Source: Cyanobium sp. PCC 7001
GTDB taxonomy: Bacteria > Cyanobacteriota > Cyanobacteriia > PCC-6307 > Cyanobiaceae
DNA: 64,000 nucleotides
NCBI RefSeq assembly: GCF_000155635.1
Contig: NZ_DS990556.1
Coordinates: 1,657,637-1,721,636 of the forward strand
Direction: 5' to 3'
Shown: positions 1-64,000 of the stretch, piece by piece
Layout: each line of letters begins with the position of its first letter
How positions within the stretch are numbered: position 1 is the stretch's first letter
Notes under the pieces: model-generated
The model's input: the letters and a program-made list of their open reading frames with translations, nothing else
What the model was told of the DNA's origin: nothing
Databases searched by the model: none
Position numbers and translations under genes: made by a program

Positions 1-1062
1 GCCCTGACCGTGATGCGCCGCTGGCCCAGGGATCCGGCCAGCTGGGACCTGCAGTGGGAGCTGGCGCGCCAACGGCTCCTGCAGGAGGACTGGCGCGCCG
101 CCGCCGTGCTGCTCGGCACCGCGGTCCTCGATCCAGCCAGCATGGCGGCCCCGCAGGATGCCCGCCGCCGCTTCTGGCTGGCCCTCAGCCAGTGGGAGCA
201 GGGTGAGCGTCCGCAGGCGAAGGCAGGCTGGGCCGAGCTGCTGGCCCGTCATCCCGAGGGCTACTACGCCTGGCGGGCGGCCGAGCGCCTCGGCCGCGGC
301 ACCATCAATCTCGATCCGGCCACGGCTCCACCCCTGGAGCAGGCCGCCTGGCGGCCCCTGAACAGCGGACGCGCCGACCTCGACCATCTCTGGCGCCTCG
401 GCCAGAACCTGGAGGCCTGGGAGCAGTGGCGGCAGCTGCGGGGCCAGGAGGCGGCCGCCACCCCGGAGGAGCTGGTGCTCGAAAGCCGGCTGAGACGCGG
501 CGTGGGCGACCACTGGACCGGCCTGGGCCAGCTGGAACTGGCCAGCCTGCGGGCACCCAGCAGCAACTGCGATCTGCAGCTGGAGCTGGCCCGCAGCCGG
601 GCCGAGCCGGCCTTCGCGGACGTTCTCAACAAGGCGGGGCAGCAGGAGCGGGTGCCGGGCACTCTGCTGGCGGCGGTGGCCAAGCAGGAGTCGCGCTTCA
701 GCCCGGCCGTGCGTTCACCCGTTGGCGCAGCGGGGCTGCTGCAGCTGATGCCGGAGACCGCCGCGGAGCTGGCCGGCGGACCTGTCAGCCCCGACAGCCT
801 GGAGGAGCCCGAGCAGAATGCCGCCCTGGGGGCCCGCTACCTGCGCCAGATGCTGGACCGCTGGGAGGGCAACCCTTTCCTGGTGGCCGCCAGCTACAAC
901 GCAGGGCCCGGGGCGGCCGAGAGCTGGATCAACCCCCGGCTGGAGTCCCTGCCGGAACTGTGGGTGGAGGCCATTCCCTACCCCGAGACCCGGCTGTACG
1001 TGAAGAAGGTGCTGGGCAACCTCTGGAGCTTCCAGAACAGCGATCTGCCCATCTGCAGCTGA
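1..1062 (+). CDS. Lytic transglycosylase, SLT domain (5' end outside window)
   Basis: This enzyme should cleave peptidoglycan glycan strands in the periplasm by the non-hydrolytic transglycosylase reaction. The frame is open to the left edge, so the N-terminus, including any signal peptide, is missing. About 350 residues are visible. The first 200 are alpha-helical and Leu/Ala/Trp-rich, like the superhelical part of Slt70 enzymes. The catalytic SLT domain follows: QESRFSP carries the expected catalytic Glu (residue 227 counting from the GTG at 10), then GAAGLLQLMPETA, and ASYNAGPGA near the end. The family call is secure; which housekeeping Slt it is cannot be told. Confidence 0.9.
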   Translation, partial: ALTVMRRWPRDPASWDLQWELARQRLLQEDWRAAAVLLGTAVLDPASMAAPQDARRRFWLALSQWEQGERPQAKAGWAELLARHPEGYYAWRAAERLGRGTINLDPATAPPLEQAAWRPLNSGRADLDHLWRLGQNLEAWEQWRQLRGQEAAATPEELVLESRLRRGVGDHWTGLGQLELASLRAPSSNCDLQLELARSRAEPAFADVLNKAGQQERVPGTLLAAVAKQESRFSPAVRSPVGAAGLLQLMPETAAELAGGPVSPDSLEEPEQNAALGARYLRQMLDRWEGNPFLVAASYNAGPGAAESWINPRLESLPELWVEAIPYPETRLYVKKVLGNLWSFQNSDLPICS

Positions 1063-1080
1063 GCGACCCGTCCGCCCTGA

Positions 1081-1629
1081 TCAGACCACCGCTGCCAGCC
1101 AGCGGCCGGCCGCCGCCCCCAGCAGCACCACGGTGGCGAAGGCCAGCGCCAGGTTCTGGGCCGGTGGCACGATCCGCAGCCGCGCCAGATCGAGCCGGGC
1201 CAGCAGCACCGCCGAGGCCAGGATCAACATGTTGCCCAGCACCTTGAGGTGCAGCAGATAGAGCCCCCCCACCGTCACCAGCAGCAGGGTGAGCACGAGC
1301 GTCACCACCCGGCTGGCGGCCATCAGCTCCGACAGCCTGCGCATCAGGAGCTCAGGCATGGTGCACACCACCACCACCAGCAGGGCGTGCAGACAATCGA
1401 TCGACCAGAACACGTGGTAGAGGATGTCGGCATCCATCCCCTCCACACCCGGGGCGGCAACCTGCCCGCCGCCGATGACGATGGCGGGACCGCTCAGCCC
1501 CCAGTGCAGCCCCTCATAGACAGCGATTCCGGCCAGCAGCAGCAGCATGGGGGCCCGCAACGGCAGGATCAGCAGCCGCAGCGACGCCATCAGCACCGAC
1601 ATCACGGCTTCGGCCAGCGCGCTGATCAC
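1081..1629 (-). CDS. Four-helix membrane protein of unknown function
   Basis: About 182 residues with roughly four or five hydrophobic segments and few charged residues, so an integral membrane protein. I do not recognise a family with confidence. The GTG at 1629 overlaps the TGA stop of the upstream NIL-ferredoxin gene (GTGA overlap), which implies translational coupling and decides this start over a longer in-frame extension. The coupling suggests a membrane partner for the ferredoxin, for example in electron transfer or cofactor handling, but this is inference from position only. Confidence 0.65.
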   Translation of the reverse strand: MISALAEAVMSVLMASLRLLILPLRAPMLLLLAGIAVYEGLHWGLSGPAIVIGGGQVAAPGVEGMDADILYHVFWSIDCLHALLVVVVCTMPELLMRRLSELMAASRVVTLVLTLLLVTVGGLYLLHLKVLGNMLILASAVLLARLDLARLRIVPPAQNLALAFATVVLLGAAAGRWLAAVV

Positions 1630-2039
1630 GACGGGTCCAGCACCAGGGCGATGGCCTCCAGCGGACAGCTGGGGATGCACTGCTCGCAGACCAGACAGCG
1701 CTGGGCGTCGAACTGCAGCTGCCAGTCCGGGGCACCGAACCGCAGGGCGCCGCTCGGACAGACGCTGGAGCAGATGCCGCAGTCCACGCAGCGCTGTCGG
1801 TCCACGGCGATCTGCCCGGGGGCCCGGTTGAGGCCCAGCCCCTGGCTTTCCAGCCAGGCCTCGGCGGCCTCCAGCTCGTCGATGTCGCCGGAGAGCTCCA
1901 CCACCATGGTGCCGCTCTGATTCGGGGCGATCTGGGCCCGCAGGATCTTGGCGGCGATGTCGAAATCCACCGCCAGGCGGTAGGTGATCGGCTGATGCAC
2001 CGCCTCACGGGGGAAATGGAGGGTGAGTCGCCGCTTCAC
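1626..2039 (-). CDS. NIL-domain ferredoxin with two 4Fe-4S motifs
   Basis: A 137-residue protein. The N-terminal ~75 residues match the NIL domain (known from the MetN ABC ATPase C-terminus), here with the signature ending in GDIDELEAAEAWL. The C-terminal half holds two CxxCxxCxxxCP clusters, CVDCGICSSVCP and CLVCEQCIPSCP, typical of a bacterial 2[4Fe-4S] ferredoxin. The start is GTG at 2039. NIL-ferredoxins are usually linked to sulfur or methionine metabolism; the role in cyanobacteria is not established. It is coupled by a 4-base overlap to the downstream membrane protein. Confidence 0.88.
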   Translation of the reverse strand: MKRRLTLHFPREAVHQPITYRLAVDFDIAAKILRAQIAPNQSGTMVVELSGDIDELEAAEAWLESQGLGLNRAPGQIAVDRQRCVDCGICSSVCPSGALRFGAPDWQLQFDAQRCLVCEQCIPSCPLEAIALVLDPS

Positions 2040-2108
2040 GGGTCCAGAGGCCTGATGGGGCTGCCAGAGTGCAGCGCAAGCGCAGCAGTCTCTCCCAACC
2101 TATCCACG

Positions 2109-2675
2109 ATGAGCAGTTCCTCCGGTGCCCCGGGTCTCGGCCGGCGCGAGCGGCTGGTGCTGGTGCTGATCGCCAGCCTGCTGGCCGCGGCGGTGCTCTG
2201 GCTGCGGGGCGGGCTGCAACCCCAGGCGCCGCTCGAGGCCCTGGCCCGCCGCTCTCCCGAGCTGTCGGTCGCCCTCGCCGATGGGCGCCCCACCCTGGTG
2301 GAGTTCTACGCCGACTGGTGCGAGGCCTGCCGCACCATGGCGCCGGCGATGCAGTCGGTTGAATCCGGCTACCGCGGCCGCCTGGACGTGGTGCTGCTCA
2401 ACGTGGACAACCCGCGCTGGGAACCCGAGCTGGAGCGCTTCGCGGTGAACGGCATCCCCCAGCTCGAGCTGTTCGACGGCCGCGGTGACACCGTCGGCCG
2501 CTCGATCGGCGTCCGCAGCCAGCCGGAGCTGCTGGCCCTGGCGGAGGCCCTGGTGACGGACCAGCCCCTGCCCCAGCTGGCCGGTGTGGGCGCCGTGAGC
2601 CCCCTGGCCGGGGGCGAGGCGGGGATCGAGGCTGGCGGCACTGGCACCATGGCAGGACCACGCAGCCACGGCTGA
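2109..2675 (+). CDS. txlA: Membrane-anchored thioredoxin-like protein TxlA
   Basis: A 188-residue protein with one N-terminal membrane helix (residues ~16-33) and a thioredoxin fold. The redox motif is WCEAC, Cys71 and Cys74, within FYADWCEACRTMAP, and the cis-proline region NGIPQLELF follows. TxlA/HCF164-type proteins carry reducing equivalents for thiol chemistry on the thylakoid or periplasmic side and are linked to photosystem and cytochrome assembly. The frame is open upstream to 1995, but ATG at 2109 puts the helix in the right place. The next gene on the strand is thyX. Confidence 0.85.
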   Translation: MSSSSGAPGLGRRERLVLVLIASLLAAAVLWLRGGLQPQAPLEALARRSPELSVALADGRPTLVEFYADWCEACRTMAPAMQSVESGYRGRLDVVLLNVDNPRWEPELERFAVNGIPQLELFDGRGDTVGRSIGVRSQPELLALAEALVTDQPLPQLAGVGAVSPLAGGEAGIEAGGTGTMAGPRSHG

Positions 2676-2696
2676 GATCCCCACCACCCCGCTGCC

Positions 2697-3422
2697 ATGG
2701 ATTCCCGCTTCCGCGTGGCCCTGATCGCCGCCACCCCCAACCCCCAGCAGTGCGTCTACGCCGGGATGCACCAGGACTACAGCGAAGGCTTCGTGATGCT
2801 CGACCAGGCCAGCTGGCCCGACGAGCGCCAGGCCGGAGAGATCTGCGTCAAGCGGCTGCTGGCCGGGGAGCGGGGGCACTACGGACCGCTCGAGCACGCC
2901 CAGATCGTGCTCAACGTGGGCTGGTTTCCCCACTCGGTGATGCAGCAGGCGCGCACCCACCGGGTGGGCGTGAGCTTCGATGTGCAGTCGATGCGCTACA
3001 CCGGCGAGCGCATCTGCCGGGCGGCCAACGGGGAGGTGGATCTCGAGGAGGTGTTCTACCTGCGGCCGGTCGGCAGCTATGCCGACCGGCAGGGCAAGAA
3101 ATACCTCTACTCAGAGGAACAGCGTGCATGCGACCTCGACCTCTGCCGCCGGGCCGCCGAGCGCTACCGCGACCTGCTGGCCAGCGGCTTCGCCGAGGAG
3201 CACGCCCGCGGGCTGCTGCCGTTCGACTACCGCCAGCACTTCGTGGTGAGTTTCACCCTGCGGGCCCTGCTGCACTTCCTGGACCTGCGGGCCAAGCTCG
3301 ATGCCCAGCAGGAGATCCGTGAGCTCTGCGATCTGATCTGGCCTCACCTGCAGGCCTGGACCCCTGAGATCGCCGCCTGGTACGAGAAGAGCCGGCTCCA
3401 CCGCGCCCGCCTGGCCCCCTGA
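2697..3422 (+). CDS. thyX: FAD-dependent thymidylate synthase ThyX
   Basis: Makes dTMP from dUMP using methylene-tetrahydrofolate and FADH2, replacing ThyA. The protein has 241 residues. The ThyX signature region is visible as RTHRVGVSFDVQSMRY; the R-x-H-R...S...RY pattern is a relaxed form of the usual RHRxxSxxxxSxRY. Near the C-terminus, LRALLHFLDLRAKLDAQQEI matches the conserved active-site helix. It lies beside dcd (convergent), which feeds dUTP and so dUMP into the same pathway. Confidence 0.95.
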   Translation: MDSRFRVALIAATPNPQQCVYAGMHQDYSEGFVMLDQASWPDERQAGEICVKRLLAGERGHYGPLEHAQIVLNVGWFPHSVMQQARTHRVGVSFDVQSMRYTGERICRAANGEVDLEEVFYLRPVGSYADRQGKKYLYSEEQRACDLDLCRRAAERYRDLLASGFAEEHARGLLPFDYRQHFVVSFTLRALLHFLDLRAKLDAQQEIRELCDLIWPHLQAWTPEIAAWYEKSRLHRARLAP

Positions 3423-3441
3423 GAAACCCGGTGAGCTGCGG

Positions 3442-4035
3442 CTACACGCGGGCGAGGGTCACCCGTTCCGGCTGATGCTGGTACTTGCCGGCCCGATCCC
3501 GGTAGGTGGTGTCGCAGGGATCGCCTTCGAAGAACAGCAGCTGGCAGATGCCCTCATTGGCATAGATCCGGCAGTCGGCTCCGGAGGAATTGCTGAATTC
3601 CAGGGTGAGGTGCCCCTCCCAGCTGGCCTCGGCCGGGGTGGTGTTCACAATGATGCCGAGGCGGGCGTAGGTGCTCTTGCCCAGGCAGATCACCGTGATG
3701 TTGGCCGGCACGCGCATGCGCTCCAGCGCCACACCAAGTCCGTAGGAATGGGCCGGGAGGATGAAATAGGAGCCGTCCTCGTCGTCATGCAGGGGAGCGG
3801 GCTCCAGGTTGGCCGGATTGAACCGCTTGGGGTTCATCACCGTGCCGGGCACGTGCCGGAAGATCAGAAACTCCTGGGGGGAAAGCCGCAGGTCATAGCC
3901 GTAGGAGGAGCAGCCGTAGCTGAGCACCGGTCGGGTGGCCTGGTCCGGCTCGAGATGGCGCACCAGGCTGGCCTGGAACGGCTCCAACATCCCACCGGCC
4001 GCCTGCGCCTTGATCCAACGGTCGTTCTTGAGCAT
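3442..4035 (-). CDS. dcd: dCTP deaminase
   Basis: Deaminates dCTP to dUTP, the supply route to dUMP for the neighbouring thyX. The protein has 197 residues from ATG 4035; the open frame runs further upstream but only into cobA-like sequence. Family landmarks include SYGCSSYGYDLRLS near the N-terminus, a KSTYARLG segment, and TTPAEASWEGHLTLEFSN with the catalytic Glu region. The C-terminus (CQLLFFEGD then TYRDRAGKYQ) matches the nucleotide-closing tail of trimeric dCTP deaminases. It lies 11 bases downstream of the cobA-like gene on the same strand. Confidence 0.95.
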   Translation of the reverse strand: MLKNDRWIKAQAAGGMLEPFQASLVRHLEPDQATRPVLSYGCSSYGYDLRLSPQEFLIFRHVPGTVMNPKRFNPANLEPAPLHDDEDGSYFILPAHSYGLGVALERMRVPANITVICLGKSTYARLGIIVNTTPAEASWEGHLTLEFSNSSGADCRIYANEGICQLLFFEGDPCDTTYRDRAGKYQHQPERVTLARV

Positions 4036-4046
4036 GGGGAGTGGAC

Positions 4047-4718
4047 CTAGAGGCCGCGGCGGAGCTGGGTGACCTGATCGGCCAGCGCCATCAGCTCTGG
4101 CCCCATGGAAGGCCCGGTCAGGATGACATCCAGGTGGGCCGGCCGCTGCTCGAGCGTGGCGAGCACCTCCTCCAGGGGCACATAGCCCAGCTCCACGGCC
4201 AGGCCGAGCTCGTCGAGCACCATCAGGTCCACGGCGCCCTGCAGCAGCTGCTGGCGGCTGTAGGCCCACACCGCCAGCACGGCCTCCCGCACCGCCGGGG
4301 GGTGGTCGCCGGCGGGCTCGGCCAGGCAGGCCACCACGGAGGGCCGCAGCCACTGGAGCCGGCCGCACAGCCAGGGGCTGGCGGCCAGGCCCTGGTCGAC
4401 GCCCCCCTTCAGCAGCTGGCTCACCAGCACGCGGCTGCCCAGCCCCGCGCTGCGCAGAGCCTGGCTGAGCACGGAATTGGCGCTGCCCCGGAAGGGGGCG
4501 GTGTGCACCTGGAGCATCCCTTCAGGCTGGGCCGCCAGACGCACAGGCAGGGGCGTGGGCGGCAGGGGCCGGTGGGTGGGCGCCGCTGGGGCCTCGCTGC
4601 CCGCCGCACCCAGCACCTCCAGCCGCGGAGTGCGGCGCGGCGGAAGCGCTGTCACCCTCGCGGAACCGGCGGGTTCGGCGCTGCCGGGACCCGGGCTGGT
4701 CGTGAGACTGGCGGCCAT
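4047..4718 (-). CDS. Cob(I)alamin adenosyltransferase-like protein (CobA/BtuR family) with altered P-loop
   Basis: A 223-residue protein from ATG 4718. The last ~150 residues follow the CobA/BtuR/CobO pattern: ALRSAGLGSRVLVSQLLKGG, a switch-like DLMVLDELGLAVELGYVP, then DVILTGPSMGPELMALADQV. The N-terminal ~60 residues are Pro/Ala-rich and probably disordered. In the position where the family has the GNGKGKTT nucleotide loop, this protein reads APFRGSANSVL, with no GKT. It therefore either binds ATP in another way or has lost the classic activity. It is divergent from ntcA and followed closely by dcd. Confidence 0.8.
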   Translation of the reverse strand: MAASLTTSPGPGSAEPAGSARVTALPPRRTPRLEVLGAAGSEAPAAPTHRPLPPTPLPVRLAAQPEGMLQVHTAPFRGSANSVLSQALRSAGLGSRVLVSQLLKGGVDQGLAASPWLCGRLQWLRPSVVACLAEPAGDHPPAVREAVLAVWAYSRQQLLQGAVDLMVLDELGLAVELGYVPLEEVLATLEQRPAHLDVILTGPSMGPELMALADQVTQLRRGL

Positions 4719-4884
4719 GGGCCTTCCGGCGACGCAGGACTGAATGTAGCGGCATCGCGCCGTAGCGCAGCACACAGACACCACCCCTAGTGGAAACATC
4801 TGTACCACCGAGCCGGACTGGCGCACGGCCTGTGTTGGCGGGGAACACAGCCGCGTCGCAGACGGCCCCACCGACTCTCAAAGC

Positions 4885-4926
4885 GTGATGGTTGCTACAC
4901 GGGGGGCCCGGAGTGATCTTTAGGGT
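4885..4926 (+). promoter_or_regulatory. NtcA-type promoter of ntcA (autoregulation)
   Basis: GTG-N8-TAC at 4885-4898 is one mismatch from the NtcA consensus GTA-N8-TAC. It is followed after exactly 22 bases by TAGGGT (4921-4926), which fits the TAN3T -10 box. This spacing is that of NtcA-activated cyanobacterial promoters, and ntcA autoactivation is established in other cyanobacteria. Transcription would begin about 4933, giving a short leader before ATG 4951. Confidence 0.7.
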
Positions 4927-4950
4927 CCGGCGATCTGCCTTCCCCACCCC

Positions 4951-5691
4951 ATGGTTGGCGCCTCACGCGGCTTCAGCAGGACCGCCAGCACGCCCAGCAG
5001 TGGGGCCCCCGGGGTGGTGAGCGGCATCGGGTCCGCCGGCCAGAACACCCAGACCCTGCTGGAGGTGATCCGCAGCCTGTCCGGCAGCAGCATCGAGACG
5101 ATCGAGCGCAGCAAGACCATCTTCTTCCCGGGCGATCCGGCCGAACGGGTCTACCTGCTGCGGCGCGGCGCCGTGCGGCTCTCCAGGGTGTACGAGTCGG
5201 GGGAGGAGATCACCGTGGCCCTGCTGCGGGAGAACAGCCTCTTCGGCGTGCTGTCCCTGCTCACCGGCCAACGCTCGGATCGCTTCTATCACGCCATCGC
5301 CTTCACCAGGGTGGAGCTGCTGAGCGCCCCGGCCAGCTCGGTGCGCAAGGCGATCGAGCAGGACGCCAGCGTGGGGCTGCTGCTGCTTCAGGGGCTCTCC
5401 TCCCGGATCCTCCAGACCGAGACCATGATCGAAACCCTCACCCACCGGGACATGAGCTCCCGGCTGGTGAGCTTTCTGCTGGTGCTCTGCCGTGACTTCG
5501 GGGTGCCGGGCACCGAGGGCATCACGATCGATCTGCGCCTCTCCCACCAGGCCATCGCCGAGGCGATCGGCTCCACCCGGGTCACGATCACCCGGCTTCT
5601 GGGGGATCTTCGCAATGAGGGTCTGGTGCAGATCGATCGCAAGAAGATCACCGTGTTCGACCCGATCGCCCTGGCCAAGCGGTTCAGCTGA
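4951..5691 (+). CDS. ntcA: Global nitrogen regulator NtcA
   Basis: CRP/FNR-family transcription factor that senses 2-oxoglutarate and controls nitrogen assimilation genes in cyanobacteria. The protein has 246 residues. A Ser/Gly-rich N-terminus leads into the cyclic-nucleotide-like fold ([21 protein letters not shown], then [21 protein letters not shown]), a long dimer helix, and the winged helix with recognition segment [20 protein letters not shown]. The tail [17 protein letters not shown] matches NtcA. ATG 4951 fits the predicted transcription start just upstream. Confidence 0.97.
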
Positions 5692-5757
5692 TCCGATGGC
5701 ACTGCCGGCCCGGGGGTTCCCGTCAGGGCGGGATACTGACCCCGTTGCGGAGCACCT

Positions 5758-6969
5758 GTGTCGGGCTGGCTGCTGATCCTGGCGCTGCTGGTGCTGGGTG
5801 GCGTGCTCGCCACCCTGGGAGATCGCCTGGGCAGCCGCGTCGGCAAGGCCCGCCTGAGCCTGTTCAACATGCGGCCGCGGCGCACGGCGGTGCTGATCAC
5901 CGTGCTCACCGGCAGCCTGATCAGCGCCGTGTCCCTGGGGCTGATGCTGCTGGTGAGCGAGCGGCTGCGCACCGGCCTGTTCGAGCTGGAGCGGCTCGAG
6001 GAGCGGTTGAGCACCACCCGAACCCAGCTGGAGGCGAGCCGCGAGCGGCTGAGCTCCAGTCAGGCGGAGGTGGCCCGCGCCCAGCAGGGCCAGCGCCGGG
6101 TGCAGAGGGAACTCGCCCAGGCCGAACGGCGGGCCACCGACCTGCGCCGCGAACTGGCGCCGCTGCAGGCCCAGCGCGCCCGCCTGGAGCGGGAACGGGA
6201 ACGGCTGACCCGGGTGTTGAGCGGCCGCGATGCCGAGATCAAGCGCACCGAAGCCGAGCTGAAGACCGTGCGCGAGAAGATCGCCGCCGGGGCGAAGGAG
6301 CTGGAAGACCTCGAGAACAACCTCATTGCCCTGCGCCGCGGAGACGTGGTGATCACCACCGGTCAGACCCTGGCCAGCGCCAAGGTGCAGCTGGAGCGTC
6401 CGGATCAGGCGAAGGAGGTGATCACGGCGCTGCTGCAGCAGGCCAACAGCAACGCCTTCCGGCGGGTGCTGCCCGGCCAGCCGGTGGATCGGCAGATCCT
6501 GCTGGTGCCCAGCAACGACATCGCCCGGCTGGAGAGCCTGCTGGCCCGTCCGGGCAGCTGGGTGGTGAGCATCCTCTCGGCGGCCAACGTGCTGCGCGGC
6601 GAGCGCCAGGTGCTGGCCTTTCCGGACCTGCGCCCCAACCGCCGCGTGGTGGACGGGGGCGAGGTGATGGCCCGCACCACGATCGAGGCGGACCTGCGCA
6701 GCCCGGAACAGCTGGTGCGGCGGCTCAACCTGCTGCTGGCCGCGGCCTACGCCCAGGCCCAGCGCCAGGGCACCCTGGTGGATGGGCTCCAGTTCGATGC
6801 CGCCAAGTTCAACCAGCTGGCCCGCAGCCTGGCGGAGCGGCCCGAGGACACGGTGGTGCAGCTGGAGGCCGTGGCCCTGCGCGATGCCGACACCCCCGAC
6901 CCGATCGCGGTGGAGCTGCGCATCCTGGGGGGTTGGCAGAACCCGCCGCTGCGGCCGGCACGCCCATGA
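5758..6969 (+). CDS. DUF3084 coiled-coil membrane protein
   Basis: A 403-residue cyanobacterial-type protein. Two N-terminal membrane segments (residues ~4-20 and ~44-66) are followed by a long Arg/Glu/Leu/Gln-rich coiled coil (~75-200) and a mixed C-terminal domain. The N-terminal motif LGDRLGSRVGKARLSLFNMR and the later region TTGQTLASAKVQLERP fit DUF3084. Its molecular role is not known to me. Translation probably starts at GTG 5758. Its TGA overlaps the ATG of the next gene, so the two are coupled. Confidence 0.82.
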   Translation: MSGWLLILALLVLGGVLATLGDRLGSRVGKARLSLFNMRPRRTAVLITVLTGSLISAVSLGLMLLVSERLRTGLFELERLEERLSTTRTQLEASRERLSSSQAEVARAQQGQRRVQRELAQAERRATDLRRELAPLQAQRARLERERERLTRVLSGRDAEIKRTEAELKTVREKIAAGAKELEDLENNLIALRRGDVVITTGQTLASAKVQLERPDQAKEVITALLQQANSNAFRRVLPGQPVDRQILLVPSNDIARLESLLARPGSWVVSILSAANVLRGERQVLAFPDLRPNRRVVDGGEVMARTTIEADLRSPEQLVRRLNLLLAAAYAQAQRQGTLVDGLQFDAAKFNQLARSLAERPEDTVVQLEAVALRDADTPDPIAVELRILGGWQNPPLRPARP

Positions 6970-7475
6970 CGACGGACCAGCCCGGCAGACCCCCGGCCCC
7001 TGCGCCAACCCCACCGGTGGCCGGTCTCGATCCAGGCCGGAGCAAATGCGGTCTGGTGCTGGCCGAGCCTGGCACCGCCCAGGTGCTGCAGGCCGCCATC
7101 CTGCCTCCGGACCAGGCCCTGGCCCTGCTGGCGGACTGGCGGCAGGGCCAGGGCCTGCGGGAGGTGGTGCTGGGGGACGGCACCGGCAGCACCACCTGGC
7201 CGGAGCCGCTGCGCCGGCAAGGCCTCGAGCCCCGGGTCGTGGAGGAGCACGGAACCACCCTGGCGGCACGAACGCGCTACTGGGAGCTGCGGCACACCCC
7301 TAGCTGGCGGCAGCTGCTGCCCCGGGGGATGCGGCTGCCTCCGCGCGACATCGACGATGTGGTGGCCCAGCTGCTGGTGGAGCGCTGGCTCGGCCGCTCG
7401 CTCAGCCGATGCTCCGAGGCGGTGCTGCGCCAGTGGCCCGGCCCTGCGGGCCCTAGAAGCGGGCGCGCACCGTGA
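6966..7475 (+). CDS. RuvC-fold resolvase-like protein
   Basis: A 169-residue protein in an ATGA overlap with the DUF3084 gene. It has an RNase H/RuvC-like layout: GLDPGRSKCGLVL gives the first acidic residue, EVVLGDGTG a second strand, then VVEEHGTTLAARTRYWEL and the C-terminal acidic helix RDIDDVVAQLLVERWL. This resembles YqgF/RuvX-like proteins annotated as resolvase in cyanobacteria, whose substrate may be a Holliday junction or pre-16S rRNA. The last 23 bases overlap the convergent DUF3146 gene. Confidence 0.72.
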   Translation: MTTDQPGRPPAPAPTPPVAGLDPGRSKCGLVLAEPGTAQVLQAAILPPDQALALLADWRQGQGLREVVLGDGTGSTTWPEPLRRQGLEPRVVEEHGTTLAARTRYWELRHTPSWRQLLPRGMRLPPRDIDDVVAQLLVERWLGRSLSRCSEAVLRQWPGPAGPRSGRAP

Positions 7476-7710
7476 AGGCGTAATCGCCGCCCGGCTCGAG
7501 CTGATAGTCGGCCTTGAGCAGGAACCGGAGCAGCGCATCCTGGATCAGGGCCCGGCCCAGGGAAGGCTCCACACAGAGTTCGCCCCGGTCGAAGGCCCAG
7601 CTGAAGGTCCAGTGGAAGCCGCCGGCACTCACCTCCCCCTCCAGCCTGCGCTTGCTGAAGCTCTGGTGCAGCACACGCAGCTGGGCTGTGGTGGCAGGCA
7701 GAGGGGCCAT
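7453..7710 (-). CDS. DUF3146 family protein
   Basis: A small 85-residue soluble protein with the pattern of a cyanobacterial conserved family that I assign to DUF3146 (GGFHWTFSWAFDRGELCVEP, then GRALIQDALLRFLL). No function is known to me. It starts four bases after the stop of pth on the same strand, so the two are probably transcribed together. Its 3' end overlaps the RuvC-fold gene on the other strand. Confidence 0.7.
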   Translation of the reverse strand: MAPLPATTAQLRVLHQSFSKRRLEGEVSAGGFHWTFSWAFDRGELCVEPSLGRALIQDALLRFLLKADYQLEPGGDYAFTVRARF

Positions 7711-7714
7711 GGGC

Positions 7715-8350
7715 TCAGGCTGTCGGGGTCTGGGGCTGAAAACTGTTCAATCGATTACCGGCCCTCTCCAGGCCGAGGCGCTGAATCTGGCCGATGCCGG
7801 CCTCCACTTCGTTCAGCACGGCCTCCAGGCACGGCTGCTCCGCGGCACTGAAGCGGCCGAGCACATGGCCGATGGTGCGCGCCCGTCGCTCGGCGGGGTT
7901 CTCGGCCGGCGCCCCGATGCCGATCCGCAGGCGTGGAAAGTCCTGGGTGCCCAGGTGGCTGATGGCGCTGCGCAGACCGTTGTGCCCCCCGGCGCTGCCG
8001 CTGGCCCGCAGGCGCAGCTTCCCGAGCGGCAGATCCATGTCGTCCACCACCACGAGCAGCTCGGCCGGCCGCAGCGAGAACCAGTCCAGGGCGGCGCGGA
8101 TGGAGCGGCCGCTGTCGTTCATGAAGGTCTGGGGCATCAGCAGCCGCAGGCGCTGCTCCCCCTGGCCCACATCGGCCAGCAGACCGTGGAGCCTGGACTG
8201 CTGCCGGAAGGAGCCTCCGGCGGAACGGACCAGCTGTTCCAGGGCCATGAAGCCCACGTTGTGGCGGGTGCCGGCGTAACGACTGCCGGGGTTGCCGAGC
8301 CCCACCACCAACTGCAGGCGCGCCGGCTGGGTGGGGGACTCGGAAGGCAC
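7715..8350 (-). CDS. pth: Peptidyl-tRNA hydrolase
   Basis: Releases tRNA from prematurely dissociated peptidyl-tRNA. The protein has 211 residues with a GTG start at 8350. The family's landmarks are present: VGLGNPGSRYAGTRHNVGF with the catalytic His, LMPQTFMNDSGRSI, VVVDDMDLPLGKLRLR, and GGHNGLRSAISHLGTQDFPR. The C-terminus has the expected basic helix. Upstream on the same strand, after a gap of 168 bases, are tatA and psbH. Confidence 0.96.
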   Translation of the reverse strand: MPSESPTQPARLQLVVGLGNPGSRYAGTRHNVGFMALEQLVRSAGGSFRQQSRLHGLLADVGQGEQRLRLLMPQTFMNDSGRSIRAALDWFSLRPAELLVVVDDMDLPLGKLRLRASGSAGGHNGLRSAISHLGTQDFPRLRIGIGAPAENPAERRARTIGHVLGRFSAAEQPCLEAVLNEVEAGIGQIQRLGLERAGNRLNSFQPQTPTA

Positions 8351-8370
8351 GAGTTCAGAGGTTCACGTCA

Positions 8371-8410
8371 GGGGCTGGCCTGCTGGCATCAGGGGGGCTG
8401 GCCTGCTGGC
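8371..8410. repeat. 17-bp direct repeat between tatA and pth
   Basis: GGGGCTGGCCTGCTGGC occurs at 8371-8387 and again at 8394-8410. It lies in the otherwise featureless 168-base gap between tatA and pth. No function is apparent; it looks like a simple local duplication. Confidence 0.7.
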
Positions 8411-8518
8411 CGCAAGGGGGCGGGCACGCCGGGAGCCTGGATCCCCGGCGAACGGCGTCCGCCTTTGGGCCGATCTCCGACCCTGCCACAGAGCCCTGCC
8501 GGATGACCTCCGGGAGCT

Positions 8519-8848
8519 TCAGGCTTCCGCGGAAGGCGACGGGGTGGATGGGGACGAGGCGTCCGGGAGGGCGTCTCGGGGGTCGTCTGGGGCGGGAGCC
8601 TCGGCGTTGCCCCCCGGGGCCGTGCCCGCAGTGGCATCGGCGGCCGAGCTGAGGGGAGGAGCCACCTCCTCAGCCGTGGCGATGGCCGTGCGGAACTCCT
8701 TCTCGAACTCCGAGGAGGCCGACTGGAACCCCTTGAGGGTGCGACCCAGGGTGCGGCCCAGCTCAGGCAGCCGTTTGGGGCCGAAGACCAGGAGGCCGAT
8801 GGCGGCGATCACCGCCATCTCGGGGAGGCCGATTCCGAAGATGTTCAT
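8519..8848 (-). CDS. tatA: Twin-arginine translocase subunit TatA/TatB type
   Basis: A 109-residue protein of the Sec-independent folded-protein export system. It has the TatA/B plan: a short N-terminal membrane helix (MNIFGIGLPEMAVIAAIGLL), the FGPKRLPELGRTLG hinge, an amphipathic helix, and a disordered Ala/Pro/Asp-rich tail from residue ~60. The EMAVIAAIG helix and GRTLGRTLKGF hinge fit the single TatA-type protein of picocyanobacteria. It follows psbH by 24 bases on the same strand. Confidence 0.9.
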   Translation of the reverse strand: MNIFGIGLPEMAVIAAIGLLVFGPKRLPELGRTLGRTLKGFQSASSEFEKEFRTAIATAEEVAPPLSSAADATAGTAPGGNAEAPAPDDPRDALPDASSPSTPSPSAEA

Positions 8849-8872
8849 CGCAGGGTGGCCTGGCGGGGCGGG

Positions 8873-9076
8873 TCAGCCCGCGCCGTTCCAGTTCACCACG
8901 TTGATGCCCTCGAGCAGCAGGGACTGGTTGTACAGCTGCAGGATCACCAGCAGGAACACCAGAAAGAGCAGCATGAAGATGCCCATCACGGGCGTGGTTC
9001 CCCAGCCGGGAACAACCTTGCCGTATTCGGAGTTCAGGGGACGCAGCAGGTCTCCGAGACGGGTGCGTTGAGCCAT
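8873..9076 (-). CDS. psbH: Photosystem II phosphoprotein-type subunit PsbH
   Basis: A 67-residue photosystem II subunit with a single membrane helix. The N-terminal [18 protein letters not shown] and [10 protein letters not shown] are diagnostic, followed by the hydrophobic helix and [10 protein letters not shown] at the lumenal end. PsbH stabilises the QB side of photosystem II and bicarbonate binding in cyanobacteria. It is divergent from psbN across a gap of 217 bases, the common psbH/psbN arrangement. Confidence 0.97.
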
Positions 9077-9293
9077 GGCTGCTTCGGGCGTCTCGCGCGA
9101 GGTGTCGGGATCGTTACTGTAAGGGCCTCACAGGCTCCGGCGTGCCGGGCTGTCGAGAGTTGTGACGGAACCGTGCGGCTGCGCCCTGAGGCGCGCCGGG
9201 AGCTTCGCTGGCCGCGAAAGTCGTTCCTGTCCAGAGCCCGAACCACCCGCCAGTCCCTGCCCTCCCGCCGCCTCCTTCGCCGCCCCTCTCCCC

Positions 9294-9443
9294 ATGGATC
9301 CCACCACCACCGGCTCCCCCGCTCTCTCCGTCGCTCTGGCCGTTCTGGCCGTGCTGCTCAGCCTCACCGGTTTCGGCATCTACATGGCCTTCGGCCCGCC
9401 GTCCAAGCAGCTCACCGACCCCTTCGACGATCACGACGACTGA
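9294..9443 (+). CDS. psbN: PsbN protein
   Basis: A 49-residue single-helix membrane protein. The C-terminal half GFGIYMAFGPPSKQLTDPF is diagnostic for PsbN. PsbN is needed for assembly or repair of the photosystem II reaction centre rather than being a structural subunit. ATG 9294 places the helix at residues ~8-29. The last 13 bases overlap the 3' end of the convergent GH38 gene. Confidence 0.95.
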   Translation: MDPTTTGSPALSVALAVLAVLLSLTGFGIYMAFGPPSKQLTDPFDDHDD

Positions 9444-12400
9444 GCAGGACGACTGAGCCGCCAGAACCCCAGCTGCCAGGGGCGCAGCAGGTTGGGTTCC
9501 GGCAGCTCCAGTGGCTCTTCCAGGGCGTTCACCCGCTCCAGCATCTCCCAACCCGGCCCCAGGTCGAGGACGTGCCGGCAGGGCGTGAGATTCGCCACAG
9601 CGATCAGTGCAGCGCCGGGCCGCTCCCCGGGCCGCAGGCTCACCAACGAGAGACCGGGCGCCAGGGGCGGCAGGGCCTGACGCACGGCATCAGCCGGCTC
9701 AGCCGGCGGCGTGGTGGCCAGCCCCTGGGGCCGCAGCCAGAGGGGCTCGCGGAAGATGACCGCCTGATCCGGAACCCCGGCAGCGAGCCAGGTGGGCGAG
9801 GCCGGCATCACCGCCAGGCGCTGACGCCGACGGCCATTGTCCGCCCCGGGGTCGGGCCAGGTGGGAGACCGCAGCAGAGACACGCCCAGGCAGTCGCCAC
9901 GGGCCGAGACCCCCTGGGGGCCGTCCAGCAGCACCGCCAGGCCTCCGGCCGGGCCCGCCGAGGCCATCCAGCTGATCGCCGGCACCTCCCAGCGGGCCTG
10001 CTCCCGCTCGGTGACGGGCTGGGCCGGGCGCTCCAGCACCCCTCCGGACGTGTCGGCGGCCCAGCGCTCGGCCGGTTGGGCCAGGGGCAGCTCCAGCCGC
10101 AGCAGCTCATGGCGCTGGTGCCAGTCGATGCTGAGCATCAGTTCCAGCCAGGGCGTGCCGGCCAGGAGGCGGCCTTCCAGACGCACCCGGCTGCGGCCGA
10201 ACCTGCCGCGCCACACGAAGCTGGCGCACAGGGGGCCCCGCTCGCGCCAAGCGGGCACGCCCTGCCAGGTCCAGGGCAGGGGGTGCTCGGCGTAGTCGGC
10301 GGCCAGATCCCAGGCATCCCAGAACTCACCGCGGTCCACGAAGCGGCACCAGCGCAGCGGTGACGCCAGCAGGCTGCGCCCTTCCCGGTCCCAGAGCTGC
10401 TCCACCCCCTGAGGCCCGATCTCCACGGCCACGAGCCCGTTGCCGGCGCGGGCCCCGGCCGTCCACACGGGATGCTCGGCCTCGGGCACCGGGTCGGGAG
10501 CCGCGTCGGGAACCGGAGCCGGTCGGTGGTGCTCCAGGGTGCGCGCCATCACGCCCGCCAGCGGCGGCAGCTGCACCCACGAACCGCCGGCTGCCGACGG
10601 CTGCTGCGGCAGCGGCGCCCCCGCCGCACACCACTGGCCCGCGGGCAGACGCCGCACGCGACGGTGGCTCGGGAGCGGCTGCAGCTGCACGGCCCACCAC
10701 CGGGGCGCGCGCGGCACCGCCCGTCCGATGGCCAGCCAGCGCCGCAGGCCGTGATCACGCCGGGCCCGTGCCTCACGGCGGGCGGCCCGCCACTGCGGTT
10801 CGGCCTGCTCGAACACCTCCGGGATGGCGGTGCCGGGCAGGATGTCGTGGAACTGCTGGAACAGCAGGGGACGCCAGTCGGCACCGGCACCGTCCCCGTC
10901 GCCGGCCCCGTCGCCGGTTCCGCCAGCGGCCAGCACGGCGGCCGCATCGGCCTCCCGCAGCAGGCGCTCCAGGGTGCGGTTGTGGCGTTTCTGATCGGGC
11001 CGGGTGGTGGCACAGCCGCGGTGCAGCTCCAGATAGAGCTCATCGCGCCACACCGGCAGCCGGGATCGCAGCGGCTCCAGCTCCGCCAGGAAGGTGCGCA
11101 GGGGGCCATGGTGCTGGGGCGCGGCCTCCGGCTGGCTCTCCCACAGCCTGAGCTGCTCGAGCATCTCGGCGGTGGGTCCGCCGCCGTGATCCCCCACCCC
11201 GGGCAGCCAAAGCGCCCTGGCCACACCCGTGCTCCGCTGCCAGTCCAGGCGATGGCGTTCGATGGCGATCGGATCCCCGTCGGTGCCGATCGGTGCGGTC
11301 ATCAGCGCCAGCAGCTCGGCCCCGCAGCGGCTGCGCCAGCGGAAGAGGCGATGGGGGAACGGATGGGAGGCGTTCCAGAACAGCTTGTGGGTGCAGAACC
11401 AGCGCACCGCACTGGCGGCGGCCACGGCCGGCACGCCGCCGGCGAAACCGAAGCTGTCCGGCAGCCAGGCCAGATGGTGGCTGAGCTGGGGGAAGCGCCT
11501 GCGGCTGTCGTGCTGGCCCACCTGGAACTGGCGCAGCAGCGAGGCCGTGCTGATCAGCACGCAGTCGGTCTCGACCCAGGGACCATTGATCGGCTCGAAG
11601 CGGCCGGCCGCCACCGCCGCCTGGATCCGCTCCATCAGGGCGGGGCGATGGCGCTCCAGCCAGGCGTAGAGCGCCGGAGTGGAGTGGGCGAAGTGGAGCC
11701 GGGGGAACCGCTCCATCAGATCGAGCGCGGAGCTGAAGGTGCGCTCCGCCGCCTGCCAGGTGTCGGCCACGGGCCACAGCCAGGCCAGATCGAGGTGGGC
11801 ATGCCCCAGCACCTGCACAGCCGCGGCCGCCTCCGGCAGAGGCGCAAGGCCCGCTTCGCGCCGCAGGGTCACCAGGGCCTGGCGGGTGGGCCCCAGCACC
11901 CCGGCGGGGTCGGCGGGATCGAGGGGTTCCAGCTCCACCCGGCTGTGGATCAGGGCGCCGTCGTCGTGGAGCGGACTGCGCAGCCGCAGCACCAGCCGCA
12001 GCGGTTCACCGCGCCACCAGTGCGCGGGCAGCTGCCAGCGGCAGGCGGTATCGAACAGATCGCCGCTGTGAACAAGCTCCCCATCCACCCACAGCTCGGC
12101 ACGGTCGGCCCACCAGCGCAGGGCCAGGCGCGCCTGCACCTGGGGCTTGGGGCACTGCAGCGCCTGCCAGGCGGGGGGGCAGCCCAGCTCCAGGTGCAGG
12201 TGGTGCCACACCTCGCCCCGGGGCCAGATCACCAGAGCGCGGGCGTGCCAGTCCGGACGGTGCAGGGCACCCCAGGGATGCGTCAGGGCAGGCCCCTGGC
12301 TCCCATCCGGCTGGAGACAACGCCACGCCGCCTGGAGGTCGAGCACGGGATCAGGCACGGCCGGCCGCCAGGCATCGGAGCGGGAAGCGGACGCAGGGGT

Positions 12401-12490
12401 TGGGGAGTGGGCGCAACGGTGGGACGGGGCGGAACGTGACTGAAACGTTTCAATCTGAGGCCGCAGGCCCGCCCAGGAGGCTGCGGGCAT
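9431..12490 (-). CDS. GH38 alpha-mannosidase
   Basis: A 1019-residue family-38 retaining alpha-mannosidase, probably cytosolic as no signal peptide is visible. The catalytic domain holds GHAHLDLAWLWP (zinc ligands His232 and Asp234), AWLPDSFGF with the presumed nucleophile Asp345, and the later zinc-ligand region GVGDHGGGPT. C-terminal beta domains follow. It would trim mannose from alpha-mannosides, as in glycan turnover. ATG 12490 is the longest start, but the first ~45 residues look unlike the family and contain a 12-bp operator-like palindrome, so GTG 12358 is a reasonable alternative. It sits between psbN and psbI, so it looks accessory. Confidence 0.9.
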   Translation of the reverse strand: MPAASWAGLRPQIETFQSRSAPSHRCAHSPTPASASRSDAWRPAVPDPVLDLQAAWRCLQPDGSQGPALTHPWGALHRPDWHARALVIWPRGEVWHHLHLELGCPPAWQALQCPKPQVQARLALRWWADRAELWVDGELVHSGDLFDTACRWQLPAHWWRGEPLRLVLRLRSPLHDDGALIHSRVELEPLDPADPAGVLGPTRQALVTLRREAGLAPLPEAAAAVQVLGHAHLDLAWLWPVADTWQAAERTFSSALDLMERFPRLHFAHSTPALYAWLERHRPALMERIQAAVAAGRFEPINGPWVETDCVLISTASLLRQFQVGQHDSRRRFPQLSHHLAWLPDSFGFAGGVPAVAAASAVRWFCTHKLFWNASHPFPHRLFRWRSRCGAELLALMTAPIGTDGDPIAIERHRLDWQRSTGVARALWLPGVGDHGGGPTAEMLEQLRLWESQPEAAPQHHGPLRTFLAELEPLRSRLPVWRDELYLELHRGCATTRPDQKRHNRTLERLLREADAAAVLAAGGTGDGAGDGDGAGADWRPLLFQQFHDILPGTAIPEVFEQAEPQWRAARREARARRDHGLRRWLAIGRAVPRAPRWWAVQLQPLPSHRRVRRLPAGQWCAAGAPLPQQPSAAGGSWVQLPPLAGVMARTLEHHRPAPVPDAAPDPVPEAEHPVWTAGARAGNGLVAVEIGPQGVEQLWDREGRSLLASPLRWCRFVDRGEFWDAWDLAADYAEHPLPWTWQGVPAWRERGPLCASFVWRGRFGRSRVRLEGRLLAGTPWLELMLSIDWHQRHELLRLELPLAQPAERWAADTSGGVLERPAQPVTEREQARWEVPAISWMASAGPAGGLAVLLDGPQGVSARGDCLGVSLLRSPTWPDPGADNGRRRQRLAVMPASPTWLAAGVPDQAVIFREPLWLRPQGLATTPPAEPADAVRQALPPLAPGLSLVSLRPGERPGAALIAVANLTPCRHVLDLGPGWEMLERVNALEEPLELPEPNLLRPWQLGFWRLSRPAQSS
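12441..12452. promoter_or_regulatory. 12-bp palindrome resembling a LacI-family operator
   Basis: TGAAACGTTTCA is a perfect palindrome with the central CG and A/T arms typical of LacI/PurR/CcpA-family operators. It lies just inside the longest reading of the GH38 gene, and would be upstream of the coding sequence if translation begins at GTG 12358. No LacI-family gene is in the window, so the regulator is unknown. Confidence 0.45.
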
Positions 12491-12603
12491 CGTTGGATGG
12501 CGGGCCAGGTCCCATAGGATGATGCCGCTGCCGGGGGGTCCGCCTAGATCCCAGTGGTGGCCGTCACTCCCTGTTACCCGCCCGCACCGCGCCAGACCGA
12601 ACC

Positions 12604-12723
12604 ATGCTCGCTCTCAAGATCTCGGTTTATTCGGTCGTCTTCTTCTTCATCGGGATCTTCGTGTTCGGCTTCCTGGCCAGCGATCCCAGCCGCACGCCGA
12701 GCCGCAAGGATCTCGAGGACTGA
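12604..12723 (+). CDS. psbI: Photosystem II subunit PsbI
   Basis: A 39-residue photosystem II reaction-centre subunit with one membrane helix. The sequence begins [19 protein letters not shown] and ends with the conserved [14 protein letters not shown] tail. PsbI binds near D1 and helps stabilise photosystem II dimers. The ATG at 12604 is the only sensible start. The gap of 204 bases to the next gene holds no recognisable feature. Confidence 0.97.
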
Positions 12724-12927
12724 GATCCTGTCGGCTCTCACACCCCCCTCTCGGCGTCAGGGCTCCCGCTCCGGCCTGCTGCTCTCCAGGCCCATCGACC
12801 TGAGCGGGACCCGATCAGTTGAACGCCCGTCCTCCCCGGACCCCACGCCGGAGCCCTGAGCGAGCACGCTGGGCCGTGCCATGCCCAGCCCGCAGGGCCC
12901 GATGCTCGCCTTCCCCCAACTGACGCT

Positions 12928-15444
12928 GTGACGAGGTTGCGGGCCAGCCAGCACCGACCCCCCCGCTGGCGCCTGGCCGGGCTGGCCAGCCTGCTGCTGC
13001 TGCCCGCCCTGCCGGCGCCCACCAGGGCCGAAGCGACGCCCGCACCAGCGACCGAACCCGCGGCGGCCAACCCCGAGGCCACCCAGGCCGAAGCCGACGG
13101 CGCCACCCGGGTTGTGCTGATCCGCGCTGACCGGCAGAGCTACGACCGGCTCTCAGGCACGCTCACCGTGAGCGGCAACGTGGAGGCCCGGCTGGAGGGC
13201 TGGAGGCTCCTGGCCGACAGGATCGAACTGCGCGAGGGTCGCCGCAGCGTGTTCGCCAGCGGCAGGATCCGCCTGTTCAAGGGCGACCAGCGGCTGCAGG
13301 CGGCCAGCCTCCGCTACAACGCCTGGGAGGGCAGTGGCACCATCACCGACGTGTACGGCGTGGTGGATCAGGAGTCCCTCTCCCGCGAACTCAAGGCCCT
13401 GCGCCCGGGCAACGAAAGCGAGGCGGATCCCGCTCCCACCCCCAGCGCCGGGACGGCGACCGACGAGTCAGCAACCGACGAGGAGACCACGGTCGACGAC
13501 TCCACGGTCGACGAGGTGACGGTCGACGAGGCAGCGATCGACGACAGCTTCGCCTGTCCGGAACTCACCACCGGGCCCGACAGCCGATCCGTGCTGCAGC
13601 TGCTGCCCCCGCAGCGGGGGCCGCTCCCCACCATGCCCGCGCCCCCGGGCTGCCCCGGCGGTGACGCCAGCCGCCGGGACCGGCGCCTCAGCCAGATCCT
13701 CAACGATGTGGCCATGGAGGGACCCACCAGCCAGGAAGCTCCGGCGGGCGATCCCGCCGATGGGGCCAACACCCTCTCGGGCGCCTCCGACGCCGCGGCG
13801 CCGCCCCAACCCCTGCAGCAGCGGGTGAGCGACGTGCGCTTTCGCCAGAGCGTGGACACCACGGTGAAGGTGGATCTGGCGCCACTGATCCAGGCGGACA
13901 ACCCCGCCCCGGGCGGCACCGGCACCTACCGACCGGCGCCGCCTCCCCAGGGCAAGCTCAACCGCCTGCGCTTCCAGGCCAGCAGCATCAGCATCCGCCG
14001 CAACGGCTGGTTCGCCGAGGCGGTGGCCTTCACCAACGATCCCTTCACCCCGGCCAAGGCCTGGACCTATGCCCGGGGGGTGGAGGCCGAGATCCGGCCC
14101 GGCGGCGTGACCAGCATCCGGGCCCGCGACAGCCGCATCCTGCTGGGCGAACGGCTGGCCGTTCCCGCCATCCGCGATGCCCAGATCGGCCAGCAGCAGG
14201 CGGCGTTCAGCGTCGACTCCGATCGGCGTGATCGCGACGGGGTGTATCTCGGCTACAACCTGCCGCCCCTGCGCCTGGGGTCGGAGGGAAGCCTGAGGCT
14301 CCAACCCCAGCTGATGATCCAGCGGGCGATCGAAGGGCGCACCGGCAGCTACGTCCGCCCGGGCACCAACCTGGTGGGTCCGGATGTGGAGCAGGACGCC
14401 AAGTTCGGCGATCTCTTCGGCCTCGCCGCCCTGCTGGATGTGCCCGTGGGCCGCTTTCGCCTCTACGGCGATGCCAGCCTCTCCACCTTCAACCCCGACA
14501 ACGTCCGCGCCGGCACGCGCAGCAACGTTCAGTTCGGCACCCCGCTGGAGCTGCCGGGCCACAGCAGCAGCAGGGCCCTGCTGTTCGGCAGCTACCGCCA
14601 GCGCGTGTACAACGGCAGTCTGGGCCTGCAGACCGTGGTGTACTCCTACGGCGCCGAAGCCGAGGGCACCGTGCTGCTCAACACGCCCAAGAACACGGTG
14701 AGCAACGCCGCGAACAACGCCGGGGACAACGCGGCGAACGACCCACCACCCTCCACGCCTTACTTCACGCCCGTGAGCCTCAACTGGCAGGTGCTCAGCG
14801 GCAACTACCAGGCGGCTCTGTTCGAGACCGACACGCTCGACACCCAGTGGCGCAGCCTCGTGCGCGGCGGCATCAGCAGCTCCCTGCGGCTCTGGGAGGA
14901 TCGTGGGGGCGGCGACCCCGATCCGCTCGTGCAGCTGCGGCATGCACCCGAACCTGTGATCCCCGGGGTGGGGCTGGACTTCGGCATCAGCGGCAGCAGC
15001 GCCTTCTATCAGGACGGAGCGAGCCAGAACACGGTGACGCTGGCGGCCGGGCCTTCCTTCACCATCGGCCGCTTCGAGAAGCCGTTCTTCGACTACACCC
15101 GCTTTTCGGCCTCCCTGGCCGGCACCTACCTCGATGGCGCCAGCCCCTTCAGCTTCGATCGCACGGTGGATCTGCGCACCGTGAGCTTCAATGCCTCCCA
15201 GCAGATCTACGGGCCGCTGGTGCTGGAGGCCGGAGCGACCATCAACATCGACAACGATTCGCCGTTTTATGGCGATGTGAGCTACTCCTATGTGGAGCTG
15301 AAACTGCAGCAGCGGGCCTACGAACTGGGCATTTTCTACAGCCCTTACGACGGCATCGGCGGCATCCGCATCCGCCTCAACGATTTCGACTTCAACGGTG
15401 GTGGCACGCCGTTCGTGCCCAGGCCGGAACACCGGGGTGGCTGA
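12928..15444 (+). CDS. DUF3769 LptD-like outer-membrane protein
   Basis: An 838-residue protein with an N-terminal signal peptide (LLLLPALPAPTRAEA). It then has an OstA/LptA-like region (SYDRLSGTLTVSGNVEARLEG, then RIRLFKGDQRL), an acidic low-complexity linker (~residues 160-250), and a large C-terminal domain rich in alternating hydrophobic strands, which should form a beta-barrel. Cyanobacterial DUF3769 proteins are the LptD-type assembly channel for lipopolysaccharide; this is established for the family, not shown here. The start is GTG 12928. Confidence 0.82.
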   Translation: MTRLRASQHRPPRWRLAGLASLLLLPALPAPTRAEATPAPATEPAAANPEATQAEADGATRVVLIRADRQSYDRLSGTLTVSGNVEARLEGWRLLADRIELREGRRSVFASGRIRLFKGDQRLQAASLRYNAWEGSGTITDVYGVVDQESLSRELKALRPGNESEADPAPTPSAGTATDESATDEETTVDDSTVDEVTVDEAAIDDSFACPELTTGPDSRSVLQLLPPQRGPLPTMPAPPGCPGGDASRRDRRLSQILNDVAMEGPTSQEAPAGDPADGANTLSGASDAAAPPQPLQQRVSDVRFRQSVDTTVKVDLAPLIQADNPAPGGTGTYRPAPPPQGKLNRLRFQASSISIRRNGWFAEAVAFTNDPFTPAKAWTYARGVEAEIRPGGVTSIRARDSRILLGERLAVPAIRDAQIGQQQAAFSVDSDRRDRDGVYLGYNLPPLRLGSEGSLRLQPQLMIQRAIEGRTGSYVRPGTNLVGPDVEQDAKFGDLFGLAALLDVPVGRFRLYGDASLSTFNPDNVRAGTRSNVQFGTPLELPGHSSSRALLFGSYRQRVYNGSLGLQTVVYSYGAEAEGTVLLNTPKNTVSNAANNAGDNAANDPPPSTPYFTPVSLNWQVLSGNYQAALFETDTLDTQWRSLVRGGISSSLRLWEDRGGGDPDPLVQLRHAPEPVIPGVGLDFGISGSSAFYQDGASQNTVTLAAGPSFTIGRFEKPFFDYTRFSASLAGTYLDGASPFSFDRTVDLRTVSFNASQQIYGPLVLEAGATINIDNDSPFYGDVSYSYVELKLQQRAYELGIFYSPYDGIGGIRIRLNDFDFNGGGTPFVPRPEHRGG
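13489..13548 (+). repeat. 15-bp tandem repeat encoding an acidic pentapeptide
   Basis: Four consecutive 15-base units based on ACGGTCGACGA encode TVDDS, TVDEV, TVDEA and AIDDS inside the linker of the LptD-like protein. Similar TDE units lie just before. This probably forms a flexible acidic spacer that varies in length between strains. Confidence 0.85.
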
Positions 15445-15446
15445 GC

Positions 15447-16109
15447 TCAGGCCCCCAGCGCCACCCCTCCCACCGGGGACCCAGTGAAGTCCTTGAACCC
15501 GTTGAGGTAGGGCAGCCGCTGCACGAGCGCGTCAAGCTCGGCCCCATGGCTCAGGAGCTGGCCTGTGGCATCCCACTGCCCGGTGGTGAGCATCTGCCGG
15601 GGCCCCACCGGCAGCTCCAGGGCCCAGCGCTCGCCTGCCCCCTCCAGCGTGGCCGCGGCCACATCGAGCTCGAACACGCCGGAGGGCGCCGCGGCGGCGG
15701 CCTGCTGGATCTCCAGCATCTCCGCATGGGGGGCGGTGAGGCAGGGGATGCCCAGGGCCAGGCAGTTGCCGTAGAAGATCTCGGCAAAGCTCTCCCCCAC
15801 CACGGCCCGGATGCCCCAGCGCATCAGGGCCTGCGGGGCATGTTCACGGCTGGAGCCGCAGCCGAAGTTGCGGTTCACCAGCAGCAAGTTGGCACCCTGG
15901 TGCTCGGGGCGATCGAAGGGGTGCTGCCCCTGCAGCTCGGCGCGGTCGTCGGCGAAGACCTGCTCACCGAGCCCCTCGAAGGTGACGCACCTGAGGAAGC
16001 GGGCCGGAATGATCCGGTCAGTGTCGATGTCGTCACCCCGCACCACCACGGCGGTGCCGCTGATGGTGATGATCGGGCCGCTGGGATAGGACGGGCTTGG
16101 GGTGGCCAT
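15447..16109 (-). CDS. leuD: 3-isopropylmalate dehydratase small subunit
   Basis: With LeuC it isomerises 2-isopropylmalate to 3-isopropylmalate in leucine biosynthesis. The protein has 220 residues from ATG 16109. Landmarks are VVRGDDIDTDRIIPARFL and NRNFGCGSSREHAPQAL, the swivel-domain signature. The stop lies three bases from that of the convergent LptD-like gene. The leader has no clear Shine-Dalgarno but a small hairpin with a T tract after leuC, so expression relative to leuC may be modulated. Confidence 0.95.
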   Translation of the reverse strand: MATPSPSYPSGPIITISGTAVVVRGDDIDTDRIIPARFLRCVTFEGLGEQVFADDRAELQGQHPFDRPEHQGANLLLVNRNFGCGSSREHAPQALMRWGIRAVVGESFAEIFYGNCLALGIPCLTAPHAEMLEIQQAAAAAPSGVFELDVAAATLEGAGERWALELPVGPRQMLTTGQWDATGQLLSHGAELDALVQRLPYLNGFKDFTGSPVGGVALGA

Positions 16110-16118
16110 GGCAGAAAC

Positions 16119-16137
16119 AAAAAGACGCCGGCGGCGT
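16119..16137 (-). terminator. Small terminator-like hairpin between leuC and leuD
   Basis: On the minus strand ACGCC-GCC-GGCGT forms a 5-bp stem with a 3-base loop, followed by C and five T residues. It lies between the leuC stop and leuD ATG. The stem is short, so it may be a weak attenuator or chance. Confidence 0.4.
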
Positions 16138-16143
16138 TGGGGT

Positions 16144-17583
16144 TCAGCGGGTGGGGGCGGCGGTGGCAGCCGGGGTCGCCGCCAGCAGCTGGCGCACGTC
16201 ACTCACCTGGCCGGTGACGGCGGCGGCGGCCACCATGGCCGGACTCATCAGCAGCGTGCGTCCGGAGGCTGAACCCTGCCGCCCCTTGAAGTTGCGGTTG
16301 CTGGAGCTGGCACTGATCTGGCGACCCTCCAGGCGGTCGGGGTTCATGGCCAGGCACATCGAGCAACCCGGTTCACGCCACTCGAAGCCGGCGGCGGTGA
16401 ACACCTGATCGAGCCCTTCGGCCTCGGCGGCGGCGGCCACCTGCTCCGACCCCGGCACCACGAAGGCCTTGATGCCCGGCGCCACGTGCCGGCCCCGGGC
16501 CACGTGGGCCGCCGCCTGCAGATCACTGAGGCGGCCATTGGTGCAACTGCCGATGAAGCACACGTCCACCGGGGTGCCGGCGATCGGGGCACCGGGGCGC
16601 AGATCCATGTAGCGGTAGGCCTCCTCCGCCAGGGGGCGCTCATCGGCGGGCGTCGCCTCGAGGGTGGGGATCGCCTCATCCACCCCGATGCCCTGGCCCG
16701 GAGTGATCCCCCAGGTCACGGTGGGGGCGATGGTGCCGGCATCGAAACGCACCTCGTCGTCGAACACGGCCTCAGGGCCGCTGGCCAGGCGGCTCCACCA
16801 GGCCACGGCCCGCTCCCAGGCCTCCCCCCGGGGCGCGAACGGGCGCCCCTTGAGGTAGGCGAAGGTGGTGGCATCCGGGTTCACGTAGCCGCAGCGGGCA
16901 CCCCCTTCGATCGCCATGTTGCAGAGGGTCATCCGCTCCTCCATCGACAGGGCCGCCACGGCCGGGCCGGCGAACTCGTAGGCGTAGCCCACACCCCCCT
17001 TCACGCCGAGGTGACGGATGATGTGGAGCACCAGATCCTTGGCGTAGACACCGGGCTGCAGCCGGCCCTCCACCCAGAGGCGACGCACCTTGAGCTTGCC
17101 CATCGAGAGGCTCTGGCTGGCCAGCACATCCCGCACCTGGCTGGTGCCGATGCCGAAGGCGATGGTCCCGAAGGCGCCGTGGGTGGAGGTGTGGGAGTCG
17201 CCGCAGGCCACGGTCATCCCCGGCTGGGTGAGCCCGAGCTCCGGGGCGATCACGTGCACGATCCCCTGGCGGCCGCTGCCGAGGCCATGGAGCGTGATGC
17301 CGTGCTCGGCGCAGTTGCGCTCCAGGGTGGAGAGCATGGCCTCGGCCAGGGGGTCGGCGAAGGGCCGGGCCTGGGAGGTGGTGGGCACGATGTGATCCAC
17401 CGTGGCCACGGTGCGCTCGGGATGGCGCACCGTGAGGCCCAGATCCCCGAGGGCGGCGAAGGCCTGGGGACTGGTGACCTCATGGATGAGGTGGAGGCCG
17501 ATGAACAGCTGGGTGGAACCGCCGGGCAGATCGGCCACCCGATGCAGGTCCCAGACCTTGTCGTACAGCGTGGCGGCGCTCAC
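16144..17583 (-). CDS. leuC: 3-isopropylmalate dehydratase large subunit
   Basis: The 479-residue aconitase-type 4Fe-4S subunit of isopropylmalate isomerase. The N-terminus [13 protein letters not shown] and the segments [26 protein letters not shown] and [10 protein letters not shown] (Fe-S Cys residues) are diagnostic. GTG 17583 is chosen because a GAGGG Shine-Dalgarno lies just upstream and because the family begins here; a TTG at 17610 is less likely. leuD follows on the same strand after 34 bases. Confidence 0.96.
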
Positions 17584-17616
17584 CGGATCCCCTCGACGCG
17601 CAATCGGCAACCTTAA

Positions 17617-17931
17617 TCAACGGATGCCCGGGCACGCCTGGCTCATGGCCACCACCTGACCGGCGGTGATCGCATCGATTTCCGTCTCCGAGAAACCCTG
17701 GCGGGCCAGGGGGGCATTGAGCCGCCGCAGCAGGCCAGGCTCCCAGAGGGAGTGCCCCTCCGCGTTGGCATCGCGCCAGATCGCACAGAAGCTCAGCAGG
17801 TAGGGGCGCCCCTCCCCCAGGTAGAAGTCGCGGTAGCGCTGCCAGTCGGTGGCGGGCGTGGTGGACGCCGCCCTGGCCCCGGTGGGCAGGGCAGCCAGAA
17901 GCACCGTGGCCAGCAGCAGAACTCCCCGCAT
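17617..17931 (-). CDS. Small secreted protein of unknown function
   Basis: A 104-residue protein from ATG 17931 with a clear signal peptide (MRGVLLLATVLLAALPTGARA, cut after ARA). The mature part is ~83 residues with two Cys and no motif I know (RYRDFYLGEGRPYLLSFCAI). It probably acts in the periplasm. The open frame extends upstream into the YrbL-like gene, but the signal peptide decides the start. It lies between leuC and the yrbL-like gene on the same strand. Confidence 0.6.
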   Translation of the reverse strand: MRGVLLLATVLLAALPTGARAASTTPATDWQRYRDFYLGEGRPYLLSFCAIWRDANAEGHSLWEPGLLRRLNAPLARQGFSETEIDAITAGQVVAMSQACPGIR

Positions 17932-17969
17932 GCGTGAATCGAAAGGGTCAACCTTGCCAGGCAGGGGAC

Positions 17970-18653
17970 TCAGCTGCCGCCGAGGGGGACCCGCAAGGCT
18001 GAAGGGGCGGTGGGGGCGACCGGCAGGGAGGTTTCCAGCGGCAACCGGCCCAGGATCCTGGCCAGGAAGGGGTTGTGGGGGTAGCGGATCAGCAGGCTGT
18101 GCTCGAAGCGCCCCCACTTGCGGGCCACTTTGCGGCGGGCGAAGGCGAGGCTGTAGGTGGCGATGGGGATGAAGTCGGTGTTGCCCATGCTGTCCACGAT
18201 GTAGAGCTGCAGACTCTCCTCACCGCGACGCCTGCAGACCACGTTCTTGGGACGCAGGGCCAGCGTGAGGATGCCGTCGCGGAGCATGGCCTGCCTCAGG
18301 GCCTGCAGGCCCTGGCAGAGCTGGCGGCAGTACCGCTCGGAGGCCTCCAGATCCTCCAGATAGTGCTGCAGGGTGCGGGACACCACGCCCGGCTCGTCCT
18401 GGATCAGCTCGAAGCTGGTGCCGGGGCCCAGGTTGGTGTCCACGGGACCGAAGAATCGCGGCACGCACTCCCAGCTGATGCCGCGCCGCTCGAGCTGGCG
18501 GTAGAAGCGCTGCTCCCGCCGGCTGTCGTGGGGATCGTCGCCGATGTCCACCTTGACGCAGCGTCCCGGGTCGTCGGGGTGGCGATGGCACTCGCGGTGC
18601 AGGCCACGGCCCACGTACGTGGAAGCATCCAGGTGAAGCATGCGGCCACGCAC
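17970..18653 (-). CDS. YrbL-family protein (kinase-like fold)
   Basis: A 227-residue protein like the PhoP-regulated YrbL family of proteobacteria. It opens with YVGRGLHRECHRHPDDPGRCVKV, where the Lys would sit in the position of a kinase beta-3 Lys. RPKNVVCRR matches a kinase-like catalytic-loop region (HxxxxN) with His missing, and YIVDSMGN follows in DFG position. The biochemical activity is unknown. The upstream spacer (18654-18747) is unusually A/T-rich and probably holds its promoter. Confidence 0.7.
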   Translation of the reverse strand: MRGRMLHLDASTYVGRGLHRECHRHPDDPGRCVKVDIGDDPHDSRREQRFYRQLERRGISWECVPRFFGPVDTNLGPGTSFELIQDEPGVVSRTLQHYLEDLEASERYCRQLCQGLQALRQAMLRDGILTLALRPKNVVCRRRGEESLQLYIVDSMGNTDFIPIATYSLAFARRKVARKWGRFEHSLLIRYPHNPFLARILGRLPLETSLPVAPTAPSALRVPLGGS

Positions 18654-18747
18654 AGAAGGCCAACTGCCTTAATCGGTTGTTAATCCTGATTCTGTAGCCG
18701 ATTTAACCAAAGCAATCCGCACGGCCGCAGCGGCTCGTGGCAGGGGG

Positions 18748-19469
18748 CTAGGGGAGAGGTTCGATGGCGCCGGGTTGCCAGGCCCGCTGGAACCACGGCT
18801 CCAGCGGGCCATACAGACGCAGGATCGTGAACCAGGTCTGGCCGGCACGTCGGGCGGCAAGCGCAACCGGTAGGTGCGGCCTCCGTCGAGGGGATGGTTG
18901 TTCACCTCCAGCGCGGCCCAGGGGTAGGTGGAGCCCTCGCCCCCGATCGTGGTGTCCATAGCCGGGGTGACCCCGGTGGCGAAGAAGAAGAAGGCGTAGC
19001 GCCAGTTGGCGTTGTCGTAGTTGTAGCCCTGCCGGTTGCGCATCCGCTAGGCCAGGGCCCGGACCGGTGATGCCGTCATCCAGCGTCCAGCGTTACCCCA
19101 TGTCGTTGATCACTTGGCCGTCAGTTCCACGGTGCGGGAGTCCACCAGCTGCTCCCAGATCGGCACGGTTCGGTTGGCCAGCTGATTCCCCGGCGGCAGG
19201 GCCAGCAGATAGGCCTGCACGGCACGCTGGAAGTCCAGGTTGTCGAGCAGCTTGTTCGTGCTGGCGGCATCGGGCACGCCGCCGTCGAAACGCAGGGTTC
19301 CCAGGCGCGTGTCCAGGCTGGGGGGCGTGGCGACACCCGGTGGGGCGGGGGTTGAGAACCTGAGTCCGGGATCAGCCGGCGGCCCCTTGAGCACCTGGGC
19401 GGTGCTGGCCGCTGGCGCCAGCACGACAGTGGCGACCAGCAGGCGGGTGAGCAGAGGGCTGGCCATCAC
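18748..19469 (-). pseudogene. Collapsed DUF1254/DUF1214 gene
   Basis: Remnants of one DUF1254-DUF1214 protein appear in the right order with pieces missing. GTG 19469 opens a signal peptide and DUF1254 N-terminus (TRLGTLRFDGGVPDAAS, then LLDNLDFQRAVQAYLLALP) and stops after VDSRTVELTAK. Next come INDMG and RWTLDDGITGPG between stops. Then GYNYDNANWRYAFFFFATGV to RLRLPPDVPA, and after a frameshift TWFTILRLYGPLEPWFQRAW up to the stop at 18748. At least two internal deletions and one frameshift are needed. It overlaps the end of the sulfatase gene by four bases, so it was the third gene of that operon. Confidence 0.82.
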
Positions 19470-22105
19470 TGGATTCCCATGGCGGCGGTCTTCATGCCCT
19501 CTTCCAGTTTTTTGATGTCAGCCGGGGAGAGCTGAGGCCGATCGATCTTGATCGTGAGCTTGTTGAGCTTGGCGGTGAGGGGGAAGGGCGGCAGGTAGTC
19601 GCTGTCGTCAATACCGGTGATGGTGTCGGAGCCGATGTCGAAGCTTTCATCCCACTGCAGGATGATGGGAATCGTCTTCTCCATCCGCTTGCTGGCCACC
19701 ACCTGGCCATCCACCTTCAGCACACCTGTTCCACCCTTGCCCACACCGGCAAAGCTGTTGAACCTGGTGGTAGCCAGTCCAAGGCCGTCATACTTGAAGT
19801 CGAACTCCAACTTGTGGCGGCCCGGCGTGAGGGCCTGCGGAGATTCCCACTTCACCCATTCGAGGTTCAGCATGTTCCAGTTGAACACCGGCCTGCCACC
19901 GAGGAGGTAGAAGCCCCAGCCGGCGAAACGGCCGCCGGAGGTGGCAATCATGCCCTCGGCACCCTGCTGGGGAACGGTGATGTCGGCGGTGAGCGAGTAG
20001 GAGGTGTTGAGCAGGTAAGGCGCATCTCCCTGAGGCACGCCGGTCATCGGCCGGGTGTACACCAACTCGTCAAGCCCGGCAGTGAGACTGGGCCGCGGCG
20101 CTGCGACTCGGGCCGCCACCGAGGCATCGAGTGGAAACACCTGATGCTTCTTGGCCTCTTCCACGAACATCTTGCGCATCTCCGCCACCTTCTCGGGGTA
20201 CTGGTCGGCGATGTCCACGGACTGGTTGAAGTTCTTGGTGAGGTCGTAGAGCTGGAACACCTGATTGTTGAGCGGGTCCGGATTGACGGGTCCGAAGGCA
20301 TCCCAGGGTGCCCGATCCACCTTGGTGCTCAACAGCCAGCCATCGTGATAGAGCGCCCACTGGCCCATCATCTCGAAGTACTGGGTCGTGTGCCGTGAGG
20401 GGGCCTTGGCGTTGGCCTGATCAAAGGTGTAGAGGAAGCTGGTGCCTTCAATCGGCTTCTGGGAGATGCCGTCCACCGCCTGAGGAGCCGGGATGCCGAT
20501 GGCCTCCAGGATGGTGGGCACCACATCGATCACGTGGATGAACTGCTCCCGCAGGCCGCCCTTGTCCTTGATGCGGTTGGGCCAGGAGATCACCATGTTC
20601 TGGTTCACACCCCCCAGCCGCGAGGCGTTCTGCTTGAACCAGTCGAAGGGGGTGTCGAAGGCCCAGGACCAGCCCGCCGACATGTGGTTGTAGGCATATT
20701 CCGTGCCCCAGGCCTCGTAGTACTTCATCTGCACATCCACAGAGGGACGCACATCGTTGAAGAAGGCCACTTCGCTGAAGGTGCCCTCGGGCCCACCTTC
20801 AGCGCTGGTGCCATTATCGCCGTTGATGTAGATGATCAGGGTGTTGTCCAGCTTGCCCAGATCATCAAAGGCCTGGATCACCCGGCCGATCTCGTGGTCG
20901 TTGTAGGCCACATAGGCCGCGAACACTTCCACCTGGCGGATGTAGAGCTGCTTGGCCTCCTCGCTCAGCTGATCCCAGGGGGTGAGGATGTCGGCCGGCC
21001 AGGGGGTGAGCTCCTCGTCGGCCGGGATCACACCGAGCCTTTTCTGGTTCGCGAAGATCCTTTCCCGCAGCTTCTCGTAGCCGTCGTCGAACAGGTGCAT
21101 GGCGTGGATCCTGTCCACCCATTCCTTGGTGGGATGGTGCGGGGCGTGGGAGGAGCCCGGCACGTAGTGCAGGAAGATCGGCTGGTCCGGGTTGGTCTGG
21201 TGGATGCGCGTCATCCAGTCGATGGCGTCGTCGGCCATCGCGGTGATCAGGTTCCAGGAGGGTTCCGTCCCGGTGACCGGCCAGATCGTCGCCTCCGGAT
21301 TGGAGCGATCCATCTTCAGGCTGCCTTCCTTGCCCTTCCAGGGATAGATCTGGGTGGTGTTGCGGAACAGATTCGGCCCCCACTGGTTGGCATCACCACC
21401 CACGAAGCCGAAGAAATAATCGAAGCCAAGGCCCGTGGGCCACTGAAAGAACGGCCCTGCCTGGCTGGCCTGGTAGGTGGGGGTGTTGTGGTCCTTGCCG
21501 AACCAGCTGGTGGCGTAGCCGTTGTCGCGCAGAATCCGGCCGATGGTGGCGTTCTCGACGCCGATGATGCTGTCGTAGCCGGGGAAGCCGGTGGCCTGCT
21601 CGGCGATCACCCCGAAGCCCACCGCGTGATGGTTGCGCCCGGTGATCAGGGCCGCCCGGGTGGGTGAACACAGGGACGTGGACATGATGCGGTTGTAGCG
21701 GAGCCCCTGGCTGGCGATCCGCTCCATCGCCGGCGTGGGGATCACCCCTCCGAACACGCTGTCGATGGCGAAGCCGGCGTCATCGGTCATGATCAGCAGC
21801 ACGTTGGGGGCGTCCTTGGGGGGCACCACCGTGGGCGGCCACCACGGCTTGGAGTTCTGGGCGCTGTCCTTGATCACACCCCCGAAGGGCGGAGCTGGAG
21901 CCGGCAGCTGGTTTCCGGCGATCGTGGCCTTGGCATCCGGGCTCCCCATCACCCCGCTCACGAGCTGCAGAGCGGCGGCAGGCGTCCAGCCCAGCTGCCA
22001 GCCCACCAGCAGCAGCACCGCCGAAAAGGCCGCAACCCTGCGCCCCCAGCCGAAACGGAGGCGGCCCAAGGCGCTGCGCAGGCGTTGCAGGGGAGAGTCA
22101 GCCAT
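19466..22105 (-). CDS. Membrane-anchored arylsulfatase (type I, Cys-type)
   Basis: An 879-residue sulfatase. An N-terminal membrane anchor or signal (residues ~23-46) puts the catalytic domain outside the cytoplasm. The metal motif LLIMTDDAGF (Asp108, Asp109) and the active-site signature SLCSPTRAALITGR with Cys146 are intact; this Cys must be converted to formylglycine. The C-terminal ~250 residues form a beta-rich domain typical of large bacterial arylsulfatases. It should hydrolyse a sulfate ester; the substrate is unknown. It follows the formylglycine-generating enzyme by three bases, so modifier and target are produced together. Confidence 0.95.
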   Translation of the reverse strand: MADSPLQRLRSALGRLRFGWGRRVAAFSAVLLLVGWQLGWTPAAALQLVSGVMGSPDAKATIAGNQLPAPAPPFGGVIKDSAQNSKPWWPPTVVPPKDAPNVLLIMTDDAGFAIDSVFGGVIPTPAMERIASQGLRYNRIMSTSLCSPTRAALITGRNHHAVGFGVIAEQATGFPGYDSIIGVENATIGRILRDNGYATSWFGKDHNTPTYQASQAGPFFQWPTGLGFDYFFGFVGGDANQWGPNLFRNTTQIYPWKGKEGSLKMDRSNPEATIWPVTGTEPSWNLITAMADDAIDWMTRIHQTNPDQPIFLHYVPGSSHAPHHPTKEWVDRIHAMHLFDDGYEKLRERIFANQKRLGVIPADEELTPWPADILTPWDQLSEEAKQLYIRQVEVFAAYVAYNDHEIGRVIQAFDDLGKLDNTLIIYINGDNGTSAEGGPEGTFSEVAFFNDVRPSVDVQMKYYEAWGTEYAYNHMSAGWSWAFDTPFDWFKQNASRLGGVNQNMVISWPNRIKDKGGLREQFIHVIDVVPTILEAIGIPAPQAVDGISQKPIEGTSFLYTFDQANAKAPSRHTTQYFEMMGQWALYHDGWLLSTKVDRAPWDAFGPVNPDPLNNQVFQLYDLTKNFNQSVDIADQYPEKVAEMRKMFVEEAKKHQVFPLDASVAARVAAPRPSLTAGLDELVYTRPMTGVPQGDAPYLLNTSYSLTADITVPQQGAEGMIATSGGRFAGWGFYLLGGRPVFNWNMLNLEWVKWESPQALTPGRHKLEFDFKYDGLGLATTRFNSFAGVGKGGTGVLKVDGQVVASKRMEKTIPIILQWDESFDIGSDTITGIDDSDYLPPFPLTAKLNKLTIKIDRPQLSPADIKKLEEGMKTAAMGIQ

Positions 22106-22108
22106 GGG

Positions 22109-23146
22109 TCACAGGGAGGCGTTGAGGGGCTGGGATGCGAGGCGGATGCCGATGTGGGAGGTGCCGGTGTCCGGGCTCTCGGCCTCCCGCGCCGCCGGGC
22201 GGTAGCGGGAGCAGTAACTGGGGGAGCAGAGGAACGAGCCCCCCTTGATCACGTGCTTGGCCACCCCCGGTTCGCGGGGATCGCTGGAGGCGGCGGCATC
22301 GTCCAGGCGGGGGTCGGGCCGGTCGACCAGCAGCTGATGACCGGGCGCGAACCAGTCGGCGGTCCACTCCCACACGTTGCCGGTGGTGTCATGCAGGCCG
22401 TAGCCGTTGGGGGCATAGGAGCCCACCGGCGCCGTGCCGGCATGGCCGTCCTCGGCGCTGTCCCGGTAGGGGAACGGTCCCTGCCAGGTGTTGGCCCGGT
22501 TCGCGTCCCAGGTGTCGCCCCAGCCGAACACCTGGTCGCGCAGGCCACCGCGGGCGGCGAATTCCCACTGGGCCTCGCTGGGGAGATCGGCGCCGCGCCA
22601 GGCCGCGTAGGCCTCGGCGTCCTCGTAGGCCACCTGCACCACGGGATGATCGAGGAGGTGCTCAATCGAGCTGCCGGGCCCCTCGGGGTGGCGCCAGTCG
22701 GCGCCGGGTACCCAGTGCCAGCCGGCCATCGGGCCGATGGGCTCGCCGGGATCGAGGGGCCTGAACACCAGCGAGCCCGGTGCGCGCTCAGCGACCGAAA
22801 GGGTGGGGAACTGCTCTCTGGACAGCGGCCGTTCCGCCACGGTGCGGTAGCCGGTGGCCTCCACGAAGGCGGCGAACTGGCGGTTGGTCACCTCGTGGGT
22901 GGCCAGGCAGAAGGGGCTCAGCCGCACCAGCGCCGGCGGGCCTTCCTCGGGCCGCTGTCCGCCGGCCCCGATCCGGTAGGAGCCGGCCGGGATGGCCACC
23001 ATGCCATCGGGACAGGCGAAGGCATGGGCGGGTGGCACACGCCAGCCCCCGATCAGCCATCCCGCCAGCAGCCAGCCCAGGGCCAGGCCTCCGAGCAGCA
23101 GCAGCGGGATCCCCACGCGAGACACAACGGTCGAGAGAACGCCCAC
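22109..23146 (-). CDS. Formylglycine-generating enzyme (sulfatase-modifying factor)
   Basis: A 345-residue FGE-sulfatase domain protein with an N-terminal membrane segment (residues ~12-34). It oxidises the sulfatase active-site Cys to formylglycine. The core includes VAIPAGSYRIG, FCLATHEVTNRQFAAFVEAT, DLPSEAQWEFAARGG and NGYGLHDTTGNVWEWTADW. The copper-binding pair is intact: GGSFLCSPSYCSRYR gives Cys307 and Cys312, the same spacing as Cys336/Cys341 of the human enzyme. The start is GTG 23146. The sulfatase begins three bases after its stop. Confidence 0.95.
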   Translation of the reverse strand: MGVLSTVVSRVGIPLLLLGGLALGWLLAGWLIGGWRVPPAHAFACPDGMVAIPAGSYRIGAGGQRPEEGPPALVRLSPFCLATHEVTNRQFAAFVEATGYRTVAERPLSREQFPTLSVAERAPGSLVFRPLDPGEPIGPMAGWHWVPGADWRHPEGPGSSIEHLLDHPVVQVAYEDAEAYAAWRGADLPSEAQWEFAARGGLRDQVFGWGDTWDANRANTWQGPFPYRDSAEDGHAGTAPVGSYAPNGYGLHDTTGNVWEWTADWFAPGHQLLVDRPDPRLDDAAASSDPREPGVAKHVIKGGSFLCSPSYCSRYRPAAREAESPDTGTSHIGIRLASQPLNASL

Positions 23147-23708
23147 GCGGGCCAGCTACAACCTTCAGCGTGCTGGGGAATCGATCAGGGAGCAGGAAAG
23201 GGCTTGAAAACGTTGCAATCAGCCGGGGCATGCTCGCTCAGGCGCAGCATCAACGAAAAAACGCAGATCACCGGGAAACAGACCCTGGCGAAGAAACAAC
23301 TTCATGCCATAGGTCACGTGCAAGCAGCCCGATGTCGGTTTCCATCGGCACTCCAGGCCTGCAGACCCATCCAGAACCTGATGATTCCAGGACTTCCTCC
23401 CACGGGATTCCTGCCACTGAGGGATCCCGAGGATTCATCCCATCGATTCAACGTATCGATTCAGCGCATCGCTTCAACGCATCGCTGGATCTCACTGATT
23501 GCTCCCACTGATCACTTGGACTGATCACTCGGAGCGATCACTCGGACTGTCTCTGACCCAGGGGGTTCCACGGATTGAAGCCGCCGGATGGCCTGGCCTG
23601 GATGCCTCACGTGGTGGCAGCCTCGGCGTGGCGACCAGGGGTACGGCGCAGCGCTGCTGCCCTTGGCCAGGATGGGGCTGTCGGGGTGTTCACGGCCTGG
23701 GGCCCACC
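23147..23708. other. Intergenic region between FGE gene and araC-type gene
   Basis: This 562-base divergent gap is less GC-rich than its surroundings and should hold the promoters of both the FGE-sulfatase operon and the AraC-type gene. An AACGTT-centred near-palindrome lies at about 23205-23220, 60-75 bases upstream of the FGE start. A 13-bp tandem repeat tract fills 23441-23549. I see no credible gene in it: the open frame that crosses it is low-complexity and without a family. Confidence 0.6.
23441..23549. repeat. Two adjacent 13-bp tandem repeat arrays
   Basis: Array one has units near CATCGATTCAACG at 23441-23453, 23454-23466 and 23467-23479, plus a partial unit to 23488. Array two has units near CTGATCACTCGGA at 23508-23520, 23521-23533 and 23534-23546, then a partial. 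Both have period 13 with 1-3 mismatches. They lie 160-270 bases upstream of the AraC-type start. They could be regulator-binding sites or slipped-strand repeats. Confidence 0.85.
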
Positions 23709-24713
23709 ATGCGCGGACCGCTTCCCTTTCTTGACCGGCAGGCCGTGACCCTCACCCAGGCGGACGCCGTGGTGCAGCGGATCGCGGACCAACTGCCGCT
23801 GCGGGGCCTGGTGCAGGCTGGATCCGCCTCGAAGCTGCGGATGCGGAGCGTGGTGGTGCCGCTGGGTGCGATGGCGGTGGCGGGCACGGCCCATTCAGCG
23901 CTGCAGCTCGAGATGGCCCCCCTGCCGGATGTGGTCACCCTTGCCTTCTGCGAAGCGGGCAGCGCAGACCTCAGCGCCGACGGCCATCGGGTTCTTCTGC
24001 CCCCCTGCAGCGCGGCGATGTTCCTGCCGGGTTGCGCCTTCCACTGCACAACGGCAGGCATCGTGTCGGTGCTGCTGCACGATTCAGCCCAGCGGCTCGC
24101 CGCCGCGGCCACCGCCATGGTGGCCCCCGAAGCGCGGGAGAACCCCGGCCTTCAGGCCCGTTTCAACCGGCCGCTTGTCCTGGACGGGAGCGGGGATGCA
24201 CGCCTGCAGGCCACCCTGACCTCGCTGCGCCGGGCGCTGCGGCTTCTCGATGAACCCCAGTTGCAGGCCAGTGGTGGCTTTGAGGCCCTGCAGCTGGAGG
24301 ATCTGCTGCGCCGCCACCTGGTGCTGCTGCTCTGGCCGGACCTGATCGATCCGGAGCCTCCACCGCCGATGGGCCCATGGCGCGATCCCATCCTCGAGGC
24401 GTTGCTGGAGTGGATGGACTGCCACCTCGACGCACCGCTCACCCTCACCGCCCTGGCCCTGCGCAGCGGTGACTCGGTGCGCAATCTCCAGTACCGCTTT
24501 CAACGACGGCTGGGCTGCTCACCGATGCAGTGGTTGCGCCAACGCCGGCTTGAAGCCGTGCATGCCGAGCTGAGCCGGGGGGAGCCCGGCGGCACGGTGG
24601 CCGCCATCGCCAGGCGGCACGGCTTCCACCACCTGCCCACCTTCAGCGCGGCCTTTCAGCGCCGCTTCGGCATCCTGCCCTCCCAGCTGCTGCGCCAGGG
24701 GAAGCGGACCTGA
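23709..24713 (+). CDS. AraC-family transcriptional regulator
   Basis: A 334-residue regulator from ATG 23709. The N-terminal ~200 residues resemble the ligand-binding half of AraC_binding_2-type proteins. The C-terminal ~100 residues carry the double helix-turn-helix: LTLTALALRSGDSVRNLQYR, FQRRLGCSPMQWLRQRRLEA, and IARRHGFHHLPTFSAAFQRR with the usual G-F and F-x-x-x-F spacing. It is divergent from the FGE-sulfatase operon, a common regulator arrangement, so control of that operon is likely but unproven. Confidence 0.88.
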   Translation: MRGPLPFLDRQAVTLTQADAVVQRIADQLPLRGLVQAGSASKLRMRSVVVPLGAMAVAGTAHSALQLEMAPLPDVVTLAFCEAGSADLSADGHRVLLPPCSAAMFLPGCAFHCTTAGIVSVLLHDSAQRLAAAATAMVAPEARENPGLQARFNRPLVLDGSGDARLQATLTSLRRALRLLDEPQLQASGGFEALQLEDLLRRHLVLLLWPDLIDPEPPPPMGPWRDPILEALLEWMDCHLDAPLTLTALALRSGDSVRNLQYRFQRRLGCSPMQWLRQRRLEAVHAELSRGEPGGTVAAIARRHGFHHLPTFSAAFQRRFGILPSQLLRQGKRT

Positions 24714-24733
24714 AGACCAGGCGGCACGGGACT

Positions 24734-25981
24734 TCAGGCGGCGAGCAACCGCAGGCGCAACCGGTTCAGGGCCTCTCCGGCCGTGAGGGTCTGGATCCAG
24801 TGGCGGCCGCGGCTGGAGCCGAACCGCACGCCCTCGCTCCAGGCCCCCGAAGCGTCCGCCACGGCGATGTGCACCAGACCCACGGGTTTCTGCTCGCTGC
24901 CGCCACCAGGCCCGGCGATGCCTGTGACGGCCACGCCCCAGGTGGCACCGGTGAGCCGCCGGGCTCCCGCCGCCATCGCCAGGGCCACCGGATCGCTCAC
25001 GGCCCCGTGCCGCTCCAGATCCAGGGCGCTCACCCCGAGCAACTTCTCTTTCACGGCATTGGCATAGGCGATCACCCCGCCCAGGAACGCATCCGAGGCT
25101 CCGGGCACCGCCGCCAGAGCCGCACCGATGCCGCCGCCGGTGCAGCTCTCGGCCACCGCCAGCGTCTCGCCGCGGCGGCGCAGCTGCTCCAGCACCACCG
25201 CCGCCAGGCTGTCCTCATCCGCCCCGAAGCAGGCCTGGCCGGCCCGACGGCGGATTTCGGCCTCCAACGGCGCCAGCAGGGCGGAGGCGGTTGTCTCCGT
25301 GTCGGCCCGGGCGGTGAGCCGCAGCTTCACCTCACCCGCGCCGGCGTAGGGCGCCACTGTGGGATTGGTGCCCTGCAGCAGGTCGGCCATCGCTTCGGCC
25401 AGAGCCGATTCGGCCACGCCCCAGAAGCGCAGCACCCGGCTGGCGTACACCCCCTGGGAGAGCCCGGCCTGGCGCAGCCAGGGGGCCGCCGTGGCATCCC
25501 ACATGGCGCGCATCTCACTGGGCACCCCTGGGAAGGTGAGCACGGTGAAGCCCGGCACCGGGCTCCAGATCATTCCCGGCGCCGTGCCCGTGGGGTTGGG
25601 CAGCACGGCGGCGCCCTCGGGGAGCAGGGCCTGGCGACGCACGCTGGGGGAGAGCGGGCGGCCCCGGGCGCGGGCCTTGGCCTCGATGTCGGCCCACACC
25701 TCCGGCCGCTCGGTGAGCGGCGTGTGGAAAGCGGCGGCGATCGCCTCGGTGGTGAGGTCGTCGGGAGTGGGGCCCAGGCCGCCGGTGGTGATCAGTAGCC
25801 GGCAGCGCCGGGAGGCCTGCTGCACGGCCGCGATCAGCCGCTCACGGTTGTCGCCCACCACCTCCTGGCGCAGATGGGGAATGCCCAGGGCCGCCAGCTG
25901 CTCGGCGATCCAGCGGGCGTTGCCGTTGGTGATGTTGCCCAGCAGCAGCTCGGTGCCGATGCAGAGGATCTCGGCTGTCAT
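24734..25981 (-). CDS. cinA: CinA-family protein (NMN deamidase / competence-damage protein)
   Basis: A 415-residue two-domain protein. The N-terminal MoaB-like (COG1058) half shows [20 protein letters not shown] and [20 protein letters not shown]. The C-terminal PncC-like half shows [20 protein letters not shown] and [20 protein letters not shown]. The enzyme deamidates nicotinamide mononucleotide and may hydrolyse ADP-ribose. It begins 13 bases after the stop of the wecA-like gene on the same strand. Confidence 0.95.
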
Positions 25982-25994
25982 CGCAGGGCGGCCG

Positions 25995-27098
25995 TCATCG
26001 CGGGTGGGCCGTTGGCCTGGCCTGGCGCTGGAGCTCGCGACGGGTGCTCACCAGCACCCAGATCAGCACGGCCGTGGCCAGGGCCAGCCAGAGGAAGCGC
26101 ATCTCCGCATTCACCAGCACCAGGGCCAGGGAGGCCAGCCACTGGGTGAAGGCATAGATCAGCAGCACCGTGCGCCGGTGGCTCAGACCGGTGCGCAGCA
26201 GGCGGTGATGCAGATGGCGGCGGTCGGGATAGAAGGGGGAGTGGCCATCGCTGAGGCGGCCCATGATCACGGCCGACATGTCGGCCAGGGGCAGCGACAG
26301 GATCAGCAGCGGCAGCAGCAGGCTGACGCTGGTGAGGCCCTTGGCAGGGCCCACGATGCTGATCGCAGCCAGGGCGAAGCCGAGGAAGTAGGAGCCGCCA
26401 TCGCCCATGAAGATGCGGGCCGGGTTGAAGTTGTGGCGCAGGAAGCCCAGGCAGCTGCCAGCCAGCGCCGCGGCGAGCAGGCCGGCGGCGGGCTGGTGCA
26501 GGCTGAAGCTCACCGAGAGCAGCCCCACCGCCGCGATGCCGCTCACCCCGGCCGCGAGGCCGTCGAGACCGTCGAGCCAGTTGATCGCATTGGTGATGCC
26601 CACCAGCCACACCAGAGTGGCCAGCAGGCTGAGCCAGTCGGGCAGCTGCAGCACCGCCGCAGGCGAACCCATCCAGCCGAAGGGAAGATCGATGCTGCCG
26701 ATCCTCACGCCTTCCACCCACACCGCCATCGACACCAGCAGCTGCATCACCAGTCTGGGCAGGGGCGGCAGGGCAAAGAGGTCATCCGCCAGGCCGATCA
26801 CGAAGAAGCAGAGGGAGCCGCCGAGCGTCGTCCAGATCAGGGCGTCCTTGCTGGCCTCCAGCTGGGCGAACCCCCCCAGCACCCAGGTGAGGGCGAGGGC
26901 GAGGCTGAAGCCGATCACGATGCCCACCCCACCCAGCCGCACCATCGGCTGGGTGTGCTGCTTGCGCGCATCGGGTTTGTCGATCAGCCCGAAGTTCAGG
27001 CCGAGGCGGCGCACCACCGGCACCACGAGTGCGGTGAGCACGGCGGCCACGGCCAGGGTGAGCAGCGCTGCAGCGTTGGGGCTGTAGGCAAGGGTCAC
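25995..27098 (-). CDS. Undecaprenyl-phosphate GlcNAc-1-phosphate transferase (WecA/TagO type)
   Basis: A 367-residue polytopic membrane enzyme with about ten helices that moves a sugar-1-phosphate to undecaprenyl phosphate, the first step of O-antigen or other envelope glycan synthesis. Family motifs: [35 protein letters not shown] with the metal-binding Asp pair, [38 protein letters not shown], and the cytosolic [14 protein letters not shown] loop. The start is GTG 27098. It is the only lipid-carrier initiator in the window. Confidence 0.93.
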
Positions 27099-27165
27099 GA
27101 CAGCGGGCCGACGCAGGCGCCTGGGGGCAGGGCGTTGGCCGCCACCTTACGGGGAAGTGGCGGGG

Positions 27166-28479
27166 TCAGGCAGGCTGGAGCGCCCGGGCCGGGGCATAGA
27201 GCGGAAAACGCTCGCAGAGCTGGGCCACCCGTTGCCGGCAGCCCTGTTCGATGGCGGTGTCCTCGGGGTTGAGCAGGCGATCGGCGATCACGTCGGCCAC
27301 CTCACGGAAGGCCTCCTCATCGAAGCCGCGCGTGGTGCAGGCGGCGGTGCCGAGCCGCAGGCCACTGGTCACGAAAGGCGACTGGGGGTCGAACGGCACG
27401 GTGTTCTTGTTGGCGGTGATGTGCACATCGCTCACCAGCAGGTCGGCCACCTTGCCGGTCATGCCGATGCCACGCAGATCCAGCAGCACCAGGTGGTTGT
27501 CGGTGCCGCCGCTCACCACGTCGATGCCCCGCTCCTGGATGCGGGCGGCGAGGGCCTGGGCGTTGGCGATCACCTGCTGGCTGTAGGCCCGGAAGGAGGG
27601 CTGCAGCGCCTCGCCGAAGGCCACGGCCTTGGCGGCGATCACATGCTCCAGCGGTCCGCCCTGGCTGCCGGGGAACACCGCCTTGTCGAACTGCCTGGCG
27701 AAGTCGGCATCGCGGCAGAGGATCAGACCGCCGCGGGGGCCGCGCAGGGTCTTGTGGGTGGTGGTGGTCACCACGTCGCACACGGACACCGGGTTGGGGT
27801 GCACGCCGGCGGCCACCAGACCGGCGATGTGGGCCATGTCGGCCAGCAGGTAGGCGCCCACCTCATCGGCGATGGCCCGGAAGGCCTGGAAATCGATCGT
27901 GCGGGGGTAGGCCGAGTAGCCGCACACGATCAGCTTCGGCCTGTGCTCCAGCGCCAGCTCGCGGATGGTGGCGACGTTGAGCTGCTGGGTGCCTGGATCC
28001 ACGCCGTAGTGCACGGCTTTGAACCACTTGCCGCTCACGTTCACCGGCGAGCCGTGGGTGAGGTGGCCGCCATGGCTGAGGTCCATGCCCAGGATCGTGT
28101 CGCCGGGCTGGAGCAGGGCGAGGAAGACGGCGAAGTTGGCCTGGGCACCGCTGTGGGGCTGCACGTTGGCCCAGGCGGCGCCGAACAGCTGCTTGGCCCG
28201 CTCGATCGCCAGCTCCTCGATCGCGTCCACGTGCTCGCAGCCGCCGTAGTAGCGCTTGTGGGGCAGGCCCTCGGCGTACTTGTTGGTGAGCACCGAGCCC
28301 TGGGCCTCCATCACGGCTTTGGAGGCGAAGTTCTCCGACGCGATCAGTTCGAGGTGGGTCTGCTGACGCTCCAGTTCCTTGCCGATCAGGGCGGCGATGG
28401 CGGGATCGGAGGCCGCCAGGGTGGAATCAGCGCCGGCGGCAGCGGCGATCACGGTGTCAGCCATCAGGGAGTCCGCCAT
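27166..28479 (-). CDS. glyA: Serine hydroxymethyltransferase
   Basis: Converts serine and tetrahydrofolate to glycine and methylene-tetrahydrofolate, the cofactor used by ThyX. The protein has 437 residues. Landmarks are [38 protein letters not shown], and the PLP lysine in [16 protein letters not shown]. The N-terminus is slightly repetitive: ATGGCGGACTCCCTG is followed by ATGGCTGACACC, so ATG 28479 and ATG 28464 are both possible starts. Confidence 0.97.
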
Positions 28480-28563
28480 CAGGGTGTCCGCCCTCGAGGG
28501 ATGGGGTGGGTGCTGAGGTGATGGTAATGACCCGTGTCCCCGGGCCGGAGCGGCGGCGCCATG

Positions 28564-28593
28564 AAAAACCGCCCCTGCCGAAGCAGAGGCGGT
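28564..28593 (-). terminator. Rho-independent terminator of tRNA-Arg
   Basis: On the minus strand CCGCCTCTGC-TTCG-GCAGGGGCGG (10-bp stem with one wobble and a stable TTCG loop; stem arms at 28569-28578 and 28583-28592) is followed by five T residues. It lies just downstream of the tRNA and upstream of glyA on the same strand. Confidence 0.9.
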
Positions 28594-28602
28594 GGTGGGA
28601 AG

Positions 28603-28676
28603 CGCGCCTGGAGAGATTCGAACTCCCGACCCTCTGATCCGTAGTCAGATGCTCTAATCCGCTGAGCTACAAGCGC
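28603..28676 (-). tRNA. tRNA-Arg (anticodon ACG)
   Basis: A 74-base cloverleaf. The 7-bp acceptor stem pairs GCGCTTG with CAGGCGC (one G-T). The D arm includes GCTCAGCGGATTAGAGC, the anticodon stem-loop is CTGACTACGGATCAG (anticodon ACG), and the T arm GGGAGTTCGAATCTC. The ACG anticodon, edited to ICG, reads CGN Arg codons. Confidence 0.97.
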
Positions 28677-28779
28677 ATGGCACCATTCTCAGCGCACGGA
28701 GGGCCCATCCGTCAAACGGTCCGCCTGCGATTCCATCAACCTGTGATTGCGCCCTCCGGCGATCCCACCGAGCTTTCCC

Positions 28780-29019
28780 ATGCCCATCCGCTGGTACGGA
28801 CCCGCCAACCCCGAGGACCCCACCTTCCGGCATTTCGAGCGGATCGTGAATTTCACCCTCCACGCCGCCCTGTTCTCGGCGATCAACAGCGGGCTGTGGG
28901 TGGTGCAGGAACTGCGCCACCCCTGGGGACATCTGGGTGTGTTCAGCCTGGTGTGGCTGGCGGCCCTGCTGGTGCACGCTGGAGTGGTCGTGACCCTGCG
29001 TCCCCGCAACCAAGCATGA
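28780..29019 (+). CDS. Small two-helix membrane protein (2TM-type)
   Basis: A 79-residue protein from ATG 28780. A conserved-looking N-terminus (RWYGPANPEDPTFRHFERIV) precedes two hydrophobic helices with a short HPWG turn, like the bacterial 2TM domain. No function is known. An in-frame start at 28747 is possible but adds only Pro-rich sequence. Its TGA overlaps the ATG of the DUF3181 gene, so the two are coupled. Confidence 0.72.
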   Translation: MPIRWYGPANPEDPTFRHFERIVNFTLHAALFSAINSGLWVVQELRHPWGHLGVFSLVWLAALLVHAGVVVTLRPRNQA

Positions 29020-29306
29020 GCCTCTCCGCCGGCGACCTCAAGGACCTGGAAGTGGCCCTGGCCGACAGGCTCTACCTGCAGGTGGCGGGCTGGCACCTCT
29101 ACCTCGGGGATGCCGGACTGGCCCAGGAGCTGGCGATCGAGTGCGCCGCCCGGCTGCAGGCCGGCAGTAGCGTGTGCGCCCGCCAGGCGCTGGAGGCCGT
29201 GCAGGTGCCGATCGGAGGCGGCACCACCCGCCTGCCTCTGGCCCGGCTGGTGCCTGCTGGTCAGCTGCGCGACCTCGAGGAGGTGCTGGAGCCTTTTTGC
29301 CGATAG
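29016..29306 (+). CDS. DUF3181 family protein
   Basis: A 96-residue soluble, mostly helical protein that fits a cyanobacterial family I assign to DUF3181 (LKDLEVALADRLYLQVAGWH, then LGDAGLAQELAIECAARL). Function unknown. ATG 29016 overlaps the previous stop. The T-rich stretch at 29292-29297 lies inside its last codons, so it is not a terminator. Confidence 0.72.
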   Translation: MSLSAGDLKDLEVALADRLYLQVAGWHLYLGDAGLAQELAIECAARLQAGSSVCARQALEAVQVPIGGGTTRLPLARLVPAGQLRDLEEVLEPFCR

Positions 29307-29330
29307 TGTTGCGGCCATTGCGAGCGGGCC

Positions 29331-29600
29331 GTGCTGCTGATCGAGGTCACCAACGCCCGCGAGGTCGTGGGCCAGCGCCTCGGTCGCCTCGGCAGCCGCC
29401 TGATCGGCAAGGTGGTGGATGCCGAGGCCCAGGTGGAGAAAGCCCTCATCCAGGAGCTGGAAACCGCCTTCCGCGAGTTCGGCATCGAGGCCCGCATCGT
29501 GTCGGTGCAGGGCCCGCAGCTGCTGGGCCGTTCCCACCTGGAGCTGCCGCTGCAGGTGCGGGAGGACCGGCAGGTGGGGCCCCAGAGCCTCACCTCCTGA
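29331..29600 (+). CDS. Conserved hypothetical protein
   Basis: An 89-residue protein with GTG start at 29331, 24 bases after the DUF3181 gene. It begins LLIEVTNAREVVGQRLGRLG and has a heptad-like helix QVEKALIQELETAFREFGIE, then a short beta-rich tail. I do not recognise the family. It could be a small cytosolic regulator or structural protein; length and codon use are consistent with a real gene. Confidence 0.55.
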   Translation: MLLIEVTNAREVVGQRLGRLGSRLIGKVVDAEAQVEKALIQELETAFREFGIEARIVSVQGPQLLGRSHLELPLQVREDRQVGPQSLTS

Positions 29601-29612
29601 TCGGCTGAGCAG

Positions 29613-29636
29613 CTGGGCGGCTGGGCGGCTGGGCGG
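29613..29636. repeat. 8-bp tandem repeat (CTGGGCGG x3)
   Basis: Three exact copies of CTGGGCGG in the 54-base gap between two convergent genes, with partial copies on both sides. It is a short simple-sequence tract without evident function. Confidence 0.8.
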
Positions 29637-29654
29637 CTGCGCCGGTCCCGGCCC

Positions 29655-31277
29655 TCAGCGGCGGCCCAGTTTCGGCAGGCGGCGGCTGAACTGGCTCACC
29701 ACCTGCTCCGCCTCGGGCACCCCGGCCCTGTGGGCGAGAAGGCCGTACACCAGCAGCCCCAAGCTGCCGCTCAGGCCCGTCTGCAGCAGCCGCCCCAGCA
29801 GGCCTGTCGGCCAGCCCACGTAGGTGGCCAACGCCCAGGCCGCCGCGGCACCGAGCAGCGCCGCGCCCAGCAGCAGGCCGCTGTCCCGGCCCCAGGCCAG
29901 CAACGGCAGGCCATGCAGCCGCACCTGCAGGGCCAGCAGCAGCCCGGCACAGGTGATCAGGTTCACCGCCACCGTGGCGAGCACCAGCCCGGCGGCGCCG
30001 GCGTAGAGCACCGGCAGCAGCTGCTGGCCCCAGGGCGTGGGCCCGCCCACGAAGGCCCAGCAGAAGAGGGCGTTGAGGCCGATCCCCGCCAGGGACCAGC
30101 GGAAGGGGGTGACGCCGTCGCCAAGGGCGTAGAAGACGCGCACGAGCACGTCGCGGGCCAGGTAGGCCGGCATGCCGATGCCGTAGGCCATCAGAAGCTG
30201 GCCCACCAGGGTGGCGGCGCCGGCATCGAAGGCGCCGCGCTCGTAGATCAGGGCCACGATCGGCACGGCCAGCGCCGCCATCAGGGCCCCGAGCGGCAGC
30301 ATCGAGGCGTTGGAGAGCATCAGGCCCTGTCGGATGCGGGCCACCAGCTCCGGGCGGTCGCCCGGCGCCGTCAGGCGGGCATACACCGGCAGCAGCGGCA
30401 CCAGCAGCGCGTTGGAGATCAACCCCAGGGGCGTCTGCACCAGCAGGTTGGCGTAGCCCAGTCCCGCCGCCGCCGCCGGAATGCCGGAGGCGAAGAACAG
30501 CGACACGAACACGTTGATCTGCAGCATGCCCGAGGAAAGCGTGGCCGGCCCCATCACCTGCAGCACCTCCCGCACTCCGGGGTCCTGCCAGTCCCACACC
30601 AGCCGGAAGCGGTGCAGACCCTGACGGGCCAGGGCCGGCAGCTGGATCAGCCACTGCAGCACCGCCCCCACCGTGGTGCTGGCGGCCAGCACCACGCCAC
30701 CGATCAGGGCGTTCTCCGGCAGGGTGATCGCCGAGCCCAGCTGCCACCAGAGCAGGGCCAGGCCGGCGATCACCGCCACGCTGGAGAGCAGCGGACTCAC
30801 CGAGGGCAACCAGAACTCATCGGCCGCGTTGAGGGCGCCGAAACCCAGACCGATCAGGCCGGCGAACAGGGCCATCGGCGCCATCCAGCGCAGCTCCACC
30901 ACGGCGATGGCATGGCGCTCCGCGTCCAGACCCGGGCCCACCAGGGTGATGAGCGGATCGGCCGCCACCAGCAGGATCAGGGTGACGACCAGCAGGCCGG
31001 CCCCCACCAGGGTGTTGATCGCCGCCAGCACATGGGCCCCCTGCTCGCGGGGGCGTCGGGCCAGCACGCTCACCATGGCGCTGTGGAAGGGCCCGTTGAT
31101 GCCGCCCAGCAGGATCAGCAGGAAGCCCGGCAGCACATAGGCGTAGTTGTAGGCGTCATAGGCGGCACCCACGCCGAATGCGGCAGCGATGGCCTGCTGC
31201 CGCACCAGACCGGCCACCTTGCTGATCGCGGTGGCCACGGCCACGATCAGGGCAATGCGGCGCAGGGATTGGGGCAT
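29655..31277 (-). CDS. murJ: Lipid II flippase MurJ
   Basis: A 540-residue polytopic protein of the MVF family with about 14 helices that moves lipid II across the cytoplasmic membrane for peptidoglycan synthesis. The N-terminus [20 protein letters not shown] and the segments [17 protein letters not shown] and [14 protein letters not shown] are characteristic. ATG 31277 gives the standard length. It is divergent from sfsA. Confidence 0.95.
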
Positions 31278-31353
31278 CGGTCCGGACCGGATGGCCCGTC
31301 AGCTCGAGCGGCAGTATGGCGGGCATCCCCCTGGCAGCCCTGCCTTGCCCGTG

Positions 31354-32127
31354 ATGGCCCCGCAGATCCTGGCGTTCCCGCCGCTCGTGGAGGGGGTGCT
31401 GCTGAAGCGCTACAAGCGCTTTCTCGCGGATGTTCAGCTCGATGGCGGCGGCGTGGTGACCGCCCATTGCCCCAACACCGGCCCCATGACCGGCGTGCTG
31501 CTGCCGGGCGGGCGCGTGCGGCTGCGCCACGACCCCTCGCCCAGCCGCAAGCTGGCCTGGACGTGGGAACAGGCCGAAGTGCCCGGCGCCGGCGGCGAGC
31601 CGGTGTGGGTGGGCATCAACACGGCGCTGCCGAACCGGCTGGTGCGGGCCGCGATCGAGGCCGGTTGCCTCGAGGCCGAGCTCGGGCCGATCGGCGGCAT
31701 CCGGGCCGAGGTGCCCTACGGCGAGGGCCGCCGCAGTCGCATCGATCTGCTGCTCACCCCCGCCGAAGGGGCCCCGGACCCGCGGGCCATCTATCTGGAG
31801 GTGAAGAACACCACCTGGACCCGGGGCTCCCTGGCCCTGTTTCCCGACACGGTGACGGAGCGGGGCCAGAAGCATCTGGTGGAGCTCACCGCCCTGCTGC
31901 CGGAAGCCCGGGCGGTGCTGCTGCCCTGCCTCAGCCGCGGCGACGTGGACCGCTTCGCGCCGGGCGACTCCGCCGATCCGCGCTACGGCGAGCTGTTCCG
32001 CGCCGCCCTGGAGGCGGGCGTGGAGGTGCTGCCGTGCGTGTTCGGCTTCACAGCCACCGGGGTGCACTGGCAGGGCCTGGCGGGCGTGGAACCCCGCGAG
32101 CCGGCAGCCTCGCGCCATGCCCCATAG
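31354..32127 (+). CDS. sfsA: SfsA family protein (sugar fermentation stimulation)
   Basis: A 257-residue protein. The OB-like N-terminus [20 protein letters not shown] and [15 protein letters not shown], the SRIDLLLT and YLEVKNTTW motifs (PD-(D/E)XK nuclease-like site), and the [13 protein letters not shown] stretch are all SfsA hallmarks. The family binds DNA non-specifically in E. coli; its real role is unclear. ATG 31354 is preferred to GTG 31351. ispH follows on the same strand. Confidence 0.93.
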
Positions 32128-32153
32128 AGTTCCCCCACTGCCCAGGGGCTGCC

Positions 32154-33380
32154 GTGGATACCCGTGCCTTCAAGCGCTCGCTGCACCATTCGGAGCGCTA
32201 CAACCGCCGTGGCTTCGGCCTGGGCGAGGAAGTGGCCGGCAGCCTCGAGCAGGCCTACCAGAGCGATCTCGTGGCCAAGCTGCGGGAGAACGGCTACGCG
32301 CTGCAGCGGGGAAGGCTCACGGTGCGCCTCGCCGAGGCCTTCGGCTTCTGCTGGGGGGTGGAGCGGGCCGTGGCCATGGCCTACGAAACCCGGCGCCACT
32401 ATCCGAGCGAACGGATCTGGATCACCAACGAGATCATCCACAACCCCTCGGTGAACGACCATCTGCGCGACATGGACGTGCAGTTCATCCCCGTGGATGA
32501 AGGGGTGAAGGACTTCTCCGATGTGGCCAGCGGCGATGTGGTGATCCTGCCGGCCTTCGGCGCCACGGTGCAGGAGATGCAGCTGCTGAACGAACGGGGC
32601 TGTCACATCGTGGACACCACCTGTCCCTGGGTGTCCAAGGTGTGGAACACGGTGGAGAAGCACAAGAAGCACGCCTTCACCTCGATCATCCACGGCAAGG
32701 TGAAGCACGAGGAAACCCTGGCCACCAGCAGCTTCGCCGGCACCTACCTGGTGGTGCTCGACCTGGCGGAAGCCCAGCTGGTGTGCGACTACGTGCTGCT
32801 GGGGGCACGGGATGTGGATGCCGCCACCCGCACGGCGGCGCGGGAGGCCTTCATGGCGCGCTTCGCCAAGGCCTGCTCACCAGGCTTCGACCCCGACCGC
32901 GACCTGATCCGGGTGGGTGTGGCCAACCAGACCACCATGCTCAAGAGCGAGACCGAGGAGATCGGCCGGCTGGTGGAGCGCACCATGCTGCAGCGCTACG
33001 GCCCCACCGAGCTCAACGAGCACTTCCTGGCCTTCAACACGATCTGCGACGCCACCCAGGAGCGCCAGGACGCCATGTTCTCCCTGGTGGACGAACCGCT
33101 GGATCTGATGGTGGTGATCGGGGGGTACAACTCCTCCAACACCACCCACCTGCAGGAAATCGCCGTGAGCCGCGGCATCCGCTCGTTCCACATCGACACG
33201 CCGGAGCGCATCGGCCCCGGCAACCGCATCGAGCACAAACCCCTGGGTGGCGAGCTGCAGCTCGAGGAGCCGTTCCTGCCCGCCGGACCGATCCGGGTGG
33301 GCATCACCTCGGGAGCCTCCACGCCCGACCGGATCGTGGAAGCGGTGATCGAGCGTCTGATCGATCTCTGCGAGGCCTGA
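32154..33380 (+). CDS. ispH: 4-hydroxy-3-methylbut-2-enyl diphosphate reductase IspH
   Basis: Last enzyme of the MEP isoprenoid pathway, a 4Fe-4S protein making IPP and DMAPP. The protein has 408 residues, the longer cyanobacterial/plastid form, with GTG start at 32154. Conserved Cys are in [32 protein letters not shown] and [14 protein letters not shown]. The His motifs [11 protein letters not shown] and [11 protein letters not shown], and the [14 protein letters not shown] loop, are present. Confidence 0.97.
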
Positions 33381-33535
33381 GCCCAGGCCGCCGGAACCCC
33401 GGGTCAAGCGGCCCTTTCTGCTGTCGCGCTCGCTGCCGCCGGCCCGGCCGTGGGGCCCTACATTGATGCCGGTTGCAGCCGGGATTCCAGAGGATTCCTG
33501 CTCCAATCCCCTTCCCGTAGCTCCGTCCGTCGCTG

Positions 33536-34243
33536 TTGTCGTCCACCCCCCTGTCGACGGCACCACCCGAGCCGGCCAGCCGCGCCGATGCCCAGGCCCT
33601 GCGGCATGCGGAGGATCCGCGGGTGAAGTGCTACCGCAGCCACTTCGCCGATCTGATGGAGATGCGGGCCTCAGACGACACGGTGGCCCAGTATCTGGAT
33701 CGCCACGAGGGCTGGTTCCGCCGCTGCGCCGCGCCGATGGCCGTGACACCGCTCGGCTCCAACGGCTACAGCCTCACGCTCGGCCGCTTCGGCAACTTCG
33801 GTTTCGAGGTGGAACCCACCATCGGGCTCGAACTGCTCCCCCAGAGCCAGGGGGTGTACCGCATCCTCACGGTGCCCGCGGCCGGTGGTGCGGGGAGTAT
33901 GGAGAGCCTCTACGACGTGGATTTCAAGGCCTCCCTCAGGCTCGACTGCGCCGATGGGGACGCCGATTGCGGCGCTGATCGTGCTGCCGCGCCTACCGAG
34001 GCCATGGCCGCTGCTGATGGCCAAACCACCACCCTGGTGCGCTGGGAGCTGGACCTGAGCGTGTGGATCCGCTTGCCCGGGGTGATCACGCTGCTGCCGG
34101 AAGGCCTGGTGCAGAGCAGCGGAGAGCATCTGCTGCGCCAGATCGTGCGTCAGATCTCACGGCGCCTCACCTGGAAGGTGCAGGAGGATTTCCACGCCAG
34201 CCATGGGCTGGATTGCCCGCCCCGGCGGCGGGCCCAGTTCTGA
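33536..34243 (+). CDS. DUF1997 family protein
   Basis: A 235-residue protein of a family shared by cyanobacteria and plastids. Conserved-looking segments are YLDRHEGWFRRCAAPMAVTP, LGRFGNFGFEVEPTIGLEL and WIRLPGVITLLPEGLVQ, which together suggest a SRPBCC-like lipid- or pigment-binding fold. Function unknown. The only frame-consistent start giving the full domain is TTG 33536; the first ~25 residues are not typical, so the exact start is uncertain. The loop GADRAAAPTEAMAAADG looks like an insertion. Confidence 0.75.
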   Translation: MSSTPLSTAPPEPASRADAQALRHAEDPRVKCYRSHFADLMEMRASDDTVAQYLDRHEGWFRRCAAPMAVTPLGSNGYSLTLGRFGNFGFEVEPTIGLELLPQSQGVYRILTVPAAGGAGSMESLYDVDFKASLRLDCADGDADCGADRAAAPTEAMAAADGQTTTLVRWELDLSVWIRLPGVITLLPEGLVQSSGEHLLRQIVRQISRRLTWKVQEDFHASHGLDCPPRRRAQF

Positions 34244-34246
34244 GCC

Positions 34247-34714
34247 TCAGGCCGGCCGGTTCTCCCAGATCTTGTTGAGGATCTGCATACCGCTCACGGC
34301 CTGCCAGAGGAACAGGGTCACCAGCAGCATGTTGAGGCCCACATGGGCCTTGCGGGCGATCAGGTTGCCCTGCTGCATCAGCGGCGTGAGCGAGGCGGCC
34401 AGCACGACCATGCAGGTCATGCCGATGCCCACCAGCAGGTGGGGACCCACGAACAGCTTGCCGTTGTTCAGGTAAGTGACGGCCATGCCGCCGAAGGCGC
34501 CCAGCACCAGCAGGGCCAGCAGGATGCTGCCCAGCTGGAAATGGCGCTTGGCGTACTGACCCTTGATCAGCTGCTTGCGGGTCTCGGCGTCGGGGGCCGT
34601 GCGGGTTTTCTTGGCCTTGATGCCGAGAAACAGTCCGTAGCCGGCCACCCCCAGCAGGCTCCACATCATCAGGGGGTGGAGGAAGTTGAGGTAGTAGGCG
34701 ATCGACTCAGGCAT
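34247..34714 (-). CDS. DUF4079 membrane protein
   Basis: A 155-residue integral membrane protein with four helices, assigned to the cyanobacterial DUF4079 family. It begins SIAYYLNFLHPLMMWSLLG and has a His in each of several helices (FLHPLMMW, PHLLVG, KAHVGLN), which hints at cofactor or haem binding, although no experimental role is known to me. It is convergent with the DUF1997 gene, their stops three bases apart. Confidence 0.82.
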   Translation of the reverse strand: MPESIAYYLNFLHPLMMWSLLGVAGYGLFLGIKAKKTRTAPDAETRKQLIKGQYAKRHFQLGSILLALLVLGAFGGMAVTYLNNGKLFVGPHLLVGIGMTCMVVLAASLTPLMQQGNLIARKAHVGLNMLLVTLFLWQAVSGMQILNKIWENRPA

Positions 34715-34792
34715 GGCGTGGCCGGGGGACGAAGAGGAGGAAGAGGTGTTGGAGCGAAACTACAACTGAGCCGGGGGGCTGTGCTGCCCCCT

Positions 34793-36352
34793 TCAGTGCA
34801 GGAAGTGCCGACGCCCGGTCACCACCATCGCCAGGCCCAGCTCATCGCAGGCCTGGATCGAATCCTTGTCGCGAACGCTGCCACCGGGCTGGATCACCGC
34901 ACGCACGCCGTAGCCCGCCGCCAGCCGCACCGTGTCATCGAACGGGAAGAAGCCATCGCTGGCCAGCACGGCCCCGTTGGCCCGCTCCCCGGCGGCCTCG
35001 AGGGCCAGCCGGGCTGAGCCCACCCGGTTCATCTGCCCGGCGCCCACCCCGAGGCTCTGGCCGTCGCGCGCCACGGTGATGGCGTTGGAGCGCACATGCC
35101 GCACCAGCTTCCAGGCGAAGCGGAGATCGGCGAGTTCCTGGGGGGTGGGCTGGCGGACACTCACCACCTCCCAGCTGCTCTGCTCCACCGGCCGATCGTC
35201 GAGATCCTGGGCGAGCACGCCGCCCAGGACCGTGCGCAACTGCTGGCGGGAGGCCCGCCCGATCGCCTCGGGGGCCAGTTCCAGCAGCCGCAGATTGGCC
35301 TTGGCCGCCAGCACCTCCCTGGCTTCGGGCCGGAAGTCCGGAGCCACCACGCACTCCAGGAACAGGCTGGTGAGATGGGCGGCGGTGGCCGCATCCACCG
35401 GGGTGTTGAGGGCCACGATGCCGCCGAAGGCGGAGAGGCGGTCGGCCTCGAGGGCACGGGCCAGGGCATCGGCGCAGCCACTGCCGGTGGCCACGCCGCA
35501 GGGGTTGGTGTGCTTCACCACCACCGCCGCCGGCTGAGCCGCCGGCCCATAGCCGAACTCGCGCACGGTCGCCAGGGCCGCGTCGAGATCGATGAGGTTG
35601 TTGTAGCTCAGCTCCTTGCCCTGCAACTGCAAAGCCCCACCCCAGCCGGCCGCGGCCGCGCTGTACCAGACGGCGCTCTGGTGGGGGTTTTCGCCGTAGC
35701 GGAGCGACTGGCGGGCCGGCAGCTCCAGCCTCAGGGGCGGGCTGGCGAGCTCTCCTTCTGCCTCTGGCTGGGCGATTGTGCTGGCCAGCCAGCGGCTGAT
35801 GGCCGCGTCGTAGGCGGCGGTGTGCTCGAAGGCCGCCAGGGCGAGGCCACGCCGCAGCTCCTGGGTGAGCTCGCCACGGCGCAGGGCCTCCAGAAAGGCC
35901 GGGTACTGGGCCGGACTGGTGAGCACGACCACATCGGCATGGTTCTTGGCGGCGGCCCGCACCATGGCCGGGCCGCCGATGTCGATGGTCTCGATCGCGG
36001 TGTCGAACGGCACCGCCGGATCGGCGACCGTTTCCCGGAAGGGGTACAGGTTCACCACCACCACGTCGATCGGGGGAATCTCCTGGGCCTGCAGATCGAC
36101 CTGGTGGGAGGGGTCGTCGCGCCGGGCCAGGATGCCGCCATGGACGCGCGGATGGAGGGTCTTCACCCGGCCCCCCAGGATCTCAGGCGCGCCGGTGTGA
36201 TCGGCCACCTTGGTCACCGCCAGACCGGCCTGCTTCAATGCCGCCGCCGTGCCGCCACTGGAGATCAGCTGGAAGCCGGCCTCCAGCAGCCCCTGGGCCA
36301 GGGGCACCAGACCGTCCTTGTTGGACACGCTCAGGAGAGCCGTGGGTGCCAT
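34793..36352 (-). CDS. purH: Bifunctional AICAR transformylase / IMP cyclohydrolase
   Basis: Catalyses the last two steps of IMP synthesis. The protein has 519 residues. The N-terminal IMP cyclohydrolase (MGS fold) shows [18 protein letters not shown] and [15 protein letters not shown]. The C-terminal transformylase shows [43 protein letters not shown] with the catalytic Lys-His, and [18 protein letters not shown] 36352 is the natural start. Divergent from the esterase gene. Confidence 0.97.
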
Positions 36353-36407
36353 GGCTGCAGGTGGGGGTGGCTTTCAGCCAACCTACGCAGCAGCTCCGCC
36401 CCGCCCG

Positions 36408-37112
36408 ATGGACGCTGCCTCCACCCCCGACTCCCCCATGCCATCCCCTGGGCCATCCCCGGTGTCATCCCCGGTGCCATCGCAGACCGCTGGGGAGCTC
36501 CGGCGCGGACCCGAGCAGGCACAACGGCGGCTGGTGCTGCTGCACGGCTGGGGCGCCGACGCCGACGACCTGCTCGAGCTGGGCTCCCTGCTGGTGGATG
36601 ACGCCGTCAGCGTGGTGGCCCTGCAGGCACCCGGACTCCACCCCAGCGGCATGGGGCGGCAGTGGTACGACCTGCAGCAGCCCGGCTGGCCCGGCCTGCC
36701 TGAGGCCCTGCAGCAGTTGCGCCGGCGCCTTCTCAGCCTCGATCAGGAGGTTCCCCTCAGCCGCTCGGTGCTGCTCGGCTTTTCCCAGGGGGCGGCCATG
36801 GCGGTGGATGTGGTCACCCGGCAGGGGGACCTGCCGCTGGCCGCGCTGATCGGCTGCAGCGGCTATCCCCATCCCGACTGGTCACCGGCGGCCAGCAGCC
36901 CCTCCAGTCCTGCGATCGTTCTGACCCATGGCCGACAGGATCCCGTGGTGCCCTACGGCGCCAGCGTGGAACTGGTCCGCCGGCTGAACGACCGTGGCTA
37001 TGCCGTAGAACTGCTGGAGCATCCGGGAGGCCACAGCATCGAGCCCGACATGCTGCCGTCACTGAGGCAGGCCATCGAGGCCTGCTGGCGTGAGGGATCC
37101 GGGGTTGCCTGA
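36408..37112 (+). CDS. Phospholipase/carboxylesterase-type alpha/beta hydrolase (YpfH-like)
   Basis: A 234-residue alpha/beta hydrolase. After a Pro/Ser-rich N-terminus (residues ~5-28) the core has the oxyanion HGWGADADDL, the nucleophile elbow LGFSQGAAMAVDV (G-x-S-x-G), and the acid/His end LTHGRQDPVVPY and HPGGHSIEPDML. It is close to the lysophospholipase/carboxylesterase COG0400 group. The physiological substrate is unknown. ATG 36408 is chosen because upstream in-frame sequence is purH shadow. Confidence 0.88.
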   Translation: MDAASTPDSPMPSPGPSPVSSPVPSQTAGELRRGPEQAQRRLVLLHGWGADADDLLELGSLLVDDAVSVVALQAPGLHPSGMGRQWYDLQQPGWPGLPEALQQLRRRLLSLDQEVPLSRSVLLGFSQGAAMAVDVVTRQGDLPLAALIGCSGYPHPDWSPAASSPSSPAIVLTHGRQDPVVPYGASVELVRRLNDRGYAVELLEHPGGHSIEPDMLPSLRQAIEACWREGSGVA

Positions 37113-37299
37113 GCCATCAGCCCCTGAGCCCCACGGATGGGCTTTCGGCTTTCGGTGATGGTGATGGACGTTCAGCGATGGCGCTTCACGAAGCCCTCGC
37201 CAGACAGCTCCTGCGTGTTGACCAGCTGACTTGCGGGCATTCCGGAGGGGGGCAGTCCCCACCAGCCCCCCTCGGGAATGAACCTGGAGCCGGCGCCGA

Positions 37300-37671
37300 T
37301 CAGACGAAGGCGTATTCGTACTCCTCCATTTCCTCCCAGTCGTCGGAGGCGAGAGCCTCGATCCCCTCGAAGAGCACCTCCTCGCCGATGCTGTCCACGA
37401 TGGCCCGCAGGGAGGGGAACAGGAAGTGGTTCTCCTCGGCGTACTGGGCGCTGAACAGACCCTTCTCACCCCAGAAGAAGCGGTCCGTGGTGTGCTCGTT
37501 GCGGCGCACATTCAGGATCGCGGGCGGCACCAGAGCCTGCTCGGCGATGTAGCGGCGGGCTGCCGTCACGGGCTTGTGGGAGCCGGTTTCGAGGTGGAAG
37601 GTGGCCACGTGGGCCAGAACCCGCTGACCGGCAAGACGACGGCGGCTGATCCGCTTGCGCTTCTTAGACAT
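37300..37671 (-). CDS. DUF3155 family protein
   Basis: A 123-residue cyanobacterial-type protein with a very basic N-terminus (SKKRKRISRRRLAGQRVLAH) and an acidic C-terminal tail (SDDWEEMEEYEYAFV). The basic part suggests nucleic-acid or ribosome contact; the role is unknown. ATG 37671 is fixed by the MSKKRKR start; the frame upstream is not conserved in type. A 6-bp hairpin (CTCCCG-ATGG-CGGGAG, 37679-37694) lies just upstream in its leader. Confidence 0.8.
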   Translation of the reverse strand: MSKKRKRISRRRLAGQRVLAHVATFHLETGSHKPVTAARRYIAEQALVPPAILNVRRNEHTTDRFFWGEKGLFSAQYAEENHFLFPSLRAIVDSIGEEVLFEGIEALASDDWEEMEEYEYAFV

Positions 37672-38050
37672 GAGACGGCTCCCGATGGCGGGAGAAAGAG
37701 GGGGGACGAGGAGAGCGAACGGGACGGGCCCGCCTGCTGGAACCGGCACTGGAGTGTCCGGAACGAACGACGCCCAACCGACTGGAGACCGCAGAGGGCG
37801 CGGGACATCGTCGTCAAATCCCGGAGCGCTCAGGCGCAGCGGAAGACCAGCAGGAGGAGCAGCCCGTGGGTCGGACCTGTCACTGCTGTAGCCTCGTTTG
37901 AGCGAGAACGCAACCGAAGCCGTCGAGACGGTGCCCGAGGCCCGGTGCGGGTCGCGGGGTAGTGGTCGATACCAAGATCTTAAGACTTTTTCGCGGATCT
38001 TTTCGCTTCTCCCGAAAAATTCCTGCGATCGGGGGTCCGGAGCCCGGTTC
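37672..38050. other. Divergent promoter region between DUF3155 and histidine kinase
   Basis: A 379-base gap without a credible gene. On the DUF3155 side there is the CTCCCG/CGGGAG hairpin. On the kinase side the stretch about 37960-38030 is unusually A/T-rich for this genome, including TTAAGACTTTTTCGCGG, and probably holds the kinase promoter. An open frame covers the kinase side, but its first 50 residues have no recognisable domain. Confidence 0.5.
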
Positions 38051-39178
38051 ATGGCTGTCTCCAAGCGCTTCCAGAGCCTGCTCCAGTGCCAGCTGGCCCA
38101 GTTCGCCGACCGCCCCGATGTCACCAGCCTGGTGGTCTACGTCGCCGAGGCGGGCGAGGGGGAGGCGCCCCATCTCGTTCCCGTGGGGCAGTGGCCCCTG
38201 GTGAACCGGGCCCTGCCTGCCGTGGCCCTCGACAATCCCCTCAGCGGGGCTGCCGACCTGCGCCGCTGGCTGCCCCTGCGGGATCAGGGCGTGCTGCTGG
38301 GCGCGCTGCGGGTGGACACCCTGCAGCTGCCCTGGCCGGAACCCCTGCGCCAGCGGCTGCAGGCCGTGGCCCTCTGCCTCACCGAGGGGCTCTGTCTGGA
38401 TCTCGAACAGCAGCGGCTGCAGCAGCAGCTCACAGCGCAGCAGCAGCAGCTCGGCGTGCTGCTGCACCAGCTGCGCAATCCACTGGCCGCCCTGCGGACC
38501 TTCGGCCAGTTGCTGCTGCGGCGCCTGGACGGCGACGAGCGCAACCGCACCCTGGTGGAAGGGCTGCTGCAGGAGGAGCGCCAGCTGCAGCGCTACGTCG
38601 AGGCGATCAGCCACCTGGGTGCAGGCGCCCTGGTGGCCGCCCACGACCAGGAGCCCACGCCGCTGCTGTTGCCCCCCAGCCTCGGCAGCCCCAGCGGGCA
38701 GCCCCTCGTGGCCCTGCTCGCCCCGCTCGTGCAGCGGGCCGCCGCCACCGCCTCCCTGCAGGCGCGCCCCTGGCACGGCCCCGACCAGTTGCCGCCCTGG
38801 CGGGGCGACAGCGGGGCCGTGGTGGAGATCCTGGCCAATCTGCTGGAGAACGCCTTCCGCTACAGCCCGGCCGGATCCGCGGTGGGACTGCACTGCCAGC
38901 CCACCCCCAGCGGAGGCTGGCGGCTGGTGGTGTGGGACGGCGGCCCGCCGATCGCGGCGGAGGAACGGGACGCGATCTTCGCCAGGGGGGTGCGGGGCCA
39001 GAGGGGCGCCGACCTGCCAGGCACGGGCCTGGGCCTGGCCCTGGCCAGGGATCTGGCCGACGCCCTCGGGGGCCGTCTGGAGCTGGTGGCCTCGCCCGCC
39101 GCGATCGATCCGGCCCTGCCGGAGCAGGGCAACGCCTTCAGCCTTGAGCTGCCAGCCCCCGCAGCAGCAGCCCCATGA
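38051..39178 (+). CDS. Soluble sensor histidine kinase
   Basis: A 375-residue kinase without membrane helices. The N-terminal ~110 residues form a small GAF-like sensor region. A Gln/Leu-rich coiled coil leads to the HisKA helix LLHQLRNPLAALRTFGQLLL with phospho-acceptor His139. The ATPase domain shows NLLENAFRYSPAG (N box), VVWDGGPPIA and GTGLGLALARDLAD (G boxes). No receiver gene lies next to it, so the partner response regulator is elsewhere. The last 41 bases overlap cobS on the other strand. Confidence 0.87.
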   Translation: MAVSKRFQSLLQCQLAQFADRPDVTSLVVYVAEAGEGEAPHLVPVGQWPLVNRALPAVALDNPLSGAADLRRWLPLRDQGVLLGALRVDTLQLPWPEPLRQRLQAVALCLTEGLCLDLEQQRLQQQLTAQQQQLGVLLHQLRNPLAALRTFGQLLLRRLDGDERNRTLVEGLLQEERQLQRYVEAISHLGAGALVAAHDQEPTPLLLPPSLGSPSGQPLVALLAPLVQRAAATASLQARPWHGPDQLPPWRGDSGAVVEILANLLENAFRYSPAGSAVGLHCQPTPSGGWRLVVWDGGPPIAAEERDAIFARGVRGQRGADLPGTGLGLALARDLADALGGRLELVASPAAIDPALPEQGNAFSLELPAPAAAAP

Positions 39179-39986
39179 GCAGCAGCCCCAGGGCCTCGGT
39201 CCACTCCACGCAGGCGCCGTAACTGTCGCCGCTGTGGCCGCCCAGCCGGGCACCGAGCCAGCGGGGAACAAGCACGGCCGGCAGGCAGGGCAGCAGACCC
39301 AGGCCCAGCTGGACCCCCGGTGCCAGCGGCGAGCCGAACAGGGCGGGGCCCGCCGCCCCGAGGCTCAGGGCCACCAGCAGGCCACCGGCGAGCAGGGCCG
39401 GACGCAGCTCCCGGACCAGGCCCAGCCAGTGCCGCCGGTGAAAGCCGGCCGTGCCGCCTTCGCCCGGCCGCTGCCGCAGATAGGGGAACCAGGCCATGGC
39501 CAGCAGGGGAGCGCACCGCCCCCAGAACGCGGTCCAGACCAACGGCAGCGGCGCTGCGGCGGCGAGGCAGAGGAGGCCCGTGGCCCGCAGCAGGGCCAGC
39601 ACCAGAGCGGCCTGAACGGCCGCGGCGCCGACACGGCTGTCGGCCATGGCCGGCAGCGCCCGGGGCCCAGCCGCCAGGCCATCGGCCGTGTCCAGGGCCC
39701 CATCGTGATGGAGGCCGCCGCTGAGCAGGAGGGCCAGCGCCATCACCAGCGCCACCTGGGCCGCCAGGGGCAGCCAGCCGGCCGTGGCCCACCAGAGCCA
39801 AGCCTGCAGCCCGCCCAGCACCAGGCCGATCACCGGGGCGAAACGGGCGATGCGCTGGAAGCGGGGCTTCGGCCACGGCCAGGCCGGCAGCACGCTGTAG
39901 AAGATCCAGGCACCGGCCAGGTCCCGCAGCCAGCCCGGGGCCCGCGGCTGATGGTGCTCCTCGGGGGGGTGGACGTCCTGGGACAC
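39138..39986 (-). CDS. cobS: Adenosylcobinamide-GDP ribazoletransferase (cobalamin synthase)
   Basis: Joins adenosylcobinamide-GDP with the lower-ligand nucleoside in the last step of cobamide assembly; in picocyanobacteria the product is expected to be pseudocobalamin. It is a 282-residue polytopic membrane protein with GTG start 39986. The signature [20 protein letters not shown] and the later [16 protein letters not shown] are typical. The frame is open further upstream but enters the tgt leader. Confidence 0.93.
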
Positions 39987-40029
39987 GGGCAGCTGCGCTC
40001 TAGCGTCGGGACAGCGCCGGCGCGGCCCC

Positions 40030-41166
40030 ATCAGCTTCACACCGCCACCCTTCGGGTTCACGATCACGGCGCGCTGCTCCCACACCCAGGCGCGTTGCGG
40101 CTGCTTCCACACCCCGCACGGCACGGTCACCACGCCCCGCTTCATGCCCGTGGGCACCCTGGCCACGGTGAAAGGGGTCACCGCCGCGCAGTTGCAGGCC
40201 ACGGGCGCCCAGATGGTGCTGGCCAACACCTACCACCTGCATCTGCAGCCCGGCGAGGAGATCGTGGCCGAAGCCGGAGGCCTGCACCGGTTCATGCACT
40301 GGTCGGGCCCGCTGCTGACCGACTCCGGCGGGTACCAGGTGTTCAGCCTGGGGGCCATCAACCGCATCGATGACAACGGCGTGAGCTTCAGCTCTCCCCG
40401 GGATGGCCGCCGGATCCTGCTGACGCCGGAGCGGGCGATGGCGATCCAGATGGCCCTGGGCGCCGATGTGGCGATGGCCTTCGACCAGTGCCCCCCCTAC
40501 CCCGCCAGCGAAGCGGACGTGGAGGCCGCCTGCCGGCGCACCCACGCCTGGCTGGAGCGCTGCGTCGCCAGCCACCACCGCAGCGACCAGGCCCTGTTCG
40601 GCATCGTGCAGGGGGGCTGCTTTCCGCGGCTGCGGCAGGAGTCGGCCCGGGCGGTGGCCTCCATGGATCTGCCCGGGATCGCCGTGGGCGGGGTGAGCGT
40701 GGGGGAACCGGTGGAGGAGATGCATCGGGTGGTGCGGCAGGTGGGGCCGCTGCTGCCGGACGCCAGGCCCCACTATCTGATGGGCGTGGGCACGCTGCCG
40801 GAGATGGCCGTGGCGGTGGCCCAGGGCTTCGACCTGTTCGACTGCGTGCTGCCCACCCGCCTGGGCCGCCACGGGGCCGCGCTGGTGGGAGGGGAACGCT
40901 GGAATCTGCGCAATGCCCGCTTCCGTCACGACCACACCCCGCTGGATCCCGGCTGTCCCTGCCCGGCCTGCAGCGGCCACACCCGGGCCTACCTCCACCA
41001 CCTGATCCGTGCCGGCGAGATGCTGGGAAAGATCCTCCTCAGCCTGCACAACATCACCCAGCTGGAGCGGTTCAGCAACGCCATGGCCCAGGCGATCCGC
41101 GAAGGGTGTTTTGCAGAGGATTTCGCTCCCTGGAATCCCGACTCCCCGGCCGCCCACACGTGGTAG
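40030..41166 (+). CDS. tgt: Queuine/preQ1 tRNA-guanine transglycosylase with non-standard start
   Basis: Exchanges G34 for preQ1 in tRNAs with GUN anticodons. Core motifs: [27 protein letters not shown] with the Asp base, [29 protein letters not shown] with the nucleophile Asp, and the zinc site [20 protein letters not shown]. The first ATG is 40144, but conserved N-terminal sequence ([15 protein letters not shown], then [13 protein letters not shown]) is encoded in frame upstream. From the in-frame stop at 39949-39951 to 40144 there is no ATG, GTG, TTG or CTG in frame. ATC at 40030 is the best candidate: ATG there would give [13 protein letters not shown]. psbK follows after 30 bases. Confidence 0.85.
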
Positions 41167-41196
41167 CGTCCGGCTCTTGCTGATCGTTTTGCAGGG

Positions 41197-41373
41197 ATGG
41201 CCGTCTCCGCGCTGCTGGCTACCGCTTCAATGCCCCACCTGCCGTCGCAGACCCTGGCCCAGCTGCCCGAGGCCTACCAGGCCTTCGGTCCCCTGGTGGA
41301 CATCCTGCCGATCATCCCCTTCTTCTTCCTGCTGCTGGCCTTCGTGTGGCAGGCCTCGGTGGGCTTCCGCTGA
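41197..41373 (+). CDS. psbK: Photosystem II subunit PsbK
   Basis: A 58-residue precursor of a single-helix photosystem II subunit. A short leader (~21 residues) is followed by the mature part [20 protein letters not shown] and the helix ending [10 protein letters not shown], which is diagnostic. An internal ATG at 41230 would shorten the leader. It lies 30 bases downstream of tgt on the same strand; the tgt-psbK pairing is also known from other cyanobacteria. Confidence 0.95.
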
Positions 41374-41402
41374 TCTTCGGCCCAGCCCGATCCCACGGCT
41401 GG

Positions 41403-42140
41403 TCAGCCTTCCCTCAGCACGCGCCAGGCGAAGGCCGGCAGCGCCAGCATCCGGCGCCAGCGGCTCGGTTCCTGAATCAGCCGGTACAACCATTCGATCT
41501 GCAGGGCTCCCATCCAGCGGGGGGCCCTTTTTTTGACGCCGGCCCACACGTCGAAGCTGCCCCCCACCCCCATCCACAGGCCAGTGCGGCGCCCTGCGAG
41601 CTGCTGGATCCACAGCTCCTGACGGGGGACCCCCAGCGCCACCAGCACCAGGTCTGGAGCCGTCGCCAGCAGCTCGGCCTCGAGGGCGGGCCAGGCCTCC
41701 GCAGGCTGGAAGCCATGGATGGCCCGCACCAGCTGGAGCTCGGGCAGTTGCTGCCGCAGCCGCTCCTGCAGCCGGGCCATCACCTCCGGCGCCGCCCCCA
41801 CCAGCGCCACCCGCCAGCCCACCCGGGCCCCGTGCACCAGCAGGCTGTGGGCCAGCTCGATCCCCGGGCTGCGGCGCACCCGGAAGCCCTGGCGGCCCAG
41901 GGCCCACACCACGCCGGCCCCGTCGGGAATCACCAGATCGGCGGCCGCGATCGCCTGGCCCAGGGCCGGGTTGTCCAGGGCCGCCATCGTCATCTCGGCA
42001 TTGAGGGTCACGATCTGACCGCCACCCCTGGCGTGCAGGGCCAGGGCCGCCTCCCGCACATCCGGACAGACATCGATCGGCACCGAGAGCACCTCGGTGC
42101 GCGGCCCGAGGGGCCTGGCTTCGGTGGCCTTCGATGCCAT
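41403..42140 (-). CDS. WecG/TagA/CpsF-family glycosyltransferase
   Basis: A 245-residue GT26 enzyme from ATG 42140. Motifs: IVTLNAEMTMAALDNPALGQ, AADLVIPDGAGVVWALGRQG, VALVGAAPEV and VLVALGVPRQELWIQQL, ending in the WLYRLIQEPSRWRRM family tail. It transfers a hexosamine such as ManNAc or its uronic acid to undecaprenyl-PP-GlcNAc, the product of a WecA-type enzyme like the one at 25995-27098. Divergent from the GH15-like gene. Confidence 0.92.
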   Translation of the reverse strand: MASKATEARPLGPRTEVLSVPIDVCPDVREAALALHARGGGQIVTLNAEMTMAALDNPALGQAIAAADLVIPDGAGVVWALGRQGFRVRRSPGIELAHSLLVHGARVGWRVALVGAAPEVMARLQERLRQQLPELQLVRAIHGFQPAEAWPALEAELLATAPDLVLVALGVPRQELWIQQLAGRRTGLWMGVGGSFDVWAGVKKRAPRWMGALQIEWLYRLIQEPSRWRRMLALPAFAWRVLREG

Positions 42141-42204
42141 GGATGGGGTTGCCGCGGGAGAGAATCTATGGCCGGCCTGCGAGCAGGCCACCCCTGCCCA
42201 CCGC

Positions 42205-45200
42205 ATGCCCCAGTCCGAGATGGCTCCAACGCCAGGCAGCCCGGTGCTGGTGGCCGACCAGGCCGCCACCACGCTGCTGGCTGAGCTCGACCAGCAGGTC
42301 AGCCAGGTGGTGCTGGACCGCCAGGATCCGATCACCGGGCTGCTGCCGGCCAGCACGGCCAACACGGTGCACGGCAACTACGGCGATGCCTGGGTGCGCG
42401 ACGGGGTGTACTCGATCCAGTGCGTGTGGGGGCTGGCCCTGGCCTACCGGCGCCAGTTCGGTGCCTGCCGCCGTGCCTTCGAGCTGGAGCAACGCGTGCT
42501 GCAGCTCATGCGGGGGCTGATGAACGCGATGCTGCGGCAGGCGGCGAAGGTGGAGCGGTTCAAGCACAGCCTGGACCGGGGCGACGCCCTGCACGCCAAG
42601 TACGACACCGCCACCGGCGCCCCGGTGGTGCCGGACGACGGCTGGGGCCACCTGCAGCTCGATGCCACGGCGGTGTTCCTGCTGCAGCTGGCCCAGCTCA
42701 CCCGCTCCGGACTGGTGGTGGTGCGCAGCGCCCACGAGCGGGACTTCGTGCAGAACCTCGTGTACTACGTGGCCCGGGCCTACCGGGTGGCCGACTACGG
42801 CATCTGGGAGCGGGGGGACAAGGGCAACCACGGCCTGCCGGAACGGAATGCCAGCTCCATCGGCATGGTGAAGGCGGCGCTCGAGGCCCTGGAGGACCTG
42901 GATCTGTTCGGCCCCCACGGGGACGGCAGCTGCTGCCTGGTGATCCCCCACGACGCCATCGTGCGGCTGCGACGGGCGCTGCAGGGGCTGCTGCCGCGTG
43001 AATCCGCCAGCAAGGAGGTGGATGCGGCCTGCCTTTCGGTGATCGGCTATCCGGCCTGGGCCGTGGAGGACCGGGAGCTGGCGGAGCGCACCCGCAACAA
43101 GATCCGGGCCGAGCTGGGCGGCGCCTACGGCTACAAGCGCTTCCGCCGCGATGGCCACCAGACCGTGGTGGAGGACCACACCCGCCTGCACTACGAGCGG
43201 GAGGAGCTGGCCCAGTTCGAGCACATCGAGTGTGAATGGCCCCTGTTCTGGGCCTATGAGCTGGTGACGGCCTGCTGCCAGGAACGCTGGCAGGAAGCAC
43301 GGCAGTGGCGCGGCCGGCTGGCCAGCGTGAGCGTGGTGCAGGACGGCGTTCCCCTGCTCCCGGAGCTCTATCTGGTGCCGCCCGAGGCGGTGGAGCGGGA
43401 ACGGCGCCAGCCCGGCAGCCAGCCGCGCCAGCCCAACGACAACGTGCCGCTGCTGTGGACCCAGAGCCTCACCTGGCTCGGCGATCTGCTGCTGGCGGGA
43501 CTGATCACCCCCGCCGACCTCGACCCCAGTGGCCGCCGGCTGCCGCCGCCGCCCCGGGCCGAGCGGGTGCTGGTGGGGCTGGTGCCAGGCAGCGCGGCCG
43601 TGGCCGAGGCCCTGCGCACCGCGGGCCTGCCCACGAGCGGCAGCCTGGGTGGCTCGGCCCCTGAGGAAGCGGCCAGCGGCCCGATCGTGATCCAGGGATC
43701 CGAGGCGCTGGCCCAGCGGCTGGCCCAGGTGGGGGCGAACCGGCGCCTCGGCCTCACCGGCCATCCACCGGTGCGGATGGAAACCCTGGCCACGGCGCGC
43801 CTCTACCGCTGTCCGCAGCCCGGAGGGGGGGAAGAGCTGCTCGCCTTCGTGCCGTCCGTGCTGGAGGAGGGCACGTTCTATCTGGCCGATGACGCCGAGC
43901 TGCAGGTGGACACCGTGCAGGCGGAACTGCGCATGCTGCAGCGCCAGTGGCGCGGCAGCGGATCGCCCCTGCTGCTGATCCCCGTGGCGGAGGCGGCCTT
44001 CCAGAGCGATCCCGCGCCGTTTCTGAGCCTGGGGGCCCAGCTGCTGGCTGGCGAGGTGGGCGGAGTGCCCGTGGCGCTGGCCAGCCTCGACCAGCTGGCC
44101 GGCCAGGCCCACTGGGTCACCCTGCCGGCCCTGGCCGCAGCGGACCAGCCGGACGCGCCTCGCTCGACCGTGCCGCTGCAGGCCAGCAGCCGCCAGGCCC
44201 CGCTCTCCGCCGCCGAGGAGCAGGAGCTGGAGCGCGATGACCTCAGCATCGCCGAACTGGCGGACCGGCTCTGGCAGAGCACCTCGTTGGAGGAGCAGGC
44301 CGAGGTGCTGGAGCAGCTGGTGCGGCGTCTCGGTTCCGAAGCCCTGCTGCAGGGCCCGGGTCAGGAGCAGCCGGTGCCGTTGCGCCGCCTGCTCGAGGAG
44401 GTGTACCACCGGGCCCTCGGCGAGGCCGACTGGGATGTGGTGCGCCGTACGGCGGGCTGGCTCGCGCTGGTGCATCCCCAGCTGGAGGATGCCCTCACCG
44501 ACCTGCTCGTGCGCCAGCGCCAGGTGGTGGTGGGCCGCAACTACACCACCGAATCCCTGCTCACCGAACCCCAGGGGAGTGCCGCGATCGCGGCCATGAT
44601 CCGCCGCTTCAGCGGCGAGGACAGCCGCGAATGGATGCTGCAGCAGGAGCTGCTGCTGGCGCTCGATGGCCTGGCACGCCACGAGCCGAGGCTGCTCAGC
44701 GGCAGCCTCACCCTGCAGGTGGGCCAGCTGCTGCTGCTGCTCACCAGCGAGCTGGCCGCCGAGGCCGACCTCACCCCGAGCGAGGCGTTCGAAGCCCTCT
44801 GCGCCCAGCCGCCCCACGCCATCCGCCGGCGGCTGCAGGCCCTGATGGCCGATGTGGAGCACGCCAAGGACTCCCTCAAGCGCAAGGAGCAGCTGCACGT
44901 GAGTGGACGGGTGCACTGGAGCGTGCCGCCCCCGCTGGAGGACCTGCCCAGCGGCGAGAGCTGGCTGCAGCACAGGGTGCGGCTGGGGGCCCTCGGCCAG
45001 GTGCCGCGGGACTTCTATGCCGGCGTCTGGGAGCTGCTGCACCATTGCCGCGGCATCGTGATCGGCGACAAGCTGGAGCGCCGCAACAGGCTGGCCAGCG
45101 CCCCTCTGCTGAGCGAGAAGACGCCGGGGGAAAAGAACTTCGCGGCCCTGGTGGAGCACCTGCTGAGCAAGATCGAGGCTCCGGAATACCGCCAGCTCTG

Positions 45201-45456
45201 CACCGAAACCCTCGTCACCCTGATGGCCTTCGTGGGAGCCAACCCCCAGGTGCGCTTCGAGGACGATCTGGCGCTCGATGTGGTGATCGGCCACGCCGTG
45301 CGAGTGGGCTGGCAGCTGTGCCATCCGCAGATTCCGCCCGAGGCCTACACCCTGCACAAGGCGGCCGCCTGGGAGGCCTTCTACAACGCCTCACCGGCCG
45401 CCTGCCGCCGCTGGCAACTGGAGGCGCTGCGGCAGCTCACGCTTGAGGAGGACTGA
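42205..45456 (+). CDS. GH15 / phosphorylase-kinase alpha-beta-like protein
   Basis: A 1083-residue protein. The N-terminal half is an (alpha/alpha)6 barrel like GH15 and phosphorylase b kinase regulatory subunits: DPITGLLPASTANTVHGNYG, DAWVRDGVYSIQCVWGLAL, DDGWGHLQLDATAVFLLQL, and HIECEWPLFWAYELVTACC. The C-terminal ~500 residues are a helical domain of the type seen in phosphorylase-kinase alpha/beta. Cyanobacteria carry such proteins; the substrate is unknown, though a link with glycogen is plausible. ATG 42205 avoids overlap with the divergent wecG leader. Confidence 0.82.
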   Translation: MPQSEMAPTPGSPVLVADQAATTLLAELDQQVSQVVLDRQDPITGLLPASTANTVHGNYGDAWVRDGVYSIQCVWGLALAYRRQFGACRRAFELEQRVLQLMRGLMNAMLRQAAKVERFKHSLDRGDALHAKYDTATGAPVVPDDGWGHLQLDATAVFLLQLAQLTRSGLVVVRSAHERDFVQNLVYYVARAYRVADYGIWERGDKGNHGLPERNASSIGMVKAALEALEDLDLFGPHGDGSCCLVIPHDAIVRLRRALQGLLPRESASKEVDAACLSVIGYPAWAVEDRELAERTRNKIRAELGGAYGYKRFRRDGHQTVVEDHTRLHYEREELAQFEHIECEWPLFWAYELVTACCQERWQEARQWRGRLASVSVVQDGVPLLPELYLVPPEAVERERRQPGSQPRQPNDNVPLLWTQSLTWLGDLLLAGLITPADLDPSGRRLPPPPRAERVLVGLVPGSAAVAEALRTAGLPTSGSLGGSAPEEAASGPIVIQGSEALAQRLAQVGANRRLGLTGHPPVRMETLATARLYRCPQPGGGEELLAFVPSVLEEGTFYLADDAELQVDTVQAELRMLQRQWRGSGSPLLLIPVAEAAFQSDPAPFLSLGAQLLAGEVGGVPVALASLDQLAGQAHWVTLPALAAADQPDAPRSTVPLQASSRQAPLSAAEEQELERDDLSIAELADRLWQSTSLEEQAEVLEQLVRRLGSEALLQGPGQEQPVPLRRLLEEVYHRALGEADWDVVRRTAGWLALVHPQLEDALTDLLVRQRQVVVGRNYTTESLLTEPQGSAAIAAMIRRFSGEDSREWMLQQELLLALDGLARHEPRLLSGSLTLQVGQLLLLLTSELAAEADLTPSEAFEALCAQPPHAIRRRLQALMADVEHAKDSLKRKEQLHVSGRVHWSVPPPLEDLPSGESWLQHRVRLGALGQVPRDFYAGVWELLHHCRGIVIGDKLERRNRLASAPLLSEKTPGEKNFAALVEHLLSKIEAPEYRQLCTETLVTLMAFVGANPQVRFEDDLALDVVIGHAVRVGWQLCHPQIPPEAYTLHKAAAWEAFYNASPAACRRWQLEALRQLTLEED

Positions 45457-45457
45457 A

Positions 45458-45517
45458 CGGGCAACCGGCAACCGGCAACCGGGCAACGGCAACGGCTACA
45501 GCTACGGCAACGGCTCC
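45458..45517. repeat. CGGCAAC-type 6/7-bp tandem repeat
   Basis: Directly after the stop of the GH15-like gene come four units CGGGCAAC/CGGCAAC, then hexamers GGCAAC, GGCTAC, AGCTAC and GGCAAC. The tract fills the gap between two convergent genes. Confidence 0.85.
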
Positions 45518-45520
45518 GGA

Positions 45521-46513
45521 TCAGAGCGGCTGCTCCAGGGTCATGCACAGGTTGGGCTGCTCCACGCACTGCTCGATCAGGTCGGCGAGCAGCAGGGCCC
45601 GCGAGGCCTGGAGTCCATCCACCGCCGGCACATCCCGGCCACGCACGCACTGGAGGAAGTGCTCCAGCTCCGCATAGAGCGGCTCGATCGAGGTGGTGCT
45701 CACCTCCTCGATCACCCCATCGGAGCGGTACACCAGCTCCCCGTGCTCGGCGCTCACGGTCTCATGGGCGCGGCGGTGAATGTGCAGGGTGCGGTTGAGG
45801 AAGTCGGTTTCCACCAGGGAGGCGCGGCAGTGGGCGCTGAGGCTGCGGATCTTGCGGTGGGCCATCTTGCTGGCGGTGAGGCTGGCCACCACCCCGTTGG
45901 CGAAGGCCAGGGTGGCGTTCACGTAGTCGATCGGCCCCTCTGCGGAGCGGCCCCCGGCGGCCGCCAGCCGCACCACCGGGGCGCCGGCCAGCTCCAGCAC
46001 CAGATCGATGTCGTGGATCATCAGATCGAGCACCACGGACACGTCGTTGGCGCGATCGGGATGGGGACTGTGGCGGCGCGCCTCCAGCACCACCACCTCT
46101 TCCCCGGCCACCACCCGCATCAACTCGCGAAAGGCGGGATTGAACCGCTCGATGTGCCCCACCTGGAGCAGCACGCCGGCCGCCTCCGCCGCCTGGATCA
46201 GCTCACTGGCCTCCTCCTGACTGGCGGCGATCGGCTTCTCGATCAGCACGTGGCGGCCCGCCTCCAGACAGCGCAGCCCCACCGAATGGTGCAGCAGGGT
46301 GGGCACGGCGATGCAGACCGCATCCACCAGCGGCAGCAGCTCCTCGAAGGAGGCGAACCAGCGGCAGTCGAACTGTTCGGTGGCGAGCTGGCCACGGCGG
46401 GAGTCCGGGTCGGCCACGCCGACCAGGTGGGCATCCTTGATCAGGCTGAGCACCCGGGCGTGGTGCCAGCCCATGTTGCCGATGCCAATGACACCCACAC
46501 GCACAGGGTTCAT
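45521..46513 (-). CDS. Gfo/Idh/MocA-family oxidoreductase
   Basis: A 330-residue NAD(P)-dependent sugar or inositol dehydrogenase-type protein. The Rossmann start VGVIGIGNMGWHHARVLSLI, the EKPIAASQEEASELI motif, and HIERFNPAFREL are typical, with DLMIHDIDLVLELAG carrying the active-site His-Asp. ATG 46513 is chosen because the Rossmann strand begins there; ATG 46528 adds five residues. The substrate is unknown. It lies 24 bases downstream of the CorC-like gene. Confidence 0.88.
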   Translation of the reverse strand: MNPVRVGVIGIGNMGWHHARVLSLIKDAHLVGVADPDSRRGQLATEQFDCRWFASFEELLPLVDAVCIAVPTLLHHSVGLRCLEAGRHVLIEKPIAASQEEASELIQAAEAAGVLLQVGHIERFNPAFRELMRVVAGEEVVVLEARRHSPHPDRANDVSVVLDLMIHDIDLVLELAGAPVVRLAAAGGRSAEGPIDYVNATLAFANGVVASLTASKMAHRKIRSLSAHCRASLVETDFLNRTLHIHRRAHETVSAEHGELVYRSDGVIEEVSTTSIEPLYAELEHFLQCVRGRDVPAVDGLQASRALLLADLIEQCVEQPNLCMTLEQPL

Positions 46514-46537
46514 GGCAAGGGCGTGCAAACGCGCTGA

Positions 46538-47872
46538 TTATCGGCGATCGCTGCTCTCCTCCGCCTTTTCGGCATCCTGGGCGGCTGGCGATGGCGGGGT
46601 TTCGGGCCGGCGCTCGATCTCCACCCTGGCGATGCGGGGGCCATCCATGGCCAGGATCCGGAATTGATAGCCCTTCCAGCGCACCCCTTCCCCGGCCGCC
46701 GGGATGTGCTGCAACCGCTCCAGCAGAAAGCCGGCCAGGGTGTGATGGCCGTCCGCCTCCGGCAGGGGGACGGGCAGATGGCGGTTCAGCTCGAAGATCT
46801 CGAGATCCCCCGCCACCGACCAGCAGCCTTCGGCCAGCTCGTGAAGCTCACCTTCTCCGTCCTGGGGCTCGTCGTCATCGCCCACGATCTCGCTGGTGAG
46901 GTCGGCCACCGTGACCAGCCCCTCGGTGCCGCCGTGCTCGTCCACCACCACCAGCAGGGGCTGGCCGCTGCGGATCAGGGGAAGCAGATCGGCCAGGGGG
47001 GTGCTCTCCTGCACCTGGGTCACCGGCAGCATGTAGGGCGCCAGGGGGGAATCGGCACTGAGCTGGCCCCGGGCGATCGGATCGGCGAGACGCCGCAGAT
47101 CCAGCAGGCCCTTCACGTCATCCAGCGAGGTGCCGATCACGGGGAAGCGGGCATGGGCGGTGTCGTGCACGGCCCGCATCAACTCCGCGAAGGTGACGTC
47201 CAGGGGCAGGGTGACCATGCCGGAGCGCGGCACCATCACCTCCCGCACCAGGGTGTCCCGCAGGGAGAACACGCCCTCGAGGATGTTGCGCTCATCCGGC
47301 ATCAGGCCGGTGACGCTGCCCGACTCGATCAGGGTTTCCAGCTCGCCGGCCGAGAGCATCGGCACGAGCTCGTCCCAGTTGCGCGGCAATCCCAGCAGAC
47401 GCAGCAGGATGGCCGAGAGCCGCTCGATCAGGCCGATCACCGGGGCCAGGCTCCGGCTCACGGCGGCCAGCAGGGGGGAGAGCCGCAACGCCGAAGCCTC
47501 GGGGTTGTGCAGCACCCAGGCCTTCGGCGCCAGACCACCGAGCAGGGTGGCCAGCAGCACCAGCACCAGAAACACGATCCCGTCCAGCCAGGACGCAGGC
47601 AGTGAGGAGCCCGCCCAGGCCTCGGTGAGCCGGTCCGCCACCGAGCGGCCAGCCCAGCCCAGCGCCACCAGCGCCAGCACGGCGCCCAGCTGGGTGGCCA
47701 CCAGCACCCGCCGCAGGCGGCGCTGCAGCAAGGACACGGCCCTGGCGCCGGGTTCGCCGCTCTCCAGCAGCTGACTCACGCGGCTGGGGCGGATCTTGAT
47801 CACCGCCAGTTCGCCGGCGGAGAAGAAGGCCAGTAGCAGAACTAGCACGAGCAACGCCAGAAGCAGGATCAC
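46538..47872 (-). CDS. CNNM/CorC-type transporter-associated protein with CBS pair
   Basis: A 444-residue hemolysin-family protein. The DUF21 membrane domain (LLAFFSAGELAVIKI, then about three further helices) is followed by a CBS pair (VREVMVPRSGMVTLPLDVTF and VDEHGGTEGLVTVADLTSEI) and a CorC_HlyC domain (HHTLAGFLLERLQHIP). The family is linked to magnesium or cobalt efflux. GTG 47872 is chosen because the membrane helix begins there and a GAGG lies upstream; the longer open frame runs into the GT gene. Confidence 0.88.
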   Translation of the reverse strand: MILLLALLVLVLLLAFFSAGELAVIKIRPSRVSQLLESGEPGARAVSLLQRRLRRVLVATQLGAVLALVALGWAGRSVADRLTEAWAGSSLPASWLDGIVFLVLVLLATLLGGLAPKAWVLHNPEASALRLSPLLAAVSRSLAPVIGLIERLSAILLRLLGLPRNWDELVPMLSAGELETLIESGSVTGLMPDERNILEGVFSLRDTLVREVMVPRSGMVTLPLDVTFAELMRAVHDTAHARFPVIGTSLDDVKGLLDLRRLADPIARGQLSADSPLAPYMLPVTQVQESTPLADLLPLIRSGQPLLVVVDEHGGTEGLVTVADLTSEIVGDDDEPQDGEGELHELAEGCWSVAGDLEIFELNRHLPVPLPEADGHHTLAGFLLERLQHIPAAGEGVRWKGYQFRILAMDGPRIARVEIERRPETPPSPAAQDAEKAEESSDRR

Positions 47873-47973
47873 GCTTGAGGCCTCATGGGGAGCCCAGGGA
47901 AATCCAACCGGCGGCAAGAACGGAGGGAGCAGGCGCGTGAAGAGTTCAGATCCAGGCTGGTCTCCTGAAGAGG

Positions 47974-49380
47974 CTAGGACGGATGTGACACGGTCACCGG
48001 CCCGGAGCGGTCCATCTGCACACCCGCGGCGGCATAGGCCTGCCATCCCGCGGCCATCAGGGCGGCGTTGAGGTCACGACAAGGGAGGCGGAGCATCGGC
48101 GGAAACCCTCCGATTTCGAGGAGCGCATCGCGCCTCCAACTGCACAGGTCCGGAGGGGTGCCGAGCACGGCGCCCATGGAGTCACCAGAAGAAGGGGGCA
48201 GGGAACGGTCGCCAGAAAGCTGGTCAGCATGGTGATGGGCACCTGTCACCATGGCGAAGCCGCGGCGGTGCGCCTCCACCATCCGCCGGAAAGCTCCGGG
48301 CGAGTAATGCAGCCAGGGAGCCAGAAAGCACACGATTTCACCCTTCGCCTCCACCAGCCTGGTATTGATCGCCAGGCCATTCAAGGCAACGGACTCAAGC
48401 CCGACGCCCTCGGGACTGGCCTGCGGGGGCGTCGCTTCTGGAAGGACAGAGACAGCGTTGTCCACCAGGAGAAGTTCATGGTCAAGGCCATCGGCATCCC
48501 CCGGCTGCAGGATCTCCAGAGGATCCCCCTCGAAGCCGGGGCATGGCAGTTCTGCAGCATCCCCAGGTAAAAGAACCAGAAATGAGATCGACAACCCTCT
48601 GGCCGCATGGCCCGGGGCGCTGCCGGTCGATGACGCCGTGGCGACGACCTCCTCCCAGAGCATGGGTTCATGGGGTGAACGGGGTGTCCAACGGGGCAGA
48701 GCCGCAGGGGGATCGCGTAGAAGTGCGCGGTAGTCCGTCTGGAATTCGCACGCCGGGTCAGCCTGCCGGTACTTGTCATACCGGCTCCTGCGGCGTGCGG
48801 CGGTCAGACCGCCGAGATGCTGGATTCTGAGGGTGGTCCGTCGCCAACGCGACCGAGGGATCTGGGCTGGAATCGGGAACAGATGGAGCCGACGGCCTTC
48901 AAGAATCTGACCCGGGGCATGATGAAACAGCCGGTACACCCACAGGCACCGCTCCTCGTAATGCTCAAGGTCGTTGCGTAGCGGGAACACCCGAAAGCCG
49001 TAGGCGGAATCGGCCATGGCCTGTGCCGTGATGAACTGGCGCAAGGCCTGACCCTCAGCAGGATCGAGACGCTCATCCGCATCCAGCCACAGGAGCCAGC
49101 GGGGCTTGAGAGCGCTCGCCGCCTCAAGCAACCGTGCCCGGTTGGCGGCGTCATCCCAGCCGTGGTACGTCTCACGGCGGGGATTCGCCAGCAGGATCCT
49201 CACCAGGCTGCTGGAAGCCAACAGGCTCGCGGTGTTGTCTGTGCTGCCATCATCCAGGGCCACCACCGCATCGCAGAACAGGGCCACAGACTCCAGAAAG
49301 CCAGGGAGATCCTGAGCCGCGTTGCGGGCCGGCACCAGGCAAGTGAGCAGAGGGGAAGCGACATCAGGCTCAGCGAGCAT
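47974..49380 (-). CDS. Two-part GT2-type glycosyltransferase
   Basis: A 468-residue protein from ATG 49380 (GTG 49398 is possible). The N-terminal GT-A domain has LVPARNAAQDLPGFL, AVVALDDGSTDNTASLL and WLLWLDADERLDPAEGQ, the nucleotide-sugar and metal motifs of GT2. The C-terminal part from residue ~280 looks like a second, reduced GT-A region (LLVDNAVSVLP, EIVCFLAPWLHYSPGAFRRM, WRRDALLEIGGFPPM) without an obvious DxD. The N-terminal domain resembles the last domain of the fusion protein at 50208-54515. The acceptor is unknown. Confidence 0.82.
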   Translation of the reverse strand: MLAEPDVASPLLTCLVPARNAAQDLPGFLESVALFCDAVVALDDGSTDNTASLLASSSLVRILLANPRRETYHGWDDAANRARLLEAASALKPRWLLWLDADERLDPAEGQALRQFITAQAMADSAYGFRVFPLRNDLEHYEERCLWVYRLFHHAPGQILEGRRLHLFPIPAQIPRSRWRRTTLRIQHLGGLTAARRRSRYDKYRQADPACEFQTDYRALLRDPPAALPRWTPRSPHEPMLWEEVVATASSTGSAPGHAARGLSISFLVLLPGDAAELPCPGFEGDPLEILQPGDADGLDHELLLVDNAVSVLPEATPPQASPEGVGLESVALNGLAINTRLVEAKGEIVCFLAPWLHYSPGAFRRMVEAHRRGFAMVTGAHHHADQLSGDRSLPPSSGDSMGAVLGTPPDLCSWRRDALLEIGGFPPMLRLPCRDLNAALMAAGWQAYAAAGVQMDRSGPVTVSHPS

Positions 49381-49394
49381 GCAACCACGCAGAA

Positions 49395-49441
49395 ACACGA
49401 GTACACTCTTGCCTACCGACGAGAGGGATGTGAACTCGTGT
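49395..49441. promoter_or_regulatory. Inverted repeat in the divergent promoter
   Basis: ACACGAGT (49395-49402) and ACTCGTGT (49434-49441) form a perfect 8-bp inverted repeat, with CAC/GTG matches just inside it. It lies between the divergent GT2 gene and the YdcF-like gene and could be an operator. The base composition changes at about this point. Confidence 0.45.
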
Positions 49442-49463
49442 CGGATGAATTTGCTCGGGCCGC

Positions 49464-50192
49464 GTGACTCCTATACAAGTGCCACCAGCGTCCACCATCT
49501 CAGGCTCGACCCACTCGATCACTGCTCACGCAATAGCGCCTTCTGAATCACTGTTCCAGAAAGACTCAAGCCTCACTCAAGAGCTTACCCAGTACATATT
49601 TCTCGAAGAAAGACTCAGCACTTTCGACGTAGCCATATGCCTTGGCTGTACGAGCTATAGCAAGCCCATTCGAAAAGGAATCCAGCTTTATCACTCGGGC
49701 CACTGCAGCAAGCTGTTGCTCACAGGCGGGGAGAACGCAAGACTCAAAGGAAACGAGGCGATGCTCATGGCAGGGCTTGCTTTGGCGGCGGGCATCCCCA
49801 GCAGGGATCTGATCGTTGACCCCTGTGCATCGAACACCCTGGAGAACTGCACGAACGCCATCGATCTTTTGCATCGCCACCAACACAGTCTGCCCCCAGC
49901 ATCGCGACGGAAGCCGAGGACAGCCCTTGTCGCCATTCACTTTCACAGCCGTCGCGCACTGGAGACATTTCGATGGGTCAGTGACGGTGAAGTGCTCCCT
50001 ACCGTGATTCCCTATCCGAGCTCCTATTATACCTATCGCGACTGGTTTCAGTCGCAGCGGGGATGTCGAGACGTACTGGGCGAAATCGCACGCATGGAGA
50101 CCTATCTTCCTCTCGGCTTTTCCCCTGAACTTGAATATCTAGTATCCAGGCTCCGCAGTTATTCCGTGCCAAGCACAAAAGCACAGGTGTGA
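49464..50192 (+). CDS. YdcF-like DUF218 protein
   Basis: A 242-residue protein with GTG start 49464. It has the DUF218 (YdcF/SanA/ElyC) pattern: FDVAICLGCTSYSKPIRKGI, then KLLLTGGENARLKGNEAMLM with the conserved TGG, and NTLENCTNAIDLL in the usual S/N-T-x-E-N position. SanA/ElyC members are tied to cell-envelope glycan synthesis; the activity is not defined. No membrane helix is seen, unlike ElyC. It is the first of three closely spaced genes in the AT-richer block; 15 bases separate it from the fusion gene. Confidence 0.8.
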   Translation: MTPIQVPPASTISGSTHSITAHAIAPSESLFQKDSSLTQELTQYIFLEERLSTFDVAICLGCTSYSKPIRKGIQLYHSGHCSKLLLTGGENARLKGNEAMLMAGLALAAGIPSRDLIVDPCASNTLENCTNAIDLLHRHQHSLPPASRRKPRTALVAIHFHSRRALETFRWVSDGEVLPTVIPYPSSYYTYRDWFQSQRGCRDVLGEIARMETYLPLGFSPELEYLVSRLRSYSVPSTKAQV

Positions 50193-50207
50193 CCCGAATT
50201 GACTCCA

Positions 50208-53200
50208 ATGGAACCCAGCCTTGAGGATAGAGCCAGGTCAGCAGGATCTTCTACTGCCGAGTATCTGCACTCTTCTCTCCAGGATGACTCCTCCTCGAAA
50301 TTTCATCTGATCGACGAAAATGGATTCAACCGATCACTGACCTTCGGCAACCTCGGCCAGCGTGCTTTTGATGTGCTGGCGACTTTACAGAAAGCAGGTC
50401 TTGGGCCAGGCTCAGTTTTAGTGATCCGAAGCTATAGCAGGGAAGACTTTATTTCATGTCTATGGGCCTGTCTACTGGGAAACATCACTGCCCTACCCAT
50501 TGAAGCAGGGATCGGGGAGGGACCCGCCCGTGAGGCACTGCATCGGAAATTGCTCGATGCACTCGTCGACAAAAAAGACTTGTATGTACTTGACTCAGTT
50601 GCCGCCAGAAGACTCACCGGGTGGAGACAACGTATCCATCCCAGCCATTGGATTCGACTGAACTCCAACGGGTGCGGCGCAGAGAATCAGCAGGCCAGAG
50701 TTCATGTTGCCCGTGCCTCCGATCCAAGGCTGCTCATCCTGACATCAGGAACGACAGGGCAGGCTTCTCTTGTAGAACTCTCCGACCGTGCCGTGTGTTC
50801 TCGGTGGTGGCCCTGTGGCCCTGCCATCAACAACACGACAAAGTTTCTGTCCTGGGCGCCGCTTGACCATGCCATGGGGCTTTCAGCCTGCAGTCCCAAT
50901 GCGTCCTGCAAGGTGGTTCTCCACACCATCGGTTTCCTGAAAGACCCTCTGCAGTGGCTGGAGTTAGCCAGCAACTACCGAGTCACACACACCACGATGA
51001 CGAGCTTCGGCATGAAGCTGATTCTGGATGCTCTTCGCCAGGCGCCGGTAGCTCGTCTCAACAGGATTAACCTCTCCATGATCGATAGCGTCGGCATTGG
51101 GGCGGAGCCACTCCAACCAGACGTGTTCAGAGACTTTGCAAGCGCTCTCACGGACTTTGGAGCCAACAGCGAGATTTATGTACAGAGTTACGGCCTCACA
51201 GAGTGTGGTCCAGTGATGAGTGGGCGTCTGAATGCGCATACCTTTGCAGTCAACAGCACGACTGGCTTCTGGTTTACGGACCTGAACCATGACCACGAAG
51301 TGAGAATGCAAACCAATAGCGACATTCAAGACGAAAAGAGACCCGATCTTGGAGAAATTCAAGTAAGGGGCCCCAGCATGGCCACTGGCTACCTCAACGC
51401 AGCCCAGGACAATGGACGGCTCCTCACGAGCGATGGATGGATACGCACAGGTGATGTCGGCAGAATCCAGGAAGGAAGGCTGCAACTGGCAGGGAGAATC
51501 AAGGAGACACTGATCCTCAATGCCGTCAAGTATCCCTGCCAGATGGTAGAGGATGTTGCGCTTAAGATTCCTGGCGTCGCTACAGCCATTGCTCTTCAGA
51601 CATCAAGCCGGATCGACAATAGTTCTTCAAGTAGCTATGAGATCATCATTACAGAAGCCGATCATGCTGAGCCATCCGACTCCCTGGCCGCAAAGATCGT
51701 TGACCAAGTAGGCAAAGAGTTTGGGGTGCGACCCAGCAATGTGATCGTAATCCCTGAGGCTTACATCCCCAGATCAAGCCTTGGGAAAGTAAGTCGATAT
51801 TCATTGGGACGGATGCTTGAATCCGAGGAATCGGGCATCAGCGATGTCATCAAAATCTACCCAGCTGCCTCACGAGTGGCCGGAACTCCGGAAGGCCTCA
51901 CTCCAGCTGAGCTCAAGATCCATGAGCTTTGGAGCAAAGTACTTGGCCACCAGAACTTTGGGATTGATGATAACTTCTTTGCAGCTGGTGGAGACTCTCT
52001 GCAAGCCGCACAGCTCGCGCTTGAAATAGAGAAGTGGTTGAGACGGTCGGTTTCTATAGGTGAGGTCTTCCGTCATTCATCAGTGCGGAGCCAATCATCC
52101 TCTATTGCAACAAGAATCAGGCCAGACTATCCAGGTCAGCAAGCATCTCCTAGCGATTCAGTTGGCACAGAGATTTTAATTAGACGACAAACCGATATGA
52201 TCAACGACTGGTCAGGGGTCCGGGATCAACCTGGAAGCCTGATTATCAGGGCAAGCCGGAGTGGTAGCAGGGGGAAATACCCGGGGGGGGCAATGAACTT
52301 GTTCTGGTGCTTCCAAGGAAATCAAGAGTTTCAGAGCTTGGCGGAAATGCTGCCAAAAAAGATCTGCCTTTTTGGGATGCGCTCTGGCCACTTGATCATG
52401 GAGGAAACGCAGCACAATATTCAGAGTCTTGCCACTATTTATGCTCGCGAGTTGAGGCGCCTTCAGCCTGACGGACGATTCATCCTTGGAGGCAACTGCC
52501 AAGGCGCCAGGATCATCCGCGCCGTCGCCTTAATCCTGGAGAGCCAAGGAAGACAGGTTGAAAGCCTAATCCTCATGGAAGACCGCAGGCTTGAACCCTA
52601 CAGCAACGGCAGGACTACCATCATCTTTGGAGAGGACAGCGAATTCAACCCATTGCAATCGCAGCCTGAGTCAGAAGTTAGCTCGAGATTACGCCAGAGC
52701 TACCCTTTGGGATACGACTTCTACGAGATTTCAGGAAGCCATGGCAGGTTTTTCAATCCTGAGCATGTGCGCTCACTCGCGGATACAGTTCTGCAATCAC
52801 TGGCCAACAACCTCAATGAGGAGAAATCTTCACTTTCTGTATCGAATGTTCCGTTCAGATCCTCCCGCGAGAGCCCTCCTCATTTGGCCTGCATTGTGAT
52901 CAGCGTAGGAAGATCACCACTACTTGTTGATGCTGTACGCTCACTCGTGCGGCAAAACCCCAAGCCTGAAGTGGTGGTAGTCAGCACGGGGGGACTAACC
53001 CCAGCAGCTGACCTTGCAACAGCAGGTTTGGCTGTGCCGGTGATCCACCGCCGCTGGCGCCGTTTTGTGGGCTGCGCCAGAAACATTGGGATCAAGAAAA
53101 CAACTGCTCCCTTCATTGCCTTTCTTGCAGATGATTGCATTGCAAGAAAGGGATGGGTTGCTGAACGCCTGCGTCTGCATCAGACTGGCGCGATAGCCGT

Positions 53201-54515
53201 TTCCTCTGCACTGGTTCCCAGTGACAGGAAGAATCTCTGGTCCTGGATCAGTCATCTACGCCTGTATAGCCGTCGCCTTCCAGGGATACCAGAACAGGAG
53301 GCTGTGCATTACGGAATCAGTTATGAGCGCAGTCTTTTTGATGAGTTTGGGTTGTTTCGTGAAGATCTACGCGTTGGCGAAGATAGTGAGTTTAACGCAC
53401 GCTTCCAACACCTTCATCAAATCACCTGGACACCCTCAGTCAAAACAGCGCATCGCCATCCAACTGGCTTCCTCGGTCTTCTGATCGACCAGTTCAAGCG
53501 CGGACGTCGGCGCGAATCGACGCGGGCAGCACTGCCTTGGTTCCTCCCCTCCATGGAGCTTCATGAGAAAGGGGTATGGGCAGCTCTCTCTGCGGAGCGC
53601 CAGCACAGCCAAAGACTGCTGCATCTTGCACGCTGGGGACTTGGTCCTCAGGAACGCTGGGTTCTTCGCTACGCCCCAAGCGTGCTGCCGGTCTGCAGCT
53701 TCGCGTTCTGGCTGGGATCCACAAGCCAGAGATGGTTGGGAGGCGGACCTTCAGAAACGAGGGCACAACAACAGGATGACCGCAACCCAATCATTCATGT
53801 TCTGTTGAGATTCCGCAATGAAGCTCGATATCTACCCACCTATCTAGAACATCTGGAAGGAAAAGTCGATGGGATCATCGCCTTGGATGATGGATCCACA
53901 GATGGTTCAACGGCCATTGTCCGTTCTCACCCTTTGGTCAAGGAGCTCATCGTCCATCCCGACCGTTCTGATCACGTATGGGATGAAGCAGGAGACCGTC
54001 GCCTTCTCATCACCACTGCGCTCCAGGAGAATGCCGATTGGCTGTTGGTTCTTGATGCTGATGAACGGCTTGAGGACAATTTCAGAGATCGAGCTATCCC
54101 CATCCTCCTCCAAGCTTTTGAATCAGGACAATGGGGGCTGGGTCTCAGGGTTCTTGATTGCTGGAATGCATGGAACATGGTGAGAACAGATGGAATCTGG
54201 GGAAGGAAGTCTTCGCCTCGTCTCTTCCTTGCCCGCCACGACCACGAATTTGACAATAAGCCACTCCATGGAGCCTGGGCTCCCTTGAATAGTCGCAGCA
54301 ACGGGATGTTCCCAGTGGTCGATGTGATCATCTACCACCTGAAGATGATTCGCGAATCCGATCGAATCAAACGGAGGCAACGGTACGAACAGCTCGATGC
54401 ACGGAGTGAGTATCAATCCGTTGGCTACTCCTACCTTACTGATCTCCATGACATTGAGCTGACGAGCTTTGAGGCCAACAGGGGCTACTCCAAGGCGTAC
54501 GCGCCATCATCCTGA
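50208..54515 (+). CDS. Fusion protein: adenylation - carrier - thioesterase-like - GT2 - GT2
   Basis: A 1435-residue multidomain protein from ATG 50208 (TTG 50199 is possible). (1) Residues ~15-540: AMP-forming adenylation domain with LTSGTTGQAS, YGLTECGP, SDGWIRTGDVG, and the catalytic Lys527 in PRSSLGKVSR; it looks like a fatty-acyl-AMP ligase or NRPS A domain. (2) ~565-635: carrier protein, phosphopantetheine Ser597 in FFAAGGDSLQAAQL. (3) ~690-870: alpha/beta-hydrolase thioesterase-like, elbow GGNCQGAR with Cys764 where Ser is usual, His845 in SGSHGRFF. (4) ~890-1110: GT2 domain, LADDCIARKGW and GEDSEFNARF. (5) ~1195-1435: second GT2, ALDDGSTDGSTAI and LLVLDADERLED. No condensation domain is present. 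Composition is clearly lower in GC than flanking genes. It may activate an acyl or aminoacyl group and build or modify a glycan; the product is unknown. Confidence 0.88.
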   Translation: MEPSLEDRARSAGSSTAEYLHSSLQDDSSSKFHLIDENGFNRSLTFGNLGQRAFDVLATLQKAGLGPGSVLVIRSYSREDFISCLWACLLGNITALPIEAGIGEGPAREALHRKLLDALVDKKDLYVLDSVAARRLTGWRQRIHPSHWIRLNSNGCGAENQQARVHVARASDPRLLILTSGTTGQASLVELSDRAVCSRWWPCGPAINNTTKFLSWAPLDHAMGLSACSPNASCKVVLHTIGFLKDPLQWLELASNYRVTHTTMTSFGMKLILDALRQAPVARLNRINLSMIDSVGIGAEPLQPDVFRDFASALTDFGANSEIYVQSYGLTECGPVMSGRLNAHTFAVNSTTGFWFTDLNHDHEVRMQTNSDIQDEKRPDLGEIQVRGPSMATGYLNAAQDNGRLLTSDGWIRTGDVGRIQEGRLQLAGRIKETLILNAVKYPCQMVEDVALKIPGVATAIALQTSSRIDNSSSSSYEIIITEADHAEPSDSLAAKIVDQVGKEFGVRPSNVIVIPEAYIPRSSLGKVSRYSLGRMLESEESGISDVIKIYPAASRVAGTPEGLTPAELKIHELWSKVLGHQNFGIDDNFFAAGGDSLQAAQLALEIEKWLRRSVSIGEVFRHSSVRSQSSSIATRIRPDYPGQQASPSDSVGTEILIRRQTDMINDWSGVRDQPGSLIIRASRSGSRGKYPGGAMNLFWCFQGNQEFQSLAEMLPKKICLFGMRSGHLIMEETQHNIQSLATIYARELRRLQPDGRFILGGNCQGARIIRAVALILESQGRQVESLILMEDRRLEPYSNGRTTIIFGEDSEFNPLQSQPESEVSSRLRQSYPLGYDFYEISGSHGRFFNPEHVRSLADTVLQSLANNLNEEKSSLSVSNVPFRSSRESPPHLACIVISVGRSPLLVDAVRSLVRQNPKPEVVVVSTGGLTPAADLATAGLAVPVIHRRWRRFVGCARNIGIKKTTAPFIAFLADDCIARKGWVAERLRLHQTGAIAVSSALVPSDRKNLWSWISHLRLYSRRLPGIPEQEAVHYGISYERSLFDEFGLFREDLRVGEDSEFNARFQHLHQITWTPSVKTAHRHPTGFLGLLIDQFKRGRRRESTRAALPWFLPSMELHEKGVWAALSAERQHSQRLLHLARWGLGPQERWVLRYAPSVLPVCSFAFWLGSTSQRWLGGGPSETRAQQQDDRNPIIHVLLRFRNEARYLPTYLEHLEGKVDGIIALDDGSTDGSTAIVRSHPLVKELIVHPDRSDHVWDEAGDRRLLITTALQENADWLLVLDADERLEDNFRDRAIPILLQAFESGQWGLGLRVLDCWNAWNMVRTDGIWGRKSSPRLFLARHDHEFDNKPLHGAWAPLNSRSNGMFPVVDVIIYHLKMIRESDRIKRRQRYEQLDARSEYQSVGYSYLTDLHDIELTSFEANRGYSKAYAPSS

Positions 54516-54527
54516 AGCCCCAGGAAC

Positions 54528-55496
54528 ATGCCATCGGAGCCAGCTCCTACGATTGACCTGATTCGGTTCGACGGCTGTGAAGCCGAGCGTCAGCGCGTGC
54601 TGGGCTGGTTTACCGGGCAGCGGGATGAATTCACGACTTCGGGGTCGCGGTCTGTATTGTTGAAGATGAATGATCAGTACAGCCTGAAGATCAAAGGCTG
54701 CGGGCGTGCTCCTGAGTTCACCATCACGCCAGGGGTGTATCACGCCACTGGTCCAGCAGCTTTCCGATTTGACTATGAGGGCGGCAGGATGGACGATATC
54801 GCCATCGGTCATGACGCCGCCCTCTCGGGCGGCATGAGCTACCAGCAGGCTTCAGTGGAGTATGGAGCCTCCCGGCATCTTGCTTCCCTCGGCTTCAGCG
54901 TGGCTCCCTGTATCGGTTGGGGTGTGATCAACCATGGCCTTGCAGCAGATCCAAGTTTCTTTGCCGTGATCCGGTGGGAGCACGGATTGATCAGGCCGGA
55001 ACGCTCCACGCCAGAGCCTTTGCGACTGTCACTCCTGCATTCCAGCGCGGAGACCGTCGTGGAGGTGCATCTGAAGCATCACGTTGCCAGTTACTTTTCC
55101 CTGGCCAAGCATCCCGATCAACACATCCATCTGCTGTATGACCTTCACCCAACACGGCTGATCTCTCCACTGACTGACTCACCAATCTCAGCCACGTTGA
55201 CCATGCTTTACAATTTGCGCGTGCAATGGTGGGCTCTGAAGGGGTTTTGCCTCTTGGGCACAGAAGAGCAGCGCCAAAGGTTTGCCGACCACGTGTTTCG
55301 TGCCGTAGTACCCGATGCCACTGATGCAGAGTGCCGGCATCTTGAAACCAGTGTCATCATTCCCATGCTTTGTCGCTCTCCAATCCAAGGCTATCGGAAT
55401 CACATGTTGCTGCTACAAGGCAACAGAATCAGTGCCACACTCTTGGAGAGATTCAGTCAAACTCTGCATCATCTCTCAAAGCACGAGGATAGATAG
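54528..55496 (+). CDS. Hypothetical protein with weak SelO-like resemblance
   Basis: A 322-residue soluble protein starting 12 bases after the fusion gene. I do not recognise it with certainty. The segment YSLKIKGCGRAPEF, followed later by GGMSYQQASVEYGASRHLAS and LGFSVAPCIGW, resembles in order and wording the QLKGAGRTPY...SIREFLxSEAMxxLGIPT region of SelO pseudokinase/AMPylase proteins, but the family is otherwise longer and its other motifs are not evident. Alternatives are an aminoglycoside-kinase or HipA-like fold, or a novel family. Base composition is like the fusion gene. It probably works with that gene. Confidence 0.6.
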   Translation: MPSEPAPTIDLIRFDGCEAERQRVLGWFTGQRDEFTTSGSRSVLLKMNDQYSLKIKGCGRAPEFTITPGVYHATGPAAFRFDYEGGRMDDIAIGHDAALSGGMSYQQASVEYGASRHLASLGFSVAPCIGWGVINHGLAADPSFFAVIRWEHGLIRPERSTPEPLRLSLLHSSAETVVEVHLKHHVASYFSLAKHPDQHIHLLYDLHPTRLISPLTDSPISATLTMLYNLRVQWWALKGFCLLGTEEQRQRFADHVFRAVVPDATDAECRHLETSVIIPMLCRSPIQGYRNHMLLLQGNRISATLLERFSQTLHHLSKHEDR

Positions 55497-55545
55497 TCCA
55501 AGTGGGCTGGCCGTGCGGGGGTTGGCTGACCGTATTCGCTTAGAG

Positions 55546-55618
55546 TGGGGGTCGCGAGGATCGAACTCGCCTCCGGCGGATTATGAGCCCGCTGCATTCA
55601 CCAGATTGCTAGACCCCC
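55546..55618 (-). tRNA. tRNA with CAU anticodon (probably tRNA-Met)
   Basis: A 73-base cloverleaf. The acceptor stem pairs GGGGGTC with GACCCCC. The anticodon loop reads CTCATAA (anticodon CAT), and the T arm is GCGAGTTCGATCCTCGC. CCA is not encoded. The CAU anticodon is shared by elongator Met, initiator Met and Ile2 tRNAs; the features here fit elongator Met best. It borders the right end of the AT-richer block. Confidence 0.9.
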
Positions 55619-55690
55619 GGGATGCCGGGTGATCAGGCAGAGCCCTGTCAACCGGCCAGACACCAGCGTGTCATGGCCGGCGCAGGGAGA

Positions 55691-56287
55691 TCACCACAGC
55701 CCGCGGACCGGTGGCGACCAGGTGGGACCAGGATCCTCCCAGGCCACCGGCGCGGGCTGCGGGTTGCCGAGATTGCCGGAGAAACCGCTGGACACATCCG
55801 CGGTGCGCAAGGGCATCGGATCGCTCTGCTGGTCGTTCAGGGCGCGGAACGTGTTCTCGATCGCCGTGCCATCCCAGACGATGGCCTGATCGGAGAAACC
55901 GAGCCCCATCACCCGGGTGCCGTCACCGCCGCCCATCGCAATGCCGAACAGTTCGGTGATCTGGTTGGTGAGGCTCACCCCACGGGCATAGGGGGCCGTC
56001 CAGCCGTAGTACCGGCGCTCCACCAGATCGGGGATGGTCTGCACGGCATTGCAGCGGGTGACCTCCACCGGCGCCGGTGGGGTTCCCCCGAGGGAGGAAT
56101 CGGAGGGAGGGGCCTCGAGCGTGGTGGTGCAGACCACAGGACCGGCCTGGGCGGGCTGGTGGGCAGCCAGTCCGAGCAGGGTGAGCGGTGCCACCAGGAG
56201 CGGAAGGCGCCAAAGGAGCGATCGACCGGCAGCCCCGGCAGCCGGCTGCCGGCAAGCCTTGGGAAGCAGGCCCCGAGACAACGGCAT
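55691..56287 (-). CDS. Secreted protein of unknown function
   Basis: A 198-residue protein from ATG 56287; ATG 56335 or TTG 56359 would lengthen it. A signal peptide (WRLPLLVAPLTLLGLAAHQP, cut near QAG) precedes a mature domain of ~150 residues with two Cys (VVCTTTLEAPP, VEVTRCNAVQTIPDLVERRY). The Gly-rich region FGIAMGGGDGTRVMGLGFSD suggests a compact beta fold. It fits a cyanobacterial conserved type, sometimes labelled occludin/ELL-like, with no known role. Confidence 0.65.
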   Translation of the reverse strand: MPLSRGLLPKACRQPAAGAAGRSLLWRLPLLVAPLTLLGLAAHQPAQAGPVVCTTTLEAPPSDSSLGGTPPAPVEVTRCNAVQTIPDLVERRYYGWTAPYARGVSLTNQITELFGIAMGGGDGTRVMGLGFSDQAIVWDGTAIENTFRALNDQQSDPMPLRTADVSSGFSGNLGNPQPAPVAWEDPGPTWSPPVRGLW

Positions 56288-56406
56288 GCGCAGGGGCCAC
56301 TGCGCCAGTACTTGCGTCACAGCCAACGCCAACATCCTGAGTAGGCGCAAACTAGTCAAGATCGGCAGGTTCGGCCACCCTTGCCCGCCCCAGCGCGTCC
56401 ACCTTC

Positions 56407-57006
56407 ATGTCCGTCTCCATCCCCTCCGTCGTGCTGCCCACAGCCACGGCGGCCATGCGCCAGAACCTGCTGGTGCAGCTGGCGAGCCGGGCCTACCGGC
56501 ACGGCCGCTTCACCCTGGCCTCGGGCCGCAGCAGCGACCACTACGTGAACTGCAAGCCTGTGAGCCTGAGCGGCGCCGGGCTGGCCCTGCTGGGGGCCCT
56601 GCTGCTGGAGCAGGTGGAGCCCGAGGCCGCGGCCGTGGCCGGCCTCACCCTGGGCGCCGATCCCCTGGTGAGCGCCGTGGCGATGCGGGCGGCCCTGGAT
56701 GGCCGCGGGCTCGACGCCCTGATCGTGCGCAAGGAGGCGAAGGGGCATGGCACCGGCGCCTGGCTCGAGGGCCCGCTGCCCGGGAGCGGCGAGCGGATCA
56801 CGGTGCTCGAGGACGTGGTGACCACCGGCGGATCGTCCCTGAAGGCCGTGGCCCAGCTGCGGGAGGCCGGCTATCGGGTGGAGCGGGTGGTGGCGATCGT
56901 GGACCGCCAGGAAGGGGGGCTGGAGGCGATGACCGCCGCCGGGCTTGAGTTGCGCAGCCTCTTCCTGCTGGAGGAGGTGGCGGCAACGGCCGCGGAGCTG
57001 CGCTAG
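56407..57006 (+). CDS. pyrE: Orotate phosphoribosyltransferase
   Basis: Makes OMP from orotate and PRPP in pyrimidine synthesis. The protein has 199 residues. Motifs: [59 protein letters not shown] and the PRPP loop [19 protein letters not shown] 56407 is preceded by a sensible leader. The ygfZ-like gene follows on the same strand after 41 bases. Confidence 0.96.
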
Positions 57007-57047
57007 GAGCCCCGAGCCCGACAGCCGCCCTGCGGACGATCCCAGTG

Positions 57048-58025
57048 ATGCCGACCCCCTGGAACTGGCGGCCTTCGGAGCCGGCCCGGCTCGAGAGGCC
57101 CGTGACTCTCCTGAGGCTGGAGGGAACCGACAGCCGCCGCTTTCTGCACGGCCAGACCAGCGCCGCCATCGAGCTGGCGCCCCCGGGCGCCTGGATCCCC
57201 ACCTGCTGCATCTCGCCGACCGGCCGGATGCGAGCGCTGGCTGAGGTTCTGGTGGACGGCGAGGGCGCCTGGCTGGTGGTGAGCGCCGGCGACGGCGAAG
57301 CCGTGCGCTCCGCCCTGGATCGGGTGCTGTTCCCCGCGGATCAGGTGGGCCTGGGGACGCTGGAACCGGCCCGGCTGATCACCGTGCTCCCGCCCGTGTC
57401 CCCCGACTCCGGGCCGATGGCCGCCCCGGCGGCCCCCCTCAGCTGGGGGGAGCTCGGCGGTGGGGTGGGCTGGCGCCTGGGGGCCAGCTGGCTGCTGCGC
57501 GACGGGGCACCCCTGCCGGCTGAGCTGGCCGCGCTGCCGGCCCTGGGCGATCACGACCAGGAACGCTGGCGGCTGCAGCAGGGTCTGCCCGCGGCGTCGG
57601 CGGAACTGAACGACGACACCAATCCCTTCGAGCTGGGACTGGCGGATCGGGTCTCCCTCTCCAAGGGCTGCTACGTGGGCCAGGAAACCCTGGCCAAGCT
57701 GGCCACCTACGACGGCGTTAAGCAGCAACTGCGCCGCTGGCACTGGTGCCAGCGGCCGGAGGGCAGCCCAGCGGCGGCAACGGTTCCTGAACCCGGCACG
57801 GTGCTGCTGCATCCCGACAACCCGGACGGCGGCCGGGCAGGGCGGGTGACCTCGGCCCTGCAGCTGGACGGGGGCGACTGGATCGGCCTGGCCCTGGTGC
57901 GCCGCCAGGCCCTGGAGGCACCCGCGCTGCTGCTGGGTCCAGAACCGGGGGCAGGCCTCGCCCGGTTGTCGGTCCCTGAGGCCTTCACTCCCCCTCCCGT
58001 GGGGTCCGGTTCTCAGGGCCGCTGA
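57048..58025 (+). CDS. YgfZ/GcvT-like folate-binding protein
   Basis: A 325-residue protein of the COG0354 (YgfZ/IBA57) family, which supports Fe-S cluster assembly or repair using folate. The diagnostic motif KGCYVGQETLAKL is present. Other pieces are RFLHGQTSAAIEL, ISPTGRMRALAEVLV, NPFELGLADRVSLSKG and RAGRVTSAL. ATG 57048 follows GTG 57045 directly. The last 13 bases overlap the convergent nuclease gene. Confidence 0.9.
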   Translation: MPTPWNWRPSEPARLERPVTLLRLEGTDSRRFLHGQTSAAIELAPPGAWIPTCCISPTGRMRALAEVLVDGEGAWLVVSAGDGEAVRSALDRVLFPADQVGLGTLEPARLITVLPPVSPDSGPMAAPAAPLSWGELGGGVGWRLGASWLLRDGAPLPAELAALPALGDHDQERWRLQQGLPAASAELNDDTNPFELGLADRVSLSKGCYVGQETLAKLATYDGVKQQLRRWHWCQRPEGSPAAATVPEPGTVLLHPDNPDGGRAGRVTSALQLDGGDWIGLALVRRQALEAPALLLGPEPGAGLARLSVPEAFTPPPVGSGSQGR

Positions 58026-59470
58026 TCCAGCAGCCAGCGCACCACGGCCCAGGTGGCCAGGTTGTCGTCGCGGTTGTAGGTGAAGATGCGCTGCAGCCGG
58101 CGGGTGCCGCCATCCCGGCGCCACTGCCGCCACCAGAGCAGGCAGCGGGCGCCATCCACCCCCGGCTGGCTCCAGCGGAATCCCACCCAGATGGCCACGG
58201 CCTTGAGCCCGTAACTGCTCACCGGCAACAGCCAGTGCCGGCGCACCCGGGCATGCACATCCACCAGGCGGGAGCGGAGGGCGGCCAGTTCGGCCTGGGA
58301 AGCCCCCTGCCGGCCGGCCAGGCGCACCAGGGCGACGGCCTCCGTTTCGCCGTAGTGGAGCAGCGGCCAGCCGGGGTAGCGGGCGAGCAGGCGCCGCAAC
58401 CGCTGCCAGAGCCGCGCCTCGCCGTGGTCGTGGCGGGCCAGCAGCGGCTGGTAGCGCCAGGCGCCACCGGCCGGCGGCGCCGCCGGCCAGCTGCCGTCAC
58501 CGCCCCTGGGCAGCACCACGAAGCCGTGCAGGAAGTCGTCCCGGGCATCCGGATCCGATTCGATGTCGTACAGGAGCACCCCCGGGGCCTGATCCAGCTC
58601 CGGCAGGGGAGCGTCCAGGCCGGCGGGATCGAGCCGCAGCGGCTGGCCGCTGGCCTGCACCCGGGCCTGGGCCACCAGCTGGGCCGCCACGTCGGCGTGC
58701 TGGTCACCGTGCACCGCCAGCGCCTCGGCCAGCTGTAGCGGATCGCTGGCTGCCAGCTCCGCCAGGGTGGTGATCCCCAGCTCCAGCAGCATTTCGCGAC
58801 GCCGGCCACCGATGCCGCTCACTTCGCTGAGGTGACCCTGCGCCGCGGCCTCCTGATCGCACAGACCCCGCCAGCTGCACAGCACGCACTTCTTGCGATC
58901 GGCCACCAGAGGCGGAGGCTGGGGGCGCTGCAGGTCGGAGGCGAGGCGGGCCAGGCTGTCGTCGAGCTGGCGCTCCAGCGAGGGGGAGAGGCTCAGCCGT
59001 TCCTGCTGCAGCCCGCGGCCATCGCTGGCCACCACCAGGGCCTGGGGCACCGGCGCCTTCTGCAGCTGTGCCAGCAGGCGCCCCCACAGGGTGAGCACGA
59101 GCCGATGCTCGCGGGTGAGGTTGCGCCCCTGCTTTCCCAGCACCGGGCGATAGGCGTGGTCCCCCCACACACTGCGGCCGGGCACCCGCTGCAGAAGCGG
59201 TGGGTGGGCCTGCAGCTCCTGGCCAGCCGGCCCGGGGGAGCGGAGCCGCACCCCCACGACCCCGGGAGCGCCGGCGGCGCAGGCGGCCACGCCATGGCCG
59301 GGCCGCTCCGGCAGCAGCCGCTGGAAGCTGGCGAGCTGATCACTGAGCGCCAGGGCCCGGTGGGCGGTCCAGAGGCGGCGGTCGGGATCACCGTGACGGT
59401 CCAGCCAGGCGCGGCGCCGGCAGCGCAGCCAGCTGCGGAGCAGCCGGTCGGTGATCACCTCCTGGGGCAT
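58013..59470 (-). CDS. TM0106-family RecB-like nuclease with 3'-5' exonuclease fold
   Basis: A 485-residue protein. The N-terminal half looks Cas4/RecB-like with a possible 4Fe-4S Cys set: one Cys in LRSWLRCRRRAWLDRHG and the cluster KKCVLCSWRGLC. A helix-hairpin-helix region follows (SGIGGRRREMLLELGITTLA). The C-terminal half has a DEDD-type RNase H fold exonuclease start, VLLYDIESDPDARDDFLHGF, later FTYNRDDNLATW. It is a candidate DNA repair nuclease; activity and partners are unknown. No CRISPR array or other cas genes are nearby. Confidence 0.8.
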   Translation of the reverse strand: MPQEVITDRLLRSWLRCRRRAWLDRHGDPDRRLWTAHRALALSDQLASFQRLLPERPGHGVAACAAGAPGVVGVRLRSPGPAGQELQAHPPLLQRVPGRSVWGDHAYRPVLGKQGRNLTREHRLVLTLWGRLLAQLQKAPVPQALVVASDGRGLQQERLSLSPSLERQLDDSLARLASDLQRPQPPPLVADRKKCVLCSWRGLCDQEAAAQGHLSEVSGIGGRRREMLLELGITTLAELAASDPLQLAEALAVHGDQHADVAAQLVAQARVQASGQPLRLDPAGLDAPLPELDQAPGVLLYDIESDPDARDDFLHGFVVLPRGGDGSWPAAPPAGGAWRYQPLLARHDHGEARLWQRLRRLLARYPGWPLLHYGETEAVALVRLAGRQGASQAELAALRSRLVDVHARVRRHWLLPVSSYGLKAVAIWVGFRWSQPGVDGARCLLWWRQWRRDGGTRRLQRIFTYNRDDNLATWAVVRWLLDQRP

Positions 59471-59576
59471 CGGCTCAGGCTAGGGAGCAGCTCCCCCGGG
59501 CGTTCCCCAGGCCCACAGGCCCCGCAGGAGCCCGGAGACCGCCAAGGTTCGGCAATCCACCCGGCAGGCCGTGTCT

Positions 59577-59604
59577 GTAGCAACCGCTACCGAAGCCTTA
59601 TGAT
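59577..59604 (+). promoter_or_regulatory. Perfect NtcA box overlapping the -35 of the pirA-like gene
   Basis: GTAGCAACCGCTAC at 59577-59590 is a perfect GTA-N8-TAC NtcA site. The -10 TATGAT lies at 59599-59604, eight bases further on, so the box covers the -35 region (about 59576-59581). Such placement fits repression by NtcA, unlike the 22-base spacing of activated promoters. Confidence 0.75.
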
Positions 59605-59689
59605 GTGAACACGTTGATCCTCCTGTCCCCAGGCGGATGCAGTTGGACCCATCTCAGGCAACGGGGAGGTGGGCGCTGTGGAGATCACC

Positions 59690-59878
59690 ATGAACGTTCT
59701 CGAACTCGTCAGAAACAGGATCCTCAAGACCCAGCGTCTGCATGACGCCCAGTTCCTGATGGCCAAGGCCTACAGGGGCGTGCCCTACGTGGATGCCCAC
59801 CACGACCATCCCGCGGACAAGGGTCAGAGCGATGAGCACAAGCAGCTCACCTACCGGGGCAACGCCTACGAGCGCTGA
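59690..59878 (+). CDS. PirA-like small DUF4278 protein
   Basis: A 62-residue protein from ATG 59690, with GGAG seven bases upstream. Two YRG repeats, KAYRGVPYVDAHH and KQLTYRGNAYER, match the DUF4278 pattern. Synechocystis PirA (Ssr0692) is a small DUF4278 protein that binds PII and controls flux into arginine synthesis, and its gene is repressed by NtcA. Here the promoter has a perfect NtcA box in a repressing position. I infer a PirA-type role; the N-terminal 30 residues are longer than in a minimal DUF4278. Confidence 0.68.
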   Translation: MNVLELVRNRILKTQRLHDAQFLMAKAYRGVPYVDAHHDHPADKGQSDEHKQLTYRGNAYER

Positions 59879-59915
59879 TTCCCCACGCTGACCCCTGATC
59901 CCAGGGGCTGAGCGA

Positions 59916-59946
59916 GGCCCGCCGGCTCACCCCGGCGGGCCTTCTG
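59916..59946 (+). terminator. Rho-independent terminator after the pirA-like gene
   Basis: A 10-bp perfect stem, GGCCCGCCGG (59916-59925) with CCGGCGGGCC (59932-59941) and a 6-base loop, followed by TTCTGTT. It ends the pirA-like transcript before the patatin gene. Confidence 0.85.
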
Positions 59947-60030
59947 TTGATGACACCCTGCTGCAGAAAGCCTGCTGCTGACAGCCGTGGCAGACCTGAC
60001 CAGGCTGAAGGCAGCGCTCGGACGGCAGGA

Positions 60031-62148
60031 ATGGGTGAATCCTCCCTTCCGGTGACCCTCAACTGCTCGGGCGGCATCGCGCTCGGGGCCTACATGGCCG
60101 GGGTGTTCACCGAGCTGGTGAAGGCCTCCCTGCGGCCCCGGCCCGGCAACGACAACCCGACACTGGCCCCGGCCCTGTGCATCGACACGATCACCGGCGC
60201 CTCCGCCGGCGCCATGACGGGCCTGATCGCCGCCCGCTGCCTGCTGCTGGATCCCGGTCGAGCCCTGGAGGAGCTGGCGGACGACGACCCGGGCGGCCCT
60301 GCACCCGGCATCCGGTCCGACGCCGAAGAGCCCCGCAACGGCTTCTACCGGGCCTGGGTGCAGCGGGCCGATATCCGCGCCCTCACCGACCACCGCTCGG
60401 AAGAGCAGGCCCTGCGGGAGCCGTCCCGGGTCGGCGGCGTGGCGCCGCGACCGCGGCTCGGGCTGCTCAGCGGCGCTGCCATCGCCGCGATCACCGACGA
60501 CGTGGGCGGCACATGGCGTGAGGCCGACCTCCCCGGCATGGCGCGGGCCCTGCAGGCCCGCAGCCTGGCCGTGCTGATGACCACGACGAACCTGCAGGGC
60601 GTGCTGCGCAGCGAGGTGGCTGGACGATGCACGGTGAGCCATGCCGAAACGCGCCGGTTCCTGTTCCACCGCCACATGAAGGAGCTCGTTGCGGGAACGG
60701 AGAACGGCGTCAGCGGTGAGGGCCTGGCGCTGCTGAACCGCCGCTGGCGCAAGGCCAAGGAGTCGGCGCGGGCCTCGGGTGCCTTTCCCCTGGCCTTCCC
60801 GCCCCTCTCCAACAGCAGCGACCCGCACAGCTACAACCTGCAGCTCGACGCCACCAGCCTGGAGCTGTACCTGCGCGAGGCCGACGCCCAGACCGGCACC
60901 CCCGAAGGCAGCGACCCCGACCGGGTGTTGGTGCGGGTGAACGGGGAGGGGGAGCCCCAGAAGCACGGCTCGACGCTGCGGCTGCGCTTCGACTACACCG
61001 ACGGCGGCGTGCTCGACGGACTGCCGGTGCTCAAGGGCATCGGCCTGCTGAACCAGCTGGCGCCGGATGGGGAGCCCATGGATGGGGACCCCCTCGATCA
61101 GGATCTTGAGGCGTTCGCCGGCGACTGGAACCACGTCCCCGCCCGGGAGCAGCGGCGGCGCTTCGTGTACGTGCAGCCGATCCCCGTGACGGATCTGAAG
61201 GGCAACCGATCGGTGCTGCAGCGCTTCTTCGGAGCGGTGGCTTCCGCCCTGGCCGGGCTCACCTATCCCAAGGCCGAACACGACCACCTGCGCCTGGAGC
61301 AGATCGAGGCGATCAACCGGCTGGTTCACGCCCGGGAGCGGCTGATCAAGGACCAGGGCCTGGCGGACACCGATCCGGAGGCCATCCGCCTGTGCCAGGT
61401 GCTGCCCTACCGGGAGGTGCGCCTCGATCCCATCGATCCGGTGCTCACCTTCCGCTCGCAGGCGTTTCGAACGCTGCTGCTGGCCGTGGCCGCCGAAGAG
61501 GCGGAGCTGGAGGCGCGGCTGGAGGCGGAGCTGGACCTCGCTCCCGATACCTCAGCGCAACAGCCTGATGCCGACCCCAGTCCGGTGAGCGCGGAGGTGG
61601 CCGCCCTGGCGCGTTTCGAGACGCTCATCGGCAAACGCACGCCGGGGCAACCCCTGCCGGAAGGCGCGGTATCGCCAGTCGATCTGCTGGCCAGCGACCT
61701 GCTGGCCGCCTTCGGCGGTTTCTTCCATGAGCGCTACCGCCGCCACGACTATCTGATCGGGCGGCTCTCGGGTCTGGCCTGGATTCTCGACGTCACGGGG
61801 CAGCCGGACGCGGTGCTGCCCGACCTGAGGGCCGTGGTGGGCCAGGCGCGCCGGGATTATCTGCCGCAGCGGGAGCGCACCCGCCTGCATCCGCTCGACT
61901 GGCTGCGACTGCTCCGGCTGCTCGCCGTGCGCCTGCCCTACGTGCTGCTCAGCGACCATCTGGCCCGCCGCAACGACCCTCCCCGGTCCCTGCCTGCCCC
62001 CGCCCGGACGCTTCTGCGGCAGGGGATCGCTCCGCTGCTGGGCATCCTGGGCCTGCTGCTGCTGCTGCCGGCTGCGCTGCTGGTGGGGCTGGTGGCCCTG
62101 GGCCTCGGGGGGTTGGCGGCCCTCACGGCCGTTGCCGGCCGCGACTGA
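60031..62148 (+). CDS. Long patatin-like phospholipase with C-terminal membrane hairpin
   Basis: A 705-residue patatin-family acyl hydrolase. The oxyanion SGGIALGAYMAGV, the nucleophile ITGASAGAMTG with Ser58, and the catalytic Asp324 in DYTDGGVLDG are all intact. The middle ~250 residues are specific to this long type. The last ~45 residues form a strongly hydrophobic stretch (GILGLLLLLPAALLVGLVAL), which should anchor it in a membrane. ATG 60031 is chosen because the patatin strand begins at residue 5. It may act in lipid turnover; the substrate is unknown. Confidence 0.85.
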   Translation: MGESSLPVTLNCSGGIALGAYMAGVFTELVKASLRPRPGNDNPTLAPALCIDTITGASAGAMTGLIAARCLLLDPGRALEELADDDPGGPAPGIRSDAEEPRNGFYRAWVQRADIRALTDHRSEEQALREPSRVGGVAPRPRLGLLSGAAIAAITDDVGGTWREADLPGMARALQARSLAVLMTTTNLQGVLRSEVAGRCTVSHAETRRFLFHRHMKELVAGTENGVSGEGLALLNRRWRKAKESARASGAFPLAFPPLSNSSDPHSYNLQLDATSLELYLREADAQTGTPEGSDPDRVLVRVNGEGEPQKHGSTLRLRFDYTDGGVLDGLPVLKGIGLLNQLAPDGEPMDGDPLDQDLEAFAGDWNHVPAREQRRRFVYVQPIPVTDLKGNRSVLQRFFGAVASALAGLTYPKAEHDHLRLEQIEAINRLVHARERLIKDQGLADTDPEAIRLCQVLPYREVRLDPIDPVLTFRSQAFRTLLLAVAAEEAELEARLEAELDLAPDTSAQQPDADPSPVSAEVAALARFETLIGKRTPGQPLPEGAVSPVDLLASDLLAAFGGFFHERYRRHDYLIGRLSGLAWILDVTGQPDAVLPDLRAVVGQARRDYLPQRERTRLHPLDWLRLLRLLAVRLPYVLLSDHLARRNDPPRSLPAPARTLLRQGIAPLLGILGLLLLLPAALLVGLVALGLGGLAALTAVAGRD

Positions 62149-62207
62149 CTCCCCGAGGCTTCGGCGGGCCCGCATCGTTGAATGGGCGGGCACGCTCGAC
62201 GCACTCG

Positions 62208-63677
62208 ATGGCCTCAGCCCCACTGCCCCTGGAGGCGGCACCGATCGCCTTCGGCACGGATGGCTGGCGCGGCGTTCTGGGCGTGGACATCACGGTGGAA
62301 CGGCTGCTGCCGGTGGCGGCCGCCGCCGCCGCGGAACTGGCCGCCGCCGCTCCGGAGGGCCTCAGCAGCCGCGAGGTGGTGATCGGCTACGACCGCCGCT
62401 TCCTCGCCCCCGAGCTGGCTGAGGCCATCTGCAGCGCCGTGCGCGGCGTGGAACTGGAACCCCTGCTGGCCAGCAGCCCCACACCCACGCCGGCCTCCAG
62501 CTGGGCGGTGGTGGAGCGGGGCGCCCTGGGGGCCCTGGTGATCACGGCCAGCCACAATCCGCCGGAATGGCTGGGCCTCAAGATCAAGGGGCCCTTCGGC
62601 GGCTCGGTGGAGGGCGACTTCACCCGGCGGGTGGAAACCCGCCTGGCGGCAGGCGGCATCACGGTGCCCCAGCCGGGCGAGCTCCAGCGCATCGACGTGC
62701 TCGGGGCCTACCTGGAGGGGCTGCGGACCAAGGTGGACACCGCCGCCCTGGCCGCCGGGCTGCAGCGGCTGGGCCTCACGGTGATCGTGGATCCGATGCA
62801 CGGCTCCGCGGCCGGGGTGCTGCCGGCCCTGCTGGGCGAGCAGGCCGTGGCCAGCGGGGCGATCCGGGAGATCCGCTCCGGGCGCGACCCCCTCTTCGGC
62901 GGCAACCCACCGGAGCCGCTGGCGCCCTACCTGCAGGAGCTGATCACCGCCGTGCGCGCCAGCACCGCGGCCGGCCAACCGGCGATGGGGATCGTGTTCG
63001 ACGGCGACGGTGACCGCATCGCCGCCGTGGATGAACGGGGCCGCTTCTGCAGCACCCAGCTGCTGATGCCGCTGTTCATCGATCACCTGGCCCGGGCCCG
63101 CCAGCTGCCTGGGGTGGTGATCAAGACCGTGAGCGGCTCCGACCTGATGCAGCGGGTGGCCGAGGATCTGGGCCGAACCGTGCTCGAGAAGCCCGTGGGC
63201 TTCAAGTACATCGCCGCCGAGATGCTGGCTGGGGAGGTGCTGGTGGGAGGCGAGGAGTCGGGCGGGGTGGGCTTCGGCATGCACCTGCCGGAGCGCGATG
63301 CCCCGTTCGCGGCCCTGCTGCTGATCGAGGCCCTGGTGGAGGGCGGCGTACCCCTGGGGCAGCGCATCGACGCCCTGCAGCAGCGTGGCGGCGGAGCTGC
63401 CGCCTACGACCGTCTTGATCTGCGCCTGCCCGACATGGCGGCCCGGGCCCGGCTGGAGGCCCTGCTCGCCTCCACCCCGCCGGCCGAGGTGGCCGGTCTG
63501 CCGGTGCAGGAGGTGATCCGCACCGATGGCGTGAAGCTGCGGCTCGGGCCCAGCCACTGGCTGATGCTGCGCTTCTCGGGCACCGAACCGCTGCTGCGGC
63601 TCTACTGCGAAGCGCCGGCCGAAGAGCGGGTGGCGGCGGTGCTCACCTGGGCCCGCCAGCTGGCCGAGCAGGTGTGA
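62208..63677 (+). CDS. Phosphoglucomutase/phosphomannomutase family protein
   Basis: A 489-residue alpha-D-phosphohexomutase. The N-terminal [11 protein letters not shown], the phosphoserine loop [18 protein letters not shown] with Ser115, the metal loop [11 protein letters not shown], the sugar-binding loop [18 protein letters not shown], and the phosphate-binding [14 protein letters not shown] are intact. It interconverts hexose-1- and 6-phosphates; glucose or mannose specificity cannot be decided. ATG 62208 is the first in a good context. The rdgB-type gene starts ten bases after its stop. Confidence 0.94.
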
Positions 63678-63687
63678 GGCCCGCCGG

Positions 63688-64000
63688 ATGGTGAGGATGG
63701 AGCACAGCCCGATGGAGCCCTCCGCAGGCGGCTTCGGCAGCGGCGCGCTGGTGATCGCCAGCGGCAACCGCGGCAAGGTGCGCGAATTCGGCCAGCTGCT
63801 GGCGGGGCTGGATCTGGAGGTCCGGCCCCAGCCGCCCGGCCTGGAGGTGGAGGAAACGGGCAGCACCTTCGCGGAGAATGCCCGCCTCAAGGCGATCGCC
63901 GTGGCCCGGGCCACCGGCTGCTGGGCCCTGGCCGATGATTCCGGCCTCAGCGTGGACGCCCTCGGCGGAGCCCCGGGGGTGCATTCGGCCCGCTACGCCG
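63688..64000 (+). CDS. RdgB/HAM1-type non-canonical purine NTP pyrophosphatase (3' end outside window)
   Basis: Removes ITP, dITP and XTP from the nucleotide pool. About 104 residues are visible before the right edge. The family start [17 protein letters not shown], the [16 protein letters not shown] segment, and [20 protein letters not shown] with the catalytic Asp are diagnostic. ATG 63688 has a GAGG nearby; in-frame ATGs at 63697 and 63712 are alternatives, and the first ~20 residues are not conserved in type. Confidence 0.92.

Follow-up and report, generated by a model that had tools for sequence, protein, structure and literature searches.

Among described enzymes, the closest to the protein analysed here are Pks13, McyG, the synthetase solved as 6ulw, SulM and ObiF. 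FadD32 is the FAAL partner of Pks13 in mycolic acid synthesis, and furanone and quinone synthetases are built from an adenylation (A), a carrier and a thioesterase (TE) domain with no condensation domain. The enzyme in 6ulw we take to be a keto-acid-selecting synthetase. The Pks13 TE loads mycolate onto trehalose (PMC11649247), and the Cys TEs of ObiF (PMC6668435) and SulM (PMC11298585) can release their products through internal attack.

Here we describe a reading frame of Cyanobium sp. PCC 7001 in which A, carrier and TE domains are followed by two GT2 glycosyltransferase domains (Table 1; the window is the whole stretch of DNA analysed, 64,000 nucleotides). That one frame joins these five domains had been proposed by a sequence-only reading and was confirmed, with all Pfam matches (AMP-binding, carrier, thioesterase and two GT2) exceeding the curated cut-offs. 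An alternative ATG at 50208 would give a protein of 1435 aa. The Pfam scan found no condensation domain (PF00668, E 0.1) and no KS or AT domain. A chance ORF is unlikely, with 1438 open codons compared to at most 260 codons without a stop when the bases of this DNA were shuffled 200 times. A frameshift-joined assembly artefact, which the same reading had named as a possible refutation, is also unlikely because the frame runs without stops in a near-complete assembly (2 contigs, completeness 99.99%).

Table 1. Features of the fusion locus, in window coordinates
Feature	Position	Strand	Details
Inserted islet between corC-like gene and tRNA-Met	47883..55545 (approximate ends)		~7.7 kb, low GC
GT2 protein, 474 aa	47974..49398	-	GC 0.65; PF00535 above cut-off
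DUF218 protein, 242 aa, first operon gene	49464..50192	+	PF02698 65.5 bits, cut-off 27.6
Fusion ORF: A - carrier - lidless Cys-TE - GT2 - GT2	50199..54515	+	1438 aa from TTG
FAAL/McyG-like adenylation domain	50307..51827	+	residues ~37-543; AMP-binding 37-399; A10 Lys530
Carrier domain	51915..52091	+	residues 573-631; PF00550 42.7 bits, cut-off 20.8; Ser600
Lidless Cys thioesterase	52179..52826	+	residues ~661-876; Pfam stretch 709-793; Cys767 at 52497-52499, His848 at 52740-52742
GT2 domain 1	52893..53270	+	Pfam Glycos_transf_2, two stretches, best residues 899-1024
GT2 domain 2	53781..54512	+	residues ~1195-1438; Glyco_tranf_2_4 1206-1290, PF13704 39.4 bits, cut-off 27.5
Orphan protein, 322 aa, third operon gene	54528..55496	+	no family at thresholds used
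tRNA-Met (CAT), islet boundary	55545..55618	-	3' end faces islet

Among solved structures, the A-carrier part is closest to McyG (4r0m), which matches fusion residues 48-631 with E 2.5e-48, and to 6ulw. The best NCBIfam FAAL model gives the A domain 150.8 bits, below its curated threshold of 600, and two McyG motifs are altered, 'PKG' to 'ASL' in A3 and 'NG' to 'NA' in A8. On these comparisons the predicted A domain resembles FAAL/McyG-type domains more closely than it does amino-acid domains, and the FAAL models, the McyG match and the motif comparison leave a typical amino-acid NRPS module unsupported. One PPTase-family match in the genome could arm the carrier. In the glycosyltransferase part, GT2 domain 1 reads VVSTGG at the place where GT2 enzymes usually carry Asp; its FLADDC (from residue 975) is kept, and PF00535 matches the excised domain with 46.7 bits. 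GT2 domain 2 has intact nucleotide-sugar motifs, DDGSTD (from 1230) and DADE (from 1286), and a paralogue in the N-terminal domain of the 474-aa GT2 protein (30% identity over 229 columns, E 4e-23). The earlier statement that each domain keeps its key residues thus stands for Lys530, Ser600, Cys767, His848 and the motifs of GT2 domain 2, and fails for the GT2 domain 1 Asp, A3 and A8.

A Cys nucleophile is also present in 8 of the 20 ordinary control TEs, and we dropped the idea that it is the unusual part of this enzyme. The distance between nucleophile and His is 81 residues in the fusion TE, 77-84 in 16 of the 18 members of its clade and 104 in one more (17/18 short), compared to 151-189 in the control NRPS TEs (19/20, where both residues were readable). 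In the AlphaFold2 model (pLDDT 86.2, 13-row alignment as input), an 11-residue link joins two strands at the usual lid site of TEs, a position taken from PMC11298585. Judged by the short spacing and by this predicted model, the lid insertion is missing from the fusion TE. The modelled fold is that of an alpha/beta-hydrolase TE with nucleophile and His (Z as high as 18.0 against solved TEs). Of the chains ranked high by Foldseek, to which VIA-align was applied, the Pks13 TE came first (Z 18.0, 177 aligned, rmsd 3.0), followed within one Z by the fengycin (17.6) and NocB (17.2) TEs; the SulM TE scored 15.3, and Foldseek by E-value ranked a bifunctional epimerising/cyclising TE (7crn) above Pks13. 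The Pks13 TE provides no lidless precedent, because the 203 model residues correspond to a 277-residue span of Pks13. Against the NCBIfam Pks13 model the fusion TE reaches only 18.9 bits (E 2e-4; equivalog cut-off 2100), and against PF00975 37.3 bits, above a curated cut-off (26.4) that some clade relatives miss.

In the TE tree, the fusion TE falls in a clade of 18 sequences from four phyla, split 100/100 from the 20 ordinary NRPS TEs, and shares with it the GMRS-H and GxCQ motifs and the short Cys-His spacing. The controls were drawn one per genome from 20 of 26 other genomes (six unused), and of the plasmid records, 13 of which matched the TE, we used the five with at least 74% coverage, leaving out eight partial ones. 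The active-site Cys, Gln and His and GMRS-H are invariant in the 13-row clade alignment; in the divergent member L112 Lys replaces the active-site Gln, and L111 has Tyr at the expected His position. NCBIfam matches of the clade are to the Pks13 model (10/13 members) and EntF (7/13), with no third family. Several members are themselves fusions. A 2255-aa chain of Synechococcales cyanobacterium S06 (L097, identical to L095) carries AMP-binding, carrier, clade TE and a Gly_transf_sug glycosyltransferase, and is 35% identical to the fusion over the carrier-TE stretch (568-869). Three members (L099, L102, L111) have an in-chain sulfotransferase domain, and in two, from a Chlorobiaceae MAG (L106) and Paracoccus aminophilus plasmid pAMI4 (L110), a Mur ligase-A-carrier-TE chain is encoded immediately downstream of DUF218. 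Three others (L103, L105, L109) are C-A-T-TE chains without a glycosyltransferase.

The fusion itself is confined to one genome in our samples. It is absent from all 12 same-genus genomes, its full-length sequence matched nothing among the genome contigs searched, and the five-domain order was met nowhere else in the samples searched. A search of 385 other cyanobacterial genomes at E 1e-10, scoring at most three candidates per genome, gave no relative of the GT tail, whose plasmid matches cover no more than 40%. Viral origin was rejected, with no TE relative found in viral contigs and phage GT matches covering at most 38%, as was a defence system, with no PADLOC match for four proteins. Judged by titles and abstract openings, no paper listed in our literature searches describes the fusion architecture or the lidless TE group.

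The fusion lies in an inserted islet. In the closest relative (G072, locus L136), the counterparts of window positions 47882 and 55546 lie only 102 bases apart, and the corC and pyrE matches are separated by 8.4 kb here compared to 0.76-1.0 kb in 8 of 10 relatives where a single contig carries both. GC is 0.53-0.56 in the three operon genes, compared to 0.70 in the window from 1 to 46 kb and 0.73 from 57 to 64 kb. The bordering tRNA-Met is also present in four relatives (L136, L138, L139, L140), and no repeat of its 3' end turned up between 45 kb and the end of the islet. At the other border, the end of the 474-aa GT2 gene overlaps the 5' part of the listed corC ORF, whose true start may lie further in, because in most relatives the corC match does not start until residue 52-58. 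By their spacing, the DUF218, fusion and orphan genes are presumed to form a three-gene operon with the fusion in the middle; promoter and terminator scans scored below shuffle means. Hydropathy revealed no membrane segment in the DUF218 protein. The orphan has no relatives in the 12 same-genus genomes or in plasmids, and a search of 243 further cyanobacterial genomes gave one 46-residue match (E 0.0045); its one sub-threshold family match was judged chance, and a single-sequence structure model (pLDDT 32.5) was useless.

We then compared the neighbours of clade TEs with those of controls. When E. coli K-12 colanic-acid/O16 proteins served as seeds (14 test and 20 control loci), glycosyltransferase matches were not significantly more frequent near clade TEs (3/14 vs 2/20 in the first round, p 0.33; 4/14 vs 2/20 in the second, Fisher p 0.17), and other glycan genes were found at 1/14 test loci vs 4/20 controls. 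The second test applied Pfam to 90 test and 96 control neighbour ORFs, compared over the 25 commonest families per set. The two sets were handled not quite alike, because the control ORFs were unedited and the test ORFs, 90 from 99 picked by script, had been edited at L107 and L109-L111 by taking out shadow ORFs and substituting annotated genes; L108, L112 and L113 were excluded, and control locus L124 yielded no ORF. Glycos_transf_1 was not enriched (3/90 vs 3/96). GT2 was not among the 25 commonest families listed for test neighbours, and control ORFs include GT2, WecG-type GT and PMT_2 (two each). Families seen only in the test set, among the 25 commonest listed, were Sulfotransfer_2 (3), Sulfotransfer_3, PS_pyruv_trans and DUF218 (2 each). 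The expectation that such fusions would recur with a fixed set of neighbours was borne out only for DUF218, which recurs at 3 of 17 clade loci, and for no other partner. These three loci do not form one clade in the TE tree, the genomes or records that carry them have only 3, 3 and 1 DUF218 matches in total, and the L097 locus has none.

Our preferred reading is that the acyl group is transferred to a sugar or a glycan, with the fusion as a cytosolic, horizontally acquired, single-chain acyl-glycan synthase, and we put the probability of this whole explanation at roughly 0.4. In the scheme that we infer, from substrate and acceptor to transfer rather than hydrolysis at the TE, the A domain would convert a carboxylic acid with no alpha-amino requirement (fatty, aryl, hydroxy or keto) to an acyl-AMP, and the acyl group would be loaded onto the pantetheine of Ser600 and then passed to Cys767. 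In the open TE site, acyl-Cys767 would be attacked by a hydroxyl or amine group on a sugar linked to a nucleotide or a lipid, instead of by water. The acceptor sugar would be built or extended by GT2 domain 2, perhaps also by domain 1, and DUF218 may act on a partner within the same pathway. Transfer of the activated acyl group to a GT-built glycan had already been suggested by the sequence-only reading; it leans on the one-chain GT fusion of L097, the lidless TE clade that has Pks13 among its nearest profiles and folds, and the recurring DUF218; enrichment of glycosyltransferase genes was not shown. Also weighing against the acyl-glycan reading are the GT2 domain 1 without its usual Asp, the altered A3 and A8, the clade C-A-T-TE chains without a glycosyltransferase, the commonness of Cys nucleophiles and the Tyr-for-His change in L111. 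The same applies to the weak Pks13-model match, the Foldseek rank of 7crn, the lid of the Pks13 TE and the scatter of DUF218 over only 3/17 loci.

A wider proposal, possible though doubtful, treats the lidless Cys-TE clade as a so far undescribed family of acyltransferases that pass groups from carrier to glycan. Its members, serving NRPS- or FAAL-type modules in at least four phyla, would move acyl, aminoacyl or peptidyl groups onto sugars, UDP-sugars or envelope glycans, their partners being DUF218, Mur ligase, sulfotransferase or glycosyltransferase, and the Cyanobium fusion would hold activation, transfer and glycan assembly on one chain.

Rather unlikely, in our estimate, is a small-molecule synthase whose A-T-TE part makes and releases an acid-derived product such as a dimer or lactone, to be glycosylated afterwards by the GT domains. 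McyG and 6ulw as the closest solved relatives of the A domain, the A-T-TE layout lacking a condensation domain and the Cys-TE precedents for release by internal attack would all suit it. However, the ObiF and SulM TEs are not lidless, because 138 residues separate Cys and His, and members of the lidless clade are found joined to Mur ligase or sulfotransferase domains as well. We regard as unlikely a chance fusion on a strain-specific islet, with domains functionally separate or decaying and one or more inactive. The intact A10 Lys, carrier Ser, TE Cys/His and GT2 domain 2 motifs along 1438 open codons, and the tight spacing with DUF218, a partner at two other loci, speak against it, even though the architecture is met in one genome only, the islet is missing from relatives, the GT2 domain 1, A3 and A8 motifs are changed and no homologue is near enough for a selection test. 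Quite unlikely is a plain hydrolase that just cleaves the thioester, its absent lid reflecting substrate type only, which would agree with the normal TE fold and with L103, L105 and L109 ending ordinary C-A-T modules but would leave the special motifs conserved across four phyla and the recurrent fusions to transferases and ligases without explanation.

If the acyl-glycan reading is true, nonribosomal acid activation would be tied directly to glycan assembly, the recurrent glycosyltransferase, sulfotransferase and Mur ligase fusions would be explained, DUF218 proteins would gain a biochemical context and a single-polypeptide enzyme would be available for acylated glycan synthesis. Even with a non-sugar acceptor, the lid-free clade would offer a clean case for testing the role of the lid.

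Compared with known systems, the fusion resembles Pks13 in its carrier and TE, Pks13 being at the top of the VIA-align list and the most frequent NCBIfam match of the clade, but Pks13 also contains KS and AT domains, is 74 residues longer across the aligned TE span and lacks a glycosyltransferase domain. McyG A-PCP (4r0m) and 6ulw are its nearest A-carrier relatives, from which it differs by the altered A3 and A8 and the TE and two GT2 domains that follow. SulM and ObiF share the Cys nucleophile within a TE fold but form beta-lactam or beta-lactone rings (PMC11298585, PMC6668435), and their Cys-His spacing is 138 residues vs 81. The S06 protein L097 likewise unites AMP-binding, carrier, same-clade TE and glycosyltransferase in one chain, with a different GT family, TPR repeats and, by eye, Ig-like and sulfotransferase-like parts. 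The Paracoccus aminophilus and Chlorobiaceae proteins share the A-carrier-lidless Cys-TE series and the DUF218 gene directly upstream, but begin with a Mur ligase in place of ending, as the Cyanobium fusion does, in two GT2 domains.

The sequence-only reading had joined an activating module to two GT2 glycosyltransferase domains in one chain, and this held: the fusion frame is uninterrupted and contains five Pfam domains, each over its cut-off. The host genome measures 2.83 Mb in two contigs. Gaps of only 6 or 15 bases between the DUF218 gene and the fusion, and of 12 bases between the fusion and the orphan 322-aa gene, suggest that the three genes form one operon. The best 19-residue hydropathy means of the fusion (1.51) and of the DUF218 protein (1.48) show no peak typical of a membrane helix, so both are probably cytosolic. 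The orphan protein has practically no relatives among the plasmids, 12 same-genus genomes and other cyanobacterial genomes searched.

Features in the window and in related loci
Feature	Location	Strand	Remark
corC - tRNA-Met - pyrE interval (L137, L138, L139)	window 46538-57006		insertion site in the genus
GT2 protein, 474 aa	window 47974-49398	-	adjoins operon; GT2 domain, C-terminal half like a second, degenerate GT2 by eye
DUF218 gene	window, end 50192
Fusion	window, start 50199 or 50208, end 54515
Orphan 322-aa protein	window 54528-55496	+	in operon; no recognised domain
Glutamine-II riboswitch	window 59609-59673	+	RF01704, 43.9 bits (gathering score 33)
733-aa ORF	window, from 59947		downstream of riboswitch; patatin-like by eye
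TPR-tailed lidless TE, Moorena bouillonii	L100 8487-11833		without A and carrier domains
AMP-binding - carrier - NAD_binding_4 protein, 1201 aa	L143 1757-5359	-	same genome as window; layout similar to that of carboxylic acid reductases

Recurrence of this architecture elsewhere, which with a fixed set of neighbours had been proposed as support for a system, was not found; in the samples searched, the five-domain layout occurs once. Searches of 299 other genomes from the family and 385 others from the phylum (overlapping draws, two candidates scored per genome, the weakest family matches unlisted) listed no match that spanned both the A-T-TE part and the glycosyltransferase part, and no place in 72,556 plasmid records covered 80% of the fusion query. 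At E 1e-10, the only relative of the glycosyltransferase tail in the phylum sample was the 474-aa GT2 protein encoded in the window itself. The first domain of that protein is a paralogue of GT2-2; by BLAST, its C-terminal half has no similarity to GT2-1.

The three operon genes have a GC content of 0.53-0.56, against 0.70-0.73 for the window outside the islet. We compared the distance between corC-like and pyrE matches in 12 relatives, one without a pyrE match (G212) and one with the two on different contigs (G168). Ten same-genus genomes have the pair on a single contig: eight of them show 0.76-1.0 kb, G192 has 3.0 kb and G121 has 22.4 kb. In the window's genome the distance is 8.4 kb. In G072, with a corC 93% identical, the positions that correspond to window 47882 and 55546 are separated by 102 bases, and the tRNA-Met of the islet boundary is also present. 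By these comparisons, insertions occur in the stretch beside tRNA-Met, and within this sample the operon is specific to the strain. A search for an attachment repeat at the islet gave none. Other genes fill the interval in G192 and in G121 (including cytochrome bd-like ones by eye in the latter).

The best relatives of the thioesterase (TE) came from G428 (39% over the TE query) and G140 (34% over residues 385-865). A three-row alignment with conserved motifs, used to scan genome contigs, returned 12 loci (L097-L108), assigned by tree labels to Cyanobacteriota, Pseudomonadota, Bacteroidota and Chlorobiota. L097 and L105 are the same stretches as L095 (G428) and L096 (G140) and were therefore counted once each. 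Plasmid records added five members, including the divergent L112 and L113, giving 18 with the window. A 100/100 split separated this clade from 20 ordinary NRPS TEs of cyanobacteria that the same query had retrieved; L112, L105 and L106 form long branches of unsure placement. The 13-row alignment of L097-L108 and the window shows no variation in the GMRS-H motif or in the Cys, Gln and His of the active site, and the residue before the Cys is Asn, or Ile in L106. L112 has Lys in place of the Gln, and L111 has Tyr for the His, leaving its spacing unreadable. Nucleophile and His are 77-84 residues apart in 16 members and 104 in L105, against 151-189 in the 19 of 20 controls that could be read. 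In the AlphaFold2 model an 11-residue link joins two strands after the nucleophile, the usual position of the lid in TEs according to PMC11298585. The Cys nucleophile was dropped as a mark of the clade, since 8 of the 20 controls share it.

Pfam searches of the clade proteins gave C-A-T-TE-TPR (L098, L101), C-T-TE-sulfotransferase-TPR (L099), TE-TPR (L100), A-T-sulfotransferase-TE with the TE under cut-off (L102), C-A-T-TE (L103, L109), C-A-T with the TE by alignment only (L105), methyltransferase-T-TE, with a gene apparently disrupted in its record (L104), Mur ligase-A-T-TE (L106, L110), TE with an Ig-like domain, both under cut-off (L107), T-TE at a contig end (L108), TE-sulfotransferase-TPR in the part scanned (L111) and A-T-TE (L112); no domain was found in L113. 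For L097, AMP-binding, TPR and Gly_transf_sug were among the matches listed, and its carrier and TE are supported by 35% identity to window residues 568-869. In-chain partners among the 17 other members thus include a glycosyltransferase in one, a sulfotransferase in three and a Mur ligase in two. By eye, L097 and L104 also have sulfotransferase-like stretches, and several small genes beside L099 look like sulfotransferases and glycosyltransferases. Xenococcus sp. PCC 7305 has three TPR-tailed lidless Cys-TE proteins on separate scaffolds (L098, L099, L101), and the GT4-type gene adjoining the L099 TE is 58% identical to one next to the Moorena bouillonii TE. Enrichment of glycosyltransferase genes around clade TEs relative to control TEs was not shown.

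McyG can be aligned with the A domain over residues 48-631, and the best profile matches of this domain are FAAL-type models; A domains of FAAL/McyG type accept acids without an alpha-amino group. That each domain keeps its key residues proved true of the carrier Ser and the TE Cys and His, and not of GT2-1, which has lost its usual Asp, or of the altered adenylation motifs A3 and A8. A single PPTase-family match occurs in the genome. By fold and by profile, the Pks13 TE is one of the closest matches of the clade TE; PMC11649247 describes it as a hydrolase and acyltransferase that loads trehalose, and PMC6668435 describes a thioester acyl-enzyme as more reactive than an ester towards hydroxyl attack. 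Because of the Pks13 likeness, the readier reaction of a thioester with a hydroxyl, and the catalytic residues and PPTase, the reading we favour is that a sugar receives the acyl group, which the TE would pass on in an open active site. NCBIfam matches of clade TEs (Pks13 in 10 of 13, EntF in 7 of 13) add modest weight. The TE may instead merely hydrolyse the thioester, or the A-T-TE part may release a small product. The fold model by itself does not point to sugar transfer in particular, since VIA-align puts the Pks13, fengycin and NocB TEs within one Z unit, another TE (7crn) ranks first in Foldseek, and the TE of Pks13 is 74 residues longer across the aligned span. We also counted against sugar acylation the failure to show glycosyltransferase enrichment, the missing His of L111, the single occurrence of the layout and the GT2-1 and A3/A8 changes; these last changes also speak for a fusion that may be decaying.

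A DUF218 gene lies directly upstream of the TE gene in the window (6 bases), in the Chlorobiaceae MAG locus L106 (0 bases) and on the Paracoccus aminophilus plasmid pAMI4 (L110, 8-base overlap), or in 3 of the 17 loci with a readable upstream side (all but L108). Two tests were used, a tblastn search of L095-L113 with the DUF218 protein of the window as query and a Pfam count, which gave DUF218 in 2 of 90 neighbour ORFs from 14 loci; a very divergent DUF218 could escape them. The three genomes or records have only 3, 3 and 1 DUF218 matches; at about one gene per kb we estimate the probability of chance adjacency at any one locus to be of the order of 1-3 per thousand, so accident is an unlikely cause of all three cases. 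They do not form one clade: the window and L110 group with L105 (98/92), apart from L106. According to PMC12176290, two E. coli DUF218 proteins, SanA and ElyC, affect the synthesis of peptidoglycan and of enterobacterial common antigen, and a third, YdcF, is cytosolic and binds SAM. The window's DUF218 protein, having no membrane segment, is more like the cytosolic kind.
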